Positions 1-64,000 of a DNA stretch of 64,000 nt are shown in pieces. The stretch comes from Chloracidobacterium thermophilum B (GTDB lineage: Bacteria; Acidobacteriota; Blastocatellia; Chloracidobacteriales; Chloracidobacteriaceae), in assembly GCF_000226295.1 (NCBI RefSeq), contig NC_016024.1, positions 1,285,501 through 1,349,500 on the forward strand, written 5' to 3'. The position numbers and the translations under genes are program-made. The stretch's first letter is position 1. The number at the start of each line of letters is the position of its first letter. The notes under the pieces were generated by a model. That model saw only the letters and a list, made by a program, of their open reading frames with translations. It was not told the origin of the DNA and did not search any database.

Positions 1-496
1 GTCCGGCATCACAGGCAGTCCCCTGCTGGTGGTGCTCGATCAGGTCGAAGACCCGCACAACCTGGGGGCTGTCATCCGTACGGCGGAGTGTGCCGGCGCG
101 CACGCCGTCATCATCCCGGAACACCATGCCGTCGGGTTGACCGATACGGTTGTCAAAGCCTCCGCCGGCGCGACGGAATACCTGCCGGTCGTGCGGGTCG
201 TCAATCTGGCGACGACTCTCGACAGCCTGCGGCAACGGGACATCTGGATTGTCGGGGTCGAACGGGATGGGGAGCGTCCATACGTCGGCTGGGATTTTAC
301 TCTGCCAACGGCGGTGGTTCTGGGAAGCGAAGGAAAGGGTATCCGGCGGCTGGTGCGCGAGCGGTGTGACCTGGTGGTGTCGTTGCCGCTCTTGGGCAAT
401 ATCACCTCGCTCAACGTATCAGTGGCCGCTGGCGTTGTACTGTATGAAGCCGTCCGGCAGCGCCATCTCCTTTCACTGGCTGGCGGCCAGGCCTGA
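1..496 (+). CDS. rlmB: 23S rRNA (guanosine-2'-O-)-methyltransferase, RlmB/TrmH (SpoU) type, 5' end missing
   Basis: The reading frame is open from base 2, so the gene begins upstream of the window and only the C-terminal SPOUT domain is present. The family transfers a methyl group from S-adenosylmethionine to a ribose 2'-OH of rRNA. All three SpoU motifs are visible: DPHNLGAVIRTAECAGA at the start, the knot motif VVLGSEGKGIRRLV, and SLPLLGNITSLNVSVAAG followed by LYEAVRQR. The spacing and the phrase VVKASAGATEYLPVVRV fit RlmB (G2251) better than tRNA TrmH. It ends at a TGA at 494-496, ten bases before the convergent next gene, with no terminator between them. Exact rRNA position is inferred from family resemblance. 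Confidence 0.88.
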   Translation, partial: SGITGSPLLVVLDQVEDPHNLGAVIRTAECAGAHAVIIPEHHAVGLTDTVVKASAGATEYLPVVRVVNLATTLDSLRQRDIWIVGVERDGERPYVGWDFTLPTAVVLGSEGKGIRRLVRERCDLVVSLPLLGNITSLNVSVAAGVVLYEAVRQRHLLSLAGGQA

Positions 497-505
497 CCGG
501 CGCGA

Positions 506-1885
506 TTACGGCTCCCGTGAGTCGCCACGTCGCAGCCGCCGCCTGCGGCGCAGTTCGTTGACTTCGCCGATGAGTTCGCGGGCTTCCGTCAGGGCTTCGT
601 TCAGTTGTTGGGTGAAAAGCGATGCCTTTTTGGCTGCTGCCGTGAGCGCATCAAGGGTTTGCTGGGTGGCAGCCAGAAGGTGTTTGTGGGTGTCTTCCGG
701 CTCCGAGGTGGCCGCTGGCCCGTCAAACAGGGACCGGAGTTCTTCGCGGTGAAACTCCAGTTCACCCCGGAGGCGATTGTGTTCGGCGCGCAACTGCAAC
801 AGGGCGCGGTGGGCGCGGTGCAGTTCGATACTCAGCCGGGCCCCGGCCTGACTGTACCGGTTGCCTTCCTGTTGGATGAGTTCCCGCAGGTGCGCCAGAC
901 GGCGCAGTTCCGTGATGGGTTGATCGCCGGCGAAAGCCGCAAACTCGCCGCTGATGTCGAGCGGTGGCGGCGCGGTGTCAAGGGTTCTGGCCTCTGCCGT
1001 TTCGGAAACCGGTGGGGGAAGCGTCGCTGGGGTTGAAGGACTGCCTGGTGGTGGGTTCGGAGGACTGGTTGGAGGTGCGCTGCCACCCGCCCCCGTGCCG
1101 GCTTCGAGAATCGCCCGAAAGGCACAAGCTTTGACCTGCTCGGCCACGGGAACAGGGATGCCGGCAGCCGTGGCGAGTTCGTAGGCCGAAGCCGTGCCAA
1201 TGTCCCCCAGGCGGGTAATTCCTGCCGCGTGCAGCCGCTGAAGATTGACTGGATCAATGGTTTTGAAGTACGCCGCAACATCCGAAATGTGAGGTGTGGC
1301 GGCTATGGGGTCTGTCGTGCCTTGGCTTGGTGGTGCTGGTTCATCCGCCAGACTCTGCCGGATGAGACGGCGGAGTTCATTGAAATCACGGGTGAGGTTT
1401 TTGGTGTCGCGCTCGGTGAGGGTCCGTTTGCCCATCCGCACATCGAGCAGGGGGCGCTCAATGCCCTTCAGCACATCGAGAATGTCGTGGTACTGAATTG
1501 TCTCCGAAGCCTTGATGAGCGGGCGCAGCGCTCCAATACAGGCGTCTACCGTCCCCTTGACGACCCGGCTCTGGTCCGAGCCATTGCCGGCGCGGGCGAC
1601 ATAGTCCGCCAAGGTGTAGAGCGACAGTCCGACGGGTTCCAGGAATTCCCACACGATGGAGCCGAACATGCCCTTGAGTTCGGCTTCCGTCCGGCGTTCA
1701 GTAGCAAGCTGGTCTTCGATGGAGGGCGGCGCAAAGGCGCCGGTCGGGTGGATGAGTTCGTCAATGGCCGCCGCAATGTCGTCGTCACTTTCTTCGGGCC
1801 GGTGGGGCTTTTCCCCGACAGGGCTGCCCAAGCTGGGGGTGCGTGTCGTATCCGTGTCAGGTGGGTTGGCATCGCGGTTGGGCAT
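506..1885 (-). CDS. Uncharacterised protein with helix-hairpin-helix-like domain and C-terminal coiled coil
   Basis: A 459-residue cytoplasmic protein I do not recognise as a named family. Residues 1-60 are polar and probably disordered. Residues about 60-185 are helical and rich in charged heptad-like segments. Residues about 205-260 contain a helix-hairpin-helix-like module (RLHAAGITRLGDIGTASAYE, then LATAAGIPVPVAEQVKA), a fold often used for DNA or protein contact. A proline-rich linker (about 265-300) leads to a long C-terminal coiled coil ending in a very basic stretch (NELRRRRRLRRGDSREP). No signal peptide or membrane segment is seen. It lies tail-to-tail with the methyltransferase and upstream of the cyclophilin gene in transcription order by position only. 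Function unknown; a structural or nucleic-acid-associated role is a guess. Confidence 0.7.
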   Translation of the reverse strand: MPNRDANPPDTDTTRTPSLGSPVGEKPHRPEESDDDIAAAIDELIHPTGAFAPPSIEDQLATERRTEAELKGMFGSIVWEFLEPVGLSLYTLADYVARAGNGSDQSRVVKGTVDACIGALRPLIKASETIQYHDILDVLKGIERPLLDVRMGKRTLTERDTKNLTRDFNELRRLIRQSLADEPAPPSQGTTDPIAATPHISDVAAYFKTIDPVNLQRLHAAGITRLGDIGTASAYELATAAGIPVPVAEQVKACAFRAILEAGTGAGGSAPPTSPPNPPPGSPSTPATLPPPVSETAEARTLDTAPPPLDISGEFAAFAGDQPITELRRLAHLRELIQQEGNRYSQAGARLSIELHRAHRALLQLRAEHNRLRGELEFHREELRSLFDGPAATSEPEDTHKHLLAATQQTLDALTAAAKKASLFTQQLNEALTEARELIGEVNELRRRRRLRRGDSREP

Positions 1886-1911
1886 AGACGGTGACGGTAC
1901 TCAGACAGTAC

Positions 1912-2571
1912 TCAAAACTGAGGGGGCGTTGGTGGGTAGTTGCTCCGTGGTTCAAGCGTCACCGAAAGCATCGTGATCTTCTGCTTCGGGCGAGACGTTC
2001 CTTCGACCGTGGGTGCATTGGAAATAATATCCACGACGTTCATTCCCGCAATCACCCGGCCAAAGATACTGTACTGGTTATCCCATTCAGGATGTGCCCG
2101 GCAGCAGATAAAGAACTGGGTCGTCGCGCTGTTTTTGTCATTGGCGACACGTGCGGCCGACACTGTACCCCGCACGTGCTTGAGCGCGCTGAATTCCGCC
2201 GGAATCTTGGGCAGGTCGGGGCGGCCCATACCCCACGTCTCTTCGCTCCCGGTTTTGGAGTTGGGATCACCACCCTGAATCAGGCTGCCCGGCTCGACCC
2301 GGTGGAAGGCCGTCCCATCGTAAAAACCACTGCGGATGAGACCCTGAATCTGGGCTGTATGCTTTGGGGCAATATCGGGAAAGAACTCAAAGACGATATT
2401 GCCAAACTCAGTTTTGATGACCGCCACCGACTGAGCTGCCGATGACCGACAAGCCGTGAGGGGAAAGCTGCCAACCAGCAGCATTCCCATCACCGGGAGG
2501 AAAAAGGTTATGGATCGGGTTACGGAGACAGGAAGGAAAAATTTACGCGGCTTGAGCTGACGATTTCTCAT
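1912..2571 (-). CDS. Peptidyl-prolyl cis-trans isomerase, cyclophilin type, probable lipoprotein
   Basis: A 219-residue cyclophilin that isomerises X-Pro bonds, here placed in the envelope. Catalytic-core motifs are FHRVEPGSLIQGGDP, the substrate-pocket strand TTQFFICCRAHPEWDNQYSI and FGRVIAGMNVVD. The N-terminus has basic residues, a hydrophobic stretch (ITFFLPVMGMLLVGSF) and a lipobox-like PLTAC, so lipidation at that cysteine is likely. I chose the ATG at 2571 because it gives a normal lipoprotein signal; the frame is open further upstream to 2730 but would add 53 basic, proline-rich residues. With this start the gene overlaps the end of the fmdB-like gene by 29 bases, suggesting translational coupling. 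No good ribosome-binding site is visible, so the start is uncertain. Confidence 0.88.
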   Translation of the reverse strand: MRNRQLKPRKFFLPVSVTRSITFFLPVMGMLLVGSFPLTACRSSAAQSVAVIKTEFGNIVFEFFPDIAPKHTAQIQGLIRSGFYDGTAFHRVEPGSLIQGGDPNSKTGSEETWGMGRPDLPKIPAEFSALKHVRGTVSAARVANDKNSATTQFFICCRAHPEWDNQYSIFGRVIAGMNVVDIISNAPTVEGTSRPKQKITMLSVTLEPRSNYPPTPPQF

Positions 2572-2845
2572 CGGAGGCTGAGGCTGCCGTCCCGGTGTCT
2601 GAAGCGGCTTCTGCCTGGCTTCCTTCGCGCCGGGAGGACGTGGAGGTGTTTTCCTGGCGACCCTTGGCGCTGTAGTCCGTAATGTACCAGCCGGAACCTT
2701 TGAACGTAATGGCCGGTGCTGACACGACACGGCTCAGAGCGTCAGCGCCGCAGGTGGAACAGGTAACGAGTGGCGCATCCGAGAACTTCTGGATGACTTC
2801 CACCCGTGCGCCACAGCTTTCACACGCATATTCATACAGAGGCAT
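2543..2845 (-). CDS. FmdB-family zinc-ribbon protein
   Basis: A 100-residue protein beginning MPLYEYACESCGARVEV, with a second knuckle VTCSTCGADALSRVVSAPA. The two CxxC pairs within the first 40 residues and the MPLYEY(A/R)C start are diagnostic of the FmdB putative regulatory/zinc-ribbon family. The C-terminal half is low-complexity (Ser, Ala, Glu) and probably disordered. The molecular role of the family is poorly known; a regulatory or metal-binding function is assumed from the zinc ribbon. It sits directly upstream of the cyclophilin gene and overlaps it, so the two are probably co-transcribed. An AAGGA is present 12 bases before the ATG. Confidence 0.88.
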   Translation of the reverse strand: MPLYEYACESCGARVEVIQKFSDAPLVTCSTCGADALSRVVSAPAITFKGSGWYITDYSAKGRQENTSTSSRREGSQAEAASDTGTAASASDEKSSAQAA

Positions 2846-2947
2846 GGCTTGAACGCTTCCTTGACTTGGAATCTAAAGCTTTTGCCTTCAAAGGTTACGG
2901 AGCCATCCCCAGAGCGGAAAGTATGTTTGGAAACATTTGGGCCAGCG

Positions 2948-3733
2948 TCAGGGTGTTCTTTGAATTTCAACCTGCGCCTCATAGCTCCCACTGTTGTCCG
3001 ACAGGTCGCCTTCATTGACGCCCAAGTACAGCTTGCCGCTGCGTTGCGCCACAAATTCCCGGGCACTGCCGATAAAAATGTAGTCGTCATTGTCATCGCC
3101 GATGACGGCAATGAGTGCCCCGGTGGGGCGTCCCGGCATCAGTTTCTCCGGGTCATCCTCGGCGATGCCGGCCGGAGTGGACTGGCGGCGGTTATCAAGC
3201 CGGATCGAGCCACGGGCTGAGATGCGCACCCGGTCGCCACGGCGCACGTCGAGCTGGGTATAGGTCCAGTCATCGCGGGCGATGACCTGTACTGTCCGGG
3301 TCAGTGTTGGGCTGCCAGTTCCGCTGCCGGTGCTGCCGCCCGTTGCTGGGGGACGGGTTGCCGGGGGCGTTGTCGGGCTGGAAGGTCCCGAAGCCGAGCC
3401 GGATGAGGGGGGCGTCGTGCGGGGTGGGGGCGTACTGCTGGCGGGTGGGCGCGTGTCTGGTGGGTTTGTGCTACCGGTGCTGCCGCCGTAGCCGGGGGGC
3501 AGCGGGCGTCCGTCAAACTCGACGCTTTCAATATCCTCAAGGGCAATGGTGGCCTGGGTTTCGGGCGAAGACCGTTCGTACACGATGATGAACCGCCGGT
3601 TTTCATAGCGGACGATCTTGCCGACAACCGTCTGTCCGTTTTTGAGGCGGATGGTGTCGGCCTGTGCCGAAGCTACCGGCCAGATGACAAGGCCGCCCAG
3701 GAGCGCAAGTGCAAGCAGAGGTTGGTGGTTCAT
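2948..3733 (-). CDS. Secreted protein with C-terminal PA-IL lectin-like beta-sandwich
   Basis: 261 residues with an N-terminal signal peptide (LLALALLGGLVIWPVASAQA). Residues about 26-75 form a small beta domain (TIRLKNGQTVVGKIVRYENR, followed by FIIVYERSS) resembling the short KOW-like module of Gram-negative exported proteins. Residues 80-145 are a Pro/Thr/Ser-rich linker. The C-terminal 110 residues read as a LecA/PA-IL-like beta-sandwich: RRGDRVRISARGSIRL, GALIAVIGDD, YIFIGSAREF, SGKLYLGVNEGDLSDNSGSY. Galactose or calcium binding known for LecA is not assured because ligand residues vary. It precedes a VWA gene on the same strand. It is likely periplasmic or outer-surface; the specific job is unknown. 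Confidence 0.75.
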   Translation of the reverse strand: MNHQPLLALALLGGLVIWPVASAQADTIRLKNGQTVVGKIVRYENRRFIIVYERSSPETQATIALEDIESVEFDGRPLPPGYGGSTGSTNPPDTRPPASSTPPPRTTPPSSGSASGPSSPTTPPATRPPATGGSTGSGTGSPTLTRTVQVIARDDWTYTQLDVRRGDRVRISARGSIRLDNRRQSTPAGIAEDDPEKLMPGRPTGALIAVIGDDNDDYIFIGSAREFVAQRSGKLYLGVNEGDLSDNSGSYEAQVEIQRTP

Positions 3734-3816
3734 GAGGGTTCACCCAACTGGCATGGAGTCGCGCCCTTGATGCACCAGACAGATGCCATCAGGCGGTTCT
3801 GGTGCTGTCCCGGCGG

Positions 3817-4803
3817 TTATTTCACTTCCGTTGCCAGCGCACCCGGAAAATAGCCCCGCCGGGTGAGAACGCGCGCATCCCGGTGCTTGGGAATGCGCAC
3901 TTCAATTTCCCGGAAGTGTTTGGTGTTTCTGTTTTCGTTTGGTTCATAGACGAGGAAATACTGGTTGCGCAAGTAATCTTTGGCTAGGTCAAAAGCCCGT
4001 TTGGTCTGTTTGGTATCGCTGGGGAAAAAGACATCCCCTCCGGTTTCCTTGCACAGGCGCTTGAGGTTGCGGTCGTCCATGTTGAAGTAGGGGTTGCCTT
4101 CAACGCGAAACACGCCGCCGCCCTTGGTACTGATGGCATAGATGGTCACTTCCGCCCGCTGGGCAATGGCAATGGCTTCGTCCAGGGTTGTGCTGCTGGC
4201 CGTATCGCCGCCATCGGTGACGAGCAGGATGGCGCGCCGCCGTGTGCTGGCCAAAGGCATGTGCTCCAGGCAAACCTTTTTGATGGTGTCGTAAAGTGCT
4301 GTCCGACCGTTGGCGGTCGTAACGCTGTTGACGACCCGGGCCAGTTGCTGGAAGTCGTTGGTAAAGCCGGACCGAATCCGTGGCTCATCATCAAAGGTGA
4401 CAAACGAAGCCTGGTCGCGGCGGTTGTCCAGCAGCTTGCTCAGGAATTCCGTGATGGCTTCGCGCTCAAAGGCCAGGCGGTAACGCACGCTTGTGCTGGT
4501 GTCCATGAGAATGGCCACGTTGAGTGGGAGTCCGTCCCGGCGCTGGAAGGCAATAATGGGTTGCCGACGCTTGTTTTCAAACACTTCAAAGTCAGACTGC
4601 CCCAGGTTGGGAATGAAGCGCCCCTGCCGGTCAATGACCGTCACTGGCAGGGAGACGTTGACCACGTCGAGGGTAAACTCTTCCCCACCGGTGGCCGCCG
4701 TCGGCTGAGGAAGGCTCTGGGCCGTCACGCCAGCCTGGTGTGACGCGCAGAGCAGTCCGCCCAGAAAGCCAAAGCAGCAGAGTATGAACAAAAACTGGCG
4801 CAT
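3817..4803 (-). CDS. Secreted VWA-domain protein, acidobacterial type (copy 1)
   Basis: A 328-residue exported protein. The ATG at 4803 follows GAGG with a 6-base spacer and is followed by a signal peptide (FLFILCCFGFLGGLLCASH), so I prefer it to the longer open frame up to 4926. An N-terminal beta domain (VVNVSLPVTVIDRQGRFI, then DFEVFENKRRQPI) precedes a VWA domain with an intact metal-ion-dependent adhesion site (LMDTSTSVR, later VTDGGDT). This architecture is repeated in the proteins at 34317 and 62206 and matches the VWFA-related family expanded in Acidobacteriota. The domain usually mediates metal-dependent protein contacts; partner unknown. It ends QYFLVYEPNENRNTKHFREI and RRGYFPG, also conserved in the paralogues. 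Confidence 0.85.
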   Translation of the reverse strand: MRQFLFILCCFGFLGGLLCASHQAGVTAQSLPQPTAATGGEEFTLDVVNVSLPVTVIDRQGRFIPNLGQSDFEVFENKRRQPIIAFQRRDGLPLNVAILMDTSTSVRYRLAFEREAITEFLSKLLDNRRDQASFVTFDDEPRIRSGFTNDFQQLARVVNSVTTANGRTALYDTIKKVCLEHMPLASTRRRAILLVTDGGDTASSTTLDEAIAIAQRAEVTIYAISTKGGGVFRVEGNPYFNMDDRNLKRLCKETGGDVFFPSDTKQTKRAFDLAKDYLRNQYFLVYEPNENRNTKHFREIEVRIPKHRDARVLTRRGYFPGALATEVK

Positions 4804-5286
4804 CAGTACCTCATAACAAAACCGCCGCGATGGAGGGATGCAGCGGGGAGTTGCCCGGAGGGCCGGCGGGCTAACCATAACACGCGGCAAAGTCGTTCTG
4901 AGAAGCCTCGCACCCAGGAAATCCATCGGCGGACAGGCGAAACAGCCCGGACAGAAGCCGGAACGGTGTGTCCTTGGTTGGCAAAACCAACTGGCAGGTT
5001 GCTTGCTGCGGGCGGCGTTCCTGAAGAACCGGGCCGTTGCATCCGTCCGCCTTCCCGGAGCGGCCTGCGCTGTTTCCCGACTTGAGCCGGGATTTTCCAG
5101 GCGTGGAGAATTTTCGCCTTAACCGGCTTGTGCAGCGCTCAAAACCAAAGCACAATCACGACCGTTGAGTCACCAGTTTCCTCGATACACCTGGTCGTTT
5201 GACGGTCAATCCCGGCTCAAGTCACAGACATTCGACTTTGGTCTTGCGCCCTCGGCATTTTTCGTAGGCTGCTTTTGGGTACTTCC
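4804..5286. other. Divergent non-coding region
   Basis: About 480 bases between two divergently transcribed genes with no convincing gene: short frames on both strands lack family motifs and start signals. It must hold both promoters. A hairpin (GTTGG 4977-4981, loop CAAAA, CCAAC 4987-4991) is present. A TTGACG at 5199-5204 looks like a -35 box for the plus-strand gene but has no good -10 at normal spacing. I recognise no riboswitch consensus. Confidence 0.4.
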
Positions 5287-7170
5287 ATGAAGGGCACGCT
5301 TTCACTTATCAACTTCGCCGACATTATCCGTGACTTACATCTGACACGGCGGACGGGCCTGCTGCGCCTGACCCGCGACCGTGAGCTGCGCGCCGTCTTT
5401 GTGGAGCAGGGTGATCTGGTGTTTGCCCTCTCCAATCTGCCGCACGAACGGCTTGGCGACTTTCTGCTGGCGCGCGACCTCATCACCCGCGAGCAGTATG
5501 AAGCGGCCGTCCAGAAGCCCAATGCCAAACAGCGCTTTGGGCAGGTGCTGGTCGAAATGGGCGTCATGTCCCGTGAGGCCGTGGAGACCCATGCGCGCCA
5601 GCACCTCACCGAAATCATCCTGGCCGCCTTCGAGTGGGAGCGTGGCGAGTTTGTCTTCGAGGAGGGCACGCGCGCAGCCCACGATGTCAAGCTCAATTTG
5701 CTGACTCCCAATCTCATCCTGATGGGCGTCCGCCGTATGACCAATGATGAGGCCGTACGGCGCGCGCTTGGGCCAACCACGCAGTTCATTGAGTTGTCGC
5801 CCGATGCCATAACCCAGCTTCAGCGCGCAACGCTCGATGGTACGGAAGGCTTTGTCCTGTCACGGATAACCGGACGGATGACAATTGACGAGCTGGTGCT
5901 GATCAGTGGCGTCCCGGAGGCAACCATCCTGCGGGTCGTGTATGGCCTGCTGTGTGCCGGTATTCTCGTGGGAAGTCATCCCCGCCCAACCATGGCCAAT
6001 CCCCAACCGGCAGCTCCGGCTGCGCCGCCACCAGCAACACCGCAGCCCGTGGCGACACCGCCCACCCCGCACAGCATCCCGGAGCCGGAAGCTGTCAAGC
6101 CTGATGAAGCCCGCTTCGAGCTTCAGATGTTTCGTGAGTTTCTGTCCCTCAAAACCACGACCTACTACGACATGCTCAACGTGGGGCCGACGGCGAGTGA
6201 TTCCGAAATCAAGCGTTCGTACTACCAGATGGCGAAAAAGTACCATCCCGACCGCTACCGGCCGTTGGGGATGCCGGATGTCCTGGAAAGCGCCGAATGG
6301 ATTTTTGCCCGCATCAGTGAAGCCTACGAAAAGCTGCGCGACCCGGATGTCCGGCGACGGTATGATGAGTTCATTGGGTTGATTCCAGAAAATACGGTAC
6401 AGACCGAAGCCAAAGTCGCTTCGGTCACAGCGCCCAGTCCGCCCTCCGCGCCACCGGTCAGTAAACCCGCGGTCGGCACCCAGACAGGGCAGATACCCAC
6501 GCCGCCAATCCCACCGGTCGGCGCTGGCACAACTGGCTCACTCGCCTCTTCCACACAACCTGTTGGCAGCCGAACCGGGTCTTCCAGCCAGGGGTTGGGA
6601 CGGCAGACCGGGGCGGCAACCACCGGCTCTGTGTCGGCGCCAGCCGAGACGGCGGCTGAAACGGCTGCGCGAAGCTATGAGATGGCCTGTGCGGCTATTG
6701 AGCGCAAGGATTTCATTACAGCCATAACCTACCTGCGCGAAGCCGTGCGCCTGGCACCGGAGGTCATCCGCTATCGCTCGCGCCTGGCGTCGCTGTGTAT
6801 GCAGAATCCGAAGCTGCGCAAGGAAGCCGAAGATCAGCTTCTGGCTATCCTCAAAATTGATGGGACTTACGTGGACGCGCACCTGGCACTGGGGCACATG
6901 TACCATCAGGCCGGCATGGAAAAGTCGGCGCGCAAGCAGTTTGAGGCGGCGTTGGCCATCCAGCCGGACAATGCGGTGGCCAAACAGATGTTGTCTCTGC
7001 TGAAGTCAGAAACCGAAGCCAAAGCCGCGCCGGTGCCTCCCAAACTGCCCACCAAGCCGCAGACACCAGCGGCGAAGTCCCCGGCAAAGACGGAAAAACC
7101 CGAAGAACCCAAGAAAAGTCTGCTACAGCAGGATGTCGGTGAGCTGTTTGGCAAGCTCTTCAAGCGTTGA
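5287..7170 (+). CDS. DUF4388 (PATAN)-DnaJ-TPR protein
   Basis: 627 residues with three modules. Residues 1 to about 125 are a DUF4388/PATAN-type adaptor domain (MKGTLSLINFADIIRDLHLT, RRTGLLRLTRD, AVFVEQGDLVFALSN), followed by a second segment with FGQVLVEMGVMSREAV. Residues about 200-275 are Pro/Ala-rich. Residues about 290-360 are a J domain (YYDMLNVGPTASDSEIKRSY, with the HPD tripeptide at about 320-322), which stimulates Hsp70 ATPase. A second disordered linker leads to TPR helices from about 460 to 580 and a charged tail. No signal peptide or membrane segment is seen. The combination suggests an adaptor that brings DnaK to a signalling or motility complex; this is inference. The ATG at 5287 starts with the family consensus; a TTG at 5275 is also in frame. 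Confidence 0.85.
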   Translation: MKGTLSLINFADIIRDLHLTRRTGLLRLTRDRELRAVFVEQGDLVFALSNLPHERLGDFLLARDLITREQYEAAVQKPNAKQRFGQVLVEMGVMSREAVETHARQHLTEIILAAFEWERGEFVFEEGTRAAHDVKLNLLTPNLILMGVRRMTNDEAVRRALGPTTQFIELSPDAITQLQRATLDGTEGFVLSRITGRMTIDELVLISGVPEATILRVVYGLLCAGILVGSHPRPTMANPQPAAPAAPPPATPQPVATPPTPHSIPEPEAVKPDEARFELQMFREFLSLKTTTYYDMLNVGPTASDSEIKRSYYQMAKKYHPDRYRPLGMPDVLESAEWIFARISEAYEKLRDPDVRRRYDEFIGLIPENTVQTEAKVASVTAPSPPSAPPVSKPAVGTQTGQIPTPPIPPVGAGTTGSLASSTQPVGSRTGSSSQGLGRQTGAATTGSVSAPAETAAETAARSYEMACAAIERKDFITAITYLREAVRLAPEVIRYRSRLASLCMQNPKLRKEAEDQLLAILKIDGTYVDAHLALGHMYHQAGMEKSARKQFEAALAIQPDNAVAKQMLSLLKSETEAKAAPVPPKLPTKPQTPAAKSPAKTEKPEEPKKSLLQQDVGELFGKLFKR

Positions 7171-7182
7171 GCAGGTGGTGCC

Positions 7183-8169
7183 ATGAAAGCCATGCTCCTG
7201 GCCGCCGGGTTCGGGACACGGCTTTTCCCACTCACGCTGGACCGTCCCAAACCGGCCCTCCCCGTACTGGGCCGCCCGCTCATTGCCTATGGCGTGGACT
7301 ACCTCACCCGCTTTGGCTGCCGTGACCTCGTGGTAAATCTGCACTACCGGGGGGAAGCCATTGTGGCCGTCCTGGGGGATGGTGCGTCCTTTGGATGCCG
7401 CATTGCCTACAGCCACGAGTCGGATGAGATTCTGGGGACGGGCGGTGCGCTCGACCACGCCAGGCCGCTCCTCAATCCAACGGAAACCTTTGTGGTCATG
7501 AACGGCAAGCTCATCACCACGATTGATCTTCAGGCGGCGCTGGCGACGCACCGCCGCCAGCAGGCACTGGCAACATTGATTCTCAAGCCAAACCGGCGGC
7601 GGGAGCGGTTCAGTGTGGTCGAAGTGGATAACACAGGAGCCATCCGGGGCTTTGCGCCGCCGCCAGATGCCGCTGTGCCTGATCCGCCGCCGTTGTTTTT
7701 CACGGGCATTCAGATTCTGGAACCGGAGATTTTTGACTACATCCCACGCGCCCGGTTCTCACACACAACAACCGACGTTTATCCCCGCGCCATTGCTGAT
7801 GGGCAGCGCGTTGTTGCCCACGTGGCAGGGCCGGATGAAGACTGGTACGAGTTCAGCACTCTGGAGCGATACCTTGACCTGTCCTGTCAACTGGCAGGCC
7901 ATCCGCAGGCGGTCATTCGCGGCCAGAATTGCCAGGTGGCGGCTGATGCCCGTCTGGTGCGCACCATTCTCTGGAACCACGTCACCATCGGCGCTAAGGT
8001 GGAGTTGCACGAAGTCATCGTCGGAGACGGTGTGACCATCCCGGAAGCAACGACACTGTCGCGGGCCGCTGTCGTGCGGGCCGATCGGCTGGAGGTGTCG
8101 GAACGGGCGCGCGCCATTGCCGAGGGCAGGGGAAGGCAGGTTGGGGAAAACTTCATTGTCCATTTTTGA
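7183..8169 (+). CDS. Sugar-1-phosphate nucleotidyltransferase (NDP-mannose/glucose pyrophosphorylase family)
   Basis: 328 residues. The N-terminal nucleotidyltransferase fold begins MKAMLLAAGFGTRLFPLTLD and RPKPALPVLGRPLI, with the signature G-x-G-T-R and the catalytic lysine in RPKP. SHESDEILGTGGALDHA and VMNGKL follow the family pattern. From about residue 240 a short left-handed beta-helix-like tail (ILWNHVTIGAKVELHEVIVG, DGVTIPEATTLSRAAVV) is present. It makes NDP-sugars from a sugar-1-phosphate and an NTP for polysaccharide or LPS synthesis. The substrate (mannose, glucose or a heptose) cannot be told by eye. The VMNGKL motif carries Lys where many relatives have Asp (NGD), an unusual change near the metal site. 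It follows the PATAN-DnaJ gene by 12 bases and is probably co-transcribed with it. Confidence 0.87.
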   Translation: MKAMLLAAGFGTRLFPLTLDRPKPALPVLGRPLIAYGVDYLTRFGCRDLVVNLHYRGEAIVAVLGDGASFGCRIAYSHESDEILGTGGALDHARPLLNPTETFVVMNGKLITTIDLQAALATHRRQQALATLILKPNRRRERFSVVEVDNTGAIRGFAPPPDAAVPDPPPLFFTGIQILEPEIFDYIPRARFSHTTTDVYPRAIADGQRVVAHVAGPDEDWYEFSTLERYLDLSCQLAGHPQAVIRGQNCQVAADARLVRTILWNHVTIGAKVELHEVIVGDGVTIPEATTLSRAAVVRADRLEVSERARAIAEGRGRQVGENFIVHF

Positions 8170-8270
8170 TGTTCGTCCAGGTTCTGAGGTATTCCAGATT
8201 CTGATGGTCAACGTGAGCCGGGTTTTCACCGGCGTCTGTGGCCAGGTTCGATGTGTGCGGTGAATGCGTC

Positions 8271-9824
8271 ATGAGACGCCGTGAGTTTCTCCAGCATCTT
8301 GCGCTCAGTTGTGGTGGGGTCTTGTGTCCGGCGGGAACTGGCGTAGGGGAACCTGTACTGCGCTGTTTGGATGGGTGGGCTGACGCGCCTGAAACACTGG
8401 ACCGGGACATTCCGCGCGTTCCCCGTGAGTTCCGGGGCGTCTGGGTGGCCACGGTCGAAAACATAGACTTTCCTTCGTCGCGCCGCCTCACCCCGGAGGA
8501 GCAGCAGGCCGAACTGCGCGCCATATTCGACCTGGCTCAGGCGCTTGGCTTCAATGCCGTGATTTTTCAGGTGCGGCCCATGTGCGATGCGCTCTATGCG
8601 AGTCCCTATGAGCCGTGGTCGGAATATCTCTGCGGGGTGATGGGGCGACCGCCAGTGCCGTTTTACGATCCGCTGGCCTACGCCATCGAGATGGCTCACG
8701 CACGCGGAATGGAACTGCATGCCTGGTTCAATCCGTTTCGGGCGCTGCACCGGGCGCGACAGGGCGGCGTGGACCCGCAGCACATTGCCCGGCGGCGTCC
8801 CGACCTGGCCAAGCCCTACGGGCGCTATCACTGGCTTGATCCCGGCGAGCCGGAAGCCCGCGCCCATTCCTGCCGGGTGATTCTGGATGTCGTTGAACGT
8901 TACGACATTGATGCCGTTCACTTCGACGACTACTTCTACCCGTACAAGGAACGGCTGGTATCCGGCTACCTCATTCCTTTTCCCGATGATGACAGTTGGG
9001 CGCGCTATGGTCAGGGCAAGACCTGGCGCGCACGGGACGACTGGCGGCGGCATAACATCAACCAATTCCTCGGCGAGGTTGCGGCCGGGATTCGTCGCCT
9101 CAAGCCCCACGTCAAGTTTGGCATCAGTCCCTTTGGCATCTGGCAGCCTGATCATCCGCCCGGCATTCAGGGACTGAACTCCTACGTGGAGTTGTGTTCC
9201 GACTCCCGCCGGTGGTTGACCGAGGGACTGGTGGATTATCTCGCGCCCCAGCTTTACTGGCCCATTGAGCGTGAGCGGCAGAGTTATCTCCGGTTGCTTG
9301 AATGGTGGCTGGCGCAAAATCGCCAGCGCCGGCACGTGTGGCCTGGCAGCGCCGCGTTCAAGGTGGCTGATGGCACGCCGCGCGCTGTTCCGGCGCAGGA
9401 AATTACGGCCCAAGTCCGGCTTTCCCGGCGGCTCAATCGGCAGGGCGGCAACATTCACTTCAGCTTTCGGGTGTTCCGGCACAATCGCGGCGGACTGTCA
9501 GATTTGCTCCAGCAGGAAGTGTATTCCGTCCCGGCGCTCGTTCCGGCTTCGCCGTGGCTCGATGCGACCGTTCTCCCGGCGCCGCATCTGGAAGTCGGAA
9601 CAACAGCAACACTCCGTCGTCCGGTGGCGGTGTGGCAGACCGACGACAGCCGGCCGGTGGCCCGCTGGTGTATTGCCATCCAGACCGGTGAAACCTGGGA
9701 GTTGCAGATTCAACCCGCCGCACAGCGCCAGGTGGCCTTGCCGGAGTCTGCGCGCGCCGTTGCCGTCTGGCCGGTGAGCCGCAGTGGAGTCGAAGGTCGC
9801 CGGGCAATTCTGTGGCGCGCATAG
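8271..9824 (+). CDS. Exported glycoside hydrolase, GH10-like (YngK/DUF187 family)
   Basis: 517 residues. The ATG at 8271 gives MRRREFLQHLALSCGGVLC, a twin-arginine-like signal; an in-frame ATG at 8238 would bury it, so I reject that. The catalytic barrel starts VPREFRGVWVATVENIDFPS and includes AQALGFNAVIFQVRPMCDAL, HARGMELHAWFNPFRA, YDIDAVHFDDYFYPY (acidic active-site strand), VKFGISPFGIW and VDYLAPQLYWPIER. These fit the YngK-like family of glycosylhydrolase-like proteins, which act on cell-wall or exopolysaccharide glycans in the periplasm. Substrate is not predictable. The C-terminal about 120 residues form a beta-rich domain. It starts about 100 bases after the nucleotidyltransferase gene. 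Confidence 0.87.
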   Translation: MRRREFLQHLALSCGGVLCPAGTGVGEPVLRCLDGWADAPETLDRDIPRVPREFRGVWVATVENIDFPSSRRLTPEEQQAELRAIFDLAQALGFNAVIFQVRPMCDALYASPYEPWSEYLCGVMGRPPVPFYDPLAYAIEMAHARGMELHAWFNPFRALHRARQGGVDPQHIARRRPDLAKPYGRYHWLDPGEPEARAHSCRVILDVVERYDIDAVHFDDYFYPYKERLVSGYLIPFPDDDSWARYGQGKTWRARDDWRRHNINQFLGEVAAGIRRLKPHVKFGISPFGIWQPDHPPGIQGLNSYVELCSDSRRWLTEGLVDYLAPQLYWPIERERQSYLRLLEWWLAQNRQRRHVWPGSAAFKVADGTPRAVPAQEITAQVRLSRRLNRQGGNIHFSFRVFRHNRGGLSDLLQQEVYSVPALVPASPWLDATVLPAPHLEVGTTATLRRPVAVWQTDDSRPVARWCIAIQTGETWELQIQPAAQRQVALPESARAVAVWPVSRSGVEGRRAILWRA

Positions 9825-9962
9825 CCGGGTGGTGGATTGCTACACTGAATTTTTGAAATCCCTGCCCGGAATCATCCAAAAAAATGAAGGCGTCTGGAAC
9901 CTGTGCGGCTGATGTGTTGCATTCCTGCACGGGGTTCTGGTTCTTTGTCGGTTTTCTGCCCG

Positions 9963-9985
9963 GTCAGGTGGGAATCTGACCTGAC
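9963..9985. promoter_or_regulatory. Perfect inverted repeat upstream of the TonB receptor gene
   Basis: GTCAGGT (9963-9969) and ACCTGAC (9979-9985) form a 7-bp inverted repeat with a 9-base spacer. It extends outward as CCGG on both sides with a two-base bulge. It lies about 100 bases upstream of the receptor start. Close downstream the heptamer CTGTAAA occurs twice, at 9995-10001 and 10006-10012, in phase with one helical turn. There is no T-run, so an operator is more likely than a terminator. Function is inferred. Confidence 0.4.
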
Positions 9986-10086
9986 AGACCGGCGCTGTAA
10001 ACAATCTGTAAATTCCGGTACGTTATTTGCCTTACTATGGCAGTGCCCTTCTGGGCAACCTTGCAAGTGAGGAGTCAACGAAGTCT

Positions 10087-13000
10087 ATGGATAGGCCTCG
10101 TTACATGAAGAACATCCGGCAACTTCTGGTTGCCGCGCTTTTCGTCCTGACCGGCTGGCTGGCAACACCCAGCCTGGGGCAGGTGACGAATGGGAACATC
10201 CGTGGGATTGTTCAGGATGCAACCGGCGCGGTGGTCGCTGGTGCCAAAGTCACCCTGACGGACAAACAAACCAACAAGGTGACCACGGGACAATCAAATG
10301 ACAGCGGCGAGTTTTTGTTCGTCAACCTGCCGCCCGGACTCTACGAAGTTAAAATCGAAGCGACAAACTTCACAACTTTGCTCCTGACAGGCGTGCGCGT
10401 TGAACTCAACCGTACGACTGACGTCCTCGCCAAGCTGGAAGCTGGCGGCACCACGGATGTCGTTGAAATCACCGCGACGAGCGTGGGGCTGGTGCAGACG
10501 AGTTCCAACGATCTGGCACGTTCCTATGAATCCCGCCAGGTTGTCGAGCTTGGCCAAACCACTGTCCCCGGGGGCATCTATAACCTGGCGCTGACCTCGG
10601 CCGGGGTATCCAGCAGCGGCGGTTTGGGGGTTGGCACCGGCGGTTCCGTCGGCGGGCAGCGCCCCCGGAACAACAACTTCACGGTGGACGGCATTGACAA
10701 CAACGACAAGTCGGTGACGGGTCCGCAGATTTACATTTCCCCTGAAGCCGTTGCCGAATTCACGCTGCTGACCAATCAGTTTGGCGCTGAGTTTGGCCGG
10801 TCGAACGGCGGGCAGTTCATCACCGTCACGAAATCCGGCACGAATGCCTTTCACGGGACGGCCTATTTCTTCCTCCAGAACCGCAACCTCAATGCGCTGG
10901 GCGTCCGGGAGAAGGAACAGGGCATCACCCGTGACACCCAGCCGCGCTTTGACTACTCCCGCTATGGCGGGAATGTCGGCGGCCCGATTGTCAAGGACCG
11001 GCTGTTTTTCTTCACCCAGTATGAAGGTCAGCAAACGGGCTCATCGGCGACGGCCGGTGGCATCATTGCACCGACCCAGGCCGGCTACGCCCTGCTTGGT
11101 AGCATTCCCGGTCTCTCGGCGACCAATCTCAACATCCTGCGCACCTATCTGCCCCCCGCACCCACAGCCGATCCCAGCCTCATCGGGACGCTGGTTGTGG
11201 CCGGGCAGAACATTCCCGTTGGATTTGTGGCCATTGAGCGTCCGGCCTTCAGCAACCAGCGCAACTTCGTGTTCAATCTGGATTTTGTTCAGAGCGAGCG
11301 GATGACGCACCGGACGCGCTTTATCTTTGACCGCATCCGCAGCATTGACACCGGAGCGGGCCTGCCGGCCTTTTTCACGTCCATTCCGGTAGATGGGCGG
11401 TTGTTTTCGTACACCAACGTCTTTGCCATCCAGCCCAACCTGACCAACGAGTTTCGTTTCTCGTTCCGGCGGTCACGAAACGATGTTCCGGTGCCGGATA
11501 TTGCCTATCCGGGGCTGGATAGTTTCCCCAACATCGAACTCAACGATCTGGGGGTCAACATCGGCCCGAATGGGGTTGCCCCACAGTTTGGGATTGAGAA
11601 CAACTACCAGCTTATCGAGAACGTGACCTGGACGGTGGGCAACCATACACTCAAGTTTGGCATTGACACCCGGCGGCTGATTGCGCCGCAGTCGTTTGTC
11701 CAGCGGCAGCGTGGCGACTACTTCTACTTAAGGACCGAGTCGTTCCTGCGGGACCTGAGTCCTGAGTTTGGTGAGCGCACGGTTGGAGTTTCACCCTACT
11801 ACGGCAACCAGTGGCTGTTTTTTGGGTTTGCGCAGGATAGCTGGCGGATTCGGCCGGAGCTGACCTTCAACTACGGCTTCCGGTATTCCTACCAGCAGGT
11901 GCCGTTTACGGCCCGTTTGCAGCGGCTCAACAGCGCCGCTTCCGTGCCGGGCCTGATTTCGTTCAACTCGCCCGCCGAGCAGACGACCAACTTTGCGCCG
12001 GTCATCGGACTGGCTTACGCGCCTGACTTTTCGTCGGGACTGATGAACCGCATCTTCGGGAATCCCGGAGCCAGCTCCATCCGCGCCGGATTTTCGATGG
12101 GCTACGACATCATCTTCGACAACCTCTACATCTTGTCGCTGCCGCCCCAGTTCAACCAGACCCGTAACGTGGAAGACCCCGGTGTGCCGGGCTTTCTGGC
12201 CGGGGGTGGCCTGCCGCCGACACCGGCACCCGTCACAGGAACTCCGGCGGAGTTGCGCGCCATCACCTCGTCGTGGATTCCCGACCAGAAAGTGCCCTAC
12301 TCCATTACCTGGACGCTGGGCATTCAGCGCCAGTTCCTCAAGGACTGGGCGGCCGAAGTCCGCTATGTCGGAACCCGTGGCGTTCACCTGCTGACGCAGA
12401 ACCGCATCAACCGGCAACCACGGGTGACACCGCAGAACTCGCTGCCGACGTTCCTGAGCAACCCGACGCCAGCGCAGTTGGCCGGATTGCCGACATTATC
12501 CCAAGTGATTGCGGCCCGGTCGAACTTCGTCCCGGCGTTTGCCGCGGCCGGTTTCAATGCTGGCAACCTGGTGGCGTTTCTCTCCAACGGCAACTCGACC
12601 TACCATGGCTTGCAGTTGCAGGTGCAGAAGCGGCTGACGCAAAACTACAGCGTGAACCTGGCCTACACCTTCAGCAAGCTCATTGACGACACGACGGCCG
12701 AACTGTTCAGCACCGTGTTGTCCTCGCGCCGGGTGCAGGACTTCCAGAACCTCCGGGCGGAGCGGTCGCTGTCCCTGCTCGACAGCACGCACCGGCTGGC
12801 AATTACTGCCAACTACGACGTGCCGTTTTTCCTCAACAGCCCGAATCCGTGGCTGCGGTCCCTGCTGGGTGGCTTCAGCATCTCCGGCACGTACAGCTAT
12901 GAAACCGGCAAGCCCTTCACGGCCCGCAGTGGTGTGGATTCCAACCTCAACGGCGACAATGCCGGCGACCGTACCATCCTCAACCCGAACGGGCAGCGGG

Positions 13001-13425
13001 GCACCGGAAGCGGCGTGCGCGCCGTCAATGCGGCTGGAAATACGGTGCCATTGGGCAATCCGGCAACGGTGGCTTACGTGGCGCTCAACCCGAATGCCCA
13101 GTACATCGTGGCCGGCCCCGGCGCGCTGGCCACAGCCGGACGCAATACCCTGCGCGTGCCGGCCATCAACAACTTTGACATCTTCGTGCGCAAGAACTTT
13201 CGGATTACTGAAGGCATCCGGGCGCAGTTCCGGGCCGATTTCTTCAATGCCTTCAACCATCCGCAATTCGTGCCGGGGTCAGTCAACGGCGTCAATCCGG
13301 TGAGCACGACGGGGACGGCCGTCAATCGGTTCACGATTGCTTCGGACAGCTTCTTCAACCGTCCACGGGCGACGTTTGGAAGCAACCCGCGTTTCATCCA
13401 GCTTGCGGTGCGGATTGACTTCTGA
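10087..13425 (+). CDS. TonB-dependent receptor with N-terminal carboxypeptidase-regulatory (Oar-like) domain
   Basis: A 1,112-residue outer-membrane protein. The ATG at 10087 lies 12 bases after AGTGAGGAG; an ATG at 10105 is an alternative. A signal peptide (NIRQLLVAALFVLTGWLAT) is followed by a CarboxypepD_reg beta-sandwich (GIVQDATGAVVAGAKVTLTD, DSGEFLFVNLPPGLYEVKIE). The plug domain includes NNFTVDGIDNNDKS and the repeated FGAEFGRSNGGQFITVTKSG. A long barrel with alternating strands ends in the aromatic C-terminus QLAVRIDF, typical of BamA-inserted barrels. Acidobacteria and Bacteroidetes carry many such Oar/SusC-like receptors for uptake of large substrates or for surface functions. No TonB box could be assigned. 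It leads a probable unit with the small barrel gene downstream. Confidence 0.9.
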   Translation: MDRPRYMKNIRQLLVAALFVLTGWLATPSLGQVTNGNIRGIVQDATGAVVAGAKVTLTDKQTNKVTTGQSNDSGEFLFVNLPPGLYEVKIEATNFTTLLLTGVRVELNRTTDVLAKLEAGGTTDVVEITATSVGLVQTSSNDLARSYESRQVVELGQTTVPGGIYNLALTSAGVSSSGGLGVGTGGSVGGQRPRNNNFTVDGIDNNDKSVTGPQIYISPEAVAEFTLLTNQFGAEFGRSNGGQFITVTKSGTNAFHGTAYFFLQNRNLNALGVREKEQGITRDTQPRFDYSRYGGNVGGPIVKDRLFFFTQYEGQQTGSSATAGGIIAPTQAGYALLGSIPGLSATNLNILRTYLPPAPTADPSLIGTLVVAGQNIPVGFVAIERPAFSNQRNFVFNLDFVQSERMTHRTRFIFDRIRSIDTGAGLPAFFTSIPVDGRLFSYTNVFAIQPNLTNEFRFSFRRSRNDVPVPDIAYPGLDSFPNIELNDLGVNIGPNGVAPQFGIENNYQLIENVTWTVGNHTLKFGIDTRRLIAPQSFVQRQRGDYFYLRTESFLRDLSPEFGERTVGVSPYYGNQWLFFGFAQDSWRIRPELTFNYGFRYSYQQVPFTARLQRLNSAASVPGLISFNSPAEQTTNFAPVIGLAYAPDFSSGLMNRIFGNPGASSIRAGFSMGYDIIFDNLYILSLPPQFNQTRNVEDPGVPGFLAGGGLPPTPAPVTGTPAELRAITSSWIPDQKVPYSITWTLGIQRQFLKDWAAEVRYVGTRGVHLLTQNRINRQPRVTPQNSLPTFLSNPTPAQLAGLPTLSQVIAARSNFVPAFAAAGFNAGNLVAFLSNGNSTYHGLQLQVQKRLTQNYSVNLAYTFSKLIDDTTAELFSTVLSSRRVQDFQNLRAERSLSLLDSTHRLAITANYDVPFFLNSPNPWLRSLLGGFSISGTYSYETGKPFTARSGVDSNLNGDNAGDRTILNPNGQRGTGSGVRAVNAAGNTVPLGNPATVAYVALNPNAQYIVAGPGALATAGRNTLRVPAINNFDIFVRKNFRITEGIRAQFRADFFNAFNHPQFVPGSVNGVNPVSTTGTAVNRFTIASDSFFNRPRATFGSNPRFIQLAVRIDF

Positions 13426-13434
13426 TCAGCGGCC

Positions 13435-13481
13435 AGCGTTTGGCGGTCAGACGGCGACGGTCGTTTGGCCGCCACAACGCT
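13435..13481. other. Intercistronic hairpin between receptor and small barrel genes
   Basis: AGCGTTTGGCGG (13435-13446) pairs with CCGCCA-C-AACGCT (13469-13481): 12 base pairs with a single bulged C at 13475 and a 22-base loop. No T-run follows at once, so it may stabilise or process the transcript rather than end it. Confidence 0.45.
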
Positions 13482-13519
13482 TGGTGCTGGTCTCCATTTT
13501 TCCTGAAGGAATGATGCGT

Positions 13520-14083
13520 ATGAAAAAGCAACTGTGGTTTGTTCTGCTGTTTGGCCTGTTTGTATGTGGCCACACGGCCTTTGCCCAGGATGTTCCCCAG
13601 GGCGAATTTTTTGCCGGTTTTACCTACACGCGCCTCAATGACCTCACTCCCCGTGGCCCCAGCCAGGATGCCTTTGGCTTCAATCTGCAGGGTGTTTACA
13701 ATGTCAATCGCGTGCTGGGCATTGTCGGCGACTTTGGGGCGCACTATGACAACGCGACCAACCTGTACACCTTCATGGCCGGCCCACGGGTGAGCCTGCG
13801 GGGCGAACGGGTGACGCCCTTTGCCCACGTGCTGCTGGGCGGCGCGCGGGCCAGCCGGGTGCCGGTGCCCAACACGGCTCCCCTGCGTTTTGATGGCGAT
13901 GGCGGCTTTGCCATGGCGATGGGCGGGGGGCTGGACGTGAAGGTGTCGGACTTTGTTTCCCTGCGCGCCATTCAGGGGGAATACATGTTTACGAAAATCG
14001 GCGGCTCCGGCAGCGTTCTGCGCGACACCCAGAGTCACCTGCGCCTGAGCTTTGGCGTCAACTTCACGTTCGGCAAAAAGTAA
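13520..14083 (+). CDS. Small outer-membrane beta-barrel protein
   Basis: 187 residues starting MKKQLWFVLLFGLFVCGHT, a clear signal peptide ending AFAQ. The ATG at 13520 has AAGGA 9 bases upstream; ATGs at 13511 and 13514 are too close to it. The mature part begins QGEFFAGFTYTRLND and runs through alternating amphipathic strands (LGIVGDFGAHYDN, VTPFAHVLLGGARASR, GGFAMAMGGGLDVKVSDFV, LRAIQGEYMFTKIG) to LRLSFGVNFTFGKK. Length and strand pattern fit an eight-stranded OmpA-like/opacity-type barrel. It follows the TonB receptor by about 95 bases and is closed by a strong terminator, so it is probably co-expressed with the receptor. Ligand unknown. Confidence 0.85.
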   Translation: MKKQLWFVLLFGLFVCGHTAFAQDVPQGEFFAGFTYTRLNDLTPRGPSQDAFGFNLQGVYNVNRVLGIVGDFGAHYDNATNLYTFMAGPRVSLRGERVTPFAHVLLGGARASRVPVPNTAPLRFDGDGGFAMAMGGGLDVKVSDFVSLRAIQGEYMFTKIGGSGSVLRDTQSHLRLSFGVNFTFGKK

Positions 14084-14118
14084 GCTTTGGCAAAAGTAAG
14101 CTTCGGCAAAAAGTAAGC
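14069..14118 (+). repeat. Three tandem copies of the stop-codon region
   Basis: The 16-17-base unit TTCGGCAAAAAGTAAGC occurs at 14069-14085, in a variant form (TTTGGCAAAAGTAAGC) at 14086-14101, and again exactly at 14102-14118. The first copy contains the TAA stop of the barrel gene. The second TAA is in the +1 frame and the third returns to the gene's frame. This looks like replication slippage at the gene's end. Confidence 0.9.
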
Positions 14119-14149
14119 GCCATCGTCGGGTGACGCGCCCTTTGTTACA

Positions 14150-14176
14150 CCGGGAGCTTTCGGCTCCCGGTTTTTT
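14150..14176 (+). terminator. Rho-independent terminator
   Basis: CCGGGAGC (14150-14157), loop TTTCG, GCTCCCGG (14163-14170), then six T (14171-14176). This is a perfect 8-bp GC-rich stem with a T-run, 66 bases after the barrel gene's stop codon. Confidence 0.93.
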
Positions 14177-14320
14177 GTTCCCGGAAAGAAGTCCAGTGGC
14201 CGTTTGAAGGCAGAGCGTGGATCACTAGGCAGCACTGGCCGGCCATGTCATGGTTTACACCATTGCCTGCGGCTTGCAGCCGGAAAGGCAGGATTCCCAA
14301 TCTCACGAGGACAAGACACG

Positions 14321-16501
14321 ATGTTCAAGCGACAGGCGTTGCGACGCTCCCTGGTGGCCGGCACGGCAATGTTGCTCTGGACGGCCCCGCTGCCGCTTTT
14401 TGCCCAGAACTTCTCCAAAGATATGAAGGCTTCCGCATCGTCACCCATCGTCTATCCGCCCTCGAAGAAGGTCGAGCAGGTGGATGACTACCACGGCATC
14501 AAAGTCGCTGACCCCTACCGCTGGCTGGAAGATGCCGACTCACCGGAGACCAAAGCCTGGGTCGAGGCCCAGAACAAAGTCACCTTTGGTTTTCTGGAGT
14601 CCATTCCCGAACGGGCGCGGCTGCGCGAGCGCCTGACCCAGCTCTGGAACTACGAAAAGTTCGGAGTGCCGTTCCGCGAGGGCGACCGCTATTTCTTCAC
14701 GCGCAACGATGGGCTGCAAAACCAGAGTGTGTTGTACGTCGGCAGGACGCCGGACGATCCACAGGCGCGCGTGCTGCTTGACCCGAACACCCTGTCTGCC
14801 GACGGCACGGTGGCGCTGACCAACTATGCCGTCAGCGATGACGGCAAGCTGCTCGCCTACGGTCTGGCCACAGCCGGCTCCGACTGGAACGAATGGCGGG
14901 TACGGAATGTCGAAACCGGTGAAGACCTGCCCGACCGTCTCCAGTGGGTCAAGTTCTCCGGCGCATCGTGGACAAAAGACGGCCGGGGCTTTTTCTACAG
15001 CCGCTATGACGAGCCGAAGGAAGGGAATCTGCTCCAATCCACGAACTACTACCAGAAACTCTACTACCACCGCGTGGGTACGCCGCAGTCGGCCGATGAA
15101 CTCGTTTACGAGCGCCGGGACCACAAAGAGTGGGGTTTTGGCGGCTATGTCACCGATGACGGGCGGTATCTGGGCATTGTCGTCACCATGGGGACAAGTC
15201 CCAAAAACCTGTTTTTCTACAAGGATTTGACCAACCCGGAAGCGAAGGTGGTCGAGTTGATTCCCGACTTCATCGCCGACTTTACGCCCGTCGGCAACGA
15301 TGGAACGACCTTTTACTTCCGCACTGACTGGGAAGCCCCACGTGGCCGTCTCATCGCCATTGACGCGACCCGTCCCGAACGGGCGAACTGGCGGGAGATC
15401 ATTCCCCAGAGCCGGGATACGCTGGAAGCCGTCCGGTGGGTTGGCGGACGCTTCATTGCCCTATATCTGTCGGACGCCAAAACGCAGGTCAGGATGTTTG
15501 ACCGCGAGGGGAAATTTGTGCAGGAGATTGCGCTGCCAGGCATCGGCACGGCCGTCGGTTTTGGCGGGAAGCCGGAAGCTACCGAGACGTTCTATGCCTT
15601 TACGAGCTTCACCCAGCCGACAAGCATCTATCGCTACGATTTCGCCACCGGGAAAAGCACGCTGCTGCGGCAGCCCAAAGTGGCTTTCGATCCGGGCGCT
15701 TATGTCACCCAGCAGGTGTTCTACAAGAGCAAGGACGGCACGCGCATCCCGATGTTCATCGTCCACCGCAAGGGCCTCAAGCAGGACGGAAAGAATCCCA
15801 CCCTGCTGTATGGCTATGGTGGGTTCAACATTTCGCTCACACCGTCATTCTCACCGGCCCGGATTGCCTGGCTGGAAATGGGTGGCGTGCTGGCGATTCC
15901 CAACCTGCGCGGGGGTGGCGAGTATGGCGAGGAATGGCATCAGGCCGGCACCAAGCTCAAAAAACAGAACGTGTTTGATGATTTCATCGCGGCCGCCGAG
16001 TGGCTGATTCGGGAGAAGTACACCCAGCCGGCGCGGCTGGCGATTCAGGGCGGCAGCAACGGGGGGCTGCTCGTCGGGGCCTGCATGACGCAGCGCCCGG
16101 AACTGTTTGGCGCGGCGCTGCCGGCGGTCGGCGTTCTGGACATGCTGCGCTTCAACAAGTTCACGATTGGCTGGGCGTGGGAGTCGGACTACGGCTCACC
16201 CCAGAACCCCGAAGAGTTCAAGGCGCTGTATGCCTACTCTCCGCTCCATAATCTGAAGCCCGGAACGCGCTACCCGGCCACGCTCATCACCACAGCGGAT
16301 CACGATGACCGCGTTGTGCCGGCGCACAGCTTCAAGTTTGCGGCGGCGCTTCAGGCCGCGCACAAAGGCGACGCGCCGGTGCTCATTCGGATTGAGACCA
16401 GGGCCGGACACGGTGCTGGCAAGCCCACGTCCAAGCTCATCGAGGAAACGGCCGATGTGTGGGCGTTTCTCGTCAGGACGTTTCAGATGACAGTGAAGTA
16501 G
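14321..16501 (+). CDS. Prolyl oligopeptidase family serine peptidase (S9A)
   Basis: 726 residues. The ATG at 14321 follows CGAGGA with a 9-base spacer and opens a signal peptide (RRSLVAGTAMLLWTAPLPLF, then AQ). The S9A N-terminal signature YHGIKVADPYRWLEDADSPE is followed by a seven-bladed propeller. The hydrolase domain carries AIQGGSNGGLLVGACMTQRP (catalytic Ser), TADHDDRVVPAHSFKFAAAL (Asp) and RAGHGAGKPTSKLIEE (His). It cleaves after proline in short peptides. The signal peptide puts it in the periplasm, where it could process peptides brought in across the outer membrane; that link to the receptor upstream is inference, since a strong terminator separates them. Confidence 0.95.
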   Translation: MFKRQALRRSLVAGTAMLLWTAPLPLFAQNFSKDMKASASSPIVYPPSKKVEQVDDYHGIKVADPYRWLEDADSPETKAWVEAQNKVTFGFLESIPERARLRERLTQLWNYEKFGVPFREGDRYFFTRNDGLQNQSVLYVGRTPDDPQARVLLDPNTLSADGTVALTNYAVSDDGKLLAYGLATAGSDWNEWRVRNVETGEDLPDRLQWVKFSGASWTKDGRGFFYSRYDEPKEGNLLQSTNYYQKLYYHRVGTPQSADELVYERRDHKEWGFGGYVTDDGRYLGIVVTMGTSPKNLFFYKDLTNPEAKVVELIPDFIADFTPVGNDGTTFYFRTDWEAPRGRLIAIDATRPERANWREIIPQSRDTLEAVRWVGGRFIALYLSDAKTQVRMFDREGKFVQEIALPGIGTAVGFGGKPEATETFYAFTSFTQPTSIYRYDFATGKSTLLRQPKVAFDPGAYVTQQVFYKSKDGTRIPMFIVHRKGLKQDGKNPTLLYGYGGFNISLTPSFSPARIAWLEMGGVLAIPNLRGGGEYGEEWHQAGTKLKKQNVFDDFIAAAEWLIREKYTQPARLAIQGGSNGGLLVGACMTQRPELFGAALPAVGVLDMLRFNKFTIGWAWESDYGSPQNPEEFKALYAYSPLHNLKPGTRYPATLITTADHDDRVVPAHSFKFAAALQAAHKGDAPVLIRIETRAGHGAGKPTSKLIEETADVWAFLVRTFQMTVK

Positions 16502-16528
16502 GCAGGTCAGCTACCGGGCTACCGGGCG

Positions 16529-16577
16529 GGCCCCGTATGGTGTTGGCTGGTTCTGGCTTCCAGCTTCATACGGGGCC
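16529..16577. terminator. 11-bp inverted repeat between convergent genes
   Basis: GGCCCCGTATG (16529-16539) and CATACGGGGCC (16567-16577) are perfect complements with a 27-base loop that itself contains GCTGG and CCAGC. The right arm includes the last codons and stop of the acyltransferase gene. It lies between two converging genes, where a bidirectional stop would be useful, but neither side has a T-run. Confidence 0.4.
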
Positions 16578-17516
16578 GGCTTCATCTTCGCTGGCTGCCT
16601 CGGCGGGAAGTTTTGGCGCTTCCGGCTGGGCGTCCATCGGCAGCGGGCGTCCGTCGCCCAAGGCGCGGATGGCTTCAATGACGCGGTTGGAAATTGCACG
16701 GTAGAAGTCAATCCGCGCCCGTTCGTCTTCCGGCAGCGGTTGATCAAGCAGGTCGCTCAAGTCGAGCGGCTTGCCAATGATGATACGCACTGTACGAAAG
16801 AAGCTGGGGATGAGCTTGCCGACGCCAAGCACTTCATCGGTGCCCATCAGACGTACCGGAATAACCGTGGGGCGCGCGTCGTAGATGAGTTTGCCGACGC
16901 CAGCGCGGCCGCGGCCGATTTCGCCGGTCCGTGACCGCGTACCTTCCGGGAACACGATGACGATGTTCTGCCGGAGCATCTCCACCCACTGATCGACCTG
17001 TTCGAGTCCGCCGGCGCTGCGCCGGTCAACCGGGAAAGTGCGCAGGTTTTTGAAGAAGTATTCGCCCAGCACCCGCAGAACGCGGTCCTTGAAGCGCCGT
17101 GAGGACGGATCGCCAAAAAAGTTCTTGCGGTCGGCGAGATTGATCGGGATGTATTCCGGGCGAAACAGCATGCGCGGGATGTACAGCCCGACGCCCAGGG
17201 CGAAGTTGTCCAGGATGGAGGAATGGTTGGGGCAGTAGAGGACGTTTTCGTGTGATTCCGGGATGTTTTCAAGACCCTCCACCTTCATCCGGTTGAGCAG
17301 GCGAAACAGCAGAAAGCTGCCAATCGTGGCAATGCCCAGCGCGATGCCGACGCCAGCGCTCGCCTTCAGCAGGGACGTGTATTTTTCCGGCGAAGGTGGA
17401 TTGTCGCCGGCTGCCGCCTTTGGTTTCGGCGTATCGGCCGGTTGCCCATTCAGGCTGCCGGAGGTCACTTGCGGGACGACGCGCATAGGCGAATCGGGGA
17501 GGCGACGTTTTGACAT
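16566..17516 (-). CDS. 1-acyl-sn-glycerol-3-phosphate acyltransferase (PlsC family)
   Basis: 316 residues. One membrane segment near residues 50-75 (ASAGVGIALGIATIGSFLLF) precedes the acyltransferase domain. The catalytic motif I is CPNHSSILDNF (H-x4-D) and the glycerol-3-phosphate-binding motif III is FPEGTRSRTGEIGRG; PVRLMGTDEVL follows as motif IV. The family acylates lysophosphatidic acid at sn-2 during phospholipid synthesis on the inner membrane. The first 45 and last 35 residues are extra, low-complexity sequence. It is transcribed away from the ferredoxin gene and converges on the prolyl oligopeptidase. Whether it is the main PlsC or a paralogue cannot be told. Confidence 0.9.
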   Translation of the reverse strand: MSKRRLPDSPMRVVPQVTSGSLNGQPADTPKPKAAAGDNPPSPEKYTSLLKASAGVGIALGIATIGSFLLFRLLNRMKVEGLENIPESHENVLYCPNHSSILDNFALGVGLYIPRMLFRPEYIPINLADRKNFFGDPSSRRFKDRVLRVLGEYFFKNLRTFPVDRRSAGGLEQVDQWVEMLRQNIVIVFPEGTRSRTGEIGRGRAGVGKLIYDARPTVIPVRLMGTDEVLGVGKLIPSFFRTVRIIIGKPLDLSDLLDQPLPEDERARIDFYRAISNRVIEAIRALGDGRPLPMDAQPEAPKLPAEAASEDEAGPV

Positions 17517-17723
17517 GGCTTCAGGTGGTCAGATGGGTTGGGGATGTCGCCCCAGCGTACATCAGGGCAGGAACCGTTATCCTGGGGCGGCGCTGGCGCT
17601 ACTTTATACGTGCCAATCGGCTGGAAACAACTGGCCGGGTGCCAGGCCGGGACGACTTCCCAACCGGCAGTGTTTCCGCCAAGATAGACGGCATCCGGCA
17701 CTTTGTGGAAAAGGACTTTTCCG

Positions 17724-18035
17724 ATGAGTATCTACGAAAAGCATGTGTTCGTGTGTGTGGCGGGCAAAACCTGCCCGACCCAGGGAAGCGAGGCGGTCTG
17801 GCAGGCGCTGCGGGATGAAGTCAAAGCCTGCGGCAAGCTGGAGAGCATTCGGGTCAACAAGGCGGGCTGCCTTGCCCAGTGCGGCAACGGCCCGATGGTC
17901 GTCGTGTATCCGGAACAGGTCTGGTACGGTCACGTCACCGTGGAGGACACCGCGGCCATTGTCCATGAACACCTGCTGGGCGGGCAGCCCGTTGAACGGC
18001 TGCGCTACGTCAAAACCAAGCCGGCGGCCTCATGA
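17724..18035 (+). CDS. Thioredoxin-like [2Fe-2S] ferredoxin
   Basis: 103 residues with the four-cysteine pattern of the thioredoxin-fold ferredoxins: KHVFVCVAGKTCPTQGS near the start and NKAGCLAQCGNGPMVVVYP in the middle, ending with a helix-rich tail. The fold is shared with NuoE and shuttles single electrons in the cytoplasm. The ATG at 17724 has AAGGA 8 bases upstream, better than the earlier TTG at 17703. Its stop codon overlaps the start of the GHMP kinase (ATGA), which implies coupling, though the two products have no obvious shared pathway. Confidence 0.9.
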   Translation: MSIYEKHVFVCVAGKTCPTQGSEAVWQALRDEVKACGKLESIRVNKAGCLAQCGNGPMVVVYPEQVWYGHVTVEDTAAIVHEHLLGGQPVERLRYVKTKPAAS

Positions 18036-19039
18036 TGCGCAGGGTCATTGCCACGGCTCCGACGCGCATTGATCTTGCCGGCGGCACGCTGGACCTGCCG
18101 CCGCTCTATCTGTTTCATCCGGGGGCGCTCACCGTCAATGCCGCCATTGACCAGCTTGCCACATGTGAGGTGACGACCCGCGCGGATACAAGCATTGTGC
18201 TGGTCTCACGTGATGTCGGACAGCGTGAAGTGTATCCGTCACGGGACGCCCTGCGCTTTGATACTCCGCTTCAGTTGTTGGCGCGGTTGGTGGCTTTCTT
18301 TGGGCCATCGGGCGGCATCGAGGTGATGACGGCCTGCGCTGCGCCACAGGGTTCGGGCCTGGGCGGTTCATCCGCGCTGGTGATGGCTCTGGCCGGGGCA
18401 CTGAACCATCTGACCGGCGCGGGCTATACCCCGGAGCAACTGTTGATCCTGGCCCCGAACATCGAAACCCAGGTGATTCGCGTTCCGGCCGGAGTGCAGG
18501 ATTACTATCCGGCGGTGTATGGGGGCATCAGTGCCATTCACCTGGGGGTGGGGGGCGTCTGTCATGAGTCGCTGGCGGCCGATTGGCTTCCGTGGCTGGA
18601 TGCCCACGTCGTGGTCTGCCACACCGGGCAGGCGCACTTTTCCGGCACGAACAACTGGGAAATTTTCAAGCGGCACATCGAGGGCGACCTGGCGACGCAG
18701 GCGGCTCTGGCGCGGATCCGGGACTTGGCCCGGGACATGTATGCAGCGGTGTGCGCCCGTGACCTTGGCGCGGTGGCCGCAGCACTGGAGCAGGAATGGC
18801 ACCACCGGCGGCAACTGGCGGCCGAAGTCTCCACACCGACTATCGAACGGCTCATGACCGTGGCGCGGGAGTCCGGCGCGCTGGCCGGGAAGGTATGTGG
18901 CGCTGGCGGCGGCGGCTGCGTGGTCTTTGTGGTTGCCGAAGGGCGCAAGCCAGATGTGCAGGCGGCTTTGACGGCTGCCGGAGGGCAGGTGCTCGATGCC
19001 CATCTCACCGCCCAAGGGCTGACCGTAACGGAAATGTGA
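18032..19039 (+). CDS. GHMP-family sugar kinase (heptose/galactose kinase-like)
   Basis: 335 residues. The N-terminal motif APTRIDLAGGTLD, the ATP-binding motif PQGSGLGGSSALVMALAGAL and the C-terminal motif AGKVCGAGGGGCVVFV are the three GHMP signatures. The motif-1 form RIDLAGG(T)LD and overall length are closest to the D-glycero-D-manno-heptose 7-phosphate kinase/galactokinase-like group rather than to homoserine or mevalonate kinases. It would phosphorylate a sugar, perhaps for nucleotide-sugar synthesis with an enzyme such as the one at 7183. Substrate is not certain. The start overlaps the ferredoxin stop; an ATG at 18035 is equally possible. Confidence 0.85.
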   Translation: MMRRVIATAPTRIDLAGGTLDLPPLYLFHPGALTVNAAIDQLATCEVTTRADTSIVLVSRDVGQREVYPSRDALRFDTPLQLLARLVAFFGPSGGIEVMTACAAPQGSGLGGSSALVMALAGALNHLTGAGYTPEQLLILAPNIETQVIRVPAGVQDYYPAVYGGISAIHLGVGGVCHESLAADWLPWLDAHVVVCHTGQAHFSGTNNWEIFKRHIEGDLATQAALARIRDLARDMYAAVCARDLGAVAAALEQEWHHRRQLAAEVSTPTIERLMTVARESGALAGKVCGAGGGGCVVFVVAEGRKPDVQAALTAAGGQVLDAHLTAQGLTVTEM

Positions 19040-19042
19040 TGG

Positions 19043-19699
19043 CTACAACAGGGGTGGTGTCAGCCGCGCTGCCACCACCTGCCAGATGGCTGTGTGTACT
19101 TCGTCGGGGGAGCGGTTTGCATCAATGACCCGAATGCGCGTTGGGTACTGTTCGGCCAGCGCCAGAAAGCCGGCCCGTACCCGGTGGTAGAACTCCAGTC
19201 CTGCCGCCTCGAAACGGTGGGCCGGTGCGCCACGTTGCCTCAGCCGCTGGACGGCCATTTCAACCGGCAGGTCAAGCAGGAACGTCAAATCCGGTTCCAG
19301 CCCCTGTGTGGCAAGCTGAAGGCTCTGTTCGATGACCTCGGCGCTCATCCGGCGTCCAGAACCCTGATAGGCCCGGGTGGAATCGGCAAAACGGTCACAG
19401 ACGACGATCTGGCCGGCAGTCAGCGCCGGACGGATGACGGTCTCGACGTGCTCGGCGCGGTCGGCAGCAAACAGGAGAATTTCGGCGCGGGTGGTGGGTG
19501 CTGTCTCTCTGGTATCGAGCAAGACTTGGCGCAGGTAACGTCCAAGAGGCGTGCCGCCCGGTTCGTGGGTGTGGATGACCGGCACGGCTGCCCGCTGGAG
19601 TGCCGCCACCAGCCGTTTCACCTGGGTCGTTTTTCCAGAACCATCAATCCCCTCGAAGCTGATGAACTTACCGCGAGGCGGCGCTTGACAGGTAGGCAT
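19043..19699 (-). CDS. tmk: Thymidylate kinase
   Basis: 218 residues. It phosphorylates dTMP to dTDP with ATP. The P-loop FEGIDGSGKTTQVKRL lies at residues 15-30, followed by HEPGGTPLGRYLRQVLL, the DRFADSTRAYQGSGR motif (dTMP and lid contact) and FLLDLPVEMAVQRLRQRG. Length and order are standard for bacterial Tmk. The gene converges on the GHMP kinase with a 3-base gap and is followed upstream by hfq on the same strand, 27 bases away, so hfq and tmk are probably co-transcribed. Confidence 0.96.
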   Translation of the reverse strand: MPTCQAPPRGKFISFEGIDGSGKTTQVKRLVAALQRAAVPVIHTHEPGGTPLGRYLRQVLLDTRETAPTTRAEILLFAADRAEHVETVIRPALTAGQIVVCDRFADSTRAYQGSGRRMSAEVIEQSLQLATQGLEPDLTFLLDLPVEMAVQRLRQRGAPAHRFEAAGLEFYHRVRAGFLALAEQYPTRIRVIDANRSPDEVHTAIWQVVAARLTPPLL

Positions 19700-19726
19700 T
19701 GGGTTTGGGTGCCGTGCGATTACAGC

Positions 19727-20059
19727 TCAGGATGTGGTCTCCCCGCCGTCACCGGCCTCTTTTTCACCTGATGAGCTTTCTGCTGTCGTGCCGGGTGCGG
19801 AGGGTGTCGGATGGCGGCCCGGGCCGCTGCGCATGACGGAAATGGTGGAAATGGCATGTTTGAAGATGAGTTGCTCCTGCTGTCCGGCTTCCAGAACAAC
19901 CGAATACTTGTCGAAGCCACGGATGCGGCCCGTCAGTTTGACGCCGCTGACGAGATAAATTGCGACCAGTGAACGCTCGCGGCGCACCTGATTGAGAAAG
20001 GTGTCCTGAAGATTTTGTGAAGACGCCCCCGATGGCGACGCAGGTGATTTGGCATCCAT
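19727..20059 (-). CDS. hfq: RNA chaperone Hfq
   Basis: 110 residues. The Sm1 and Sm2 region reads [40 protein letters not shown], and [18 protein letters not shown], with the KH pair of Sm2 present. Hfq forms a hexamer that binds A-rich and U-rich RNA and pairs small RNAs with mRNAs. The start at 20059 leaves a short disordered N-terminus; an open frame upstream to 20434 has no Hfq-like content. The C-terminal tail (about 35 residues) is polar and acidic. The upstream region has been approached by the IS element at about 20282. Confidence 0.95.
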
Positions 20060-20281
20060 AGTTTTGTGTCCAAAGCCCCCTGCCAAGACAGACGCGGCAG
20101 GTTGACGGTTCAACAGGTTGGGACAAAAAAGAACGTCCAAAAAAAGATGAGTGGCCAAAGTACCATTGCCGCTCCGAAAATTCCAACCGGGCCAGCCCCC
20201 TGGCTTGACCTGCCCGGTGACGAACATCCATGTTCGACCTGCACGCTGGTGCGTAGAAAACCTACAGGAGCCGGACTCTAG
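20060..20281. other. Non-coding region upstream of hfq
   Basis: About 220 bases between hfq and the insertion element. It holds an AT-rich stretch with two A-runs (near 20127-20132 and 20140-20146) and a perfect palindrome at 20221-20236. No gene is visible. The hfq promoter should lie here, but I could not assign clear -35 and -10 boxes. Confidence 0.4.
20221..20236. promoter_or_regulatory. Operator-like perfect palindrome
   Basis: CGAACAT, CC, ATGTTCG: a 7-bp inverted repeat with a 2-base centre, 16 bases in all. It lies 162 bases upstream of the hfq start and about 60 bases before the IS left end. It resembles a LexA-type box (GAAC...GTTC) but the GAAC-GTTC spacing is six, not four, bases. 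It is a candidate repressor site for hfq or for the gene that faced it before the IS inserted. Confidence 0.35.
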
Positions 20282-20282
20282 C

Positions 20283-20311
20283 TTGCCGTATAGTACGCGG
20301 TAGTGTATAAT
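20283..20311 (+). promoter_or_regulatory. Probable tnpA promoter at the IS left end
   Basis: TTGCCG (20283-20288), 17-base spacer, TATAAT (20306-20311). This is a near-consensus sigma-70 promoter. The expected transcription start falls at about 20318, almost on the ATG at 20319, so tnpA may be translated from a leaderless or nearly leaderless mRNA. Confidence 0.6.
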
Positions 20312-20312
20312 A

Positions 20313-20963
20313 ATGCTCATGGAAAGCACTATAAGCACAGGCAAGGCGGCAAAACTCCTTGGTGTCTCGGTCAAGACGTTGCAGCGTTGGGAACGCGAAG
20401 GAAGGCTGATTCCGGTGGCCCGAACGGACAGCAACCGCCGCCTCTACACTGAGACGCAGATCCGTGAGTTCATCGGTTTGCGGCAGGCCAACCATGCGCC
20501 AACAAAGCTTGTCGCCTACTGTCGGGTATCGAGTGCGGCGCAGAAGCCGGACCTGGCGGATCAGCGCAAAGTGCTGGAAGAGTTCGTGGTGGCGAAGGGA
20601 TTGGCGGGGGTCGGGTTTATCGAGGAAGTGGGCAGCGGGCTGGACTTCAGGCGCAAGCGGTTTCTGGCCCTTATGGACGAGATCGGGCGACGGGAAGTCA
20701 GGATGCTGATTCTCGCTCACCGGGACCGCCTCACCCGTTTCGGCTTTGAGTGGTTCGAACATTACGCCCAAACCCATGGCTGCGAAGTGCTGGTACTGAA
20801 CCAGGAACGGCTGTCTCCCGAACAGGAAATGGTGCAAGACTTAATGACCATCGTGCGCTGTTTTTCGTCTCGGCTATACGGTTTGAGGAACTATCGAAAG
20901 AAGTTGAATGAAGCGCTGAAACAGGATGCGAATGACGTCAAAAAGGCCCAACAATGCAACTGA
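20313..20963 (+). CDS. tnpA: IS607-family transposase TnpA (serine recombinase with MerR-like HTH)
   Basis: 216 residues from the ATG at 20313 (214 from 20319). Residues 8-55 are a MerR-like helix-turn-helix ([39 protein letters not shown]). The catalytic domain starts [13 protein letters not shown], with the nucleophilic serine at about residue 73, then [20 protein letters not shown] and [20 protein letters not shown]. The end [19 protein letters not shown] is typical of this family. The enzyme cuts and rejoins DNA through a phosphoserine intermediate, moving the element via a circular form. It overlaps tnpB by 10 bases. Confidence 0.95.
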
Positions 20964-22294
20964 CCCACAAGATCGCTCTTTGTCCGACTCCTGAGCAAGT
21001 GGACTACTTCAAGCGCGCCTGCGGCACGGCGCGGCGTGTTTGGAACTGGGCGCTCAATGAGTGGAACAGGCAATACGCAGCAGGCGGCAGGCCAAACGCC
21101 CTGGCGCTCAAAAAACAGTTCAACGCCATCAAGTACACCGACCCGCAGTGGCTCGATGAGAACGGTCGGCCTTGGTTGCAAGACATTCACCGGGATGCCC
21201 ACGCCCAGCCGTTCAGGAATCTCGCCAAAGCCTGGGAACGGTTCTTCGCCGACCTCAAGGAGGGCAAAGAAGCGCACGAGCCACGGCTCAAGAAAAAGGG
21301 CCGTTGCCGCGACAGCTTTTATGTTGCCAACGACAAGTTCACCCTGGAAGGCAGGACGATCCGTCTGCCCAGGATCGGTGAAGTCGCCATGACCAAGGAG
21401 CTGCGCTTCGCGGGCAGGATTTTGGGCGCAACGGTTTCTCGCACCGCGGATCGTTGGTTTGTGGCCATACAGGTCGAGGTGCCTGATGCGCAATTTTATC
21501 GGCGTCGCACGTCGCACGAGGTCAACGGCATCGACCTGGGCATCAAGGCTGCCGCAACGGTCTCCAGCGGTGAAGTCATCGAGGCGCCAAAGCCGCTCAA
21601 AGCCGCGCTGCGCCGTCTGGAAATCCGTAGCCGACGTCTCAGCCGCAAGCTGGAAGCCGCCAAGAAGGCAGCAGGATTTGAACGCCATGCCCGCCTGCCT
21701 AAAGGAACGCGCCTGCCGGTATCGAACAACCGGCAGAAGTCCGCTGCGATATTGGCAAGGCTCTATGCCCGCATGGCCAATATCCGAGCGGATTTCACCC
21801 ACAAGCTCACGACTCGACTCTGCCGCGAAAACCAAGCGTTAGTGATCGAGGATTTAAACGTCAAAGGGATGCTGGAGAACGAGAAACTCGCCCGCGCCAT
21901 CTCTGACGTGGGTTTTGGGATGTTGCGCTCGCCGTTGGAATACAAGGCCCGGCGCTACGGTACTCAGCTTACCATCGCTGATCGCTGGTATCCAAGTAGC
22001 CGACTGTGCTCCATCTGTGGCTGGAAGAACGAGGCGCTGACATTGAGAGATCGAACATGGGTGTGTGCTCAATGTGGTGCGCACCATGACCGTGACCTCA
22101 ATGCGGCGCTGAACCTGAAACGGCTGGCAACCGAAACTGCCCTACCCGTGGCGAGTCCGTCCAGCAATGGCGGCGCTGCGGCGGGGACCGTCCCCGCCGT
22201 AGTCGGGAAAGTCACGCCTGTCAGATACGACGGTGGTCAACAGGACACGTCGGGGCAGGAAGAGAACCGTGCGCACTTTTGCGCACATTCTTGA
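20954..22294 (+). CDS. tnpB: TnpB, RNA-guided DNA endonuclease of an IS607 element
   Basis: 446 residues, full length for the family. The N-terminal helix-turn-helix begins [20 protein letters not shown]. The RuvC-like nuclease residues are intact: D194 in NGIDLGIKAA, E299 in ALVIEDLNVKGM and D381 in HHDRDLNAALNL. The zinc ribbon has C352, C355, C371 and C374. TnpB proteins use an omega-RNA from the element's right end to cut DNA next to a short adjacent motif; they are ancestors of Cas12. Here residues after about 395 are low-complexity and are encoded by the region that would also form the omega-RNA. The stop lies 14 bases before the mazG start. Confidence 0.95.
   Translation: MQLTHKIALCPTPEQVDYFKRACGTARRVWNWALNEWNRQYAAGGRPNALALKKQFNAIKYTDPQWLDENGRPWLQDIHRDAHAQPFRNLAKAWERFFADLKEGKEAHEPRLKKKGRCRDSFYVANDKFTLEGRTIRLPRIGEVAMTKELRFAGRILGATVSRTADRWFVAIQVEVPDAQFYRRRTSHEVNGIDLGIKAAATVSSGEVIEAPKPLKAALRRLEIRSRRLSRKLEAAKKAAGFERHARLPKGTRLPVSNNRQKSAAILARLYARMANIRADFTHKLTTRLCRENQALVIEDLNVKGMLENEKLARAISDVGFGMLRSPLEYKARRYGTQLTIADRWYPSSRLCSICGWKNEALTLRDRTWVCAQCGAHHDRDLNAALNLKRLATETALPVASPSSNGGAAAGTVPAVVGKVTPVRYDGGQQDTSGQEENRAHFCAHS
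22150..22290 (+). ncRNA. Candidate omega-RNA (reRNA) scaffold at the IS607 right end
   Basis: Two stable hairpins lie in the 3' end of tnpB. One is CGGCGGGG (22179-22186), loop ACCGT, CCCCGCCG (22192-22199): 8 bp, all GC. The other is GTGCGCA (22269-22275), loop CTTT, TGCGCAC (22280-22286): 7 bp, perfect, at the expected element end. In characterised TnpB systems the guide RNA covers the 3' end of tnpB and continues past the element end into flanking DNA. The 5' end is unknown and the coordinates are approximate. Confidence 0.5.
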
Positions 22295-22308
22295 TAGCAG
22301 TCATTGGC

Positions 22309-23178
22309 ATGGCATCATCGCGGACCTTCCCGGACAACCCTGGCCCGGAGCAACGGTTTCAAGCTCTGGTCGAGGTCATGGCGCGGTTGCGCGGCCCACA
22401 GGGCTGTCCCTGGGACCGGGAGCAGACACACCAGACGCTCAAGCCCTATCTTCTGGAAGAAGCCTACGAGGTACTTCACGCCCTCGACGAAGGGGATGAC
22501 CGGGAGCTGTGCCGGGAGCTGGGGGATGTTCTGCTCCAGGTGATCTTCCACGCCCAGATTGCGGCCGAGGAAGGCCGCTTTGACATCTACGCGGTGATTG
22601 ACGCGCTGCGTGAGAAGCTCATCCGCCGCCACCCCCACGTCTTTGGCAGCCTCACAGTACATGACGCTCAGGAAGTCACCCGCAACTGGGAAGCCATCAA
22701 GGCTCAGGAAAAAGCCCAGGAGAAGTCTGTGGCCAGCCAGGACGGCCGGCTGGCGTCAGTGCTGGATGGGGTTTCGTCCCGCATGCCGGCGCTCATCGAG
22801 GCCCGGCAACTGACGGAACGGGCCGCGTATTACGATTTCGACTGGCCGGATGCCCAGGCGGTACTCGCCAAGCTGGAGGAGGAAACCGGGGAACTCCAGG
22901 CGGTGCTGGCGCAGCCGGCACCCAACCCACAGGAAATTGCCGAAGAAGTCGGCGATCTGCTCTTTGTCGTGGTCAATCTGGCGCGCAAGCTCGGCCTCGA
23001 TCCCGAAGCCACGCTCAAGGCGACGAATCAGAAGTTTCGGCGGCGTTTTGCCGCCGTGGAGCAGGCGCTGGCAGCGCGGGGCAAGACCCTTGCCGAAAGT
23101 GACCCGGCCGAGATGAACGCCATCTGGGATGCCATCAAACACGCGCCGGCATCGTCCTCTGAAAGCCATGGCGGATGA
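22309..23178 (+). CDS. mazG: Nucleoside triphosphate pyrophosphohydrolase MazG
   Basis: 289 residues with two tandem MazG domains, as in the E. coli-type enzyme. The first has RLRGPQGCPWDREQTHQTLK and LLEEAYEVLHALDEGD (EExxE..ExxD metal site); the second has EEETGELQAVLAQ and EEVGDLLFVVVNLARKLGLD. The family hydrolyses NTPs and dNTPs to monophosphates and lowers (p)ppGpp-linked or damaged nucleotide pools. The ATG at 22309 gives the usual N-terminus; a GTG/ATG-like start at 22279 would lie inside the IS right end. No ribosome-binding site is present, which suggests the IS replaced the native leader. It overlaps dprA by 11 bases. Confidence 0.94.
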   Translation: MASSRTFPDNPGPEQRFQALVEVMARLRGPQGCPWDREQTHQTLKPYLLEEAYEVLHALDEGDDRELCRELGDVLLQVIFHAQIAAEEGRFDIYAVIDALREKLIRRHPHVFGSLTVHDAQEVTRNWEAIKAQEKAQEKSVASQDGRLASVLDGVSSRMPALIEARQLTERAAYYDFDWPDAQAVLAKLEEETGELQAVLAQPAPNPQEIAEEVGDLLFVVVNLARKLGLDPEATLKATNQKFRRRFAAVEQALAARGKTLAESDPAEMNAIWDAIKHAPASSSESHGG

Positions 23179-24292
23179 CCTGCGGGACTGGTTCAGGTTG
23201 TGGTTGACGCCGGGCGTCGGGCCCGTCGTGGGCGGTAAGCTGATCCACCACTTTGGCACGCCGGCAGCCGCTCTGGCAGCCCCCTATTCAGAGTTGCGCG
23301 CTGTGGGCGTGCCGGAAGAAACGGCCCGGGCCATTGTGGGGCAGGCATCTGAAGCGGCGGTGGAACGGCAGTTGGCGGCTCTGGAGCGTTCCGGCGGTTG
23401 CGTACTGACCCTGGCCGATACGGCCTATCCGGCGCTATTGCGTGCTATTCCTGACCCGCCGTTACTGTTGTTCGTTCGGGGAAATCTGGCCGATGCCGTG
23501 GCGCAGCCCTGCCTGGCCATTGTCGGTTCGCGATCCTGCTCAACCTACGGACGGAATGCCGCCAACCGTCTGGCGCGCGACCTGGCCAGCCGGGGTGTGA
23601 CCATCGTCTCCGGCCTGGCGCGGGGCATTGACACGGCCGCCCACGAAGCGGCGCTTGATGCTGGGGGGCGAACCATCGCCGTACTGGGGACGGGATTGGA
23701 CGACACCTACCCACGGGAAAATGCCAAACTTGCTGACCGGATAGCAGAAACCGGGGCGCTGGTGACGGAATTCCCCTTTGAAAAGCCTCCGGCCCCCCAG
23801 AACTTTCCCTACCGGAACCGGGTCATTGCCGGATTGTGCCTGGGTGTTCTGGTCGTGGAAGCGGCTGAGCAGTCCGGCTCACTCATCACGGCGCGGCTGG
23901 CTCTCGAACAGGGGCGCGAAGTGTTCGCCGTGCCGGGCAACATCACTTCGGGGAAGTCCATCGGCACGAACCGGCTCATTCAGGATGGCGCCAAACTCGT
24001 GATGGACTGGCAGGATGTCGTGGCCGAGTTTTCCTACGATCTGCGGCAACGGCTCCGCACCGGACAGCCTGCGGCAACGCCACAGGAAAGCCACTTGCCT
24101 TTTGATTTGGGCGAGGATGAGCAGTGTATTCTGGCGCTGGTGGGCTTTGATCAGCCGGTGTATGTGGATGGGTTGATTGTGCAGAGTGGGCTGGGGCAGC
24201 CACGAACCATGGCTGCCCTGCTCAACCTGACACTGCGCGGCCTGCTGCGTGAGTTGCCCGGCAAGTGCTACGTCCGGGCGTGGAATGGATGA
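23168..24292 (+). CDS. dprA: DNA-processing protein DprA
   Basis: 374 residues. DprA binds incoming single-stranded DNA during natural transformation and loads RecA. A short N-terminal helical domain (RLWLTPGVGPVVGGKLIHHF) precedes the Rossmann-like core: AIVGSRSCSTYGRNAANRLA, VSGLARGIDTAAHEAALDAG, AVLGTGLDDTYPRENAKLAD and FPYRNRVIAGLCLGVLVVEA. VFAVPGNITSGKSIGTNRLI follows. A C-terminal winged-helix-like segment is present. It overlaps the end of mazG, so both are likely made from one mRNA. Confidence 0.96.
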   Translation: MADDLRDWFRLWLTPGVGPVVGGKLIHHFGTPAAALAAPYSELRAVGVPEETARAIVGQASEAAVERQLAALERSGGCVLTLADTAYPALLRAIPDPPLLLFVRGNLADAVAQPCLAIVGSRSCSTYGRNAANRLARDLASRGVTIVSGLARGIDTAAHEAALDAGGRTIAVLGTGLDDTYPRENAKLADRIAETGALVTEFPFEKPPAPQNFPYRNRVIAGLCLGVLVVEAAEQSGSLITARLALEQGREVFAVPGNITSGKSIGTNRLIQDGAKLVMDWQDVVAEFSYDLRQRLRTGQPAATPQESHLPFDLGEDEQCILALVGFDQPVYVDGLIVQSGLGQPRTMAALLNLTLRGLLRELPGKCYVRAWNG

Positions 24293-24319
24293 CCGTTCGC
24301 GCCCAGGCGACACCCCCGG

Positions 24320-25441
24320 TTACTTGCCCGCCGGGGCGGCGCTGGACGGCGGGCCGGCTGGCTCGGCCGGCGGCGAGTTGACGACGGCCTTCATCGCCTC
24401 GTCAATGGCTTTCTGGGCATCAGCGACCATCTGCTCCCAGCGTTGATCCTTGGGAATATCCTTGTCAAGGCTGGGCATCGAAAGCCGCATCTGGCTGATC
24501 TGCCCCTCCGGGGTGTAGTAAAGCCGCAGATCGCCGAGGAGCTTTGTCTGGGAAAAGGCATAGACGACCGAAACATCGTTGACCTTCTGCACCTGAAGGT
24601 ACATCGCCCCGGAGTTGTTGGCCACAACGACGAGATCAATGCCCGGCACTTTCGTGATCTTGTCAGTTTGGGCTTCAGGACCATAGGACATCACAATGAC
24701 GAAGTCGGCCTTGGTGCGCAGTTCGGGCAGAACCCGCTTGAGGGCTTCCGCCGGGTCCTCGATGGCAAAGTTGAGCGTTTCAGCGCCGGGATTGGGATTG
24801 GCCATGGTGACGCCCGTGATCCCCAGCCGGACGGGTTTGGGCAGCCGCTTGCTCTGCACGGTTTCAATAATGTAGGCGGGAAGCGGCGTCAGTTCCGGCT
24901 TGGTGGGACGGATGTTGGCGGAGACGATGCGGTTCAGAAAGGGAAACGTCTGGCGTTTGGTATCAAACTCAGGTTTGTGCAGCAGCTCGGCCAGCATCTG
25001 GACATCGAAGTAGCTTGCGTTGGCGGCGGCAAACCCGGCTTCGCCGTAGGCGCGCAGCATCCACTCGTTGCGCACGCGGTCGTAGGGCTGGATGTAGCCT
25101 ACCGAGTTGGCGAACATCCGTCCGGCGTCGAGCTGCACAATGGCGGCGTCGGGAGCGAGCTTTTTGAGACCTTCAGCATAGCCCATCCGCCAGGCAATCC
25201 CGCCCTGGGGATGTTTGGGGCAGCCGCAGTCCTTGAGGTTGCCCTGCACATCAGCGCCGAACAGAATCGAGAGGGCAAAACCGTCATCCTGGCCGAGTCG
25301 GGCGGCAAACTCCGGCGACATCGCCGCTGTTCCCGGGTTGGCATCACCGGCTGCCGAGCCATTCTGGCAACTGAGCGAGGGAAGGAGTCCAGCCAGCAGC
25401 GCCAGAGCTGCGGCGAGTATGATTCCATACTTGGGTTTCAT
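24320..25441 (-). CDS. Metallophosphatase-like lipoprotein with DCGC motif
   Basis: 373 residues. The N-terminus is a lipoprotein signal (GIILAAALALLAGLLPSLSC), with the lipidated Cys at about 25. The core resembles the UshA/5'-nucleotidase-type calcineurin fold: LFGADVQGNLKDCGCPKHPQ and GGIAWRMGYAEGLKK at the N-terminus, VQLDAGRMF, NASYFDVQ, RLGITGVTMANPNP, and VIVMSYGPEAQTDKI, GIDLVVVANNSGAMY. Several metal ligands of classical enzymes are altered (for example GADVQGN where D-x-H is usual, and no clear GNHE), so it may bind rather than cut substrates, or bind a metal or cofactor through DCGC. The last 20 residues are Pro/Ala-rich. It converges on dprA. Confidence 0.65.
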   Translation of the reverse strand: MKPKYGIILAAALALLAGLLPSLSCQNGSAAGDANPGTAAMSPEFAARLGQDDGFALSILFGADVQGNLKDCGCPKHPQGGIAWRMGYAEGLKKLAPDAAIVQLDAGRMFANSVGYIQPYDRVRNEWMLRAYGEAGFAAANASYFDVQMLAELLHKPEFDTKRQTFPFLNRIVSANIRPTKPELTPLPAYIIETVQSKRLPKPVRLGITGVTMANPNPGAETLNFAIEDPAEALKRVLPELRTKADFVIVMSYGPEAQTDKITKVPGIDLVVVANNSGAMYLQVQKVNDVSVVYAFSQTKLLGDLRLYYTPEGQISQMRLSMPSLDKDIPKDQRWEQMVADAQKAIDEAMKAVVNSPPAEPAGPPSSAAPAGK

Positions 25442-25618
25442 CGGGTCATCTGTCTCCCGCGAAGATGTGAAGTGAAAACCTGATTATGGACGAAATGGGA
25501 AGCGCCGCAAGCCGTCCCTTGCTTCTGTTTCGAGGCGCGGCCTATGCTGCCAGACCCGTATTGTATTTCCCCTCGGCGCTTCCCACAGCGTAGCTGCCTG
25601 CCCACTGCCACTGCTGAC

Positions 25619-26503
25619 ATGTCGAAACGCCCTGCGCCGAGTCCTGCCGCTTTCACCCCGTCGCTCCCACGCGATGCCGACAGTTATGCGGGCAGTTTTC
25701 AACTCCATATCAATGTGGCCTCACGACATCTCACCCAAAAGCGGCATGTCATTGTCTATCTGCCACCCGGTCACGGCGCAGACCCGGCAGTACGCTATCC
25801 GGTGCTGTATATGCACGATGGGCAAAACCTTTTCGATGGCGATACGGCCTACATCCGGGGCCATGACTGGAAGATGGCCCGGACGGCCGAACGTCTCATG
25901 CTCGAAAAGAAAATCGAACCTCTCATCATCGTGGGCATCTGGAACACAGGCATCCACCGCATAGACGAATACACACCCACCCGCGATCCCGGCGTCAAGC
26001 AGGGGGGGCTGCTTCCCCTGTACGGACGTTTCATCGTTGAGGAACTCAAGCCTTTCATGGATGCCACCTACTGCACCGATCCCGCCCGTGACCGCACCGG
26101 TATCGGCGGCTCATCGCTCGGAGGGCTGGCTGCCCTGCTGCTGGGGCTGCACTACTCGGAGTATTTCGGGCGCATTGCCGCCCTTTCACCCTCGCTGTGG
26201 TGGGACCACGGCGTCGCCTTCCGGCTTGTGCGGCACCTGAAGCGCAAGCCGGATGTCCGCATCTGGCTCGATATGGGCACGCGCGAGATGGGGGGCGGCA
26301 TTGCGCAGGTGCGGCGCATGCGCGATCTGCTCATCGAGTACGGCTGGTTGCCCGACAAAGACCTGTTCTACCGGGAAGTGCGTGGTGGCAAGCACACCGA
26401 GGACGACTGGGGAAAGCGCGTCGGCACAGTTCTGCGCCGGCTCTACCCGGTCAAAACATCCCGCACCCGCAAGCCCCGGCCGACCGCGCTGGCTGGAAGC
26501 TGA
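25619..26503 (+). CDS. Alpha/beta-hydrolase, enterochelin-esterase-like (esterase D family)
   Basis: 294 residues. The fold starts with a beta-rich segment (RHLTQKRHVIVYLPPGHGA), then YPVLYMHDGQNLFDGD, typical of the Fes/EstD esterase family. The nucleophile is the Ser in GIGGSSLGGLAALLLGL near residue 165, and KHTEDDW near the C-terminus supplies the His. It probably hydrolyses carboxylic esters in the cytoplasm; no signal peptide is visible. The ATG at 25619 is chosen because upstream in-frame sequence to 25544 is not family-like. The divergent gene is the metallophosphatase-like lipoprotein. Substrate unknown. Confidence 0.87.
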   Translation: MSKRPAPSPAAFTPSLPRDADSYAGSFQLHINVASRHLTQKRHVIVYLPPGHGADPAVRYPVLYMHDGQNLFDGDTAYIRGHDWKMARTAERLMLEKKIEPLIIVGIWNTGIHRIDEYTPTRDPGVKQGGLLPLYGRFIVEELKPFMDATYCTDPARDRTGIGGSSLGGLAALLLGLHYSEYFGRIAALSPSLWWDHGVAFRLVRHLKRKPDVRIWLDMGTREMGGGIAQVRRMRDLLIEYGWLPDKDLFYREVRGGKHTEDDWGKRVGTVLRRLYPVKTSRTRKPRPTALAGS

Positions 26504-26523
26504 AGGAAGCGGCCGCCGGCCGG

Positions 26524-26925
26524 TCAGCGTTTGAGCAGGTCCCGAATCTCGGTCAGCAGTTTTTCTTCATTGGTCGGCTCTGGCGGGGATGCCGCCGGGG
26601 CCGGCGCTGGTTGCCGCAGGCGGTTGACAGCCTTGATGACCAGAAAGACGGAAACGGCAATGATGAAAAACTGAAGGACGAACTGAAAAAAGTTGCCATA
26701 CCGGATCGCAATGACCGGGTCGCCGGCTTTGGCCGCTTCCTTGAGGACGATTCTGGCTTCGGAGAGATTGACCCCGCTGGTGAGCAGGCTGATGGGCGGC
26801 AGGATGATGTCCTCGACGAAGGACGACACAATTTTGCCAAAGGCACCACCGATGACGACGCCGATGGCCAGATCAATGACGCTGCCGCGTGAGATGAAGG
26901 TCTTAAACTCCTGAACGATACTCAT
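26524..26925 (-). CDS. mscL: Large-conductance mechanosensitive channel MscL
   Basis: 133 residues, normal for the family. It opens a wide pore when membrane tension rises in hypo-osmotic shock. The N-terminal helix and first membrane segment read QEFKTFISRGSVIDLAIGVV and IGGAFGKIVSSFVEDIILPP; the second is FFQFVLQFFIIAVSVFLVIK, followed by the cytoplasmic helix EEKLLTEIRDLLKR. It converges on the esterase and lies 44 bases downstream of the NADH dehydrogenase gene on the same strand. Confidence 0.97.
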   Translation of the reverse strand: MSIVQEFKTFISRGSVIDLAIGVVIGGAFGKIVSSFVEDIILPPISLLTSGVNLSEARIVLKEAAKAGDPVIAIRYGNFFQFVLQFFIIAVSVFLVIKAVNRLRQPAPAPAASPPEPTNEEKLLTEIRDLLKR

Positions 26926-26969
26926 GACCAGATGTCGGGAAGGGCAGGCTGTGCCTGCCGCAAGCTTGG

Positions 26970-28259
26970 CTATGGTGTTTCCTGGAGAAGTTCATCCGTT
27001 CGGGGGGTGGTGATGATGCGCGCCCCCTGCCGGTAGGTGATATAGCGGAAAATCCATTCGGTGAGAACACTGACCTTGTTGTTGAAGCCGACGAGCATGG
27101 CCAGGTGGACAATGAGCCAGCCAATCCAGGCCAGGAAGCCGGTCATGCGCAGTTTGCCGACTTCCAGGACGGCGGCCGCCCGTCCGATGGTCGCCATGCT
27201 GCCCTTGTCGAAATAGACGAACGGCGGCGGCTTGGGCCTGCCGCGCAACTCGGCAGCCAGGACCCTGGCGGCATAGCGCCCCATCTGAAGCGCCGCTGGC
27301 GCCACGCCCGGCACGACGACGCCCTTGGCGTCGGTCAGCGCCGCGATGTCGCCGATGGCGAAGATTTCGGGATGACCGGGAACCCGCAGGTCGGGTTCAA
27401 CCTGAATCCGCCCGGTCCGGTCGGTGGGCAACCCCAGTTTGCGCGCCAGAGGATGCCCTTCGACACCGGCGCACCAGATGATGTTGGCCGCCTCGATGAT
27501 TTTTCCGTTGTCCAGTTCAATCTGGTGTGGTCCGACGCGGACGACACGCGAGGAGACACGCACATCCACGCCGAGCTGAACAAGCTTCTGGCGGGCGTAC
27601 TCCGAAAGGGCCGGATGATAGGGCGGAAGCAGGCGTGGAGCGCTCTGGATAAGAAAGACCCGCGCCTGAGAGGTGTCAATGTTTTTGAAATCGCGCCGCA
27701 GAACGCGCCGCGTCAGCTCGCCGAGCGCCCCGGCCAGTTCGACGCCGGTCGGGCCACCTCCCACAACGACAAAGGTGGTCAGACACTTGACCTGGGACGG
27801 GTCGGGGCAGTTTTCGGCTTCCTCAAACGCCGAGAGCACCCGGTTGCGGATGTTGAGGGCATCTTCAATGCCTTTGAGTCCGCCGGCGTAGCGCGCCCAG
27901 TCGTCATTGCCGAAGTAGCCTGTGCGGGCGCCAATCGCCAGTACGAGGTAATCGTACTGAAGTGTCCGCCGCCGCATGGTGATGATACGGCTCTGGAAGT
28001 CAATCCCGGTAACTTCATCCATCAGCACGGTGATGTCACGCCGCCGGTCGAAAATCGTGCGGATGGGTTCGGCAATGTCGGACGGGGAGAGGTCAGCCGT
28101 CGCTACCTGATACAGAAGCGGTTGAAACAGGTGGTAGTTGTTGCGGTCCACCAGCGTAATGTCGGCCAATCCTTCCGGGAAGGCCTGGCAAAAAGCGACG
28201 CCGCCAAACCCGGCACCGACAACAACGATGTGTTTGCGTCGGGAAGCAGATTGGGTCAT
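26970..28259 (-). CDS. ndh: Type II NADH:quinone oxidoreductase (NDH-2)
   Basis: 429 residues. The FAD-binding motif KHIVVVGAGFGGVAFCQAFP is followed by YHLFQPLLYQVATADLSPSD, a family hallmark. The second dinucleotide site is TTFVVVGGGPTGVELAGALG, and FAIGDIAAL closes the FAD site. A hydrophobic C-terminal segment (LAWIGWLIVHLAMLVGFNN) and amphipathic tail anchor it to the inner membrane. It oxidises NADH and reduces quinone without pumping protons, alongside the complex I encoded at 38734. The start at 28259 directly precedes the FAD motif; an upstream ATG at 28376 would add 39 residues with no family match. Confidence 0.93.
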   Translation of the reverse strand: MTQSASRRKHIVVVGAGFGGVAFCQAFPEGLADITLVDRNNYHLFQPLLYQVATADLSPSDIAEPIRTIFDRRRDITVLMDEVTGIDFQSRIITMRRRTLQYDYLVLAIGARTGYFGNDDWARYAGGLKGIEDALNIRNRVLSAFEEAENCPDPSQVKCLTTFVVVGGGPTGVELAGALGELTRRVLRRDFKNIDTSQARVFLIQSAPRLLPPYHPALSEYARQKLVQLGVDVRVSSRVVRVGPHQIELDNGKIIEAANIIWCAGVEGHPLARKLGLPTDRTGRIQVEPDLRVPGHPEIFAIGDIAALTDAKGVVVPGVAPAALQMGRYAARVLAAELRGRPKPPPFVYFDKGSMATIGRAAAVLEVGKLRMTGFLAWIGWLIVHLAMLVGFNNKVSVLTEWIFRYITYRQGARIITTPRTDELLQETP

Positions 28260-28404
28260 CCGAGTTGATACGTTCTCTGAGTGGATAACTTCAGGAGCTT
28301 TCGTCTCACAATGTGGAGCGGCTTGACGACGCCCCCTTACTTCGCCACATTCCACGTGGCAATTCAAGCCAGCCATTCAGGTCAGCAGGACAGGGGGCAC
28401 CACT

Positions 28405-29439
28405 ATGACGGCGTTGATGAAAGTCGCCCGCGTGTATGACTTTGATGACATTCGGATCGAGCACATGCCACGTCCGTCAGTTGGCCCCCGCGAGCTGTTG
28501 GTTCAGGTCAAGGCCAGCGGGATTTGCTCCGGGGACGTGACGCCCTGGTACATCAAGCGCAAGGCGGGCAAGGTTCTGGGGCACGAGCCGGCCGGCATCG
28601 TGGCCGAAGTTGGCGCTGAAGTGACCGGTTTTCGCGTCGGCGATCCCGTGTTTGCCCACCACCACGCGCCCTGCTTCAACTGCAAGTTCTGTGAAAAGGG
28701 CGAGTACGTCCAGTGCGCGACGTGGAAAGCCTCGCACATCGTGCCGGGTGCCATTGCCGAGTATTTCCTCGTCCCGGAAGTCAACCTGCGCGACACCCTG
28801 CGCCTGCCCGAAGGGATGTCCTTCGAGGATGGGGCACTCGTCGAACCGGCTGCCTGTTCGGTCAAAGCCATCCGCAAGGCCCGGCTTCACCCACGCGATA
28901 CGGTGCTCATCATCGGGTTGGGGATCATGGGGCAGATGAACGTCCTGCTTGCCCGGCAGGCCGGCGTCGAGCGGATCATCGGGGCTGATCTGGTGGACTG
29001 GCGCTGCGCCAAGGCGCTGGAGTTTGGCGCGGATGCTGTCATCAACCCGGCACGGGAAGACCTGGTGGAACGGCTGGGGGAACTGACCGCCGGCGCGATG
29101 GCCGATGTCGTCATTGTGGGGCCGGGCAGCGTCCCGGTGATGGAATTGGGCATCCGCTGTGCCGGAAAAGGTGGGACGGTCGTGTTTTTCATGGGGTCAT
29201 CGCCGGGTGAACGCCTTACCGTCGAGCCGTTCCATCTGTACTTCAACGAGATTGATCTGGTGATGAGCTACTCCTGTGGGCCTGACGACACGCGGGCGGC
29301 GCTACAGTACATTGCCGAGGGCGTTCTGACCGCGGAAAAGCTGGTTACACATCGCTATACCCTGGAGGACACAGGACTGGGCTTCCGAAAAATGGCCGAG
29401 GCACAGGATGTTCTCAAGGCGCAGATCATTTTCCCCTGA
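28405..29439 (+). CDS. Zinc-dependent medium-chain alcohol dehydrogenase
   Basis: 344 residues. Catalytic zinc ligands are C41 (SGICSGD) and H60-E61 (GHEPAG); the structural zinc site has C90, C93, C96 and C104 (CFNCKFCEKGEYVQC). The NAD(P) motif is VLIIGLGIMGQMNVLLARQA. The pattern is that of the threonine/sorbitol dehydrogenase branch, oxidising an alcohol to an aldehyde or ketone. Substrate cannot be read from the sequence. It stands alone, divergent from the NADH dehydrogenase gene, and is followed by a hairpin CGGACAG (29440-29446)/CTGTCCG (29465-29471) that begins right after the stop codon. Confidence 0.92.
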   Translation: MTALMKVARVYDFDDIRIEHMPRPSVGPRELLVQVKASGICSGDVTPWYIKRKAGKVLGHEPAGIVAEVGAEVTGFRVGDPVFAHHHAPCFNCKFCEKGEYVQCATWKASHIVPGAIAEYFLVPEVNLRDTLRLPEGMSFEDGALVEPAACSVKAIRKARLHPRDTVLIIGLGIMGQMNVLLARQAGVERIIGADLVDWRCAKALEFGADAVINPAREDLVERLGELTAGAMADVVIVGPGSVPVMELGIRCAGKGGTVVFFMGSSPGERLTVEPFHLYFNEIDLVMSYSCGPDDTRAALQYIAEGVLTAEKLVTHRYTLEDTGLGFRKMAEAQDVLKAQIIFP

Positions 29440-29471
29440 CGGACAGTTTCTCAGACCTGGTTCTCTGTCCG
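29440..29471 (+). terminator. Hairpin after the alcohol dehydrogenase gene
   Basis: CGGACAG (29440-29446) and CTGTCCG (29465-29471) pair perfectly over 7 bp with an 18-base loop, starting at the first base after the stop codon. No T-run follows, so termination would have to be weak or Rho-assisted. The rest of the gap to 29694 shows AAACCC-TT-GGGTTT, a 6-bp hairpin near 29581-29594, and no gene. Confidence 0.35.
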
Positions 29472-29694
29472 ATGTGTCGTGGGGAGCAAAACCGTGGTTG
29501 GCCGCCGGTGGCTCGCAGAGTAGAGTGGTACCATCAGCTCTTGTTACCGTTGGTTGTGAGTGCTAAGAACAATCAGGCCGAAACCCTTGGGTTTGGGAGG
29601 GCGACGGTGGGCTGGACGGTACGTTTCCGGTAAAGTCCCGGCAAAACACTCGGCCGTCCCGATGGATTCCCGGATGTGCCGTCGGTAAACACAC

Positions 29695-29913
29695 ATGCAA
29701 CTTCATATCTGGTTCGTTGGAAGCGCCGAACCAATCGAGGTTCGCATGGATACAGAAGTTGAAAATGTGGACGCGCTTGGTATCTTGCTGTCGCAGGCGC
29801 GGTGGTTGGCTGTGGATGGAGGACGGCTCATTAATCTGGCCAATGTCCGTATGATTCGCCTTCTGCAAAGCGGTGAGAGTGTGACATCTTCGGTTGCCCG
29901 GATGGAGATATGA
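29695..29913 (+). CDS. Small uncharacterised protein (72 residues)
   Basis: A 72-residue frame (MQLHIWFVGSAEPIEVRMDT...) with a hydrophobic beta-strand start and a C-terminal segment GGRLINLANVRMIRLL that resembles the surface-strand pattern of small beta-sheet proteins. No signal peptide or membrane segment is visible. I see no strong ribosome-binding site. The stop is 1 base before the next small gene's ATG, which supports both being real. No family recognised. Confidence 0.5.
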   Translation: MQLHIWFVGSAEPIEVRMDTEVENVDALGILLSQARWLAVDGGRLINLANVRMIRLLQSGESVTSSVARMEI

Positions 29914-29914
29914 C

Positions 29915-30166
29915 ATGCTGTTTGGCAAGAAACCCAAAAAATCCGCGACGTTGCTTGAGTACGGCACGGTGACAGGCGAGGTGACAGGTGCCAACGAGCT
30001 ACGCACACCAGAGGGCAAGGTGTATCGGTTGTTCGAGAATCCCATCCATCTCAAGGATACCGAACCCCGCCCGCTGGATGTTTCAGCGCGTTTGGGAACC
30101 ACCATCAAGGTCGCCGGCAGTGTCGGTTCCGACACGATTTACGAAGCCAAACTCGTTACGTCCTGA
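29915..30166 (+). CDS. Small uncharacterised protein (83 residues)
   Basis: 83 residues from the ATG at 29915, which follows GGAG with a 7-base spacer. The sequence (MLFGKKPKKSATLLEYGTVT, then GKVYRLFENPIHLKDTEP) starts basic and continues as a short beta-rich domain; no membrane segment. It begins one base after the stop of the 72-residue gene, so the two are probably co-translated. After it a hairpin with GCCGGCG (30176-30182) and CGCCGGC (30190-30196) is present. No family recognised. Confidence 0.55.
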   Translation: MLFGKKPKKSATLLEYGTVTGEVTGANELRTPEGKVYRLFENPIHLKDTEPRPLDVSARLGTTIKVAGSVGSDTIYEAKLVTS

Positions 30167-30175
30167 AACTGAAGC

Positions 30176-30196
30176 GCCGGCGGCGCGATCGCCGGC
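30176..30196 (+). terminator. GC-rich hairpin after the small gene
   Basis: GCCGGCG, loop GCGCGAT, CGCCGGC: a perfect 7-bp stem 10 bases after the stop codon. No T-run follows. It may slow or end transcription, or protect the 3' end of the upstream mRNA. Confidence 0.35.
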
Positions 30197-30299
30197 CGTG
30201 GGCGCATTTCTACAAGCCTGACGTCCCCTGAAAATCTGTCTGAAGCGGGTCTGGCTGCGCGCCGGCTGACGCCGGGCAGGGTATGAACGGTGAGTTGTG

Positions 30300-30473
30300 A
30301 TGCCGGTGATTGAGTTTGTCATCTACGTCATCGCCTATGTTGCGGTTGGCTTTCTGTTCGTGCGCTTCGGGTTGCGCACGTCCGAGGGGCCGCTCACCAC
30401 AGCCCAGGCGTTGAAAATTGCCCTGCCGGTCGGAGTGGCCATGGCTATCGCGACGATGTATTTCAGCGGCTGA
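30300..30473 (+). CDS. Small two-helix membrane protein (57 residues)
   Basis: A 57-residue frame not long enough for most gene finders. It opens with ATG at 30300, after GGTGAG at 30289-30294 (5-base spacer). Two hydrophobic segments, FVIYVIAYVAVGFLFVRFG and ALKIALPVGVAMAIATMYF, are joined by a polar loop (LRTSEGPLTTAQ). That pattern predicts an inner-membrane hairpin. Codon use and the good start signal support a real gene. It lies ahead of another small gene on the same strand. Function unknown. Confidence 0.6.
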   Translation: MPVIEFVIYVIAYVAVGFLFVRFGLRTSEGPLTTAQALKIALPVGVAMAIATMYFSG

Positions 30474-30488
30474 GTCCGTGATTGATTC

Positions 30489-30508
30489 GGCATGCCCGAT
30501 GGCATGCC
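30489..30508 (+). promoter_or_regulatory. Perfect hairpin between two small genes
   Basis: GGCATGCC (30489-30496), loop CGAT, GGCATGCC (30501-30508): an 8-bp stem made of two copies of a self-complementary octamer. It sits between the stop of the 57-residue gene and the GGGAGG ribosome-binding site of the next gene at 30515. It may be a transcript-processing or protein-binding site. Confidence 0.45.
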
Positions 30509-30525
30509 ATTGTCGGGAGGAACTT

Positions 30526-30720
30526 ATGGGGCAGTATGTACGTGAGCCATACGAAGGCTATCTGGGAGGCGCTTTCCACAACTACGCAGAGAGTTTTGCC
30601 GACCTGATTTCCAGTCTGGTCGAGGCGCTGGGGGCCCTGCTCAAGACGCTGGCAGAAGGCGCGATTGCTTTGATTTCGACGCTGATGCAGCCCCAGCCGG
30701 CAGCGGGTCCAAGCGCCTAG
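30526..30720 (+). CDS. Small protein with C-terminal hydrophobic helix (64 residues)
   Basis: 64 residues from the ATG at 30526, placed 5 bases after a strong GGGAGG (30515-30520). The first third (MGQYVREPYEGYLGGAFHNY) is polar and aromatic-rich; the rest (LISSLVEALGALLKTLAEGA) is one long amphipathic to hydrophobic helix. It could attach to a membrane or form a coiled bundle. The perfect start signal makes it a likely gene despite its size. No family recognised. Confidence 0.6.
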   Translation: MGQYVREPYEGYLGGAFHNYAESFADLISSLVEALGALLKTLAEGAIALISTLMQPQPAAGPSA

Positions 30721-30801
30721 ATGAGGACCCAGTGCGGTTACGGCCCACACCACTGCTGCCGGTGGGGTGTTCCGTAACGCAGACTGGCCGCCGGTGGCTT
30801 G

Positions 30802-31437
30802 ATGACCTTTCTGCTTGATGGCCCGGCGGGTCCACTGGAGGCGCTGTACACACGCGCCCCCAACCCGCGGGGATGGGCGGCTTTGGTTTGCCATCCGCAT
30901 CCGGTTTTTGGCGGGACGATGCACAACCGTGTGGTGTATCGCACCGCCAAAGCTTTTTTGGCCGGCGGCGCTCACGTCCTGCGGTTCAACTTCCGGGGCG
31001 TGGGTGCCAGTCGCGGTGGCTATGATGGCGGCATCGGTGAACAGGCCGATGCTGCTGCCGCGCTGGCCTTCCTGCAAGCACAGCATCCGCAGGAGGTACT
31101 CGTCGTGGCTGGCTTTTCTTTTGGCTCGTGGGTCGGATTTCAGGCGGCGCTCCGCTGTCCCCAGGTCAGGGGACTGCTGGGCGTCGGCGTGCCGACCTTT
31201 CGGTTTGACTTTTCATTCCTGCACAGGGTCACGCTCCCGAAGTGGATTATTCAGGGAGATGCCGACGAATTTGGCCCGGCGGCGGACGTTGAAGCCCTGC
31301 TTGCGCGCTGTCAGGAACCGAAAGGGCGAACCTTCATCCCACGCGCCAATCATTTCTTCGATGAGCATCAGACAGAACTTGCCGACGCGCTTGCCGCCGC
31401 CGTAGCCTGGTTACAGCGGCAGTCCCTTCCGGCCTAG
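30802..31437 (+). CDS. Alpha/beta-hydrolase, YfhR/dienelactone-like small family
   Basis: 211 residues. It starts TFLLDGPAGPLEALY and contains AALVCHPHPVFGGTMHNRVV, a hallmark of a small alpha/beta-hydrolase group, then RFNFRGVGASRG, the nucleophile VVAGFSFGSWVGFQAAL and the C-terminal histidine in ANHFFDEHQ. It has no signal peptide. Members are probably esterases or hydrolases with unknown substrates. The ATG at 30802 follows a TTG at 30799 in the same frame. It follows the small-gene cluster by 81 bases. Confidence 0.87.
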   Translation: MTFLLDGPAGPLEALYTRAPNPRGWAALVCHPHPVFGGTMHNRVVYRTAKAFLAGGAHVLRFNFRGVGASRGGYDGGIGEQADAAAALAFLQAQHPQEVLVVAGFSFGSWVGFQAALRCPQVRGLLGVGVPTFRFDFSFLHRVTLPKWIIQGDADEFGPAADVEALLARCQEPKGRTFIPRANHFFDEHQTELADALAAAVAWLQRQSLPA

Positions 31438-31477
31438 CCAAAGCCCCCCTGCGAGAATGCCCTGCGAGGTTCACGCC

Positions 31478-31780
31478 ATGCCGATGCCAGATGCCCCAGA
31501 GGTTCTGACGCCAGCCGCCGATGCAACCGGTGCCGTTACGGAGGACGCTGCTTCCGCCGCCGCCCCGGCGCAGGAGGCAGCGGATGCAACCCGGGAAGAG
31601 GAAAGCTTCAAGCAGCTCATCCGTGACTTTGTTCTGGGCAACAACCAGAACCCCGACGACATGCCCGGACTGCGGTTTTATGTCGTCTTTGCCGGGATGC
31701 TGGCCCTGGCGCTCGGCGGCGTGGCGGTGGTGGCGATCCTGCTGGGGCTGGTCCAGTGGGTGCGCTCATTTTTTCATTAA
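31478..31780 (+). CDS. Small Ala-rich protein with one C-terminal membrane segment
   Basis: 100 residues from the ATG at 31478 (GAGG 9 bases upstream; the ATG at 31457 is in frame but lacks one). Residues 1-45 are Ala/Glu/Asp-rich and probably disordered. Residues about 72-92 (FAGMLALALGGVAVVAILLG) form a single membrane segment. A predicted tail-anchored or type II membrane protein of unknown function. It converges on the SH3 gene with the hairpin below between them. Confidence 0.6.
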   Translation: MPMPDAPEVLTPAADATGAVTEDAASAAAPAQEAADATREEESFKQLIRDFVLGNNQNPDDMPGLRFYVVFAGMLALALGGVAVVAILLGLVQWVRSFFH

Positions 31781-31785
31781 ACTTT

Positions 31786-31801
31786 CAGGCTTCTGAGCCT
31801 G
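31786..31801 (+). terminator. Hairpin after the small membrane protein gene
   Basis: CAGGCT (31786-31791), loop TCTG, AGCCTG (31796-31801): a perfect 6-bp stem 6 bases after the stop codon, with no T-run. It lies between converging genes. The rest of the gap to 31904 shows no gene. Confidence 0.4.
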
Positions 31802-31904
31802 GCATAGGCTGACCGAAGGGCCGAGGCGCGCGCGTTGTTGTCTGTTCCCAACCCGGGAGGAACCTGCGAAAGGCCTGGCCGGGAAAAACTTTGACACGAA
31901 AAAC

Positions 31905-32957
31905 CTAGCGTTTCCCCTTACGGGATGGCGGTGTCGGTGCCGGGAGTTTGCCTTTTCTGACCGTCCAGACGTTGTTGACCAAGGCAGCCGTATATTCAGC
32001 CTGGGTCGGATTGCCGTTCTTGTCGAGCAGCGTCACCATGAATCTGGCTTCGGTGTCGCTGTCGTTCTGATAGGCCACGGGATACATCCCGCGCACCGGA
32101 AGCTCGTAGTAAGCACAGGTGTAGTTGCCGGACTTGGCATCCAGGCGCACAACGTAGATGCGGTCGAAATCGGCCACCGGGTCGTTGCTGAAAATCTGCT
32201 TGTCGAGAATGAAGTAGTTTCGGAGCGCCGCGCCATTTTTATCGAGCGTGACTCCGAAGGGGATCGCCCCCACCATGCGTCGTCCGCCCCCGATGATACC
32301 GGCAACGGCCGGTGGTTCGATGAGTTCGACCGAGCCGCCGTAAAGCCAGCCAATCCGGTAAATGGACGCTTCCGGGAAGCGGACGAGGTACCAGGAGTCA
32401 TACTTGACATCCGCTTCATCCGCGCCGGGTTTTTCTGTCTCGTCCGTGACGGCTATCCGCCGCTCGACCCGTTGCCGCTTGAGGATGTCAAACTCCGTGC
32501 CGCTTTTGAGTACCGTAATCACGTCGGCATCCCGGCGGGGCTGGACGCGCAGGCGGGTTTCACGCTTGAGGCGGCCACCAATCTGTGGCTGGACATGGGC
32601 ATATTCCTGATCGAGCGCCAGACAGGCATCAAGCAGTCTGCGGTAAACCACATGACGCGCCTCGACCCAACCAACTTTGGATTCCCCTTCTTTCTGCACC
32701 TTCAGCCATTCAATGCCGTTGACCTCGGCCTGGTGGTAAATCGCCAGCCTGTCGCCTTTCTGGAGTTGCCCGACTTTCGAGTTGACCAGCGCCGTTGAGT
32801 TGAACATCTCAGCACGCTCGGAAATCACTACGCCGTCGTCGAGCTTGCTTCTGCCGGTCGCGGTTTTAAAGCAGGCAGGCTGTCCGGCAAAAACCAGCAG
32901 GGACACCAGAGCCAGGAACGTGTGACCAGGATGCCAAGACAGGGAGCGAAGGGGCAT
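31905..32957 (-). CDS. Lipoprotein with bacterial SH3-like domains
   Basis: 350 residues. The N-terminal signal ends in a lipobox-like QPAC (LALVSLLVFAGQPAC), so a lipoprotein is likely. Residues about 40-100 (VVISERAEMFNSTALVNSKV, GQLQKGDRLAIYHQAEV, WLKVQKEGESKVGWVEARHV) are a bacterial SH3b-like fold; a second, RLRVQPRRDADVITVLKSGT and DSWYLVRFPEASIYRIGWLY, follows at about 140-210. The C-terminal third (GAIPFGVTLDKNG, TCAYYELPVRGMYPVAYQND) is an unrecognised beta domain. SH3b domains bind peptidoglycan or proteins in the envelope. It is divergent from ddl. Confidence 0.8.
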   Translation of the reverse strand: MPLRSLSWHPGHTFLALVSLLVFAGQPACFKTATGRSKLDDGVVISERAEMFNSTALVNSKVGQLQKGDRLAIYHQAEVNGIEWLKVQKEGESKVGWVEARHVVYRRLLDACLALDQEYAHVQPQIGGRLKRETRLRVQPRRDADVITVLKSGTEFDILKRQRVERRIAVTDETEKPGADEADVKYDSWYLVRFPEASIYRIGWLYGGSVELIEPPAVAGIIGGGRRMVGAIPFGVTLDKNGAALRNYFILDKQIFSNDPVADFDRIYVVRLDAKSGNYTCAYYELPVRGMYPVAYQNDSDTEARFMVTLLDKNGNPTQAEYTAALVNNVWTVRKGKLPAPTPPSRKGKR

Positions 32958-33023
32958 GTGAAGTTCGGTGAGTGCCGAAGAATCAGGTGGAATCGCGCTT
33001 TCAGTTCAAATCCCAAGTGAAAT

Positions 33024-33072
33024 GCCGGGAGCAAAACGCTATCCTAGCCGCCTTGCTGACGCAACTCCCGGC
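33024..33072. promoter_or_regulatory. 8-bp inverted repeat between lipoprotein and ddl genes
   Basis: GCCGGGAG (33024-33031) and CTCCCGGC (33065-33072) are perfect complements with a 33-base loop. The site lies in the divergent promoter region, about 75 bases before the ddl start. Either a regulatory site or a transcript hairpin is possible. Confidence 0.35.
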
Positions 33073-33148
33073 CGGCCGCGTGCGTCTTCACTGCTGGACT
33101 GGGGTTTGAACGATGTTCAGCGCGGAAACCCTGTCGAAGGAGTCATTT

Positions 33149-34249
33149 GTGAACAAGCAGCTTGCGGTGGGAGTCGTCTTTGGCGGCCGGTCGGGCGAGC
33201 ACGAGATATCGCTGCGGTCGGCCGCCACCATCCTGTCAGCGCTCGACCCGGAGAAGTACCACGTCATACCGATTGGGATTACCCGGTCCGGGGTGTGGGT
33301 GGCCGGTCCGGCAGCAACCGAAATGCTGTCCCTGGGCGGCCAAGTGGGCGGCATCGAATCACCGTCACCGGCCAGAATACTGGCTTCGCTGTCCAGTGTG
33401 CTTGGGGAACTCGATGTGGTGATTCCCGTTTTGCATGGAACCTATGGCGAGGATGGCACGATTCAGGGGTTGTTCGAAATGATGGACATCCCGTACGTCG
33501 GATGCGGGGTGCTGGCCTCGGCTGCGGGCATGGATAAAATCGTGATGAAGCAGTTGTTCCGCCAGGCCGGGCTGCCCGTCGTCGAATTCCGCTGGTTTAC
33601 AAGCCATGCCTGGACCACAGAGGGCGATGCCTTGCAGTCGGACATCCTTCGGCAGCTCGGTCTGCCGGTGTTCGTCAAACCGGCCAACCTGGGTTCTTCG
33701 GTGGGCATTACGCGCGTGGACGACCCGGCCGATTTTGCCGCCGCTGTTGCCCTGGCGGCGCAGTATGACCGGCGTATCATTGTCGAAAAAGGCTATGACG
33801 TACGCGAAATCGAAGTCAGCGTGCTGGGTAACGACCAGCCGGAAGCCAGTGTGCCGGGAGAGATTATCAGTGGCGCGGCATTTTATGATTATGCCGACAA
33901 ATACTCGCCCGACAGTCAATCGCAGTTGGTCATCCCGGCGCCGCTTGCGCCGGAGCAGATTGAAGATGTGCGCCGTCTGGCCGTCCGCGCCTTCCAGGCC
34001 ATTGATGGCGCCGGGCTGGCGCGGGTGGATTTTTTCCTGCTCCGCCAGACGAATACGCTGATGGTCAACGAAATCAACACGATGCCGGGCTTTACCCGCA
34101 TCAGCATGTATCCCAAGCTGTGGGAAGCCAGCGGGTGGTCCCTGCCGGCTGTACTGGATCGGTTGATCGAGCTGGCCTTTGCCCGCCATGCTGAAAAATC
34201 CCGGCTGGCGCGTGGGCTACCCTTGGGAACCGGCGCTGGCCAGTCCTGA
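33149..34249 (+). CDS. ddl: D-alanine--D-alanine ligase
   Basis: 366 residues. It makes the D-Ala-D-Ala dipeptide for peptidoglycan, in the cytoplasm. The start is GTG at 33149, 6 bases after a perfect AAGGAG (33137-33142); the ATG at 33113 has no such site. Motifs in order are [40 protein letters not shown] (D-Ala site), [18 protein letters not shown] (ATP-grasp) and [20 protein letters not shown] (metal and phosphate site). [11 protein letters not shown] matches the flexible loop of D-Ala rather than D-lactate ligases. It stands upstream of a VWA gene rather than inside a mur cluster. Confidence 0.96.
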
Positions 34250-34316
34250 CCCGACGGGAGGCAACCAATGGTGTTCGGGTGAACGGATTGGTGCTGAGGG
34301 AGATGGGGAATCAGTT

Positions 34317-35348
34317 ATGAGGTACTTCAGAAAGTTTTGGCAGCAGGTTCGTTCGGGATGGCTGGTTGGTGTGCTGTGTGGCGTGGTTGTGCTGGGACAG
34401 CCCCTTCCGGCGCGGTATGCCCAGCAGGCGCCGCGAACCCCGAATCGTCCCGGTGCGACGCCCCAAGAGAGGGACCCCGGAGAGGATGTCATTCGCATCA
34501 CCAACGTGACCGTCCCGGTGATTGTGACCGACCAGGACGACCGCTTCATCAGCAAGCTGACCAAGGATGACTTTGAAATCTACGAAAACAAGAAAAAGCA
34601 GAAGATTGAGTCCTTCGAGGACAAAACCGACCTGCCCCTGTTCGTTGCCGTGCTGATGGACACCAGCGCCAGCATCAAGCCCAAGCTGAAGTTTCAGAAG
34701 GAAGCCACCATTTCCTTCCTTCAGACCATCATCCGGCGGCGCAAGGACCAGGCGCTCTTTGTGACCTTTGATTCGACCGTTCAGTTGCGGCAGGACTTCA
34801 CCGATGACACCAACCTTTTGGCCAAAGCCATCATGGAGGTCAAAGCCAGTGGCGACACGGCGCTGTATGACGCGGTGTACCGGGTGTGCGAGGAAAAAAT
34901 GTACAACGTGCCCACACCCCGGAAGATCATCATCGTCATTACGGACGGCGCCGATACCGCCAGCGAACACACGCTGGAGGAAGCCATCGAAATTGCCCAG
35001 CGTTATGAGGTGCTCATCTTTGGCATCAGCACGCGCAACGCTGGCTTTTTCGGCACCGGCGCCGGCATGGTGGCCGGTGAGGATGACGAGGCGCTGCGTA
35101 AACTGTGCACGCGAACCGGTGGCGACGTAGCCTTCCCTCAGAAGGTCATTGACCTCGAACGCGCCTTCCAGCGCATTGATCAGGCGGCCCGACGGTACTA
35201 TCTGCTGTCATACGAACCACAGGACCCGGACACGCCCGGCTACCGGAAAATTGAAGTGCGGGTGGTGACGCGCAAGAACGTCAAGGTCAAGGCACGCGAC
35301 GGCTACATGGTGCGGCGGCGGGCAGGCAGCGCTGGCTCATCGCTCTGA
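34317..35348 (+). CDS. Secreted VWA-domain protein, acidobacterial type (copy 2)
   Basis: 343 residues, close in plan to the protein at 3817. The ATG at 34317 precedes a signal-like stretch (GWLVGVLCGVVVLGQPLPAR). The beta domain reads TNVTVPVIVTDQDDRFISKL, and the VWA domain has LMDTSASIKPKL (MIDAS), then VITDGADTASEHTLEEAIEI. Its end carries YYLLSYEPQDPDTPGYRKIE and RDGYMVRRR, shared with the other copies. It lies just after ddl and converges on lpxA. A role in metal-dependent adhesion or envelope assembly is inferred from the family only. Confidence 0.85.
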   Translation: MRYFRKFWQQVRSGWLVGVLCGVVVLGQPLPARYAQQAPRTPNRPGATPQERDPGEDVIRITNVTVPVIVTDQDDRFISKLTKDDFEIYENKKKQKIESFEDKTDLPLFVAVLMDTSASIKPKLKFQKEATISFLQTIIRRRKDQALFVTFDSTVQLRQDFTDDTNLLAKAIMEVKASGDTALYDAVYRVCEEKMYNVPTPRKIIIVITDGADTASEHTLEEAIEIAQRYEVLIFGISTRNAGFFGTGAGMVAGEDDEALRKLCTRTGGDVAFPQKVIDLERAFQRIDQAARRYYLLSYEPQDPDTPGYRKIEVRVVTRKNVKVKARDGYMVRRRAGSAGSSL

Positions 35349-35385
35349 AACCGGCTCTGGAACCGTCTCCATCCGGCTGTGGCAG

Positions 35386-35400
35386 GCAGCCCAAGGCTGC
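35386..35400. terminator. Hairpin between convergent VWA and lpxA genes
   Basis: GCAGCC (35386-35391), loop CAA, GGCTGC (35395-35400), a perfect 6-bp stem in the 60-base gap between two converging genes. A short T-run (CTTTTC at 35408) follows after about 8 bases. Terminator activity for the plus-strand gene is plausible but unproven. Confidence 0.4.
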
Positions 35401-35411
35401 GGACACGCTTT

Positions 35412-36185
35412 TCATTTGATGACGCCACGCTGTGAACTGGCGATGAAATCCAGCAGCAGGCGAATGCGCGGATGGTCGCCAAGTTTTTCCGTGATGGCGG
35501 CAACGGCCTGCGAGGTGTTGAGCTTTGAGTTGAGCAGCAGGCGGAAAGCCTGCTCGATGGCGCGCAGATCGGCATCTGGAAAACCGGCGCGCCGCAGCCC
35601 GATGCTGTTCGGTCCGTAGCACCGGGCATGGTTGCCGACGCTCCGGGCATAGGGCAGGGCATCCTTGACCACGACGGAATAGGCTCCGATGAAGGCGTAG
35701 GCTCCGACGCGGCAGAACTGGTGGACCCCGACATACGCACCAAGGATGGCATGGTCGTGAACTTCGACGTGTCCGGCCAGAGAGGCTCCGTTGGCCATGA
35801 TGATGTGGTTGCCCACGATGCAGTCGTGCGCCACATGGCACTGCGCCATGAGCAGGTTGTCGTTGCCAATGCGCGTCACGCCGCCGCCAGCGCCGGTCCC
35901 CCGGTGCAGTGTGGCAAACTCGCGGATGATGTTGCGTTCGCCGATGATGAGTTCTGTCCGCTCGCCGGCGTATTTCAGGTCTTGTGGGTCCTGACCGACT
36001 GAAACGAAAGGGAACAGGCGGGTGCCGCGTCCGATGCGGGTGGGGCCTTCAATGACACAGTGCGCGCCGACGCTGACTTCGTCTTCGAGGACGACATCCG
36101 CGCCGATGATGGCATAGGGGCCGATGGAAACCTGTTCGCCGAGGCGGGTCTGGGGGTTGATGATGGCTGTGGGATGAATGGGCAT
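35412..36185 (-). CDS. lpxA: UDP-N-acetylglucosamine acyltransferase LpxA
   Basis: 257 residues. It adds the 3-O-acyl chain in the first step of lipid A synthesis. The left-handed parallel beta-helix of hexapeptide repeats starts MPIHPTAIINPQTRLGEQVS and carries MAQCHVAHDCIVGNHI, with the catalytic His at about 120. HQFCRVGAYAFIGAYSVVVK follows, then a helical C-terminus (IEQAFRLLLNSKLN). It is the last gene of a three-gene operon with an alpha/beta-hydrolase 3 bases upstream and a VWA gene beyond; it is not beside lpxD-fabZ, which lie about 10 kb away. Confidence 0.97.
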   Translation of the reverse strand: MPIHPTAIINPQTRLGEQVSIGPYAIIGADVVLEDEVSVGAHCVIEGPTRIGRGTRLFPFVSVGQDPQDLKYAGERTELIIGERNIIREFATLHRGTGAGGGVTRIGNDNLLMAQCHVAHDCIVGNHIIMANGASLAGHVEVHDHAILGAYVGVHQFCRVGAYAFIGAYSVVVKDALPYARSVGNHARCYGPNSIGLRRAGFPDADLRAIEQAFRLLLNSKLNTSQAVAAITEKLGDHPRIRLLLDFIASSQRGVIK

Positions 36186-36188
36186 AGC

Positions 36189-37196
36189 CTATGGAATCAA
36201 CGTGTATTCATTCTGGGGCGGCGAAGCCGCGCTCAAAAACCGCTCAGCTTCGCGCAAAAAGGCTTCCGGGCGCTCAATGGGGGGCATGTGGCCGCAACGG
36301 TCAATGACCACGAAACTGGCCGTCGGCAGTCCGCCTTTGAGCTTTTCGCCCGAATGCAGCGGCAGAAGGGCGTCCTGCCTGCCCCAGATGATGAGCGTTG
36401 GGGACGTAATCCGGTTCAGGCGCGGTTCGAGCGCATCGTCGCCAGTCAGCATCGCGGCCAGCGCCCGGTCAATCACCCAGGTCTGGCGACGCGCCTGCGC
36501 CTGGAAGTCCCGAACCACAGGCGCGGGAAGCTGTAGCGGCTGGAAAAACAGCACCTTGAGGAAGTTTGTGAAATCTTCCGGGGTGGTGCCCGGGTCAAGC
36601 AGGGCGCGGTCCGGGGGCGGCTCAAAGCGAACTCCGGCACTGTCCACCAGGATGAGCCGCGCCACCCGTTCCGGTGTCGTGCTGGCTGTGTAGGCCGCAA
36701 TCCAGCCGCCCATGGACAGCCCACACAGATGCGCCTGCCGGACACCCACCCGGTCGAGAAACTTCACCACCGTTGCGGACTGCTCACGAATGGCATAACT
36801 GGCGTTGGCGGGTTTGTCCGAGCGTCCGAATCCCGGCAGATCAATGGCATAGACGTGAAAGCGGCGTGACAGCGGCACGATGACCTGTCCCCAGTCGGCG
36901 TCCGAACTGCCGCCCAGACCGTGAATGAGCACGAGCGGCTCACCGGCACCGCCTTCCTTGTAGTGCAGGCGAACGCCGTCAATGACGACTTCCCGCGCCG
37001 CAATACCCGCCCACCACAATCGCCACTGGTCATACCAGTTGATGACCGTGAGCGGACGCTGATAGGCCAGCGTCCCGGCGCAACCCAGGGCAACTGTCGC
37101 CAGAAGCAGAATGGCCAGAATACGAATGAACCAGCGCGATGACCGCCAGGGGAGGGAAGGCCGGGCGTGTGCAGAACGGGAAGACTGATGCGGCAT
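36189..37196 (-). CDS. Membrane-anchored alpha/beta-hydrolase
   Basis: 335 residues. A hydrophobic segment near residues 22-45 (WFIRILAILLLATVALGCAG) is a signal anchor or lipoprotein-like signal. The hydrolase fold starts REVVIDGVRLHYKEGG and has VLIHGLGGSSDADWGQVIVP (oxyanion), the nucleophile HLCGLSMGGWIAAYTAS, the acid IIWGRQDALLPL and the histidine CGHMPPIERPEAF. All three catalytic residues are present. It lies 3 bases upstream of lpxA and 17 after the VWA gene, so the three are one unit. Substrate unknown; an envelope lipid or ester is a guess. Confidence 0.88.
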   Translation of the reverse strand: MPHQSSRSAHARPSLPWRSSRWFIRILAILLLATVALGCAGTLAYQRPLTVINWYDQWRLWWAGIAAREVVIDGVRLHYKEGGAGEPLVLIHGLGGSSDADWGQVIVPLSRRFHVYAIDLPGFGRSDKPANASYAIREQSATVVKFLDRVGVRQAHLCGLSMGGWIAAYTASTTPERVARLILVDSAGVRFEPPPDRALLDPGTTPEDFTNFLKVLFFQPLQLPAPVVRDFQAQARRQTWVIDRALAAMLTGDDALEPRLNRITSPTLIIWGRQDALLPLHSGEKLKGGLPTASFVVIDRCGHMPPIERPEAFLREAERFLSAASPPQNEYTLIP

Positions 37197-37213
37197 AAGC
37201 CGATGCCGGAGGT

Positions 37214-38467
37214 TCAGCGTACTTTCTTCTGCTTGCGCCGCAGGAAGTCCATCATGACGTACTCACCCAACGTCATGACGGTCGTAAAGTACGCCTTGCC
37301 CTGCGCAATGCTCGTCAAGCGCTTGATGAAATTCACCAGGTAGGGGTCATCGGCCAGCATGAAGGTGTTGATGGCAATGTTGCTGCGCCGGCACTGGGCG
37401 ACTTCCCGGTAGGTTGCCTCCATAATCATCGGGTCAAGCCCCATGGAGTTTTTGTAAATCCGTCCGTCTTCCATGGTCAGCGCCGAGGGTTTGCCGTCGG
37501 TAATCATGATGATCTGCCGCATATCCACGCGCTGGGCCAGCAGCAGGCGGCGCGCGAGCCGGAGTCCCTCGGCCGTGTTCGTGTGGTAGGGCCCGACGGT
37601 AAGCTGCGACAGCCTGCCAAGCGGCACTTCCTCGGCTGAGTCGTGGAAGAGCACCAGCTTGAGGGTGTCGCCGGGATACTGCGTGCGGATGAGATGCGTC
37701 AGCGCCAAAGCCACGCGCTTGGCCGGGGTGAAGCGGTCTTCGCCGTACAGGATCATGCTGTGACTGCAATCCAGCATGAGCACCGTGGCGCACGAGCTGG
37801 TGTACTCCGACTGGTGAATCATCAGGTCGCTGTATTCCACTTCAAGCGGAACCCCCAACCCATGGCGCTGAATGGCCGACAGCAGCGTGGCGTTGACATC
37901 CAGATTGAGCGTGTCGCCGAACTCGTACGGCTTGCTGGATTGAAACGCCTCAATGCCGGTGGAAAGGTGCTGTGTGTCGTGCCGCCCGGCGTAGCTTCGG
38001 CCAAGCGAGCCGAGCAGTTGGCTGAGCGCCTTGTAGCCGAGAAAGTCCATACCCTTCTCGGTCAGCGCAAACTTGATGCGCGCACCTTCGTCCTTTTCGA
38101 TGCGTCCCTGTCCAGGGCGCGGCGTCGGCGTCCCGCGCTCATCGGGGGTGGCACGCAGGTAGCCCTGTTCAAGCAGCCGCTGGATGAGCGCATCCACCAG
38201 CTCATCGAGCTTGTTTTCGTCCAGCGCGCCGGAGGCATCCTGAAGGGCCTTCAGGTCTGTCTCGTCAAGCAGTTCCCCGGAGCGGATGAGCTGCCGGATG
38301 GCTTCCCGCAGGGCTTCCAGCGATTGGTCCGGGTCCTGAATGCGACGGGACCAGCCGCCCTGGGAAAAACCGCTTTGCAGAAAGAAGTCGGACAGCTTTT
38401 CGAGCAGTTGTTCAAGGTTGAACTGGTCCAGGTCGAGACCATCCCATTTTCCGTAGCGCGTAATCAT
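37214..38467 (-). CDS. Cytoplasmic VWA-domain protein, CoxE-like
   Basis: 417 residues without signal peptide. The N-terminal half is helical and charged ([20 protein letters not shown]). The C-terminal half is a VWA domain with an intact [40 protein letters not shown], then [20 protein letters not shown]. This arrangement is that of CoxE/YeaD-like proteins that often work with a MoxR-type AAA ATPase to assemble metal enzymes; no such ATPase is in the window. It leads an operon with the hydrolase and lpxA. Distinct from the secreted VWA proteins by having no exported beta domain. Confidence 0.87.
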
Positions 38468-38733
38468 GGCGGCGCATCCTCAAAAGTCTGGTAGGCTTGG
38501 CAGGTGACCACGAAGCAGTGGCCACAGGTTGCGGGAGGGCGGCAGACGTGTGCCGAAACGGTAACCGACGCACGCCAAAGACGCAACCACGCCTGCCTTG
38601 CTTGACCTGGTGAAACCGGCTTTCTACCATCGTTTTCGTGCGTGGCGTTACATAACTGATGCAGGCGGTACGCCCCGATGCAGGTCTCTCACCCCCCGGC
38701 TGCCTGTGCTCCCGCCCGCTGGAGAACCACACG
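38468..38733. other. Divergent non-coding region before nuoA
   Basis: About 265 bases between the CoxE-like gene and nuoA. Apart from the nuo promoter it contains GATGCAGG twice (near 38657 and 38677) and no gene. The divergent promoter for the minus-strand operon must also be here, but I could not assign it. Confidence 0.4.
38602..38630 (+). promoter_or_regulatory. Probable nuo operon promoter
   Basis: TTGACC (38602-38607), 17-base spacer, TACCAT (38625-38630): a good sigma-70-type match with optimal spacing. It leaves a leader of about 100 bases before nuoA at 38734. Confidence 0.5.
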
Positions 38734-39120
38734 ATGTCGAATGAACTCCAGAACTACATTCCGCTGCTGATGGTGTTTGGACTGGCGTCTTTCGTGGCAA
38801 CGATGATTCTGAACACCTCGCGGCTGCTGGGTCCCAAAATCAGAACCCGTGAAAAACTCATGCCCTACGAGTGTGGCAACGACCCGGTGGGCAGCGCGCG
38901 GGAACGCTTCTCGGTCAAGTTTTATCTGGTGTGCCTGCTGTTCATCCTGTTCGACATCGAAGCCATTGTGCTGATTCCCTGGGCGGTGGTGTACAAGGCG
39001 CTGGCTGATGAACTCGGCAACAAGCTGTTTGTCTATGGCGAAATGATGCTGTTTGTGGCGACGCTGTTCATCGGCTACATCTACGTGTGGAAGAAGGGTG
39101 TTTTCGACTGGAGCAAGTAG
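38734..39120 (+). CDS. nuoA: NADH-quinone oxidoreductase subunit A
   Basis: 128 residues with three membrane helices. The matrix loop carries the family signature [20 protein letters not shown], followed by [19 protein letters not shown] with the conserved acidic pair in the second helix. It helps form the quinone entry site between the arms of complex I. The ATG at 38734 has GGAGA 8 bases upstream; an upstream start at 38659 would add 25 residues with no match. First gene of nuoABCDE. Confidence 0.97.
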
Positions 39121-39147
39121 CCTTCAGTCGTCTGAAGGAGAAGGGCC

Positions 39148-39681
39148 ATGGGACTCGAAACGACGATTGGCGCCGCCCTGCCGGAAATCCTGACGGCGCG
39201 CCTCGAAGACCTCATCAACTGGTCGCGCAAGTCATCGCTGTGGCCGGCCACGTTTGGCCTGGCCTGCTGCGCCATCGAGATGATGAATGCCACTTCGGCC
39301 CGCAATGACATAGCGCGGTTTGGTTCGGAGGTGTTCCGCGCCAGTCCGCGTCAGGCCGATGTCATGATCGTGGCCGGGCGGGTCTCCCGCAAAATGGCCC
39401 CGGTGCTGCGCCGCATCTACGACCAGATGCCGGACCCGAAGTGGGTCATTTCGATGGGGGCCTGCGCCACGGCCGGCGGGATTTTCAACAACTACGCCAT
39501 CGTGCAGGGCGTGCATCAGGTCGTGCCGGTGGATGTCTATGTGCCGGGGTGTCCGCCGCGCCCGGAGACCCTGATCTATGCCCTGATGAAGCTCCAGGAA
39601 AAGATCATGGCCGAGCGGTTGACCGACCGCCGCGACCGCAACCTGCTGCCGGAAGAACTCCCTAAAGGAGCTGCGGCATGA
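39148..39681 (+). CDS. nuoB: NADH-quinone oxidoreductase subunit B
   Basis: 177 residues. It holds the N2 [4Fe-4S] cluster beside the quinone site. The tandem cysteines are in [20 protein letters not shown], with [20 protein letters not shown] and [20 protein letters not shown] supplying the others. The ATG at 39148 follows GAAGGAGAAGG. Its end overlaps nuoC by four bases (ATGA). Standard length; nothing odd. Confidence 0.97.
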
Positions 39682-40196
39682 GCGAACCAAAGGCTGCGAC
39701 CGTGGATGCAACGGGCGATGACCTGGCGCTGATCAAGGGTGCAACGGATACGCTGGCCCAGTTGCGTCAGCGTTTTCAGACAGCCATCGAGCAGGTCATC
39801 GTCCAGCACGGCGAAGTGACGGTGTATGTCTCCCGCGCCGCTATTGTGGATGTGGCGCGTTACCTGCGTGACGAGCCAAAACTGCTGTTCAATCTGCTTT
39901 CCGATCTGTGTGGTGTGGACCGGGGGCTTGAAGCCGACCCGCGCTTTGAGGTGGTCTATCACCTGTTTTCCATCCCACACGGCTATCGCCTGCGCCTGAA
40001 AGTGCGTGTCCCGGAACAAGACTGTGAAGTACCCACGCTGGTCGGCATCTATCCGACGGCCGAGTGGCACGAACGGGAAACCTTTGACCTGATGGGCATC
40101 CGCTTCACCAACCATCCTGATCTGCGCAAGATTCTGACCCCCGACGATCTGGAAGGCCACCCACTACGAAAGGACTTTCCGCTCCAGGGTTACTGA
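39678..40196 (+). CDS. nuoC: NADH-quinone oxidoreductase subunit C
   Basis: 172 residues. Signature [20 protein letters not shown] at the middle, then [20 protein letters not shown] and [20 protein letters not shown], and [20 protein letters not shown] near the end. It is the 30-kDa subunit that docks with NuoD in the peripheral arm. NuoC and NuoD are separate genes here, unlike the fused form of E. coli. Confidence 0.96.
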
Positions 40197-40244
40197 TCCG
40201 GTGTGCTGCCGCATTGCCGGGCCCGGACGGAGCCAGCCTGTGCC

Positions 40245-41504
40245 ATGTCATCCCTTCGCCATTCCAACGTCATTGAACTCGACTACGCCCCGCAGCAAAA
40301 GATTCGGGAACTGCTGCGCGAGCAGTCGGCGCTCGACAACGCCATTACGGTGAGCATGGGGCCGCAGCACCCTTCAACCCACGGTGTGCTGCGGCTCGAA
40401 CTCATCCTGGACGGCGAAACCGTCATCAGCGCCAAACCGGACATCGGCTATCTCCACACCGGCATGGAGAAGCAGATGGAAACGAAGAAGTACCAGCAAA
40501 ACATCGTCATCACCGACCGGATGGATTACCTCAATCCGATGGGCAACAACCTGGGCTACGTGATGACGGTCGAAAAGCTGCTGGGGCTGACCCACGACAT
40601 TCCGCCCCGCGCACAAACCCTGCGCGTACTGCTGACCGAACTGCAACGGATTGCTTCCCATCTGGTCTGGCTTGGGACGCACGCGCTCGACTTGGGCGCG
40701 ATGTCGCTGTTTTTCTACTGTTTCCGCGAGCGTGAAAAGATTCTCAACATCTACGAAGCCGTCTGCGGCGGGCGCATGACGGTCAGCTACTTCCGCGTCG
40801 GCGGCCTGCCCTACGATGTGCCGCCGAACTTCAACCGTCTGGTCCGGGACTTTCTGGATGAGTTTCCGGCGGCGCTGGCGGAGTACCACAAGCTGCTGAC
40901 GAACAATCCGATTTTCCAGAAGCGGACCCGTGGCGTCGGCGTGCTGTCGGGTGAGGATGCCATTGCGTTGGGGGTGACGGGGCCGACGCTGCGCGGCTCC
41001 GGCGTGGCGCACGATGTGCGCCGGGCAGAACCCTACTGTGGCTATGAAACCTACGACTTTGACATTCCGGTGGAGCGGGACGGCGACGTGTATGCCCGCT
41101 ACCTCGTGCGCATGCGCGAAATGGAGGAAAGCTGGAAGATTTGTCGCCAGGCCCTCGACCGCCTCAAGCCAGGACCCATCAAGGCGGATTCCCCGAAGAT
41201 TGTTCTGCCCGACCGCGAGGAAATGAAGCACCAGATGGATGCCCTCATCCATCACTTCCTGCTGGCCGCTTATGGATTCAGTGTGCCCCCCGGCGAAGCC
41301 TACCACGCCATCGAAGGCTCCAAGGGCGAGCTGGGTTTCTACATCATCAGCGACGGGACGGAACGCCCCTTCCGCTGCCACGTGCGCGGCCCCTCGTTTG
41401 TGAACCTGCAGGCCATTCCAAAGCTTTGCCAGGGTGCGTTACTGGCCGATGTTGTGGCCATCATCGGCAGTCTGGACATCGTGCTGGGCGAAATTGACCG
41501 GTAA
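40245..41504 (+). CDS. nuoD: NADH-quinone oxidoreductase subunit D
   Basis: 419 residues. Its 49-kDa fold lines the quinone site. Signatures are VSMGPQHPSTHGVLRLELIL, IGYLHTGMEKQMETKKYQQN, ITDRMDYLNPMGNNLGYVMT and ERPFRCHVRGPSFVNLQAIP. The ATG at 40245 is chosen over an in-frame GTG at 40203 because the extra 14 residues have no match. About 48 bases separate it from nuoC. Confidence 0.96.
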   Translation: MSSLRHSNVIELDYAPQQKIRELLREQSALDNAITVSMGPQHPSTHGVLRLELILDGETVISAKPDIGYLHTGMEKQMETKKYQQNIVITDRMDYLNPMGNNLGYVMTVEKLLGLTHDIPPRAQTLRVLLTELQRIASHLVWLGTHALDLGAMSLFFYCFREREKILNIYEAVCGGRMTVSYFRVGGLPYDVPPNFNRLVRDFLDEFPAALAEYHKLLTNNPIFQKRTRGVGVLSGEDAIALGVTGPTLRGSGVAHDVRRAEPYCGYETYDFDIPVERDGDVYARYLVRMREMEESWKICRQALDRLKPGPIKADSPKIVLPDREEMKHQMDALIHHFLLAAYGFSVPPGEAYHAIEGSKGELGFYIISDGTERPFRCHVRGPSFVNLQAIPKLCQGALLADVVAIIGSLDIVLGEIDR

Positions 41505-41511
41505 AACGAGC

Positions 41512-41994
41512 ATGCCAACCTTTGCTGACGTACTGACACCCGAATTTGACCGCCAGGCGGACGCCATCATTGCCCGCTACCCGCAGAAACGCTCGGCCAT
41601 CCTGCCCCTGCTGCACCTGGTGCAGAATGCCTGCAACTACGTCCCGGAAGACGGCATGCGCTTCATTGCCAAAAAGCTTGGGCTGAACATGAACGACGTG
41701 TATGAAACGCTGACGTTCTATTCCATGCTGTTCACCGAGCCGATTGGCACGTACCACATCCAGCTCTGCCGGACGATCAGTTGCTACCTGTGCGGCGCGC
41801 CGCAGATTCGGGAACACCTTGAGAAGCGATTGGGCATCCGGCCGGGACAGAAAACCCCGGACGGGCGCTTCCGGTTGAGTGAAGTCGAATGTATCGGCGC
41901 GTGTTCGGCCGCGCCGGCCATGCAGATCAACTTCGACTTTCACGAGCATCTCACCCCTGAAAAGGTGGATGCCATTCTCGATGCCCTGCCATGA
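41512..41994 (+). CDS. nuoE: NADH-quinone oxidoreductase subunit E
   Basis: 160 residues. Four Cys for the N1a [2Fe-2S] cluster: QLCRTISCYLCGAPQIRE and SEVECIGACSAAPAMQIN. The helical N-terminus (RYPQKRSAILPLLHLVQNAC, NYVPEDGMRFIAKKLGL) and thioredoxin-like core are normal. NuoE normally works with NuoF, which is not next to it here. Its last codon overlaps the start of thiD (ATGA). Confidence 0.96.
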   Translation: MPTFADVLTPEFDRQADAIIARYPQKRSAILPLLHLVQNACNYVPEDGMRFIAKKLGLNMNDVYETLTFYSMLFTEPIGTYHIQLCRTISCYLCGAPQIREHLEKRLGIRPGQKTPDGRFRLSEVECIGACSAAPAMQINFDFHEHLTPEKVDAILDALP

Positions 41995-42788
41995 CGGCTT
42001 CCACAACAACGGTCACACTTTCCATTGCCGGACTTGACCCGGCGGGCGGTGCCGGTCTGCTGGCCGATCTGAAAACGATGGCGGCCCATGGCGTGCACGG
42101 GGTGGGCGTCCTGACCGCCACAACGGCCCAGAACACCGTCGGCGTCAAAAGCTTTCATCCGCTGCCGCCGGAGGTCGTTCTGGCGCAACTGGATGCCCTG
42201 CATGAAGACCTGACCATAGCCGCCGCCAAAACCGGCATGCTGGCCACGGGTGACATCATTGATGCCCTGGCCGACTGGCTGGCCACAAACTGGCGTGCGC
42301 CGCTGGTCGTGGACCCGGTACTGGTGGCGAGCAGCGGGCATCTTCTGCTTGAACCCGACGCCATTGCCCGGCTGAAAGCCAAACTGCTGCCGCTGGCCAC
42401 CGTGGTGACGCCCAACCTGCCGGAAGCGACGGAACTGGTCGGCTTTCCGGTCGAGACGGTCGAAGCCATGGGCGAAGCCGCGCGCGCCCTCCACGCGCTT
42501 GGCCCCCGATGGGTTCTGGTCAAGGGCGGACATCTGCCCGGAGACGCCACGGACGTGCTGTTTGATGGCCGGGAATTCCACACCTTCCCCGGCAGCCGGA
42601 TTGCAATGGAAACCCACGGTACAGGGTGCACCCTGTCGGCCGCGCTGGCGGCCCTGCTGGGTCGGGGGCTGTCCGTGGTCGAAGCCGTGACGCGGGCCAA
42701 AGCCTATGTCCGCGAGACCATGACGCGCGCCATGCGCGTTGGCCGGGGAAAGCCGCTGCTGGGCCACCTGCCCCTGAACCATGCCTGA
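41991..42788 (+). CDS. thiD: Hydroxymethylpyrimidine/phosphomethylpyrimidine kinase
   Basis: 265 residues. ThiD phosphorylates HMP and HMP-P for thiamine synthesis. Motifs: LSIAGLDPAGGAGLLADLKT at the start, HGVGVLTATTAQNTVGVKSF, VVDPVLVASSGHLLLEPDAI, VTPNLPEATELVGFPVET, WVLVKGGHLPG and METHGTGCTLSAALAALLGR (anion hole and catalytic Asp-equivalent region). It overlaps nuoE by four bases and yfiH by eight, so it is part of the nuo transcript although it has no role in complex I. A pyridoxal-type side activity cannot be excluded. Confidence 0.95.
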   Translation: MTASTTTVTLSIAGLDPAGGAGLLADLKTMAAHGVHGVGVLTATTAQNTVGVKSFHPLPPEVVLAQLDALHEDLTIAAAKTGMLATGDIIDALADWLATNWRAPLVVDPVLVASSGHLLLEPDAIARLKAKLLPLATVVTPNLPEATELVGFPVETVEAMGEAARALHALGPRWVLVKGGHLPGDATDVLFDGREFHTFPGSRIAMETHGTGCTLSAALAALLGRGLSVVEAVTRAKAYVRETMTRAMRVGRGKPLLGHLPLNHA

Positions 42789-43608
42789 CCAAGCCTTTGT
42801 CTTTCGACGTTCTGGAGACGTGGCCGTTCTGGTCTGCCTGCCGCTCGAAGCCGCCGGTTTCCGGCATGGCTTCAGCACCCGGCCGGGCGGCGTGAGTCCG
42901 CTGCCGGCACAGGCGCTCAACCTGGGCTACTTTGCCGGTGACAGCCCGGAAAACGTCACGGAAAACCGACGCCGGTTTCTGGCGGTGCTCGGTGAAACCA
43001 AAGACCGTCTGCACACGCTCCGGCAGGTACACGGTGACACGGTGCAGCTTCTGGACACGGTTTCCGAAGCTACGGCGGAACCGATGGAAGGGGATGCCTG
43101 GATCGGACAGGAGCCGGGCCGGTGGGCGGCGGTGTACACGGCCGACTGCCAGGCCGTACTGCTGGGTTGTCCCCGGACAGGGGCCTTTGCCGCCGTTCAT
43201 GCCGGCTGGCGTGGGACATTGGCGCGGATTGTCGCAAAGACCGTTGTCCGGCTCAGGGAGACCTACGGCGTACGCCCGGAAGACCTGCACGTTGCACTGG
43301 GGCCGGCGGCAAGTGTTGCCCACTATGAAGTGGGCGAAGAAGTTGTCGAAGCCTTCCAGCAGGCCTTTCCTTCGGAAGCGGCGGCGTGGTTTCAGCGGCC
43401 GTCGCCCGGCGGAAAGCTGCATCTGGACATCCCGCAGGCCAACCGCTGGCAGTTGATGGAAGCCGGTGTCCGTCCTGACCGCATTCATGCTTCCGGCTGG
43501 TGCACGATGACGCGCCCGGATTTGTTTTTTTCCTACCGCCGCGAACGCCAGCGGGGGCCGGTGGGACGCCTCATTGCCACGATTGGGCGCGCCGGTTCGC
43601 CCGGATAG
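42781..43608 (+). CDS. YfiH-type laccase-domain protein (PgeF family)
   Basis: 275 residues. Family signature in order: FRHGFSTRPGGVSPLPAQAL, LNLGYFAGDSPENVTENRRR, LHTLRQVHGDTVQLLD, WAAVYTADCQAVLLGCPRTG, FAAVHAGWRGTLARIVAKTV, and the C-terminal Trp-Cys in ASGWCTMTRPDLFFSYRRER. The two His and the Cys that bind a metal are all present. Family members are purine-nucleoside phosphorylases or remove wrong amino acids from UDP-MurNAc precursors. Overlaps the thiD stop. Confidence 0.92.
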   Translation: MPDQAFVFRRSGDVAVLVCLPLEAAGFRHGFSTRPGGVSPLPAQALNLGYFAGDSPENVTENRRRFLAVLGETKDRLHTLRQVHGDTVQLLDTVSEATAEPMEGDAWIGQEPGRWAAVYTADCQAVLLGCPRTGAFAAVHAGWRGTLARIVAKTVVRLRETYGVRPEDLHVALGPAASVAHYEVGEEVVEAFQQAFPSEAAAWFQRPSPGGKLHLDIPQANRWQLMEAGVRPDRIHASGWCTMTRPDLFFSYRRERQRGPVGRLIATIGRAGSPG

Positions 43609-43635
43609 TCGCTGTGATTTCCGGCAAAAGACGCC

Positions 43636-44808
43636 ATGACGCACGCCCGGCGGCAACTGCTCTACTTTCTCGAGGAAAGTCACGGCGGGGTGGCCGACTA
43701 TGCCCACGAACAATGCCAGGCGCTGACCGCGCTGGGCGTCGAGGTGACGCTGCTGACGACGCCATGCTACCCGGTACGCTCCGGGGCGCAGTACATCCGC
43801 TGCCCGCGCCTGCTGGAGCCGCGCCCGGAACGTCCGATTGCCAACCGCTGGTGGCGCGGCGGGCGCTACGTCTGGATTAAGCTGGAAAACTATCGCCGTC
43901 TCGTGCAGACCATCCGCACCAGCGGCATCCGGCGCGTCATTATCGGGTCGTTTGGGGAATATCTGGCTCCCCTGTGGTCGCCTTCGCTGCGGCGGTTGCA
44001 GCGGGAAGGGGTTGTTTTCGGGGCTGTTGTTCACGATCCGGTGCGCGATTATGTCATCGGGCCGCGCTGGTGGCACCGGTGGTCGGTCGGGGATGCCTAC
44101 GCCCATCTGCGGGAGGCGTTCGTCCACGAAGACATTACCCTTGACACCATGCGGCCAAACCCCGGCCTGCGGGTGACGGTCGTGCCGCATGGTATCTATC
44201 CGTATCCGCCGCCGACGGCCTCCCGTGAAGCTGTGCGCCGGGAGCTGGCACTGCCGGACGACGCGCCGGTGCTGCTGGCCTTTGGCAACATACGCGATGC
44301 CAAAAACCTGCACCTGGTCATCGAAAGTTTGCAGCATTGCCGCCGGGCGTACCTTGTTGTGGCCGGGCGGGTGCAGTCGGCGGGGCAGCGTCCCGTGGCG
44401 TTTTACCGCGAACTGGCCGCGCGGCTGGGCGTTGCCAACCGCTGCCGGTGGATGGAGCGGTACGTACCGGATGAAGAAGCTGCCAATCTCTTTGCGGCCG
44501 CGGATGTCGTCGTGCTGACCTACAGCCGGGCTTTTCGTTCTGCCAGCGGCGTGCTGGCGCTGGCGGCCAACTATCATGTGCCATGTCTGGCATCGGGCGG
44601 CGCGGGGCCACTCAGGACGCTGGTTCAGAAGTATGCGTTGGGGCGGTGGGTCGAACCGGATGATCTTCAGGCGCTTGTGACGGGTCTGGAAGACCTGTTA
44701 CAACGCCCTCCACAACCGCACTGGTTGCGTTTTCGTGAGGAAAATTCCTGGCAGGTCAACGCGCAGCGCATCATTGGGCGCATGTTTGGCGACGGGGGAG
44801 ATGGTTAG
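43636..44808 (+). CDS. Glycosyltransferase, family 4 type
   Basis: 390 residues, cytoplasmic. The N-terminus ARRQLLYFLEESHGGVADYA has the glycine-rich loop. The second Rossmann domain reads VTVVPHGIYPYPPPTASREA, LLAFGNIRDAKNLHLVIESL, YVPDEEAANLFAAADVVVLT and YSRAFRSASGVLALAANYHV, ending in the GT-B acceptor-site pattern ASGGAGPLRTLVQKY. It transfers a sugar from a nucleotide sugar to a glycan or lipid. Sugar and acceptor are unknown. It lies between yfiH and the methyltransferase. Confidence 0.88.
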   Translation: MTHARRQLLYFLEESHGGVADYAHEQCQALTALGVEVTLLTTPCYPVRSGAQYIRCPRLLEPRPERPIANRWWRGGRYVWIKLENYRRLVQTIRTSGIRRVIIGSFGEYLAPLWSPSLRRLQREGVVFGAVVHDPVRDYVIGPRWWHRWSVGDAYAHLREAFVHEDITLDTMRPNPGLRVTVVPHGIYPYPPPTASREAVRRELALPDDAPVLLAFGNIRDAKNLHLVIESLQHCRRAYLVVAGRVQSAGQRPVAFYRELAARLGVANRCRWMERYVPDEEAANLFAAADVVVLTYSRAFRSASGVLALAANYHVPCLASGGAGPLRTLVQKYALGRWVEPDDLQALVTGLEDLLQRPPQPHWLRFREENSWQVNAQRIIGRMFGDGGDG

Positions 44809-44822
44809 AGGAGGGCTTTCGC

Positions 44823-45647
44823 ATGCGTTGGTGGCGCACAGCCCGCACGCTGTATTCGCTGTGGTCCTATGCCTGGTCCGGTGTGACCTGGCGGGACAAA
44901 TGGTTGGTTTTTCTGCTGGTTGGGTTGATTTCGATGGGCGAGCACCGGGTGCGGGCGCGAAGCTGGTTTTTCAACCGAATCAATGCCTGCGCCCGTGAGG
45001 GACAGGTGCACCTGCGGCTGCGGATTGGCCGGCGCATCTGTACAGTAGCTATGCGCCAAGACAACCGCGAAGATTTTATTGTTGGTGGGGAAATCATCAA
45101 AGGGGCCGATGCGCCGCCGCCCTTCACGCCACGCCAGATCGTGGATGGCGGAGCCAACATCGGCCTGTTTGCCATCTATGCCAGCGCCCTTTTTCCCGAG
45201 GCCAAACTGGTCTGCTACGAGCCGGATGAAAAGAATCTGGCGCAGTTGCGCTACAACCTGACGATCAATGACATTGCCGCGGAGGTGCAGCCGGTGGGTC
45301 TATGGTCACGCGAAACCACGCTGTACTACCATCCCGTTGTTTCCTGTGGGGGATACATTGACGAGACACCGCCGGGGATTCCGATTCCATGTGTCGTCCC
45401 CCAGATCGGGCCGGATTGCTGGTTGAAGCTCGACATCGAAAGCAGTGAATACGAGGTGCTGCCGCGCCTGCTGGCCGATGGGGCGTATCCGCGCTGGATT
45501 TCGATGGAACTGCACGCTTTTGCGCAGCGCGGGCAGGAGTTGCTCCGGCTTCTGGAAGCCCATGGCTACCGGGTGCGCGGGGATGTGTCGCCGGAGCTGT
45601 GGTTGACCACGATTGAAGCCTGGCGGGAGCCGTCCGACGGGCCGTGA
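44823..45647 (+). CDS. FkbM-family methyltransferase
   Basis: 274 residues. SAM-binding motif IVDGGANIGLFAIYASALFP, then VCYEPDEKNLAQLRYNLTIN and WLKLDIESSEYEVLPRLLAD, the FkbM signature. One hydrophobic segment near residue 30 (DKWLVFLLVGLISMGE) could anchor it to the membrane. FkbM enzymes O-methylate sugars or small molecules; next to a glycosyltransferase, a methylated surface glycan is a natural reading. The ATG at 44823 follows GAGGAGGG with a 7-base spacer. Last gene of the nuo operon; it converges on fabZ. Confidence 0.9.
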   Translation: MRWWRTARTLYSLWSYAWSGVTWRDKWLVFLLVGLISMGEHRVRARSWFFNRINACAREGQVHLRLRIGRRICTVAMRQDNREDFIVGGEIIKGADAPPPFTPRQIVDGGANIGLFAIYASALFPEAKLVCYEPDEKNLAQLRYNLTINDIAAEVQPVGLWSRETTLYYHPVVSCGGYIDETPPGIPIPCVVPQIGPDCWLKLDIESSEYEVLPRLLADGAYPRWISMELHAFAQRGQELLRLLEAHGYRVRGDVSPELWLTTIEAWREPSDGP

Positions 45648-45659
45648 TGGGCCGTGAAC

Positions 45660-46118
45660 TCAGCCGGTCGTCAGGCTGTCCCGATCCACAAGAACAGAGG
45701 TGATGATGGCCTCGGAAACGGCCTGCCCCTCGACGGTGATTTCGCCGCGCAAACGGGCAACCCGGCCCTTGAAGCGGAGCAGCGTCATGGTGATGTGCAG
45801 GGTGTCGCCGGGGACGACCGGGCGGCGGAACTTCACTTCGTCAATCCCGGCAAAGAGCAGCAGCTTTTTTTCCGGTTCGGCAATCTGGTTCAGCAGCAGC
45901 AGTCCGCCGGTTTGCGCCATGGCTTCGATTTGCAGCACGCCGGGCATGACGGGCATGCCGGGGAAGTGTCCCTGAAAAAACGGCTCGTTGATGGTGACGT
46001 TTTTGAGACCGACGATGCGCTGTCCGGGTGTCAGATCAATGATGCGGTCCACCAGCAGAAACGGGTAGCGGTGTGGGAGAAAAGCCTGGATTTGCGTCGT
46101 GCTCAGCAGGGTTTCCAT
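45660..46118 (-). CDS. fabZ: 3-hydroxyacyl-ACP dehydratase FabZ
   Basis: 152 residues. It removes water from 3-hydroxyacyl-ACP in fatty-acid elongation. FLPHRYPFLLVDRIIDLTPG at the start, then the catalytic GHFPGMPVMPGVLQIEAMAQ (His about 51, Glu about 65). Normal hot-dog fold length. It follows lpxD by 6 bases; together with ompH they make one transcript. It converges on fkbM. Confidence 0.97.
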   Translation of the reverse strand: METLLSTTQIQAFLPHRYPFLLVDRIIDLTPGQRIVGLKNVTINEPFFQGHFPGMPVMPGVLQIEAMAQTGGLLLLNQIAEPEKKLLLFAGIDEVKFRRPVVPGDTLHITMTLLRFKGRVARLRGEITVEGQAVSEAIITSVLVDRDSLTTG

Positions 46119-46124
46119 AGGGTC

Positions 46125-47201
46125 TCAGTCTTCGCTTTCCGCTGGCTGGTGACTCAGCGCCGGCAAGAGGGTGTTCAGGCGCGTTTCGACGGCCGTCAGC
46201 CGGGCCTCGATGTCCGGCAGGCGGTAGGGCAGGCGGGCGGCGTAAATCCGCTCACGCTTCCACTCGCGGAGGGTCGTAATCGGCATGCCGGCGTAGGTTT
46301 CTCCAGGCGGAACGGACTTGGTGATGCCGGTTTTGCCGGCAATTGTTGCGCCCTCTCCGATTTCGACCTGCGGATTGGCGCCAACCTGCCCGGCCATGGT
46401 CACGCGCCGTCCGACTTTGACGCCGCCGGAAAGACCGACCAGGGCCGCCAACAAACTGTCCTCTCCAATCGTGCAGTTGTGCGCGATATGCACCAGGTTG
46501 TCAATCTTGACGCCGCGCCCGATGCGCGTCTCACCCAGCGTGGCGCGGTCAATGGTTGAGTTCGCCCCGATTTCAACATCGTCTTCAATGACAACCGTGC
46601 CAACCTGGGGAATCTTGACGTGCGTGCCGTCAGCGTCGCGCGCGTAACCGTAGCCGTCAGCGCCAATAACAACCCCGGCGTGGAGGATGCAGCGGGCACC
46701 AATCCGTACACCGTCATAAATGGTCACATTGGGATAGATGGTCGTGTCGTCGCCGATGGTCACGTGGCGCCCGATGACGACACCGGGATGAATCGTGACC
46801 CGTGCCCCAAGCCGGGAGCCTTCCCCAATGACGACGTGCGGCCCAATCGTCGGGCTGTCACCGATGACGACATCCGCCGCCAGTGTGGCTTCAGGGGCAA
46901 TTCCCAAGGCTTGGCGGGGCGGAACATGCAGCAGGGCAATGGCCCGCGCAAAGGCGACCTTGGGGTAGTCCGCCGGCAGAAGGTTGTACCGGGCAGCATC
47001 GGCTTCCGTCACCGTCTCGGCCGCAACAATGAAGGCGGCGGCCCGGGAGGTGGCCAGTCGGTCGCGGCGGGAACCGAGCGCCAGCGCCAGATGGGTCGGC
47101 GAGGCGGTTTCAAACTCGCCAACTCCCAGAATCGGAACCTGTGGATTGCCGAGACAGGAAAGCCCAAGGGCTGCGGCCAGTTCACCAAGCGTCATGGCCA
47201 C
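46125..47201 (-). CDS. lpxD: UDP-3-O-(3-hydroxyacyl)glucosamine N-acyltransferase LpxD
   Basis: 358 residues. Third step of lipid A synthesis. The N-terminal uridine-binding domain starts [20 protein letters not shown]. The hexapeptide beta-helix follows ([40 protein letters not shown]), with the catalytic His in [40 protein letters not shown] leads to the C-terminal helix ([20 protein letters not shown]). The order ompH-lpxD-fabZ is a classical envelope cluster, but lpxA is elsewhere. Confidence 0.96.
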
Positions 47202-47212
47202 AGGCTACCCAC

Positions 47213-47833
47213 TCACGGTTTCGCGCTGGTAGCGGGCGCGGCTACCGGGTTGGCGCGGTTGTATTCCCGGATGAAGTCTTCGGTGATGTCGGCCGCATTG
47301 TCCACGTACGGGATCATGCCCAGGTTGTTGTTGGCCGCCAGCGCGCCAACATCAATGATCATGATGATGCCCCGCGCTGCTGCGTAACTCTCCATGAACT
47401 TGAAGACTTTTTCGCGGAGCGGATTGAGGACAGTTTGTTGTTCGCGCTCGATGTCGGCGCGCAGGTCTTCGTCCTTGCGCTTGTATTCCTTTTCAAGGGC
47501 CAGTCCCTGTTCCTGGGCCTGGCGGCGGACTTCGACCGAAAGCTTTTCATCCTGCACCTTCTGGGTCAGTTCCTGAAGGCGCTTGGCCAGGTTTTCGAGT
47601 TCCGTTGTGCGGGGCTTGAACTTTTCTTCCAGCTTTTGGGCTTGCCGCCGAAACTCGTCAATTTTGTCACCGAACACCAGGGTGTTGACGATGACGACAC
47701 GGCCCGTCGGAATGGAGGTCGCCTTGGCGGGAGCCGCCGGTTGGGAACTCCCTGTCGGGAGTGCCTGCGCCGCCGCGGTTGTAAAGCCGGCCGCAACCGT
47801 GGCAAGCACCCAGAGCGGAAGAGAAAACTTCAT
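47213..47833 (-). CDS. Periplasmic chaperone OmpH/Skp
   Basis: 206 residues. Signal peptide (FSLPLWVLATVAAGFTTAAA) ending AQA. GRVVIVNTLVFGDKIDEFRR matches the conserved start of the mature Skp domain. Residues about 60-150 are a long charged coiled coil (KLEEKFKPRTTELENLAKRL, EYKRKDEDLRADIEREQQTV). GIIMIIDVGALAANNNLGMI precedes the C-terminal helix. Skp trimers hold unfolded outer-membrane proteins. First gene of the ompH-lpxD-fabZ unit. Confidence 0.9.
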   Translation of the reverse strand: MKFSLPLWVLATVAAGFTTAAAQALPTGSSQPAAPAKATSIPTGRVVIVNTLVFGDKIDEFRRQAQKLEEKFKPRTTELENLAKRLQELTQKVQDEKLSVEVRRQAQEQGLALEKEYKRKDEDLRADIEREQQTVLNPLREKVFKFMESYAAARGIIMIIDVGALAANNNLGMIPYVDNAADITEDFIREYNRANPVAAPATSAKP

Positions 47834-47939
47834 GATGGTATAACGTCCTTATCGAAGTGGCTGTTGGTTGGCAGGCACGGGCAAAGCAGTGTACCGTGCT
47901 GTGCATTGACCGATGCACCTTCCACAAAGGAAGTCTGCC

Positions 47940-47967
47940 ATTATACAAACGCCCGGTCAGAACGCAA
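47940..47967 (-). promoter_or_regulatory. Promoter of the ompH-lpxD-fabZ operon
   Basis: On the minus strand TTGCGT (47962-47967), 16-base spacer, TATAAT (47940-47945), preceded by TG to give an extended -10. The -10 is a perfect match. The leader is about 100 bases and contains the hairpin at 47901-47918. Confidence 0.65.
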
Positions 47968-48006
47968 TTGTCCGCCCGTAACATCAAGTCTGATCAACCC
48001 CTTTCA

Positions 48007-48034
48007 TTGACACCGGCAGCCGGTGGGATACGAT
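48007..48034 (+). promoter_or_regulatory. Promoter of the RDD-family gene
   Basis: TTGACA (48007-48012, perfect), 16-base spacer, TACGAT (48029-48034). About 130 bases upstream of the ATG at 48169. The two divergent -35 elements are about 40 bases apart, so one regulator could control both. Confidence 0.6.
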
Positions 48035-48168
48035 GGCGCGGATGTTCTCCCCGCGAACGCTGTGCGCCCCGGTTTCCCTCTGGAAAACCCAGTCCGGCAT
48101 AAGATTGGTTGGATGGTACGTTTCGTGCAGGGACAGGAATAAAGACGCAGGAAAGGTGGCTTCCGGCA

Positions 48169-48945
48169 ATGACATGGCGCGTTGTCGTACAGGGACAAAC
48201 CTACGAGACGAATCCCGAAGAACTCAAGCAGTGGGTTCGTGAAGGCCGGGTGCTTCCCACCGACCAGGTGTTTCAGCCGGGATTGGGGTGGAGTGCCGCC
48301 GCCCAAATCCCGGAGTTACAGGGCTGGTTTCCGCCGGGAGCCACGACTTTGCTCGCACCCGGAATGGAAGGCGGGATGTCCGCGTCGCCATACGCGGCCC
48401 CGTCCTACCCGCCGCCGGCGGCTGCGCCTTATGCGCCCCAGGCTGACCCTTACACCCCGGCCTACGGGCAGGTTGGCAGCTACGGCTACAGTCCGATGCT
48501 GGCCGCGATGCCAGCCAGCCCGGCCGGCCTTGGACAACGCTTTATCGGCAGTTTTGTGGACGGAGTGCTTTCTGTACTGTGCGCATTGCCAGGGATTTTT
48601 CTCTACATGAGTGCCATTGCGGCTGGTGCGCGTGACGGTGCAGAAATTCCTGCCGGGCGGGCCACCGGCGGTTACATCCTGGCCTACCTTGGGATCATTG
48701 GATATGGACTGCTCTGCGCCTACATGACGAGCACCAGCGGCGCATCGCCGGGCAAGAAAATTGCCGGGACGGTCGTCCTGCGCGAAGATGGGCAATATCT
48801 CAGTTTTGGGATGGCCATCCTGCGCGAACTGCTCAAAAACGTCTTCAGCAATATCTGCTTCCTGCTGAACCTGTGGCTGCTCTTCGATCCGGCGCGCCAG
48901 CAGCTCTACGACAAGGTCGTGCGGGCCAATGTGTACGCCCGATAG
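48169..48945 (+). CDS. RDD-family membrane protein with N-terminal GYF_2-like domain
   Basis: 258 residues. Residues 1-60 (WRVVVQGQTYETNPEELKQW, GRVLPTDQVFQPGLGWSAAA) are a GYF_2-like domain. A Pro/Ala/Tyr-rich linker follows (about 65-115). The RDD domain begins GLGQRFIGSFVDGVLSVLCA (with the Arg and Asp in the first helix), then GYILAYLGIIGYGLLCAYMT, TSGASPGKKIAGTVVL and a final helix (LLKNVFSNICFLLNLWLLF). Three or four membrane helices. The RDD family has been linked to ion transport. Function here unknown. Confidence 0.85.
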   Translation: MTWRVVVQGQTYETNPEELKQWVREGRVLPTDQVFQPGLGWSAAAQIPELQGWFPPGATTLLAPGMEGGMSASPYAAPSYPPPAAAPYAPQADPYTPAYGQVGSYGYSPMLAAMPASPAGLGQRFIGSFVDGVLSVLCALPGIFLYMSAIAAGARDGAEIPAGRATGGYILAYLGIIGYGLLCAYMTSTSGASPGKKIAGTVVLREDGQYLSFGMAILRELLKNVFSNICFLLNLWLLFDPARQQLYDKVVRANVYAR

Positions 48946-49057
48946 CCGATGTCCACACGCTGGTTTCGGCAATCCGGTTTCGGAAATGAAGGTGGCCACG
49001 GCACGCGGCAGATGCCAGGCAGCGGCTTCGATGCCAGGCCCTGATGCTGTGCGCGGG

Positions 49058-50071
49058 TTAGGAAGTCGGCTCACCCTGCTGAGCGGGAGGTCGGAAGTTG
49101 TCCGGGGCATCTGCATCGAGTGGCAGGGCGGCAATCTGCCGGGTTCGATACCGTGCACCGGCTGCGTCGGTTTCCGGCGGTTGGGGTTGCCGGTAGAGCC
49201 GGTCTTCAGTTGTGACAGCAACGGCGGCGTCGAACGCCAGACGCAAATCCAGAACTGAGGCAAAGCGGTCGGCAGGTTTTTTGGCTAACGCCTGTTGCAC
49301 CACAGCCACAACCGCTTCAGACAAATGCGGGCGGTAGAGCTGAAGCGGCGGCGGCGGCACGGCAATGTGGCGGGCCATGATGTACTGCGACGGGCCGACG
49401 AAGGGCGGCCGTCCGGCCAGCATGCGGTAGAGCACCGCTCCCAGGCTGTAAATGTCGCTGGCCGCCGTGAGTTCCTGCTCCCCACACTGCTCCGGGCTCA
49501 TATACTCCGGCGTCCCAATCGCCACACTTTCACCTGAAATCTCGAAGTCCTGCCACGCAAAAAGGGGCTTGGCAATGCCGAAGTCAAGCAGGGTCGTGTG
49601 CTCGCTTCCGTCGGACTGGCGGCTGAGGAAGATGTTGCCCGGCTTCAGGTCGCGGTGCAGGATGCCGGCTGCATGCATGGCCGCGACGGCTTCACAGGCC
49701 GGATCGAAAATCGCCTGAATCCGCGTCAACGGCATCTGCCCAAGGGCATCGAGTTCATCCAGCAGCGTACGCCCGTCGAGCCACTGCATGACGAAGTAGG
49801 CGATGCCGTAGGAGGTTTCACCCTGACTGTAGATTTCGATGATGTTGGGGTGCCGAATCCGGGACAGCAGAGCGATCTCCCGGCGAAAACGCAGCACGGC
49901 GTCGTGGTGCTTTCCGAACTCATGCTGGGAAATGGCCTTGATGGCCACCGGACGGTCATTTTGCAGGTCATAGCCCTTGTACACCGTCGCGCCGTTGCCC
50001 GTGTGAATGCGCGTCAGCACCTGGTATTGGTCATCCAGGGTCATGCCCACGAGCGCGCTGCCTGAAATCAT
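49058..50071 (-). CDS. Soluble Ser/Thr protein kinase
   Basis: 337 residues with a complete kinase domain. The glycine loop is IHTGNGATVYKGYDLQ, the Lys is in RPVAIKAISQHEF, followed by HRDLKPGNIFL (catalytic Asp), LLDFGIAK (metal) and SVAIGTPEYMSPEQCGEQ (activation loop). DIYSLGAVLYRMLAGRPPF completes it. The about 65-residue tail is disordered and no membrane helix is present, so the kinase is cytosolic. It lies after the LD-carboxypeptidase gene by 35 bases. Substrates unknown. Confidence 0.94.
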   Translation of the reverse strand: MISGSALVGMTLDDQYQVLTRIHTGNGATVYKGYDLQNDRPVAIKAISQHEFGKHHDAVLRFRREIALLSRIRHPNIIEIYSQGETSYGIAYFVMQWLDGRTLLDELDALGQMPLTRIQAIFDPACEAVAAMHAAGILHRDLKPGNIFLSRQSDGSEHTTLLDFGIAKPLFAWQDFEISGESVAIGTPEYMSPEQCGEQELTAASDIYSLGAVLYRMLAGRPPFVGPSQYIMARHIAVPPPPLQLYRPHLSEAVVAVVQQALAKKPADRFASVLDLRLAFDAAVAVTTEDRLYRQPQPPETDAAGARYRTRQIAALPLDADAPDNFRPPAQQGEPTS

Positions 50072-50106
50072 GCTGGACGGCCTTTCAAAAGCTGGAGGCT
50101 GCCATC

Positions 50107-51021
50107 TCAGGTGACGGCTGCTTCCAGAATGTCCAGGGCCCCGGCTTCGAGCCGGGCGCGGACGCCAAAGGGCAACGTCAGGTTGCCCACTTCACTATGC
50201 CCACTGCGCCAGCCATAGAGCGCCGGGACGCCCACCGGGCGGATGAGGTCATGGATGACTTCCGCCAGTTGATACCCTTGGTCGGGATGCTGCACGCAGT
50301 CACTCATTTCACCAAAGACAAACCCGGCCACCCGGTCCAGTTGTCCGGCCAGCCACAACTGCTGGAGCAGGCGGTCAATCTGGTAGGGCTTGGTGGCCGT
50401 GTCTTCCAGAAACAGGATAGCCCCCTCGGTGGCGAGTTGCCACGGCGTACCGACCAGCGCCGCCACGAGGGAAAGGCAGCCCCCCACCAGCCGGCCGGTG
50501 GCTGTCCCGCCGATGAGGGTTTCGACGTGAGGGGAAGTGAGTTTTCCAGCCGGTTGGGCGTTCATCACCAGCCGTTGAAAACTGTCCCAGTCGTAGTGCG
50601 TTGGCCCGGCAGAAAAATCCTTGGCCACCATCGGGCCGTGAAATGTCACCAGATCGCAGGCGCGGTGCAGAAACAGATGCAGGGCGGTGAGATCGCTGTA
50701 GCCAACAAAGATTTTGGGCTGAGCGCGCAGCCGGGCGGCTTCGATGTGTGGCAGAAGGTGCATCGTGCCGTAGCCGCCACGCGCTGCCACGATGGCTTTG
50801 ACTTCCGGGTTCGTCCACAGCGTGTGCAGTTCGTCCAGCCGCCGGCGCAGTGTGCCCGCCGTGTAACGTTCCTTTGCGCCAATGTCCGGGCGATGGATGA
50901 CGCGGAAGCCAAGGCGCTCCAGTTCGCGGACACCGGCCATCAGCCAGTCCGGGCGGACGTTGCTGGCCGGCGCAATGACGCCAATGAGGTCGCCGGATTT
51001 CAGGGCCGGAGGCTTGACCAT
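50107..51021 (-). CDS. LD-carboxypeptidase (S66 family)
   Basis: 304 residues. MVKPPALKSGDLIGVIAPAS at the start; the nucleophile is in KIFVGYSDLTALHLFLHRAC, the Glu in AILFLEDTATKPYQIDRLLQ and the His in WRSGHSEVGNLTLPFGVRAR, the S66 catalytic triad. It trims the terminal D-Ala from murein tetrapeptides during recycling, or hydrolyses microcin-type substrates. No signal peptide. It overlaps the pyroglutamyl peptidase by 22 bases, so the two are coupled. Confidence 0.94.
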   Translation of the reverse strand: MVKPPALKSGDLIGVIAPASNVRPDWLMAGVRELERLGFRVIHRPDIGAKERYTAGTLRRRLDELHTLWTNPEVKAIVAARGGYGTMHLLPHIEAARLRAQPKIFVGYSDLTALHLFLHRACDLVTFHGPMVAKDFSAGPTHYDWDSFQRLVMNAQPAGKLTSPHVETLIGGTATGRLVGGCLSLVAALVGTPWQLATEGAILFLEDTATKPYQIDRLLQQLWLAGQLDRVAGFVFGEMSDCVQHPDQGYQLAEVIHDLIRPVGVPALYGWRSGHSEVGNLTLPFGVRARLEAGALDILEAAVT

Positions 51022-51620
51022 ATATCGCTCCCGGTGGTGTCGCGCAGGACTTCAAGGAGCCGCGTCACAGCGCGCAGTTGTTGGGTGAGCGGCAGCCCGC
51101 CGGCTTCCAGATCGGGCGTCGGCGGGAGGTGGACAAAGCCAAACCGGCACGAAAGACGCCGTTGGCGCAGGGCGTACAGCCCGGCGTAAAACAGGTGGTT
51201 GCAGAGATAGGTTCCGGCGGAATACGAAATTTCAACCGGAAGTTCATCCGCGCGGAGCGCAGCTTCCATTGCACGGATGGGGAGTGTCGTCCACAGCGTT
51301 GGCGGCCCGTCCGGCACGACCGGCGTATCCTGCCGCCGGTTTCCGGCATTGTCAGCTACGGTGAAGTCATCGAGGTTGACGGCCAGCCGTTCAAGGGCAA
51401 TGGCGCGGCGTCCGGCGGCCAGCCCCAGTGCCAGTACGGCCGCCGGACGGGTTTCCTCCACAGCCTGCATCAGCCGCGCCACGCTTTCGTTGGCAACCAC
51501 CGGCAGCACCAGACGCGACAGGTTCACACCGGCGGGAGGCGGTACAGTCAGAGCCACCGTCCGGGACGGATTGCCGGAAAAATGGGCAAACGGCTCGAAG
51601 CCAGTGACCAGAATGTGCAT
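51000..51620 (-). CDS. Pyroglutamyl-peptidase I (C15 family)
   Basis: 206 residues from the ATG at 51620. HILVTGFEPFAHFSGNPSRT at the start; Glu in LGLAAGRRAIALERLAVNLD, catalytic Cys in EISYSAGTYLCNHLFYAGLY, and His in GFVHLPPTPDLEAGG. All three residues of the C15 triad are present. It removes N-terminal pyroglutamate from peptides. The open frame extends upstream to 51728 over the end of the malic enzyme, but GFEPF at residues 7-11 marks the true N-terminus. Confidence 0.93.
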   Translation of the reverse strand: MHILVTGFEPFAHFSGNPSRTVALTVPPPAGVNLSRLVLPVVANESVARLMQAVEETRPAAVLALGLAAGRRAIALERLAVNLDDFTVADNAGNRRQDTPVVPDGPPTLWTTLPIRAMEAALRADELPVEISYSAGTYLCNHLFYAGLYALRQRRLSCRFGFVHLPPTPDLEAGGLPLTQQLRAVTRLLEVLRDTTGSDIWSSLRP

Positions 51621-51642
51621 CACGACGGCATCCGCTCCTGTG

Positions 51643-53931
51643 CTACCACATTCTGCCGGCGGCCTGGACCGCCGGTTGGCGTTGCCGCTCCTGGGCATCC
51701 ACGACGGCAATGGCCGCGAGGTTGACAATGTCTTTGACCTCGGCGTTGTTCGGCAGGACGTGTGCCGGATAGGCCAGTCCCATCAGAATTGGCCCGACAA
51801 CCTCAGCCCCGCCCAGCGTGGCCAGCAGTTTGTAGGCAATGTTGGCCGATTGCAGATCGGGAAAGACCAGCACCGACGTGCGTTTGTCCCCCAGCGCCGA
51901 AAAGGGATAGTCCCGCGCCAGTTGTTCCGGCGAAAGGGCCACGTCAGCCATCACTTCTCCATCAATGACCAGCGTCGGTTGTTTCTGCCGCGCCAGTTCA
52001 ACCGCCCGCCGTACTTTTTCGGTGAACGGATGACGCACACTGCCAAAGGTCGAGAACGACAGCATGGCCACTCGCGCTTCGATGCCGAACTGCTCGGCCG
52101 TGCGCGCGGCATAAATGGCAATGTCGGCCAGGTCTTCGGCCGTCGGCTCGATGTTGACGGTCGTATCGGCCAGAAAGTACGCCCGGTTTTTGGCCAGCAC
52201 CAGATGCAGTCCCATGACGCGCCGGACGCCGGTTCCCGTTCCGAGTACGCGCAGCACTGGTTTGAGTCCTTCCGAATACGCACTTGTCACACCTGTCACC
52301 AGCGCATCGGCGTCGCCCTGCCGTACCATCATCGCACCAAAGTAGTTTGACCGCTTGAGTATCTGACGCGCGCCAATGAGCGTCAAACCCTTGCGTTGAC
52401 GCAGCCGGTGCAGGGCTTGTGCATAGTCCTCGAAACGTTCCGAACCCTTGGGCGTGACAATCTCGACGGTATCCAGAGCCAGCCGGAGGGTTTCGGCGCG
52501 GGCGCGAATGACCGCCGGATCACCGAGCAGGATGGGCTGGGCAATCCGGTCTTCGGCCAGCGCCGCCGCCGCGCGGATGATGCGGTCATCATCGCCTTCG
52601 GGAAAGACCACCCGCCGTGGCGCGCGCCGGGCCTTGGTAAACATGATGCGCAGGGTTTCCCGCGACTTGCCGAGCCGGCTGGCCAGCGTTTCGCGGTACT
52701 CATCCAGATCGAGGTGAATCCGCGCCACACCATCCCGCATGGCCGCTTCAGCCACCGCCGACGCGACCCAGATGAGCACCCGGTAGTCAAACGGTTTCGG
52801 AATGATGTAGTCGGGGCCGAAGACAAGGTGGGAAAGCCCGTAGGCTTTGGCCACCGTTTCCGGGACATCCTGCTTGGCCAGAGCGGCCAGAGCGTGCGCC
52901 GCCGCCAGCATCATGCCGTCGGTAATGGTCCGCGCCCGCACGTCGAGCGCGCCCCGGAAAATGAAGGGAAAACCAAGCACGTTGTTGACCTGATTGGGAT
53001 AGTCGCTGCGCCCGGTGCCCATGATGCAGTCGGGGCGGGCCGCCTTGGCTTCCTCGTAGCTGATTTCGGGGTCCGGGTTGGCCATTGCCAGCACAATTGG
53101 ACGTTCCGCCATGGTCTTGAGCATTTCCGGTGTCACCATGCCCTTGGCCGACAGCCCGATGAACACGTCGGCCCCGCGCAGGGCGTCGGCCAGCGTCCGG
53201 GCTTCGGTTTCCACGGCAAACTCGGCTTTGTGCTCGTTCATGCCTTCCGTGCGCCCACGGTAGATGACGCCCTTGGTGTCGCACATGAGGATGTTTTCCG
53301 GGCGGACGCCGAGTTTTTTGTACATCCGCGCGCATCCCATGGCGCTGGCGCCCGCGCCGGAGAAGACGATTCTGACGCTGTCGAGGGACTTGCCGACGAG
53401 TTCCAGCGCGTTGAGGATGGCGGCGCTGGAAATGATGGCCGTGCCGTGCTGGTCATCGTGAAAGACCGGAATATCGAGGATTTCACGCAGCCGTTGCTCG
53501 ATGTAGAAGCACTCCGGGGCTTTGATGTCTTCGAGATTGATGCCGCCGAAGGTGGGTTCGAGGATTTTGAGCGTCTGGATGAGTTCGTCGGGGTCTTCCG
53601 TCGCCAGCTCCAGATCGAATACGTCTATGTCGGCAAAGCGTTTGAACAGGACACCTTTGCCTTCCATGACCGGCTTGCCGGCCAGGGGGCCGATGTTGCC
53701 CAGGCCAAGTACGGCCGTGCCGTTGGAAACAACGGCGACCAGATTGCCTTTGGCCGTGTAGGTGTACGCTGCGGCCGGGTCACGGGCGATTTCAAGGCAC
53801 GGTTCCGCCACACCGGGCGAGTAGGCCAGCGACAGATCGCGCTGCGTCAGACAGGGTTTGGTTGGGACAACCTCGATTTTGCCGCGCCGTCCCTGGGCAT
53901 GGTAATCGAGTGCTGCTTGGCGCCGGTTCAT
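51643..53931 (-). CDS. maeB: NADP-dependent malic enzyme fused to phosphotransacetylase-like domain
   Basis: 762 residues, as in MaeB of Proteobacteria. Residues 1 to about 430 are the malic enzyme: [60 protein letters not shown] (metal site) and [20 protein letters not shown] (NADP site). Residues from about 430 are a phosphate acetyltransferase-like domain ([60 protein letters not shown]), usually regulatory and lacking its own activity. It converts malate to pyruvate, CO2 and NADPH. GAGG lies about 7 bases upstream of the ATG. Confidence 0.95.
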
Positions 53932-53944
53932 AAATACACCTCAT

Positions 53945-53995
53945 TTGTACGAAACATTCGCCTGACTCTAACGCAGGCGCGTCACTTCCGTACAA
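53945..53995. promoter_or_regulatory. Nested inverted repeats in the malic enzyme leader
   Basis: Outer arms TTGTACG (53945-53951) and CGTACAA (53989-53995) are perfect complements. An inner pair CGCCTG (53959-53964)/CAGGCG (53974-53979) sits inside. The minus-strand reading of the right arm gives TTGTAC, a possible -35. The pair lies 14-64 bases upstream of maeB, a good place for a regulator of carbon or redox balance. Confidence 0.45.
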
Positions 53996-54056
53996 TACCT
54001 TGTTGTTTTGCTTCAGCCGGGTTCAGTTCCCGGGCGGAGATTTTCAGGGGGCTGGG

Positions 54057-55004
54057 TCACGTCGCCAGCCAGCAGGCTACCTTGTGTCCTTCGCCAACAT
54101 CGCGCAGGGGTGGCTCCCGGTGGCGGCACTCATCCACGGCAACGGGGCAACGCGGATGAAAGCGGCAGCCGGGCGGGGGCGCGAGCGGACTGGGTACATC
54201 TCCGGCCAGTGGTGCGCGGACTTTGCGCCGGGACGGGTCAGGAATGGGGATGCTTTCCAGCAGTGCCTGGGTGTAGGGATGACGCGGTTGGGTAAACAGG
54301 CGGCGCGTCGGGGCCACTTCGACCAGTTTTCCAAGGTACATCGTACCCACCCGCGTGCAGAAATGCTCCACCACGGCCAGCCCGTGGGAAATGAACAGGT
54401 AGGTCAGCCCAAACTGTTCCCGCAGGTCGGCCAGCAGGTTGATGATCTGGGCCTGAACGGAGACATCCAGGGCGGAAACCGGTTCGTCGGCGACGATGAA
54501 CTTGGGCCGAAGCGCCAGCGCCCGCGCAATGCTGATGCGTTGACGCTGGCCGCCGGAAAACTCATGCGGATACCGGCTGGCGTAGTCGGGATCGAGACCG
54601 ACGACCCGTAGCAGTTCAGCCACTTGTTCCTGGCGCGACTGGCGGTTGCCGATACCGTGAATGACGAGCGGTTCGGCAATGGCTTCGCCAATCCGCATCC
54701 GGGGATTGAGTGAGGCATAAGGGTCCTGAAAGACGATTTGCATGTCGCGCCGTACCCGGCGCAGTTCGGAGCGGGAGAGCTGCCGTAGGTCGCGGCCGTC
54801 GAACACAATCCTCCCACTGGATGGTTCGACAAGCCGCAGGATGGTGCGGCCGATGGTGGTTTTGCCGCAGCCGGATTCCCCAACGAGTCCGAAGGTTTCA
54901 CCGGGCAGAAGGCTGAAGCTCACCCCGTCCACGGCTTTGACAAGGCCACCGGCGACCGGAAAGTGCTTGACGAGGTGCTCCACCTGGAGCAGGTGGTGAT
55001 CCAT
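54057..55004 (-). CDS. Oligopeptide/dipeptide ABC transporter ATP-binding protein (OppF/DppF type)
   Basis: 315 residues. Walker [19 protein letters not shown], the family-typical [20 protein letters not shown], signature [20 protein letters not shown], Walker [21 protein letters not shown] and the H-loop [13 protein letters not shown]. The C-terminal Cys-rich tail ([20 protein letters not shown]) is the OppF/DppF hallmark. Its partner permeases, DppD-like ATPase and binding protein are not adjacent, so it is an orphan here. The ATG at 55004 is better than the upstream frame to 55112. It follows the molybdenum-carrier-like gene by 32 bases. Confidence 0.93.
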
Positions 55005-55036
55005 GGAATGCCTGGAAATGCAGTGGGAAGAAAAGG

Positions 55037-55510
55037 TTACATCCGCAGGACTTTCACCGAAGTCAGGACATGCGTCAAGAGCCGGTGGCTGCGGGCATAG
55101 ATGCCCGGACATTCACTTTCGCGCGGGCCGGCGATGTTGAGCCGAACGGGTTGCCATTGCGCAATCCAGGCAAGAATGATGTCTGCGGCTTCGGACAGTT
55201 GAAGCATCACCAGGGCGCAGGGCTTGCGCCAGCGCACCGTACAGTCAAGGGTCAACCGTGTGCCGCCCAACAACTCATCTTCGAGCAGGATCAGGGTGGC
55301 ATCGCTGTCGCGTACGTTCCATTCCGTTCGCTGGGCCGGGTCTGTGTCCGGGGTTTCAAGCAGTGGGTAGTCCGGCGCAAGTGGGCCGTCTTCGGCCCAG
55401 CGCCCGTGGGGGCACCACCCGGCACATTCGAGTCCGACCTGTCGGGCCGCGTCAAGGGCCGCCCGATCCACACCGGTTTGCCCACCTGAAACAATCACCA
55501 TTGATGTCAT
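55037..55510 (-). CDS. Putative molybdenum carrier protein
   Basis: 157 residues. [20 protein letters not shown] at the start is the signature, followed by [20 protein letters not shown] and [20 protein letters not shown]. These match the putative molybdenum carrier (MoCo carrier-like, PF12694-type) family with a Rossmann-like fold. Cofactor binding is presumed from relatives. It lies between the NorD-like gene (31 bases away) and the orphan ATPase. A GGG-rich loop replaces other P-loops; no other motifs. Confidence 0.85.
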
Positions 55511-55540
55511 GGCTGTACCAAATCTCCGGGCCGGCCCTGG

Positions 55541-58500
55541 TCAGCTTGTCAGGCGACGGTAGATGCCGGGCAGCTTCTCCGGCAGGCTGAGCACGTCATC
55601 AATGACCGTATAACCCACGTCACCATAGAGTTCCCTGAGTTCCTGGTCGGCATCCCGCTCGATGGTGATACAGAACGGCGTGATGCCGGACTGCCGGGCG
55701 CTGCGCAGGGCCTGCTTGCTGTCTTCGCGGGCATAGCGGGCGTCGCCGTAGTCATGGTCGTAGGGCCGGCCGTCCGAAAGCAGGATGAGCAGCTTGGTGC
55801 GGGCCTGGTGTCCGGTCAGTTTGCAGACGGCATGCCGGACGGCAGCGCCCAGACGGGTGTTGTTCTGGTAGTTGATGCCGCCGATCCGTTCCTCGATCTG
55901 GGCGCTGTAGCGTTCTTCAAATTCCTTGATGACATAGAAGCGGACGTTGCGGCGGCCCTCGCTCGTAAAGCCATAGATGGCATAGCTGTCGCCGACGGCT
56001 TCGAGGGCTTCGTTCATGATGACCAGCCCTTCTTTCTCGATGTCAATGATGCGTTGTCCCGGCCGCGTGTAGGGCATCCTGGGATAGCGCGTCAGGGTAC
56101 GTGCTGTCGAACTTGACATGTCGAGCAGAAAGGCCACGGCGACGTTGCGATGGCGGCGCAGGTGCTTGATGTAGATGCGTTCATTCCCGGAGAGCGCCGC
56201 CCGCCGGTCGAGCTGGCGGTCAATCACAGCATCCAGGTCAAACATTTCCCCGTCCAGTTCACCCGTGACCCGACGGAGCGCTTCCGGTTTCATGAGCTGA
56301 AACTGGTGGCGGATTGAGGAAATGAGTCCGTGGTGGCGCGCGCGCGTCAGTTCGACAAAGGTTCGTGTGCCGGCCGTGGGCCGGTGCTCAATCACCCGGC
56401 ACCAATTGACGCGGTAATCCCCCAGTTCGCGGTCCCACTCATCGTAGAAAAACGCCTGTCCGTCAGCTTCCAGCATCCGGTCATCGGTCAGCCCTTCCCG
56501 TAAAAACTGGGCGGTGAGGTCGTGCTGGGAGGGGGTGTGTTCCTGGCTCCACGTCTCGAAACTTTGACCGGGTTGAGGTGGGGAAGGTGACGCCGGTGAG
56601 GTGGACGGAGTGGAAACTTCAGTTGCCCCGGCTTCACCCGGCGCATCATCCGGTTGCTGGACGACCTCGTTGACGGCCGCTTCGGTCGCATCGGAGGGCT
56701 GTACCTGTTCGATGATGTCGTAAATGCGCTGGGTCGCCAGCAGGGTATCGGTCAGCGCCGCCGTCGGATGGTCGAGATAGGTTGTAACAATCTGTTCGAG
56801 GGCCGTGACAATATGCGGAAGCTGTTGCCGGGTGACGGCATCCACACCGCCGCAGAGGGCGATCCGAAACAGGATTTCCGTCCACTGGTGCTCCGGCGGG
56901 AGTTGTAGGACATCCGGGCGGGTCTCCCGCAACCGGGCCGCAATGAAATCCAGGTCACGGCGGATGCCCCGGTAGGCGCGCCGCAGGCGGCGGTCAATCC
57001 GTGCGTTCTCAAGGATTGTAAACAGGCGCGTGGCGGTTGCTGGATCGGGAAAGTGCCGCAGCAATGTGCGATAGGTCACCGGCTCCCGTCCCGTTGGCGG
57101 TGGAGCCGTGGGAAAAGCCGCCTGGAAATCCTGCCGCAACGCGATGAGTTCCGGGGTGTCGGCGGCATGAGTGCCGTACTCAATCTGTCCGGCTCCGTGA
57201 GCGGCCAGTACCTTGTAGAGCCGGAAATTCGATTCTTCATCCGCGAAGTCGTTGATTCGACCAGGCAGCGGAATGGTGCGTCCATCGCCAATGACGGACT
57301 GCTCGGCGGCGCTTGAAAGTGGGACAATCGTCACGCTGCGTCCGGTGAGACCTTCGACATACAGCCGGAGGATGGCAGAGACCGTATCGAGCGCCACACC
57401 GTCCTGTCCGCCTTGGAGCGCTGCCCGGCTCGCACGGGACTGCAAGCCGTAGTAAGCCTGAACAGCGCGTCCATCCGGGTGGTGCGCCAGTCCGGCCAGG
57501 GCCCAGTTGCGGAAATGTTCAATGTTGGTCTGGCGCAGCGCCAGCGGAGCTGACTTGAAGCATTCCAAGGCCGCTGTACGGTCCACCCGGTCCAGATCGG
57601 CTACGGTCTCACACAACAACCGGAGCGCAGCCGTAAGGTCAGGGCCCGACCGCGAGGCAGCCAGCGTCTGCATCACTTCCGGCGTCAGCTTCAGGAACTG
57701 ATAGCTGTTCGTATTTCCCTGGGCGCACATCGTGAGCGCCAGCCGCCGCCAGGGTTCATAGCCCTGGTGGCCCGTCTGCTGGACAACCGCCGTGGCGGCG
57801 CGCAGGTAGTACAGCGCCAGGCTGCCCCCGCGTTCCAGAAAGGCCTGTGTGTGTTCAAGCAGCGCGTTCAGATGGCCATGCGTGCGTTGGGTGAGGAAGT
57901 TCGGGATGGCCAGAAAAAACTCGGCCGCCGTGCCGCCGGCGCGGTAGGCAAAGGCGGCGGTCATTTCGACGAGGCGGTTGAGCAGCGCCTGGTCAGGGCT
58001 GTCGAAGGTGCGGACGTGCGTCACCACAACCGGCGACTGGCGCAGCAGGTCCTGGCTGTGTCGCACCGAGTGACGCGCCACTTCGTTCACGATGGAGAGC
58101 AGGCGCGGCAGCACCGGAGTGCTGTCAATCCGGGAAACAACCGAGGGAAACATCTGGAACGTTTCCACGGCTGTGCGGGTGGACATCGTTGCCTGGCGCG
58201 TCGTCAGGACAATGGCGCTCAGGCGGTGAGCCGAAGGCAGCGCCTCGAAGACCTGGGGACTGGCCCGGAAGAACTGGTAGGCGGCTTCGACATTGGTGGA
58301 CGCAAGGCGTTTTCCACACTCACCCCACGCCTGAAGCTCAAACGACGTGAGCTGTGTGGCAACTTCGGGCGTGACCCGGAAAAACTCCAGCGCCGTCCGG
58401 GGCGACAGGCTGGCCAGTCCCGCCCCGATGCTGGTGAGAAACAGCAGGCGTTCGGTTGGAATCCCGGCCAGGCGCGGAACCATCTGCTCGGCTTCAGCAG

Positions 58501-58555
58501 CGTCACTCCCTTTGAACAACTGGCGGAGTTTGGCTCTAAGCTGGGATTCGGCCAT
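55541..58555 (-). CDS. NorD-like VWA protein with nine helical repeats
   Basis: 1,004 residues. Residues about 55-380 are nine tandem helical repeats with a period near 37, each marked by an A-x-x-F-F-x-x-x-P core (for example [15 protein letters not shown] at 55 and [15 protein letters not shown] at 92). Residues about 640-700 are disordered Ser/Pro/Thr/Glu-rich sequence. The C-terminal part matches NorD/CoxE-like proteins: [40 protein letters not shown], then the VWA domain with DMSSS at 812-816 and [20 protein letters not shown]. NorD helps assemble nitric oxide reductase with a MoxR-like ATPase. No norBC or norQ lies in the window, so it may mature a different enzyme. No signal peptide. 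Confidence 0.88.
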
Positions 58556-58573
58556 AACCTTGGTCTCCGGGAA

Positions 58574-60211
58574 TCAGTTGGTGGCAGACATCTGCCTGTC
58601 AGGTGGTAGCGCACTGCCAGCGGCAGAGGGGAGGGCGGCGACAATGGACTGAAACCGCTTCTCAAAGGCCGGCCGGTTGCGATTGGTATGCCCGGCAAGA
58701 CTGAGGCGCAGGGTGCCATCCGGCAGTGGCTCCAGGTACAGCCACAGCCGCTGATGCGCAAAGAAAAACACAAGCCAGAGCGCCACGATGAGCATTGCCG
58801 AGCCGAGATAGACCGTCGTCACGCCGGGGTCATACTGCACCTGAAGAATATGGCCGCTGGAAACTTTCTCGAAGTCGGTCAGGACCAGGCGCAGGTCGCC
58901 GACTTCGGTTTTGGCCCTGAGAAATGGAGCATTGCCCAGGGTGGCGAGACCTTCTGGTGGAAAAGCATAAAGCTGACGTGGGTTGTCACCAAGGACATCC
59001 AGAATGGCAACCGGACGCCGGTATTCGCCGCTGGCACTCCCCAGGCGTCCGCCCTGGAAGGTGACATCGGGAATGAAATCCGCCAGCCGGACGCGCCCCA
59101 GTCCGGGAATATCAGTCGGTTCGCGTCCAATGACGTAGGCCGTACCGGTCTGACTTCCAGCCGGACGGAGTTCGATGTTGACCGTCCGGGCGCTGCCGAA
59201 GTTGTCAAAACTGGCCTGGAAAAAACGGTAGCCACGGTAGTCGAAGGGATGGTTGAGGTGGATGTGGGCCGGGATTTCCACTCCACGCTGCTCATCTTTG
59301 ATCAGGACGCGCGTGTGCCAGTCGAGCGTGTTGGGCGCACTGAGGTCGGGTTTGCGCGGATCGAGCAGGTTTTGTTCGATGTCGGTGCACACCAGCGTGA
59401 AGGGCATTGCAAATTCCCGGACCGGCTCATCAGGCGCCCCAAAGCTGACGAAGGTGTTGGCCGCCTGTCCCGGCACCATCCGCACCGTACCTTTGTGACC
59501 AAACAACCCGCCCACCAAAGCGCCGCCGAAGATGGTCAGCAACGCGGCGTGAACAGCATACGCCGTAAGTCGGTTCCACGCATGGGCTTCCATCAGAATG
59601 GTTGTGCTGCCATCCCGTGGGTTGACCGTCTCAACGACCCGATACACGGCGCTGATGGGCAGCCACCGGTGGATGAGCGGACGTAATTCCTGCTCCGCCC
59701 GCGCTTTGAGCGTCTGAATGACCGTTGCCGCATCCGTCACATGGGCCACATGGCGAAATGGCTGGCGATTGATGAACGCCTGGTTGACTTTCACGATCGG
59801 CTTGCGTACGTAGCGCCAGGCCGCCGGAAAGTAGTCAATCGAGGCGAGCACGATATTGAGGCTGACGGTCAGCAGCAGCAGGTTGAACCAGCGGGTGTGG
59901 TAAATGTCGAGCAGACCGAGAAACTCATACAGTTCCCGTTCGGCTGGCAGCAGGCTGGCATAGTACTCCGTAAAACCGCTGGTGCCCTTCTGGATGATGA
60001 CGGTGCCCAGCACCGAGGCAACAATCAGCACGGCCAGCAGAAAGACCCCGACCTTGACCGAACTCAGAAAGCGAAGCGTGGCATCGAGCATCCGCTCAGC
60101 CTGGGACTTGCGCGGTTTGAAAGGCTTGGGCGACGGTTGCGGTGCGGATTGGTTCGCCTGAAGTGTGTCGGTGTCTGTGACCGGACTTGGTGTTTCAACT
60201 GAAAGCGCCAT
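58574..60211 (-). CDS. resB: Cytochrome c biogenesis protein ResB
   Basis: 545 residues from the ATG at 60211; ATGs at 60250 and 60292 are in frame and the start is uncertain. The first membrane segments (FLSSVKVGVFLLAVLIVASV, RWFNLLLLTVSLNIVLASID) and the later YAVHAALLTIFGGALVGGLF fit the ResB pattern. The periplasmic domain includes HIHLNHPFDYRGYRFFQASF, the family signature. A last helix (LGSAMLIVALWLVFFFAHQR) is near the C-terminus. With ResC (CcsA), ResB attaches haem to apocytochrome c at the outer face of the inner membrane. A CcsA gene is not adjacent. It lies 18 bases upstream of the NorD-like gene. Confidence 0.92.
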   Translation of the reverse strand: MALSVETPSPVTDTDTLQANQSAPQPSPKPFKPRKSQAERMLDATLRFLSSVKVGVFLLAVLIVASVLGTVIIQKGTSGFTEYYASLLPAERELYEFLGLLDIYHTRWFNLLLLTVSLNIVLASIDYFPAAWRYVRKPIVKVNQAFINRQPFRHVAHVTDAATVIQTLKARAEQELRPLIHRWLPISAVYRVVETVNPRDGSTTILMEAHAWNRLTAYAVHAALLTIFGGALVGGLFGHKGTVRMVPGQAANTFVSFGAPDEPVREFAMPFTLVCTDIEQNLLDPRKPDLSAPNTLDWHTRVLIKDEQRGVEIPAHIHLNHPFDYRGYRFFQASFDNFGSARTVNIELRPAGSQTGTAYVIGREPTDIPGLGRVRLADFIPDVTFQGGRLGSASGEYRRPVAILDVLGDNPRQLYAFPPEGLATLGNAPFLRAKTEVGDLRLVLTDFEKVSSGHILQVQYDPGVTTVYLGSAMLIVALWLVFFFAHQRLWLYLEPLPDGTLRLSLAGHTNRNRPAFEKRFQSIVAALPSAAGSALPPDRQMSATN

Positions 60212-60388
60212 GGATGGAGTGATGAGCCTGATAAAAGTTGCATCGCCCATGGGGAGCGGCGATGGCGCAGCCTGTTGGCGAAGTATCCGCACAGCCGGGG
60301 ACAGGGGTCAAGGTAACTGTGCGCCCACAAACGTAGCGCACTTGTATCTGAGCGGCCTTTTCGGTTTTTGTCCGTGATCTGACCCGGC

Positions 60389-60417
60389 TAGGCAGAAAAC
60401 TGACGGCTTGCTATGAT
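60389..60417 (+). promoter_or_regulatory. Probable promoter upstream of the 134-residue gene
   Basis: TAGGCA (60389-60394), 17-base spacer, TATGAT (60412-60417). A fair sigma-70-type match, about 110 bases before the ATG at 60526, in the gap divergent from resB. Confidence 0.45.
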
Positions 60418-60525
60418 GCAGGCTACTTTTGGCAGACTCCATCAGCAATGCGAACGCCACAGGACGGTCGCCGGCCGGGTGCAGTCTGGTGGCGTGGCCG
60501 TCGAGGATTGAGGAGAACGTAGTTC

Positions 60526-60930
60526 ATGGGCAGACACTTTGTGCTGCGTCGTCCGGTTCGCACAACCGAGCGTGGGGAAGGATACGGGCAGCTTATTGCT
60601 GTCCTTGCGGTTGTAGCCACCATTGGCTTTATCCTGTTCAAGACTTTGCCTGTGTACTGGCGTGAGCAGAACGTCAAGAATGAACTCGCGGAACTGGCGC
60701 GCAAGTATGCCATCGGCGCCAAGGGCTACATAACGGAGAAAGAACTTGAAAACCAGTGGCTGAAAATCAGCAACGAGTTCAATGTGCCTGAAGAAGCCAA
60801 GTTTACGGTCAACCGGCAGGGAGGAAAGGTCACTCTCAAAGTGCAGTACACCGAGCCGATCAACTTCCTGGTGTACACGTATGACTGGGAAGTCAATGCC
60901 GAGGCCTCAGACTCTACCGGGCGGTACTAA
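60526..60930 (+). CDS. Membrane-anchored small protein, DUF4845-like
   Basis: 134 residues. One N-terminal membrane segment (YGQLIAVLAVVATIGFILF) after a basic start, followed by a mainly helical and beta domain (KTLPVYWREQNVKNELAELA, EEAKFTVNRQGGKVTLKVQY). The layout recalls small pilin-like or DUF4845 membrane proteins but the match is weak. AGGAG lies 10 bases upstream. It is 8 bases before lysA, so the two are likely co-transcribed. Function unknown. Confidence 0.7.
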   Translation: MGRHFVLRRPVRTTERGEGYGQLIAVLAVVATIGFILFKTLPVYWREQNVKNELAELARKYAIGAKGYITEKELENQWLKISNEFNVPEEAKFTVNRQGGKVTLKVQYTEPINFLVYTYDWEVNAEASDSTGRY

Positions 60931-60938
60931 GTGGGCTG

Positions 60939-62138
60939 ATGCTACTTGATTACATAGGTGACAGCCTCCACTTTGGCCGCGAACCGCAGTGCTGCCTGCG
61001 GGACTTCGTTGCCGGGCGCACAGAACCCTGTTACCTCTACGACCTGCGCCATTTCACTGAACGTTACCGATGCTTCCGGTCGGCTTTTGCCGGCCTGCCG
61101 CATACCATCCACTATGCTGTCAAGGCCAATGCCCATCCGGTCTTTCTGCGCCGGGTTGTGGAGTTGGGCGGTGGGGCGGATGTCGTCTCCGGCGGTGAAC
61201 TGCAACGCGCTCTCGACTCCGGGGTGCCACCGGAGCGGGTCATTTTCTCCGGGGTCGGGAAGTCGCATGCCGAACTGCGGTTGGCGCTGACCTGCGGCAT
61301 CAAGCAGATCAACGTCGAGTCGGTCGGTGAGATGCGCCGGATCATTGACCTGGCGGAAGCCCTGGGCCGACCGGCCCGCATTGCCTTTCGCTTTAATCCG
61401 TCGGTGGATGCTGAAACCCACCCGTACATTGCAACCGGTTTTCGGAGTCACAAGTTCGGGATTGACGCCGAAGCGGTCATGACGTGTCTGGCGCTGGCGC
61501 GGCAGTCCGCCCGATGGGTGCAGGTGGTGGGCGTCTCACTGCACATCGGGTCGCAAATCGTGGACGTGGAAAACTTCGCCGAAGCCCTGCGCAACACCCG
61601 TCCACTGGTGGCGGCGCTGCGCGAGCAGGGCTTTGCGCTGTCCACCTTTGATGTGGGGGGCGGTTTTGGCATCCACTACGACACCGGTGATGAAGCCCGC
61701 GAGCTGGAAAACTTTGCGCGCTATGCCGAGGTCATCCGACAGGGCGTGCAGGGACTGGCCGGGGAAATTCTCTTTGAGCCGGGAAGGTTTCTTGTGGCCC
61801 GCTGTGGCGTGTTGCTGGCCCGGGTCGAGTATGTCAAAACAACGCCCTACAAGACCTTTGTTATCGTCAACACCGGGATGCACCACCTGATCCGTCCGGC
61901 GCTGTACCAGGCCCACCACCGGATTTTGCCGGTCGTGCAGCGGGCCGGCCCCAGCCGCGTGGTGGATGTGGTGGGTCCGCTTTGTGAGTCGTCGGACTTC
62001 CTGGCCCAGGGCATCGAACTCCCGGAGGTGCGCGAAGGTGACTGGCTGGCCATTGCCGATGCCGGAGCCTACGCCCGCAGTATGGCCAGCGAATACAACC
62101 TGCATCCCTTTCCCGATGAAGAATTCATCGTAGAATAA
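60939..62138 (+). CDS. lysA: Diaminopimelate decarboxylase
   Basis: 399 residues. It decarboxylates meso-diaminopimelate to lysine, the last step. The PLP lysine is in HTIHYAVKANAHPVFLRRVV; other signatures are GGADVVSGGELQRALDSGVP, VSLHIGSQIVDVENF, FDVGGGFGIHYDTGDEAREL, EILFEPGRFLVARCGVLLAR and VVGPLCESSDFLAQGIELPE (substrate Cys and Glu). AIADAGAYARSMASEYNLHP closes the domain. Standard length. Between a membrane protein and a VWA gene. Confidence 0.96.
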   Translation: MLLDYIGDSLHFGREPQCCLRDFVAGRTEPCYLYDLRHFTERYRCFRSAFAGLPHTIHYAVKANAHPVFLRRVVELGGGADVVSGGELQRALDSGVPPERVIFSGVGKSHAELRLALTCGIKQINVESVGEMRRIIDLAEALGRPARIAFRFNPSVDAETHPYIATGFRSHKFGIDAEAVMTCLALARQSARWVQVVGVSLHIGSQIVDVENFAEALRNTRPLVAALREQGFALSTFDVGGGFGIHYDTGDEARELENFARYAEVIRQGVQGLAGEILFEPGRFLVARCGVLLARVEYVKTTPYKTFVIVNTGMHHLIRPALYQAHHRILPVVQRAGPSRVVDVVGPLCESSDFLAQGIELPEVREGDWLAIADAGAYARSMASEYNLHPFPDEEFIVE

Positions 62139-62205
62139 GCCGATTGGGGACCCATCGGCCCTCTGGGACTCAACCAAGTTTGACGGAGTGGGAGATTCGC
62201 CGGGC

Positions 62206-63375
62206 ATGGTTTGTTCGTCCCTGCGTCATAGTGTGGCTTGGCTCGTTGCTGTCGTCCTGCTGCTGACGGCAGCCTGGTCATCCTCTGTGGCCCAGAGTGG
62301 GCGCAAACGCGAGACTGCGCCGCGCCAGTACGAGCCGGCCAAACCCAAATCCCCGCCGCCTTCCGAGACTCAGGAACCGCCGGCTACGCCCTCCCGTCCA
62401 CGGACGGTCGGCCAACCGGATGCTCCCCAGTCGGACGCGCCCCGGAACGACGACTCCGAGCCGGACGACACAGACGAGAACACGCTGCGGATTCAAACCC
62501 AGCTTGTGACTGTCCCGTTTGCCGTAGTGGACAAGCGCAACCGGTACATCAATGACCTGACAGCCCAGGACGTACAGGTGCTGGAAAACGGCAAGCCGCA
62601 GGAAATTTTCTCCTTCACCCGCGAGCATGATCTGCCGCTGACCTTTGCCCTGGTCTTTGACATCAGTGGCAGCCAGCAGTACAGCATTGCCGAGCAGCGC
62701 CTGGCGGCCAAAACCTTTCTGCGCCAGACGATCCGCCCTGAAAAAGACCTCGCCGGAGTGGTGACATTCCGGCGCGACATCGAAGTGCGCCAGAAGCTCA
62801 CCAGCAACCTGGCGGCGCTTGAACGGGCGGTTGACGATGTCCGGTTTGAATCCGGGGGCTATGTGTATGGCGGTACGCCGCCGCTGGATCCGTCCATCAC
62901 CGGCACGAGCCTGTACGATGCGGTCTATGTTATCTCCAGCGAGATGTTGCCCCGCGAAGCCGGGCGGCGTGTCATCATCCTGCTGACGGACGGGGAAGAC
63001 ACGACGAGCCGCTACAAACTCAACGATGCCATTGACATGGCCCTGCGTTCCGACGTGCAGGTGTATGCCGTGGGGATTCCGGGCGGAGTGCCCAACGGCT
63101 TCGGCGGCGTCACCATCACCGGCATTGACCGTCGAACGCTGGAGCGCCTGTGTGAGGCCACCGGCGGACGGGCGTTTTTCCCGCGCAGCCCGGCAGACTA
63201 TGTGGCGGCCTTTCAGCAGATCGAGACGGATTTGCGGCAGCAGTACATTTTGACCTACGTTCCGTCGGATGCAACCCGCGATGGGAGTTTCCGTTCCATC
63301 ACCATCAAAATCCTGCGCTCCGGTGAAGCCAAAGACTGGCGCATCTTTACGCGCAAGGGCTACTACGCCAAGTAA
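62206..63375 (+). CDS. Secreted VWA-domain protein, acidobacterial type (copy 3)
   Basis: 389 residues. The ATG at 62206 opens a signal-like stretch (RHSVAWLVAVVLLLTAAWSS). A Pro/Ser-rich linker (about 40-90) precedes the beta domain (LVTVPFAVVDKRNRYINDLT) and a VWA domain with an intact MIDAS (FDISGSQQYSIAEQRLAAKT, then ILLTDGEDTTSRYKLND). It ends QQYILTYVPSDATRDGSFRS and FTRKGYYAK as in the other two copies. It is 67 bases after lysA. Linker is longer than in the other copies. Confidence 0.85.
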   Translation: MVCSSLRHSVAWLVAVVLLLTAAWSSSVAQSGRKRETAPRQYEPAKPKSPPPSETQEPPATPSRPRTVGQPDAPQSDAPRNDDSEPDDTDENTLRIQTQLVTVPFAVVDKRNRYINDLTAQDVQVLENGKPQEIFSFTREHDLPLTFALVFDISGSQQYSIAEQRLAAKTFLRQTIRPEKDLAGVVTFRRDIEVRQKLTSNLAALERAVDDVRFESGGYVYGGTPPLDPSITGTSLYDAVYVISSEMLPREAGRRVIILLTDGEDTTSRYKLNDAIDMALRSDVQVYAVGIPGGVPNGFGGVTITGIDRRTLERLCEATGGRAFFPRSPADYVAAFQQIETDLRQQYILTYVPSDATRDGSFRSITIKILRSGEAKDWRIFTRKGYYAK

Positions 63376-63389
63376 GGCGCTTTCGGTGT

Positions 63390-63416
63390 CATTGCTGGCC
63401 GGGTGGCAGTGTTTTT
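63390..63416 (+). terminator. Rho-independent terminator after the VWA gene
   Basis: CATTGCT (63390-63396) pairs with GGCAGTG (63405-63411) with two G-U pairs and an 8-base loop, then TTTTT (63412-63416). It lies 15 bases after the stop codon and between convergent genes. Confidence 0.6.
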
Positions 63417-63430
63417 CGGTTTCAGTGCCT

Positions 63431-63916
63431 TCAGTTGCGGATGACTTTACGGATTGAGCCGCCGTCCCTGGTGATGAGCGGCGTACGGTAGGGAAGGCGG
63501 CGAATGATGTTTGGTGCGGTGGGCGTGCGGGGTGGCAGGTCCACAACCAACTCCACTGGCGGCCACGCCTGAATGTTCACTTCGGTGAACTCCACCGTAG
63601 TGAAGTCCGGGTGGATGAACCGGACACGGTACACGCCTTCCGGGATGCCCACGTGGGCACCGCGGCCGTTGCGGTCGGTTTCAAATGTCAGCGCCGCTTC
63701 CGAAGAGCGCTGACGCAGCTCCACTTTGACACCGGCCACCGGGAGCGACTCCGGTTTCAGGCGGCCTTCTGCCCGAACGATCACGTAAAGCCGGCCACAG
63801 CACCGGGACGCGCCGGCCGCCACCGGCGGAGGCCCGCCCGCCGCCGGCACCCAGCCCCAGAGCAGCAGCCAGAACGCGAGAAAGCACGTGCTTCGCTGGA
63901 AGGCGTGCAGTAGCAT
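63431..63916 (-). CDS. Secreted protein with carboxypeptidase-regulatory-like beta-sandwich
   Basis: 161 residues from the ATG at 63916, which gives a signal peptide (HAFQRSTCFLAFWLLLWGWV). The mature part has SLPVAGVKVELRQRSSEAAL, FETDRNGRGAHVGIPEGVYR and VRFIHPDFTTVEFTEVNIQA, a CarboxypepD_reg/SdrD-B-like beta-sandwich as found in the TonB receptor. The C-terminal 30 residues are basic and flexible. No catalytic domain is attached. The upstream frame to 63994 is also open, so the start is not certain. A periplasmic or surface role is likely. Confidence 0.7.
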   Translation of the reverse strand: MLLHAFQRSTCFLAFWLLLWGWVPAAGGPPPVAAGASRCCGRLYVIVRAEGRLKPESLPVAGVKVELRQRSSEAALTFETDRNGRGAHVGIPEGVYRVRFIHPDFTTVEFTEVNIQAWPPVELVVDLPPRTPTAPNIIRRLPYRTPLITRDGGSIRKVIRN

Positions 63917-64000
63917 TGCCCGCCAAGGCTGCCGGGGCCCACGTCCCGGACATTTCCTGCCAGTGTTGTTGATGATGTCCATCCTGCAAGCCATTCTTCT

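What the first reader, a model, noticed from the sequence alone, without database searches (positions are those of the whole stretch)
29695..31780. Cluster of five unrecognised small genes, one below 60 codons
Frames of 72, 83, 57, 64 and 100 residues follow one another on the plus strand, several with strong ribosome-binding sites (GGTGAG before 30300, GGGAGG before 30526) and two with membrane segments. Hairpins at 30176-30196 and 30489-30508 break the cluster into units. A hydrolase lies inside it. A small membrane-complex or toxin-like locus is possible, and the genes would be easy to miss.
Basis: partly seen in the sequence, partly recalled or inferred. Interest (0 to 1): 0.5.

Follow-up and report, generated by a model that had tools for sequence, protein, structure and literature searches.

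The report
Small membrane-protein genes of photosynthetic Acidobacteria
Five small genes spotted by eye in a photosynthetic hot-spring bacterium are real and conserved, and three of them occur only in the light-harvesting members of its family, which makes them candidate parts of the light-harvesting machinery, although that role is not yet shown.

Summary
The five frames (72, 83, 57, 64, 100 aa) lie where stated, around an alpha/beta-hydrolase gene. The genome is very probably Chloracidobacterium thermophilum, a chlorophototrophic acidobacterium. All six genes keep one order in 8 of 8 genomes: 7 Chloracidobacterium, the window's included, and 1 MAG of another genus of the family. Pooled pN/pS of the small frames is 0.11-0.42, so they are real genes. 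The hairpins are not conserved and do not define units. The toxin idea has no support.

The cluster has two layers. P1, P2 and the hydrolase form an older family-level core, present in 10 of 10 family members. P3 (two transmembrane helices), P4 (one 46-residue amphipathic helix) and P6 (one transmembrane helix) are present in exactly the 8 of 10 family members that carry the FMO antenna protein and the chlorosome protein CsmA. They are absent from the 2 that carry neither, where only 118 and 284 bp separate P2 from the hydrolase. None matches a known family.

Best reading: P3, P4 and P6 are lineage-specific accessory proteins of the photosynthetic membrane or chlorosome. This is inference. The phototrophs form one clade, so co-occurrence counts as one event, and their published chlorosome proteome could not be read here.

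The parts
29695..29913 (+). P1, 72 aa soluble protein of unknown function; family-level core
   Evidence: in 10 of 98 relatives (all 10 genomes of family f1); no Pfam match
29915..30166 (+). P2, 83 aa soluble protein of unknown function; family-level core
   Evidence: in 10 of 98 relatives; in 5 of 396 genomes of the phylum sample, all five of family f1
30300..30473 (+). P3, 57 aa, two-helix membrane hairpin; only in FMO+/CsmA+ genomes
   Evidence: (mean pLDDT 93.4)
30526..30720 (+). P4, 64 aa, single long amphipathic helix, no transmembrane segment; only in FMO+/CsmA+ genomes; most constrained of the six
30802..31437 (+). P5, alpha/beta hydrolase (211 aa)
   Evidence: PF12146 E 4.9e-11; relatives in 94 of 98 genomes
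31478..31780 (+). P6, 100 aa, variable N-terminal tail, conserved juxtamembrane segment, one transmembrane helix; only in FMO+/CsmA+ genomes
30176..30196 (.). inverted repeat, not conserved
30489..30508 (.). inverted repeat before P4, seen only in this genome and G004

Best explanation
The cluster is a single-strand six-gene block, probably one operon. An older core (P1, P2, hydrolase P5), shared by all 10 held genomes of the family, differs between the two branches of that family by the presence of three small genes: P3 and P4 between P2 and P5, and P6 after P5. Shown: the genes are real, constrained and co-linear, and P3, P4 and P6 occur exactly where FMO and CsmA occur. Inferred: the three are accessory structural proteins of the acidobacterial photosynthetic membrane. 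P3 would be a two-helix membrane hairpin at the edge of an intramembrane complex. P4 would be an amphipathic helix lying on a lipid surface such as the chlorosome's envelope monolayer, with its invariant aromatic residues and one histidine near the N-terminus. P6 would be a single-pass anchor whose conserved 30-residue juxtamembrane part docks a partner. The confidence given is for the photosynthetic role; that the five frames are real genes I hold at about 0.97.
For: P3, P4 and P6 are each found in 8 of 98 relatives, the same 8. FMO (PF02327) is found in 8 of 14 genomes searched, the same 8, and CsmA (PF02043) in 8 of 10, the same 8; the two other family members G007 and G009 have neither. 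G007 and G009 carry P1, P2 and the hydrolase with 118 and 284 bp between P2 and the hydrolase, against 562-693 bp in the 8 carriers. The block stays intact in G008, although its flanks there (a patatin-like fragment and a transporter, named by eye) differ from those in the window. P4 has the lowest pooled pN/pS, 0.11. Its predicted helix 9-54 is amphipathic in 8 of 8 genomes, with 0 or 1 of 20000 shuffles as amphipathic; CsmA from the same genome, same statistic, 185 of 20000. P3 is modelled as a two-helix hairpin at pLDDT 93.4, and 25 of the 50 listed second-look matches are photosystem I K or G chains by their chain letters, with two photosynthetic alternative complex III subunits.
Against: The FMO-positive genomes lie on one side of one branch, so the co-occurrence is one evolutionary event; any gene gained at that branch, or lost on the sister branch, would show it, and no genome-wide background was measured. 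The genes are not next to pscA, pscB, fmoA or csmA. P3, P4 and P6 matched no chain of the solved structures, a copy that holds at least the PscB chain of C. thermophilum reaction-centre entry 7vzg. P4 has no sequence relation to CsmA. Foldseek matches of P3 all have E above 1, and Z of 5-6 is also reached by unrelated soluble helical proteins. P6 evolves fast (pN/pS 0.42). No expression or proteome data were seen.
Confidence: 0.38

Rival explanations
1. P3, P4 and P6 are clade-specific envelope or respiratory small proteins that have nothing to do with light; they mark the branch, not the trait.
For: One change on the tree separates carriers from non-carriers. The block is distant from the photosynthesis genes found. 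The core of the block (P1, P2, hydrolase) also exists without the three genes in two genomes that lack FMO and CsmA.
Against: The match to two phototrophy markers is exact in 10 of 10 family members, and the order is kept in a second genus with other flanks; neither excludes this rival.
Confidence: 0.45
2. A subset of the three (P4 most likely) are chlorosome envelope proteins that the published C. thermophilum chlorosome proteome of 2011 has already named; the finding is then known biology under other names.
For: The paper's title announces envelope proteins; I saw only its reference entry. P4 has CsmA-like size and an amphipathic helix.
Against: Nothing seen here ties any of the proteins to that list; the paper is not held and a search for the names CsmR, CsmS, CsmT and CsmU (recalled, unverified) found nothing relevant.
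Confidence: 0.14
3. Toxin-antitoxin or other selfish small-gene locus.
For: Small adjacent genes, two with membrane segments.
Against: Vertical-looking, single-copy, co-linear conservation in all 8 carriers, purifying selection, no match to a toxin or antitoxin family in PADLOC-DB, PHROGs, Pfam or NCBIfam.
Confidence: 0.02
4. Chance open frames.
For: None found.
Against: Frame conservation and pN/pS far below 1 in five frames.
Confidence: 0.01

Closest known systems
CsmA / Bac_chlorC (PF02043), chlorosome baseplate protein
   Same: Similar size (64 aa against 75 in this genome), a long amphipathic helix, a conserved histidine, same set of 8 genomes
   Different: No sequence relation to P4 (hhalign probability 1.2 %); P4 has no PF02043 match
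PsaK / PsaG, two-helix edge subunits of photosystem I
   Same: P3 is predicted as a two-helix hairpin and aligns over 49-57 residues at rmsd of about 1.7-4.3 A; loop with positive residues, as recalled for PsaK
   Different: 6-18 % identity, Foldseek E above 1; unrelated soluble proteins score as well, so this is resemblance of arrangement only
PscU, PscV, PscW, PscZ and the unidentified polypeptide UPP of the C. thermophilum reaction centre (PMC9751088, section 6 and passages read)
   Same: Same organism or a near one; small, lineage-specific subunits
   Different: Lengths 35, 36, 45, 70 and 19 residues in the review table (PMC10968294, passages); no sequence match of P3, P4 or P6 to solved chains; UPP is modelled as polyalanine, so it cannot be compared
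DUF202 (PF02656)
   Same: Weak hit of 2 of 8 P3 homologues, best E 0.11
   Different: Below the curated cut-off (13.4 against 23.4 bits); not significant

Membership tests
CsmA (PF02043) for P4 | profile match over the Pfam cut-off | tested here: not met
   no PF02043 row for P4 or for any of its 8 alignment members; the CsmA of the same genome scores 33.7 bits against a cut-off of 25
CsmA (PF02043) for P4 | detectable profile-profile similarity | tested here: not met
   hhalign probability 1.2 %, 10 columns
Chlorosome envelope protein (works like) | location in the chlorosome envelope | not testable with these tools
   needs fractionation and proteomics; the published proteome is not held
Chlorosome envelope protein (works like) | present in all CsmA bearers of the family and in no other family member | tested here: met
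   8 of 8 and 0 of 2; one evolutionary event only
PsaK/PsaG-like subunit for P3 | two transmembrane helices forming a hairpin | tested here: met
   (prediction)
PsaK/PsaG-like subunit for P3 | significant structural or sequence match | tested here: inconclusive
   Foldseek E above 1; VIA Z 4-6 shared with unrelated rows
CabRC subunits PscU/PscV/PscW/PscZ | sequence identity with the solved chains | tested here: inconclusive
   no match for P3, P4, P6; entry 7vzg is in the library through its PscB chain, but I did not verify that its small chains are there
Toxin-antitoxin or defence locus | match to a known toxin, antitoxin or defence family | tested here: not met
Alpha/beta hydrolase (P5) | profile match over cut-off | tested here: met
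   PF12146, 42.8 bits against 27

The most novel reading that the evidence does not exclude
P3, P4 and P6 are undescribed structural subunits that complete the chlorosome-FMO-reaction-centre assembly of phototrophic Acidobacteriota: P3 an edge subunit lost on purification, P4 a second amphipathic baseplate or envelope protein beside CsmA, P6 a membrane anchor that holds antenna to membrane; they entered an older P1-P2-hydrolase operon when the lineage became phototrophic.
Probability: 0.22. Interest if true: 0.65.

Novelty: new member of a known kind. Interest (0 to 1): 0.4.

Why it matters
The FMO antenna was lost when the reaction centre of C. thermophilum was purified, and one polypeptide in the structure is unassigned (PMC10968294 and PMC9751088, passages read). 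A short list of three small, conserved genes limited to the phototrophic members of the family gives direct targets for proteomics and cross-linking. If they prove unrelated to light they are still three orphan membrane-associated protein families that small-gene annotation could easily miss.

Tried and rejected
P3, P4 or P6 as one of the solved reaction-centre subunits: no sequence match; not fully excluded, see membership test.

P4 as a CsmA relative: rejected. Weak matches of P4 to melittin (Pfam E 0.078 at best, in 4 of 8 members; PDB E 0.54-0.61) reflect an amphipathic helix and are not significant. A weak spike-protein match (E 0.039) has no stretch that passes on its own.

Distribution outside the family: the P4 profile in 396 genomes of the phylum gave 3 strong hits, all of the window's genus, and 2 weak ones (E 0.003 and 0.008) inside frames of 507 and 254 aa, which I take as chance. 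The P3 profile in 396 genomes gave the same 3 strong hits and 11 weak ones (E 8e-4 to 0.009), 10 of them inside frames of over 300 aa and one in a 73-aa frame (G223); taken as chance, not examined further. The listed matches of that sample did not include G008 or four genomes of the genus that carry the genes, so they were not drawn. A pattern scan of the 84,980-species collection for P4 gave 4 loci out of 31 candidate stretches, three titled Chloracidobacterium or Blastocatellia and one titled Actinomycetota with the scaffold name WN_Acidobacteria; it reaches close relatives only. Other phototroph phyla were therefore not tested with a sensitive search.

P1 and P2: no family match above cut-off; one weak PDB match of P2, E 0.016. 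Function not resolved.

Full report
What was checked. The window lies at 1,285,501-1,349,500 of contig 1 of a genome of 3,695,372 bases in two contigs, the first of 2,683,362 bases. Two chromosomes of about 2.7 and 1.0 Mb are described for Chloracidobacterium (PMC8245765, abstract passage), near relatives of the locus carry Chloracidobacterium titles, and its PscB matches chain B of reaction-centre entry 7vzg. I take it as Chloracidobacterium thermophilum or a near-identical strain; no record name was seen.

The observation. All five small frames are at the stated places, with an alpha/beta hydrolase (PF12146) between the fourth and fifth. Relatives of the frames, in the same order and on one strand, were found in 7 of 7 genomes of the genus (the window's own included) and in one genome of another genus of the family, G008. 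Pooled within-genus pN/pS is 0.18 (P1), 0.13 (P2), 0.19 (P3), 0.11 (P4), 0.22 (hydrolase) and 0.42 (P6); synonymous sites are near saturation in many pairs, so these are rough. The spacers show little conservation beyond gene ends. The hairpin at 30176-30196 is broken in the nearest relative, and that at 30489-30508 is shared with that relative only. The GGAGGA site before P4 is kept in 7 of 8 genomes, whereas GGTGAG before P3 is kept in 2 of 8.

Two layers. P1 and P2 occur in 10 of 98 relatives, that is, in all 10 genomes of family f1, and the hydrolase in 94 of 98. P3, P4 and P6 occur in 8 of 98, always the same 8. The two family members without them, G007 and G009, keep P1-P2-hydrolase in order with only 118 and 284 bp between P2 and the hydrolase, against 562-693 bp in the carriers. 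In G008 the block is intact although its flanks differ from those of the window: a patatin-like fragment upstream and a transporter downstream (named by eye from the frames), against an alcohol dehydrogenase upstream and an SH3-domain protein downstream in the window.

Link with phototrophy. I searched the FMO family PF02327 in 14 genomes and the CsmA family PF02043 in 10. FMO is in 8 of 14 and CsmA in 8 of 10, in both cases exactly the carriers of P3, P4 and P6, and neither is in G007 or G009. That G008 is a phototroph is inferred from these two genes alone. The match is exact, but the carriers form one side of one branch in the hydrolase tree (99/98 support), so it is one evolutionary event and cannot by itself tell a photosynthetic role from shared ancestry. 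I could not measure how many other genes share the distribution.

What the proteins look like. P3: two hydrophobic helices joined by a short loop with conserved arginines; AlphaFold2 model at mean pLDDT 93.4. Foldseek finds no significant match (best E 1.2). In the second look, 25 of the 50 listed rows are photosystem I K or G chains by their chain letters and two are subunits of photosynthetic alternative complex III, with Z of about 4-6; soluble RNase P proteins score the same, so this shows only a common arrangement. P4: one helix from residue 9 to 54 (mean pLDDT 78), amphipathic in all 8 genomes with 0 or 1 of 20000 shuffles as high, no transmembrane stretch, invariant Y4, Y9, Y12, F17, H18 and Y20. 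P6: variable tail, a conserved segment before and into its one transmembrane helix. None has a family in Pfam or NCBIfam above cut-off, and PADLOC-DB and PHROGs gave none.

Mechanism proposed. Chlorosomes are pigment bodies wrapped in a lipid monolayer with a minor protein content (PMC12214013, passages). A protein that cannot span a bilayer but carries a long amphipathic helix fits such a surface; a two-helix hairpin and a single-pass protein fit the adjoining membrane. I therefore propose that P4 lies on the chlorosome or membrane surface while P3 and P6 sit in the membrane, helping to hold antenna, FMO and reaction centre together. Co-occurrence, conservation and predicted shapes are tool results; location, partners and function are inferred. 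The reaction-centre structure from this organism lacks FMO and has one unassigned polypeptide modelled as polyalanine (PMC9751088, section 6 and passages; PMC10968294, passages), so undetected or lost partners are possible there, but none of the three proteins matches a solved chain.

Known or new. No match to a described family was found. The main caveat is the 2011 paper on chlorosome envelope proteins of this organism, which I could not read (only its reference entry was seen); P4 or others may be listed there. Searches for names or locus tags were made; none of the papers listed was seen to treat this locus. That these proteins are not in print is not claimed.

Verdict. The toxin reading fails. 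The most useful result is the split into an old core and three small genes that track the photosynthetic members of the family. I put the photosynthetic role at 0.38 and the plain clade-marker rival at 0.45, so the role is a testable lead and not the favoured certainty.

Noticed in passing
29695-30166; L086, L087: P1 and P2 are a conserved pair of small soluble proteins next to the hydrolase in all 10 family genomes, with no family match; in G007 and G009 the pair lies divergent to a large peptidase-like gene (named by eye).
   Followed up: partly
26524-26925 and 26970-28376: A large-conductance mechanosensitive channel gene (MscL, PF01741) lies beside a type II NADH dehydrogenase.
   Followed up: no
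L085:1-7115 (record JAAFHI010000161.1): A MAG titled Actinomycetota with the scaffold name WN_Acidobacteria falls in the Chloracidobacterium family and carries FMO and CsmA: apparently a phototrophic acidobacterium of another genus, mislabelled.
   Followed up: partly
L103:7123-13280: pscA, pscB, fmoA and an ArsA-like ATPase follow one another on one strand in this genome (assigned from the frames, the fmoA match and the PscB match).
   Followed up: no
24320-25441: A 373-aa frame with a lipoprotein-like start has no Pfam match at E 0.001.
   Followed up: no
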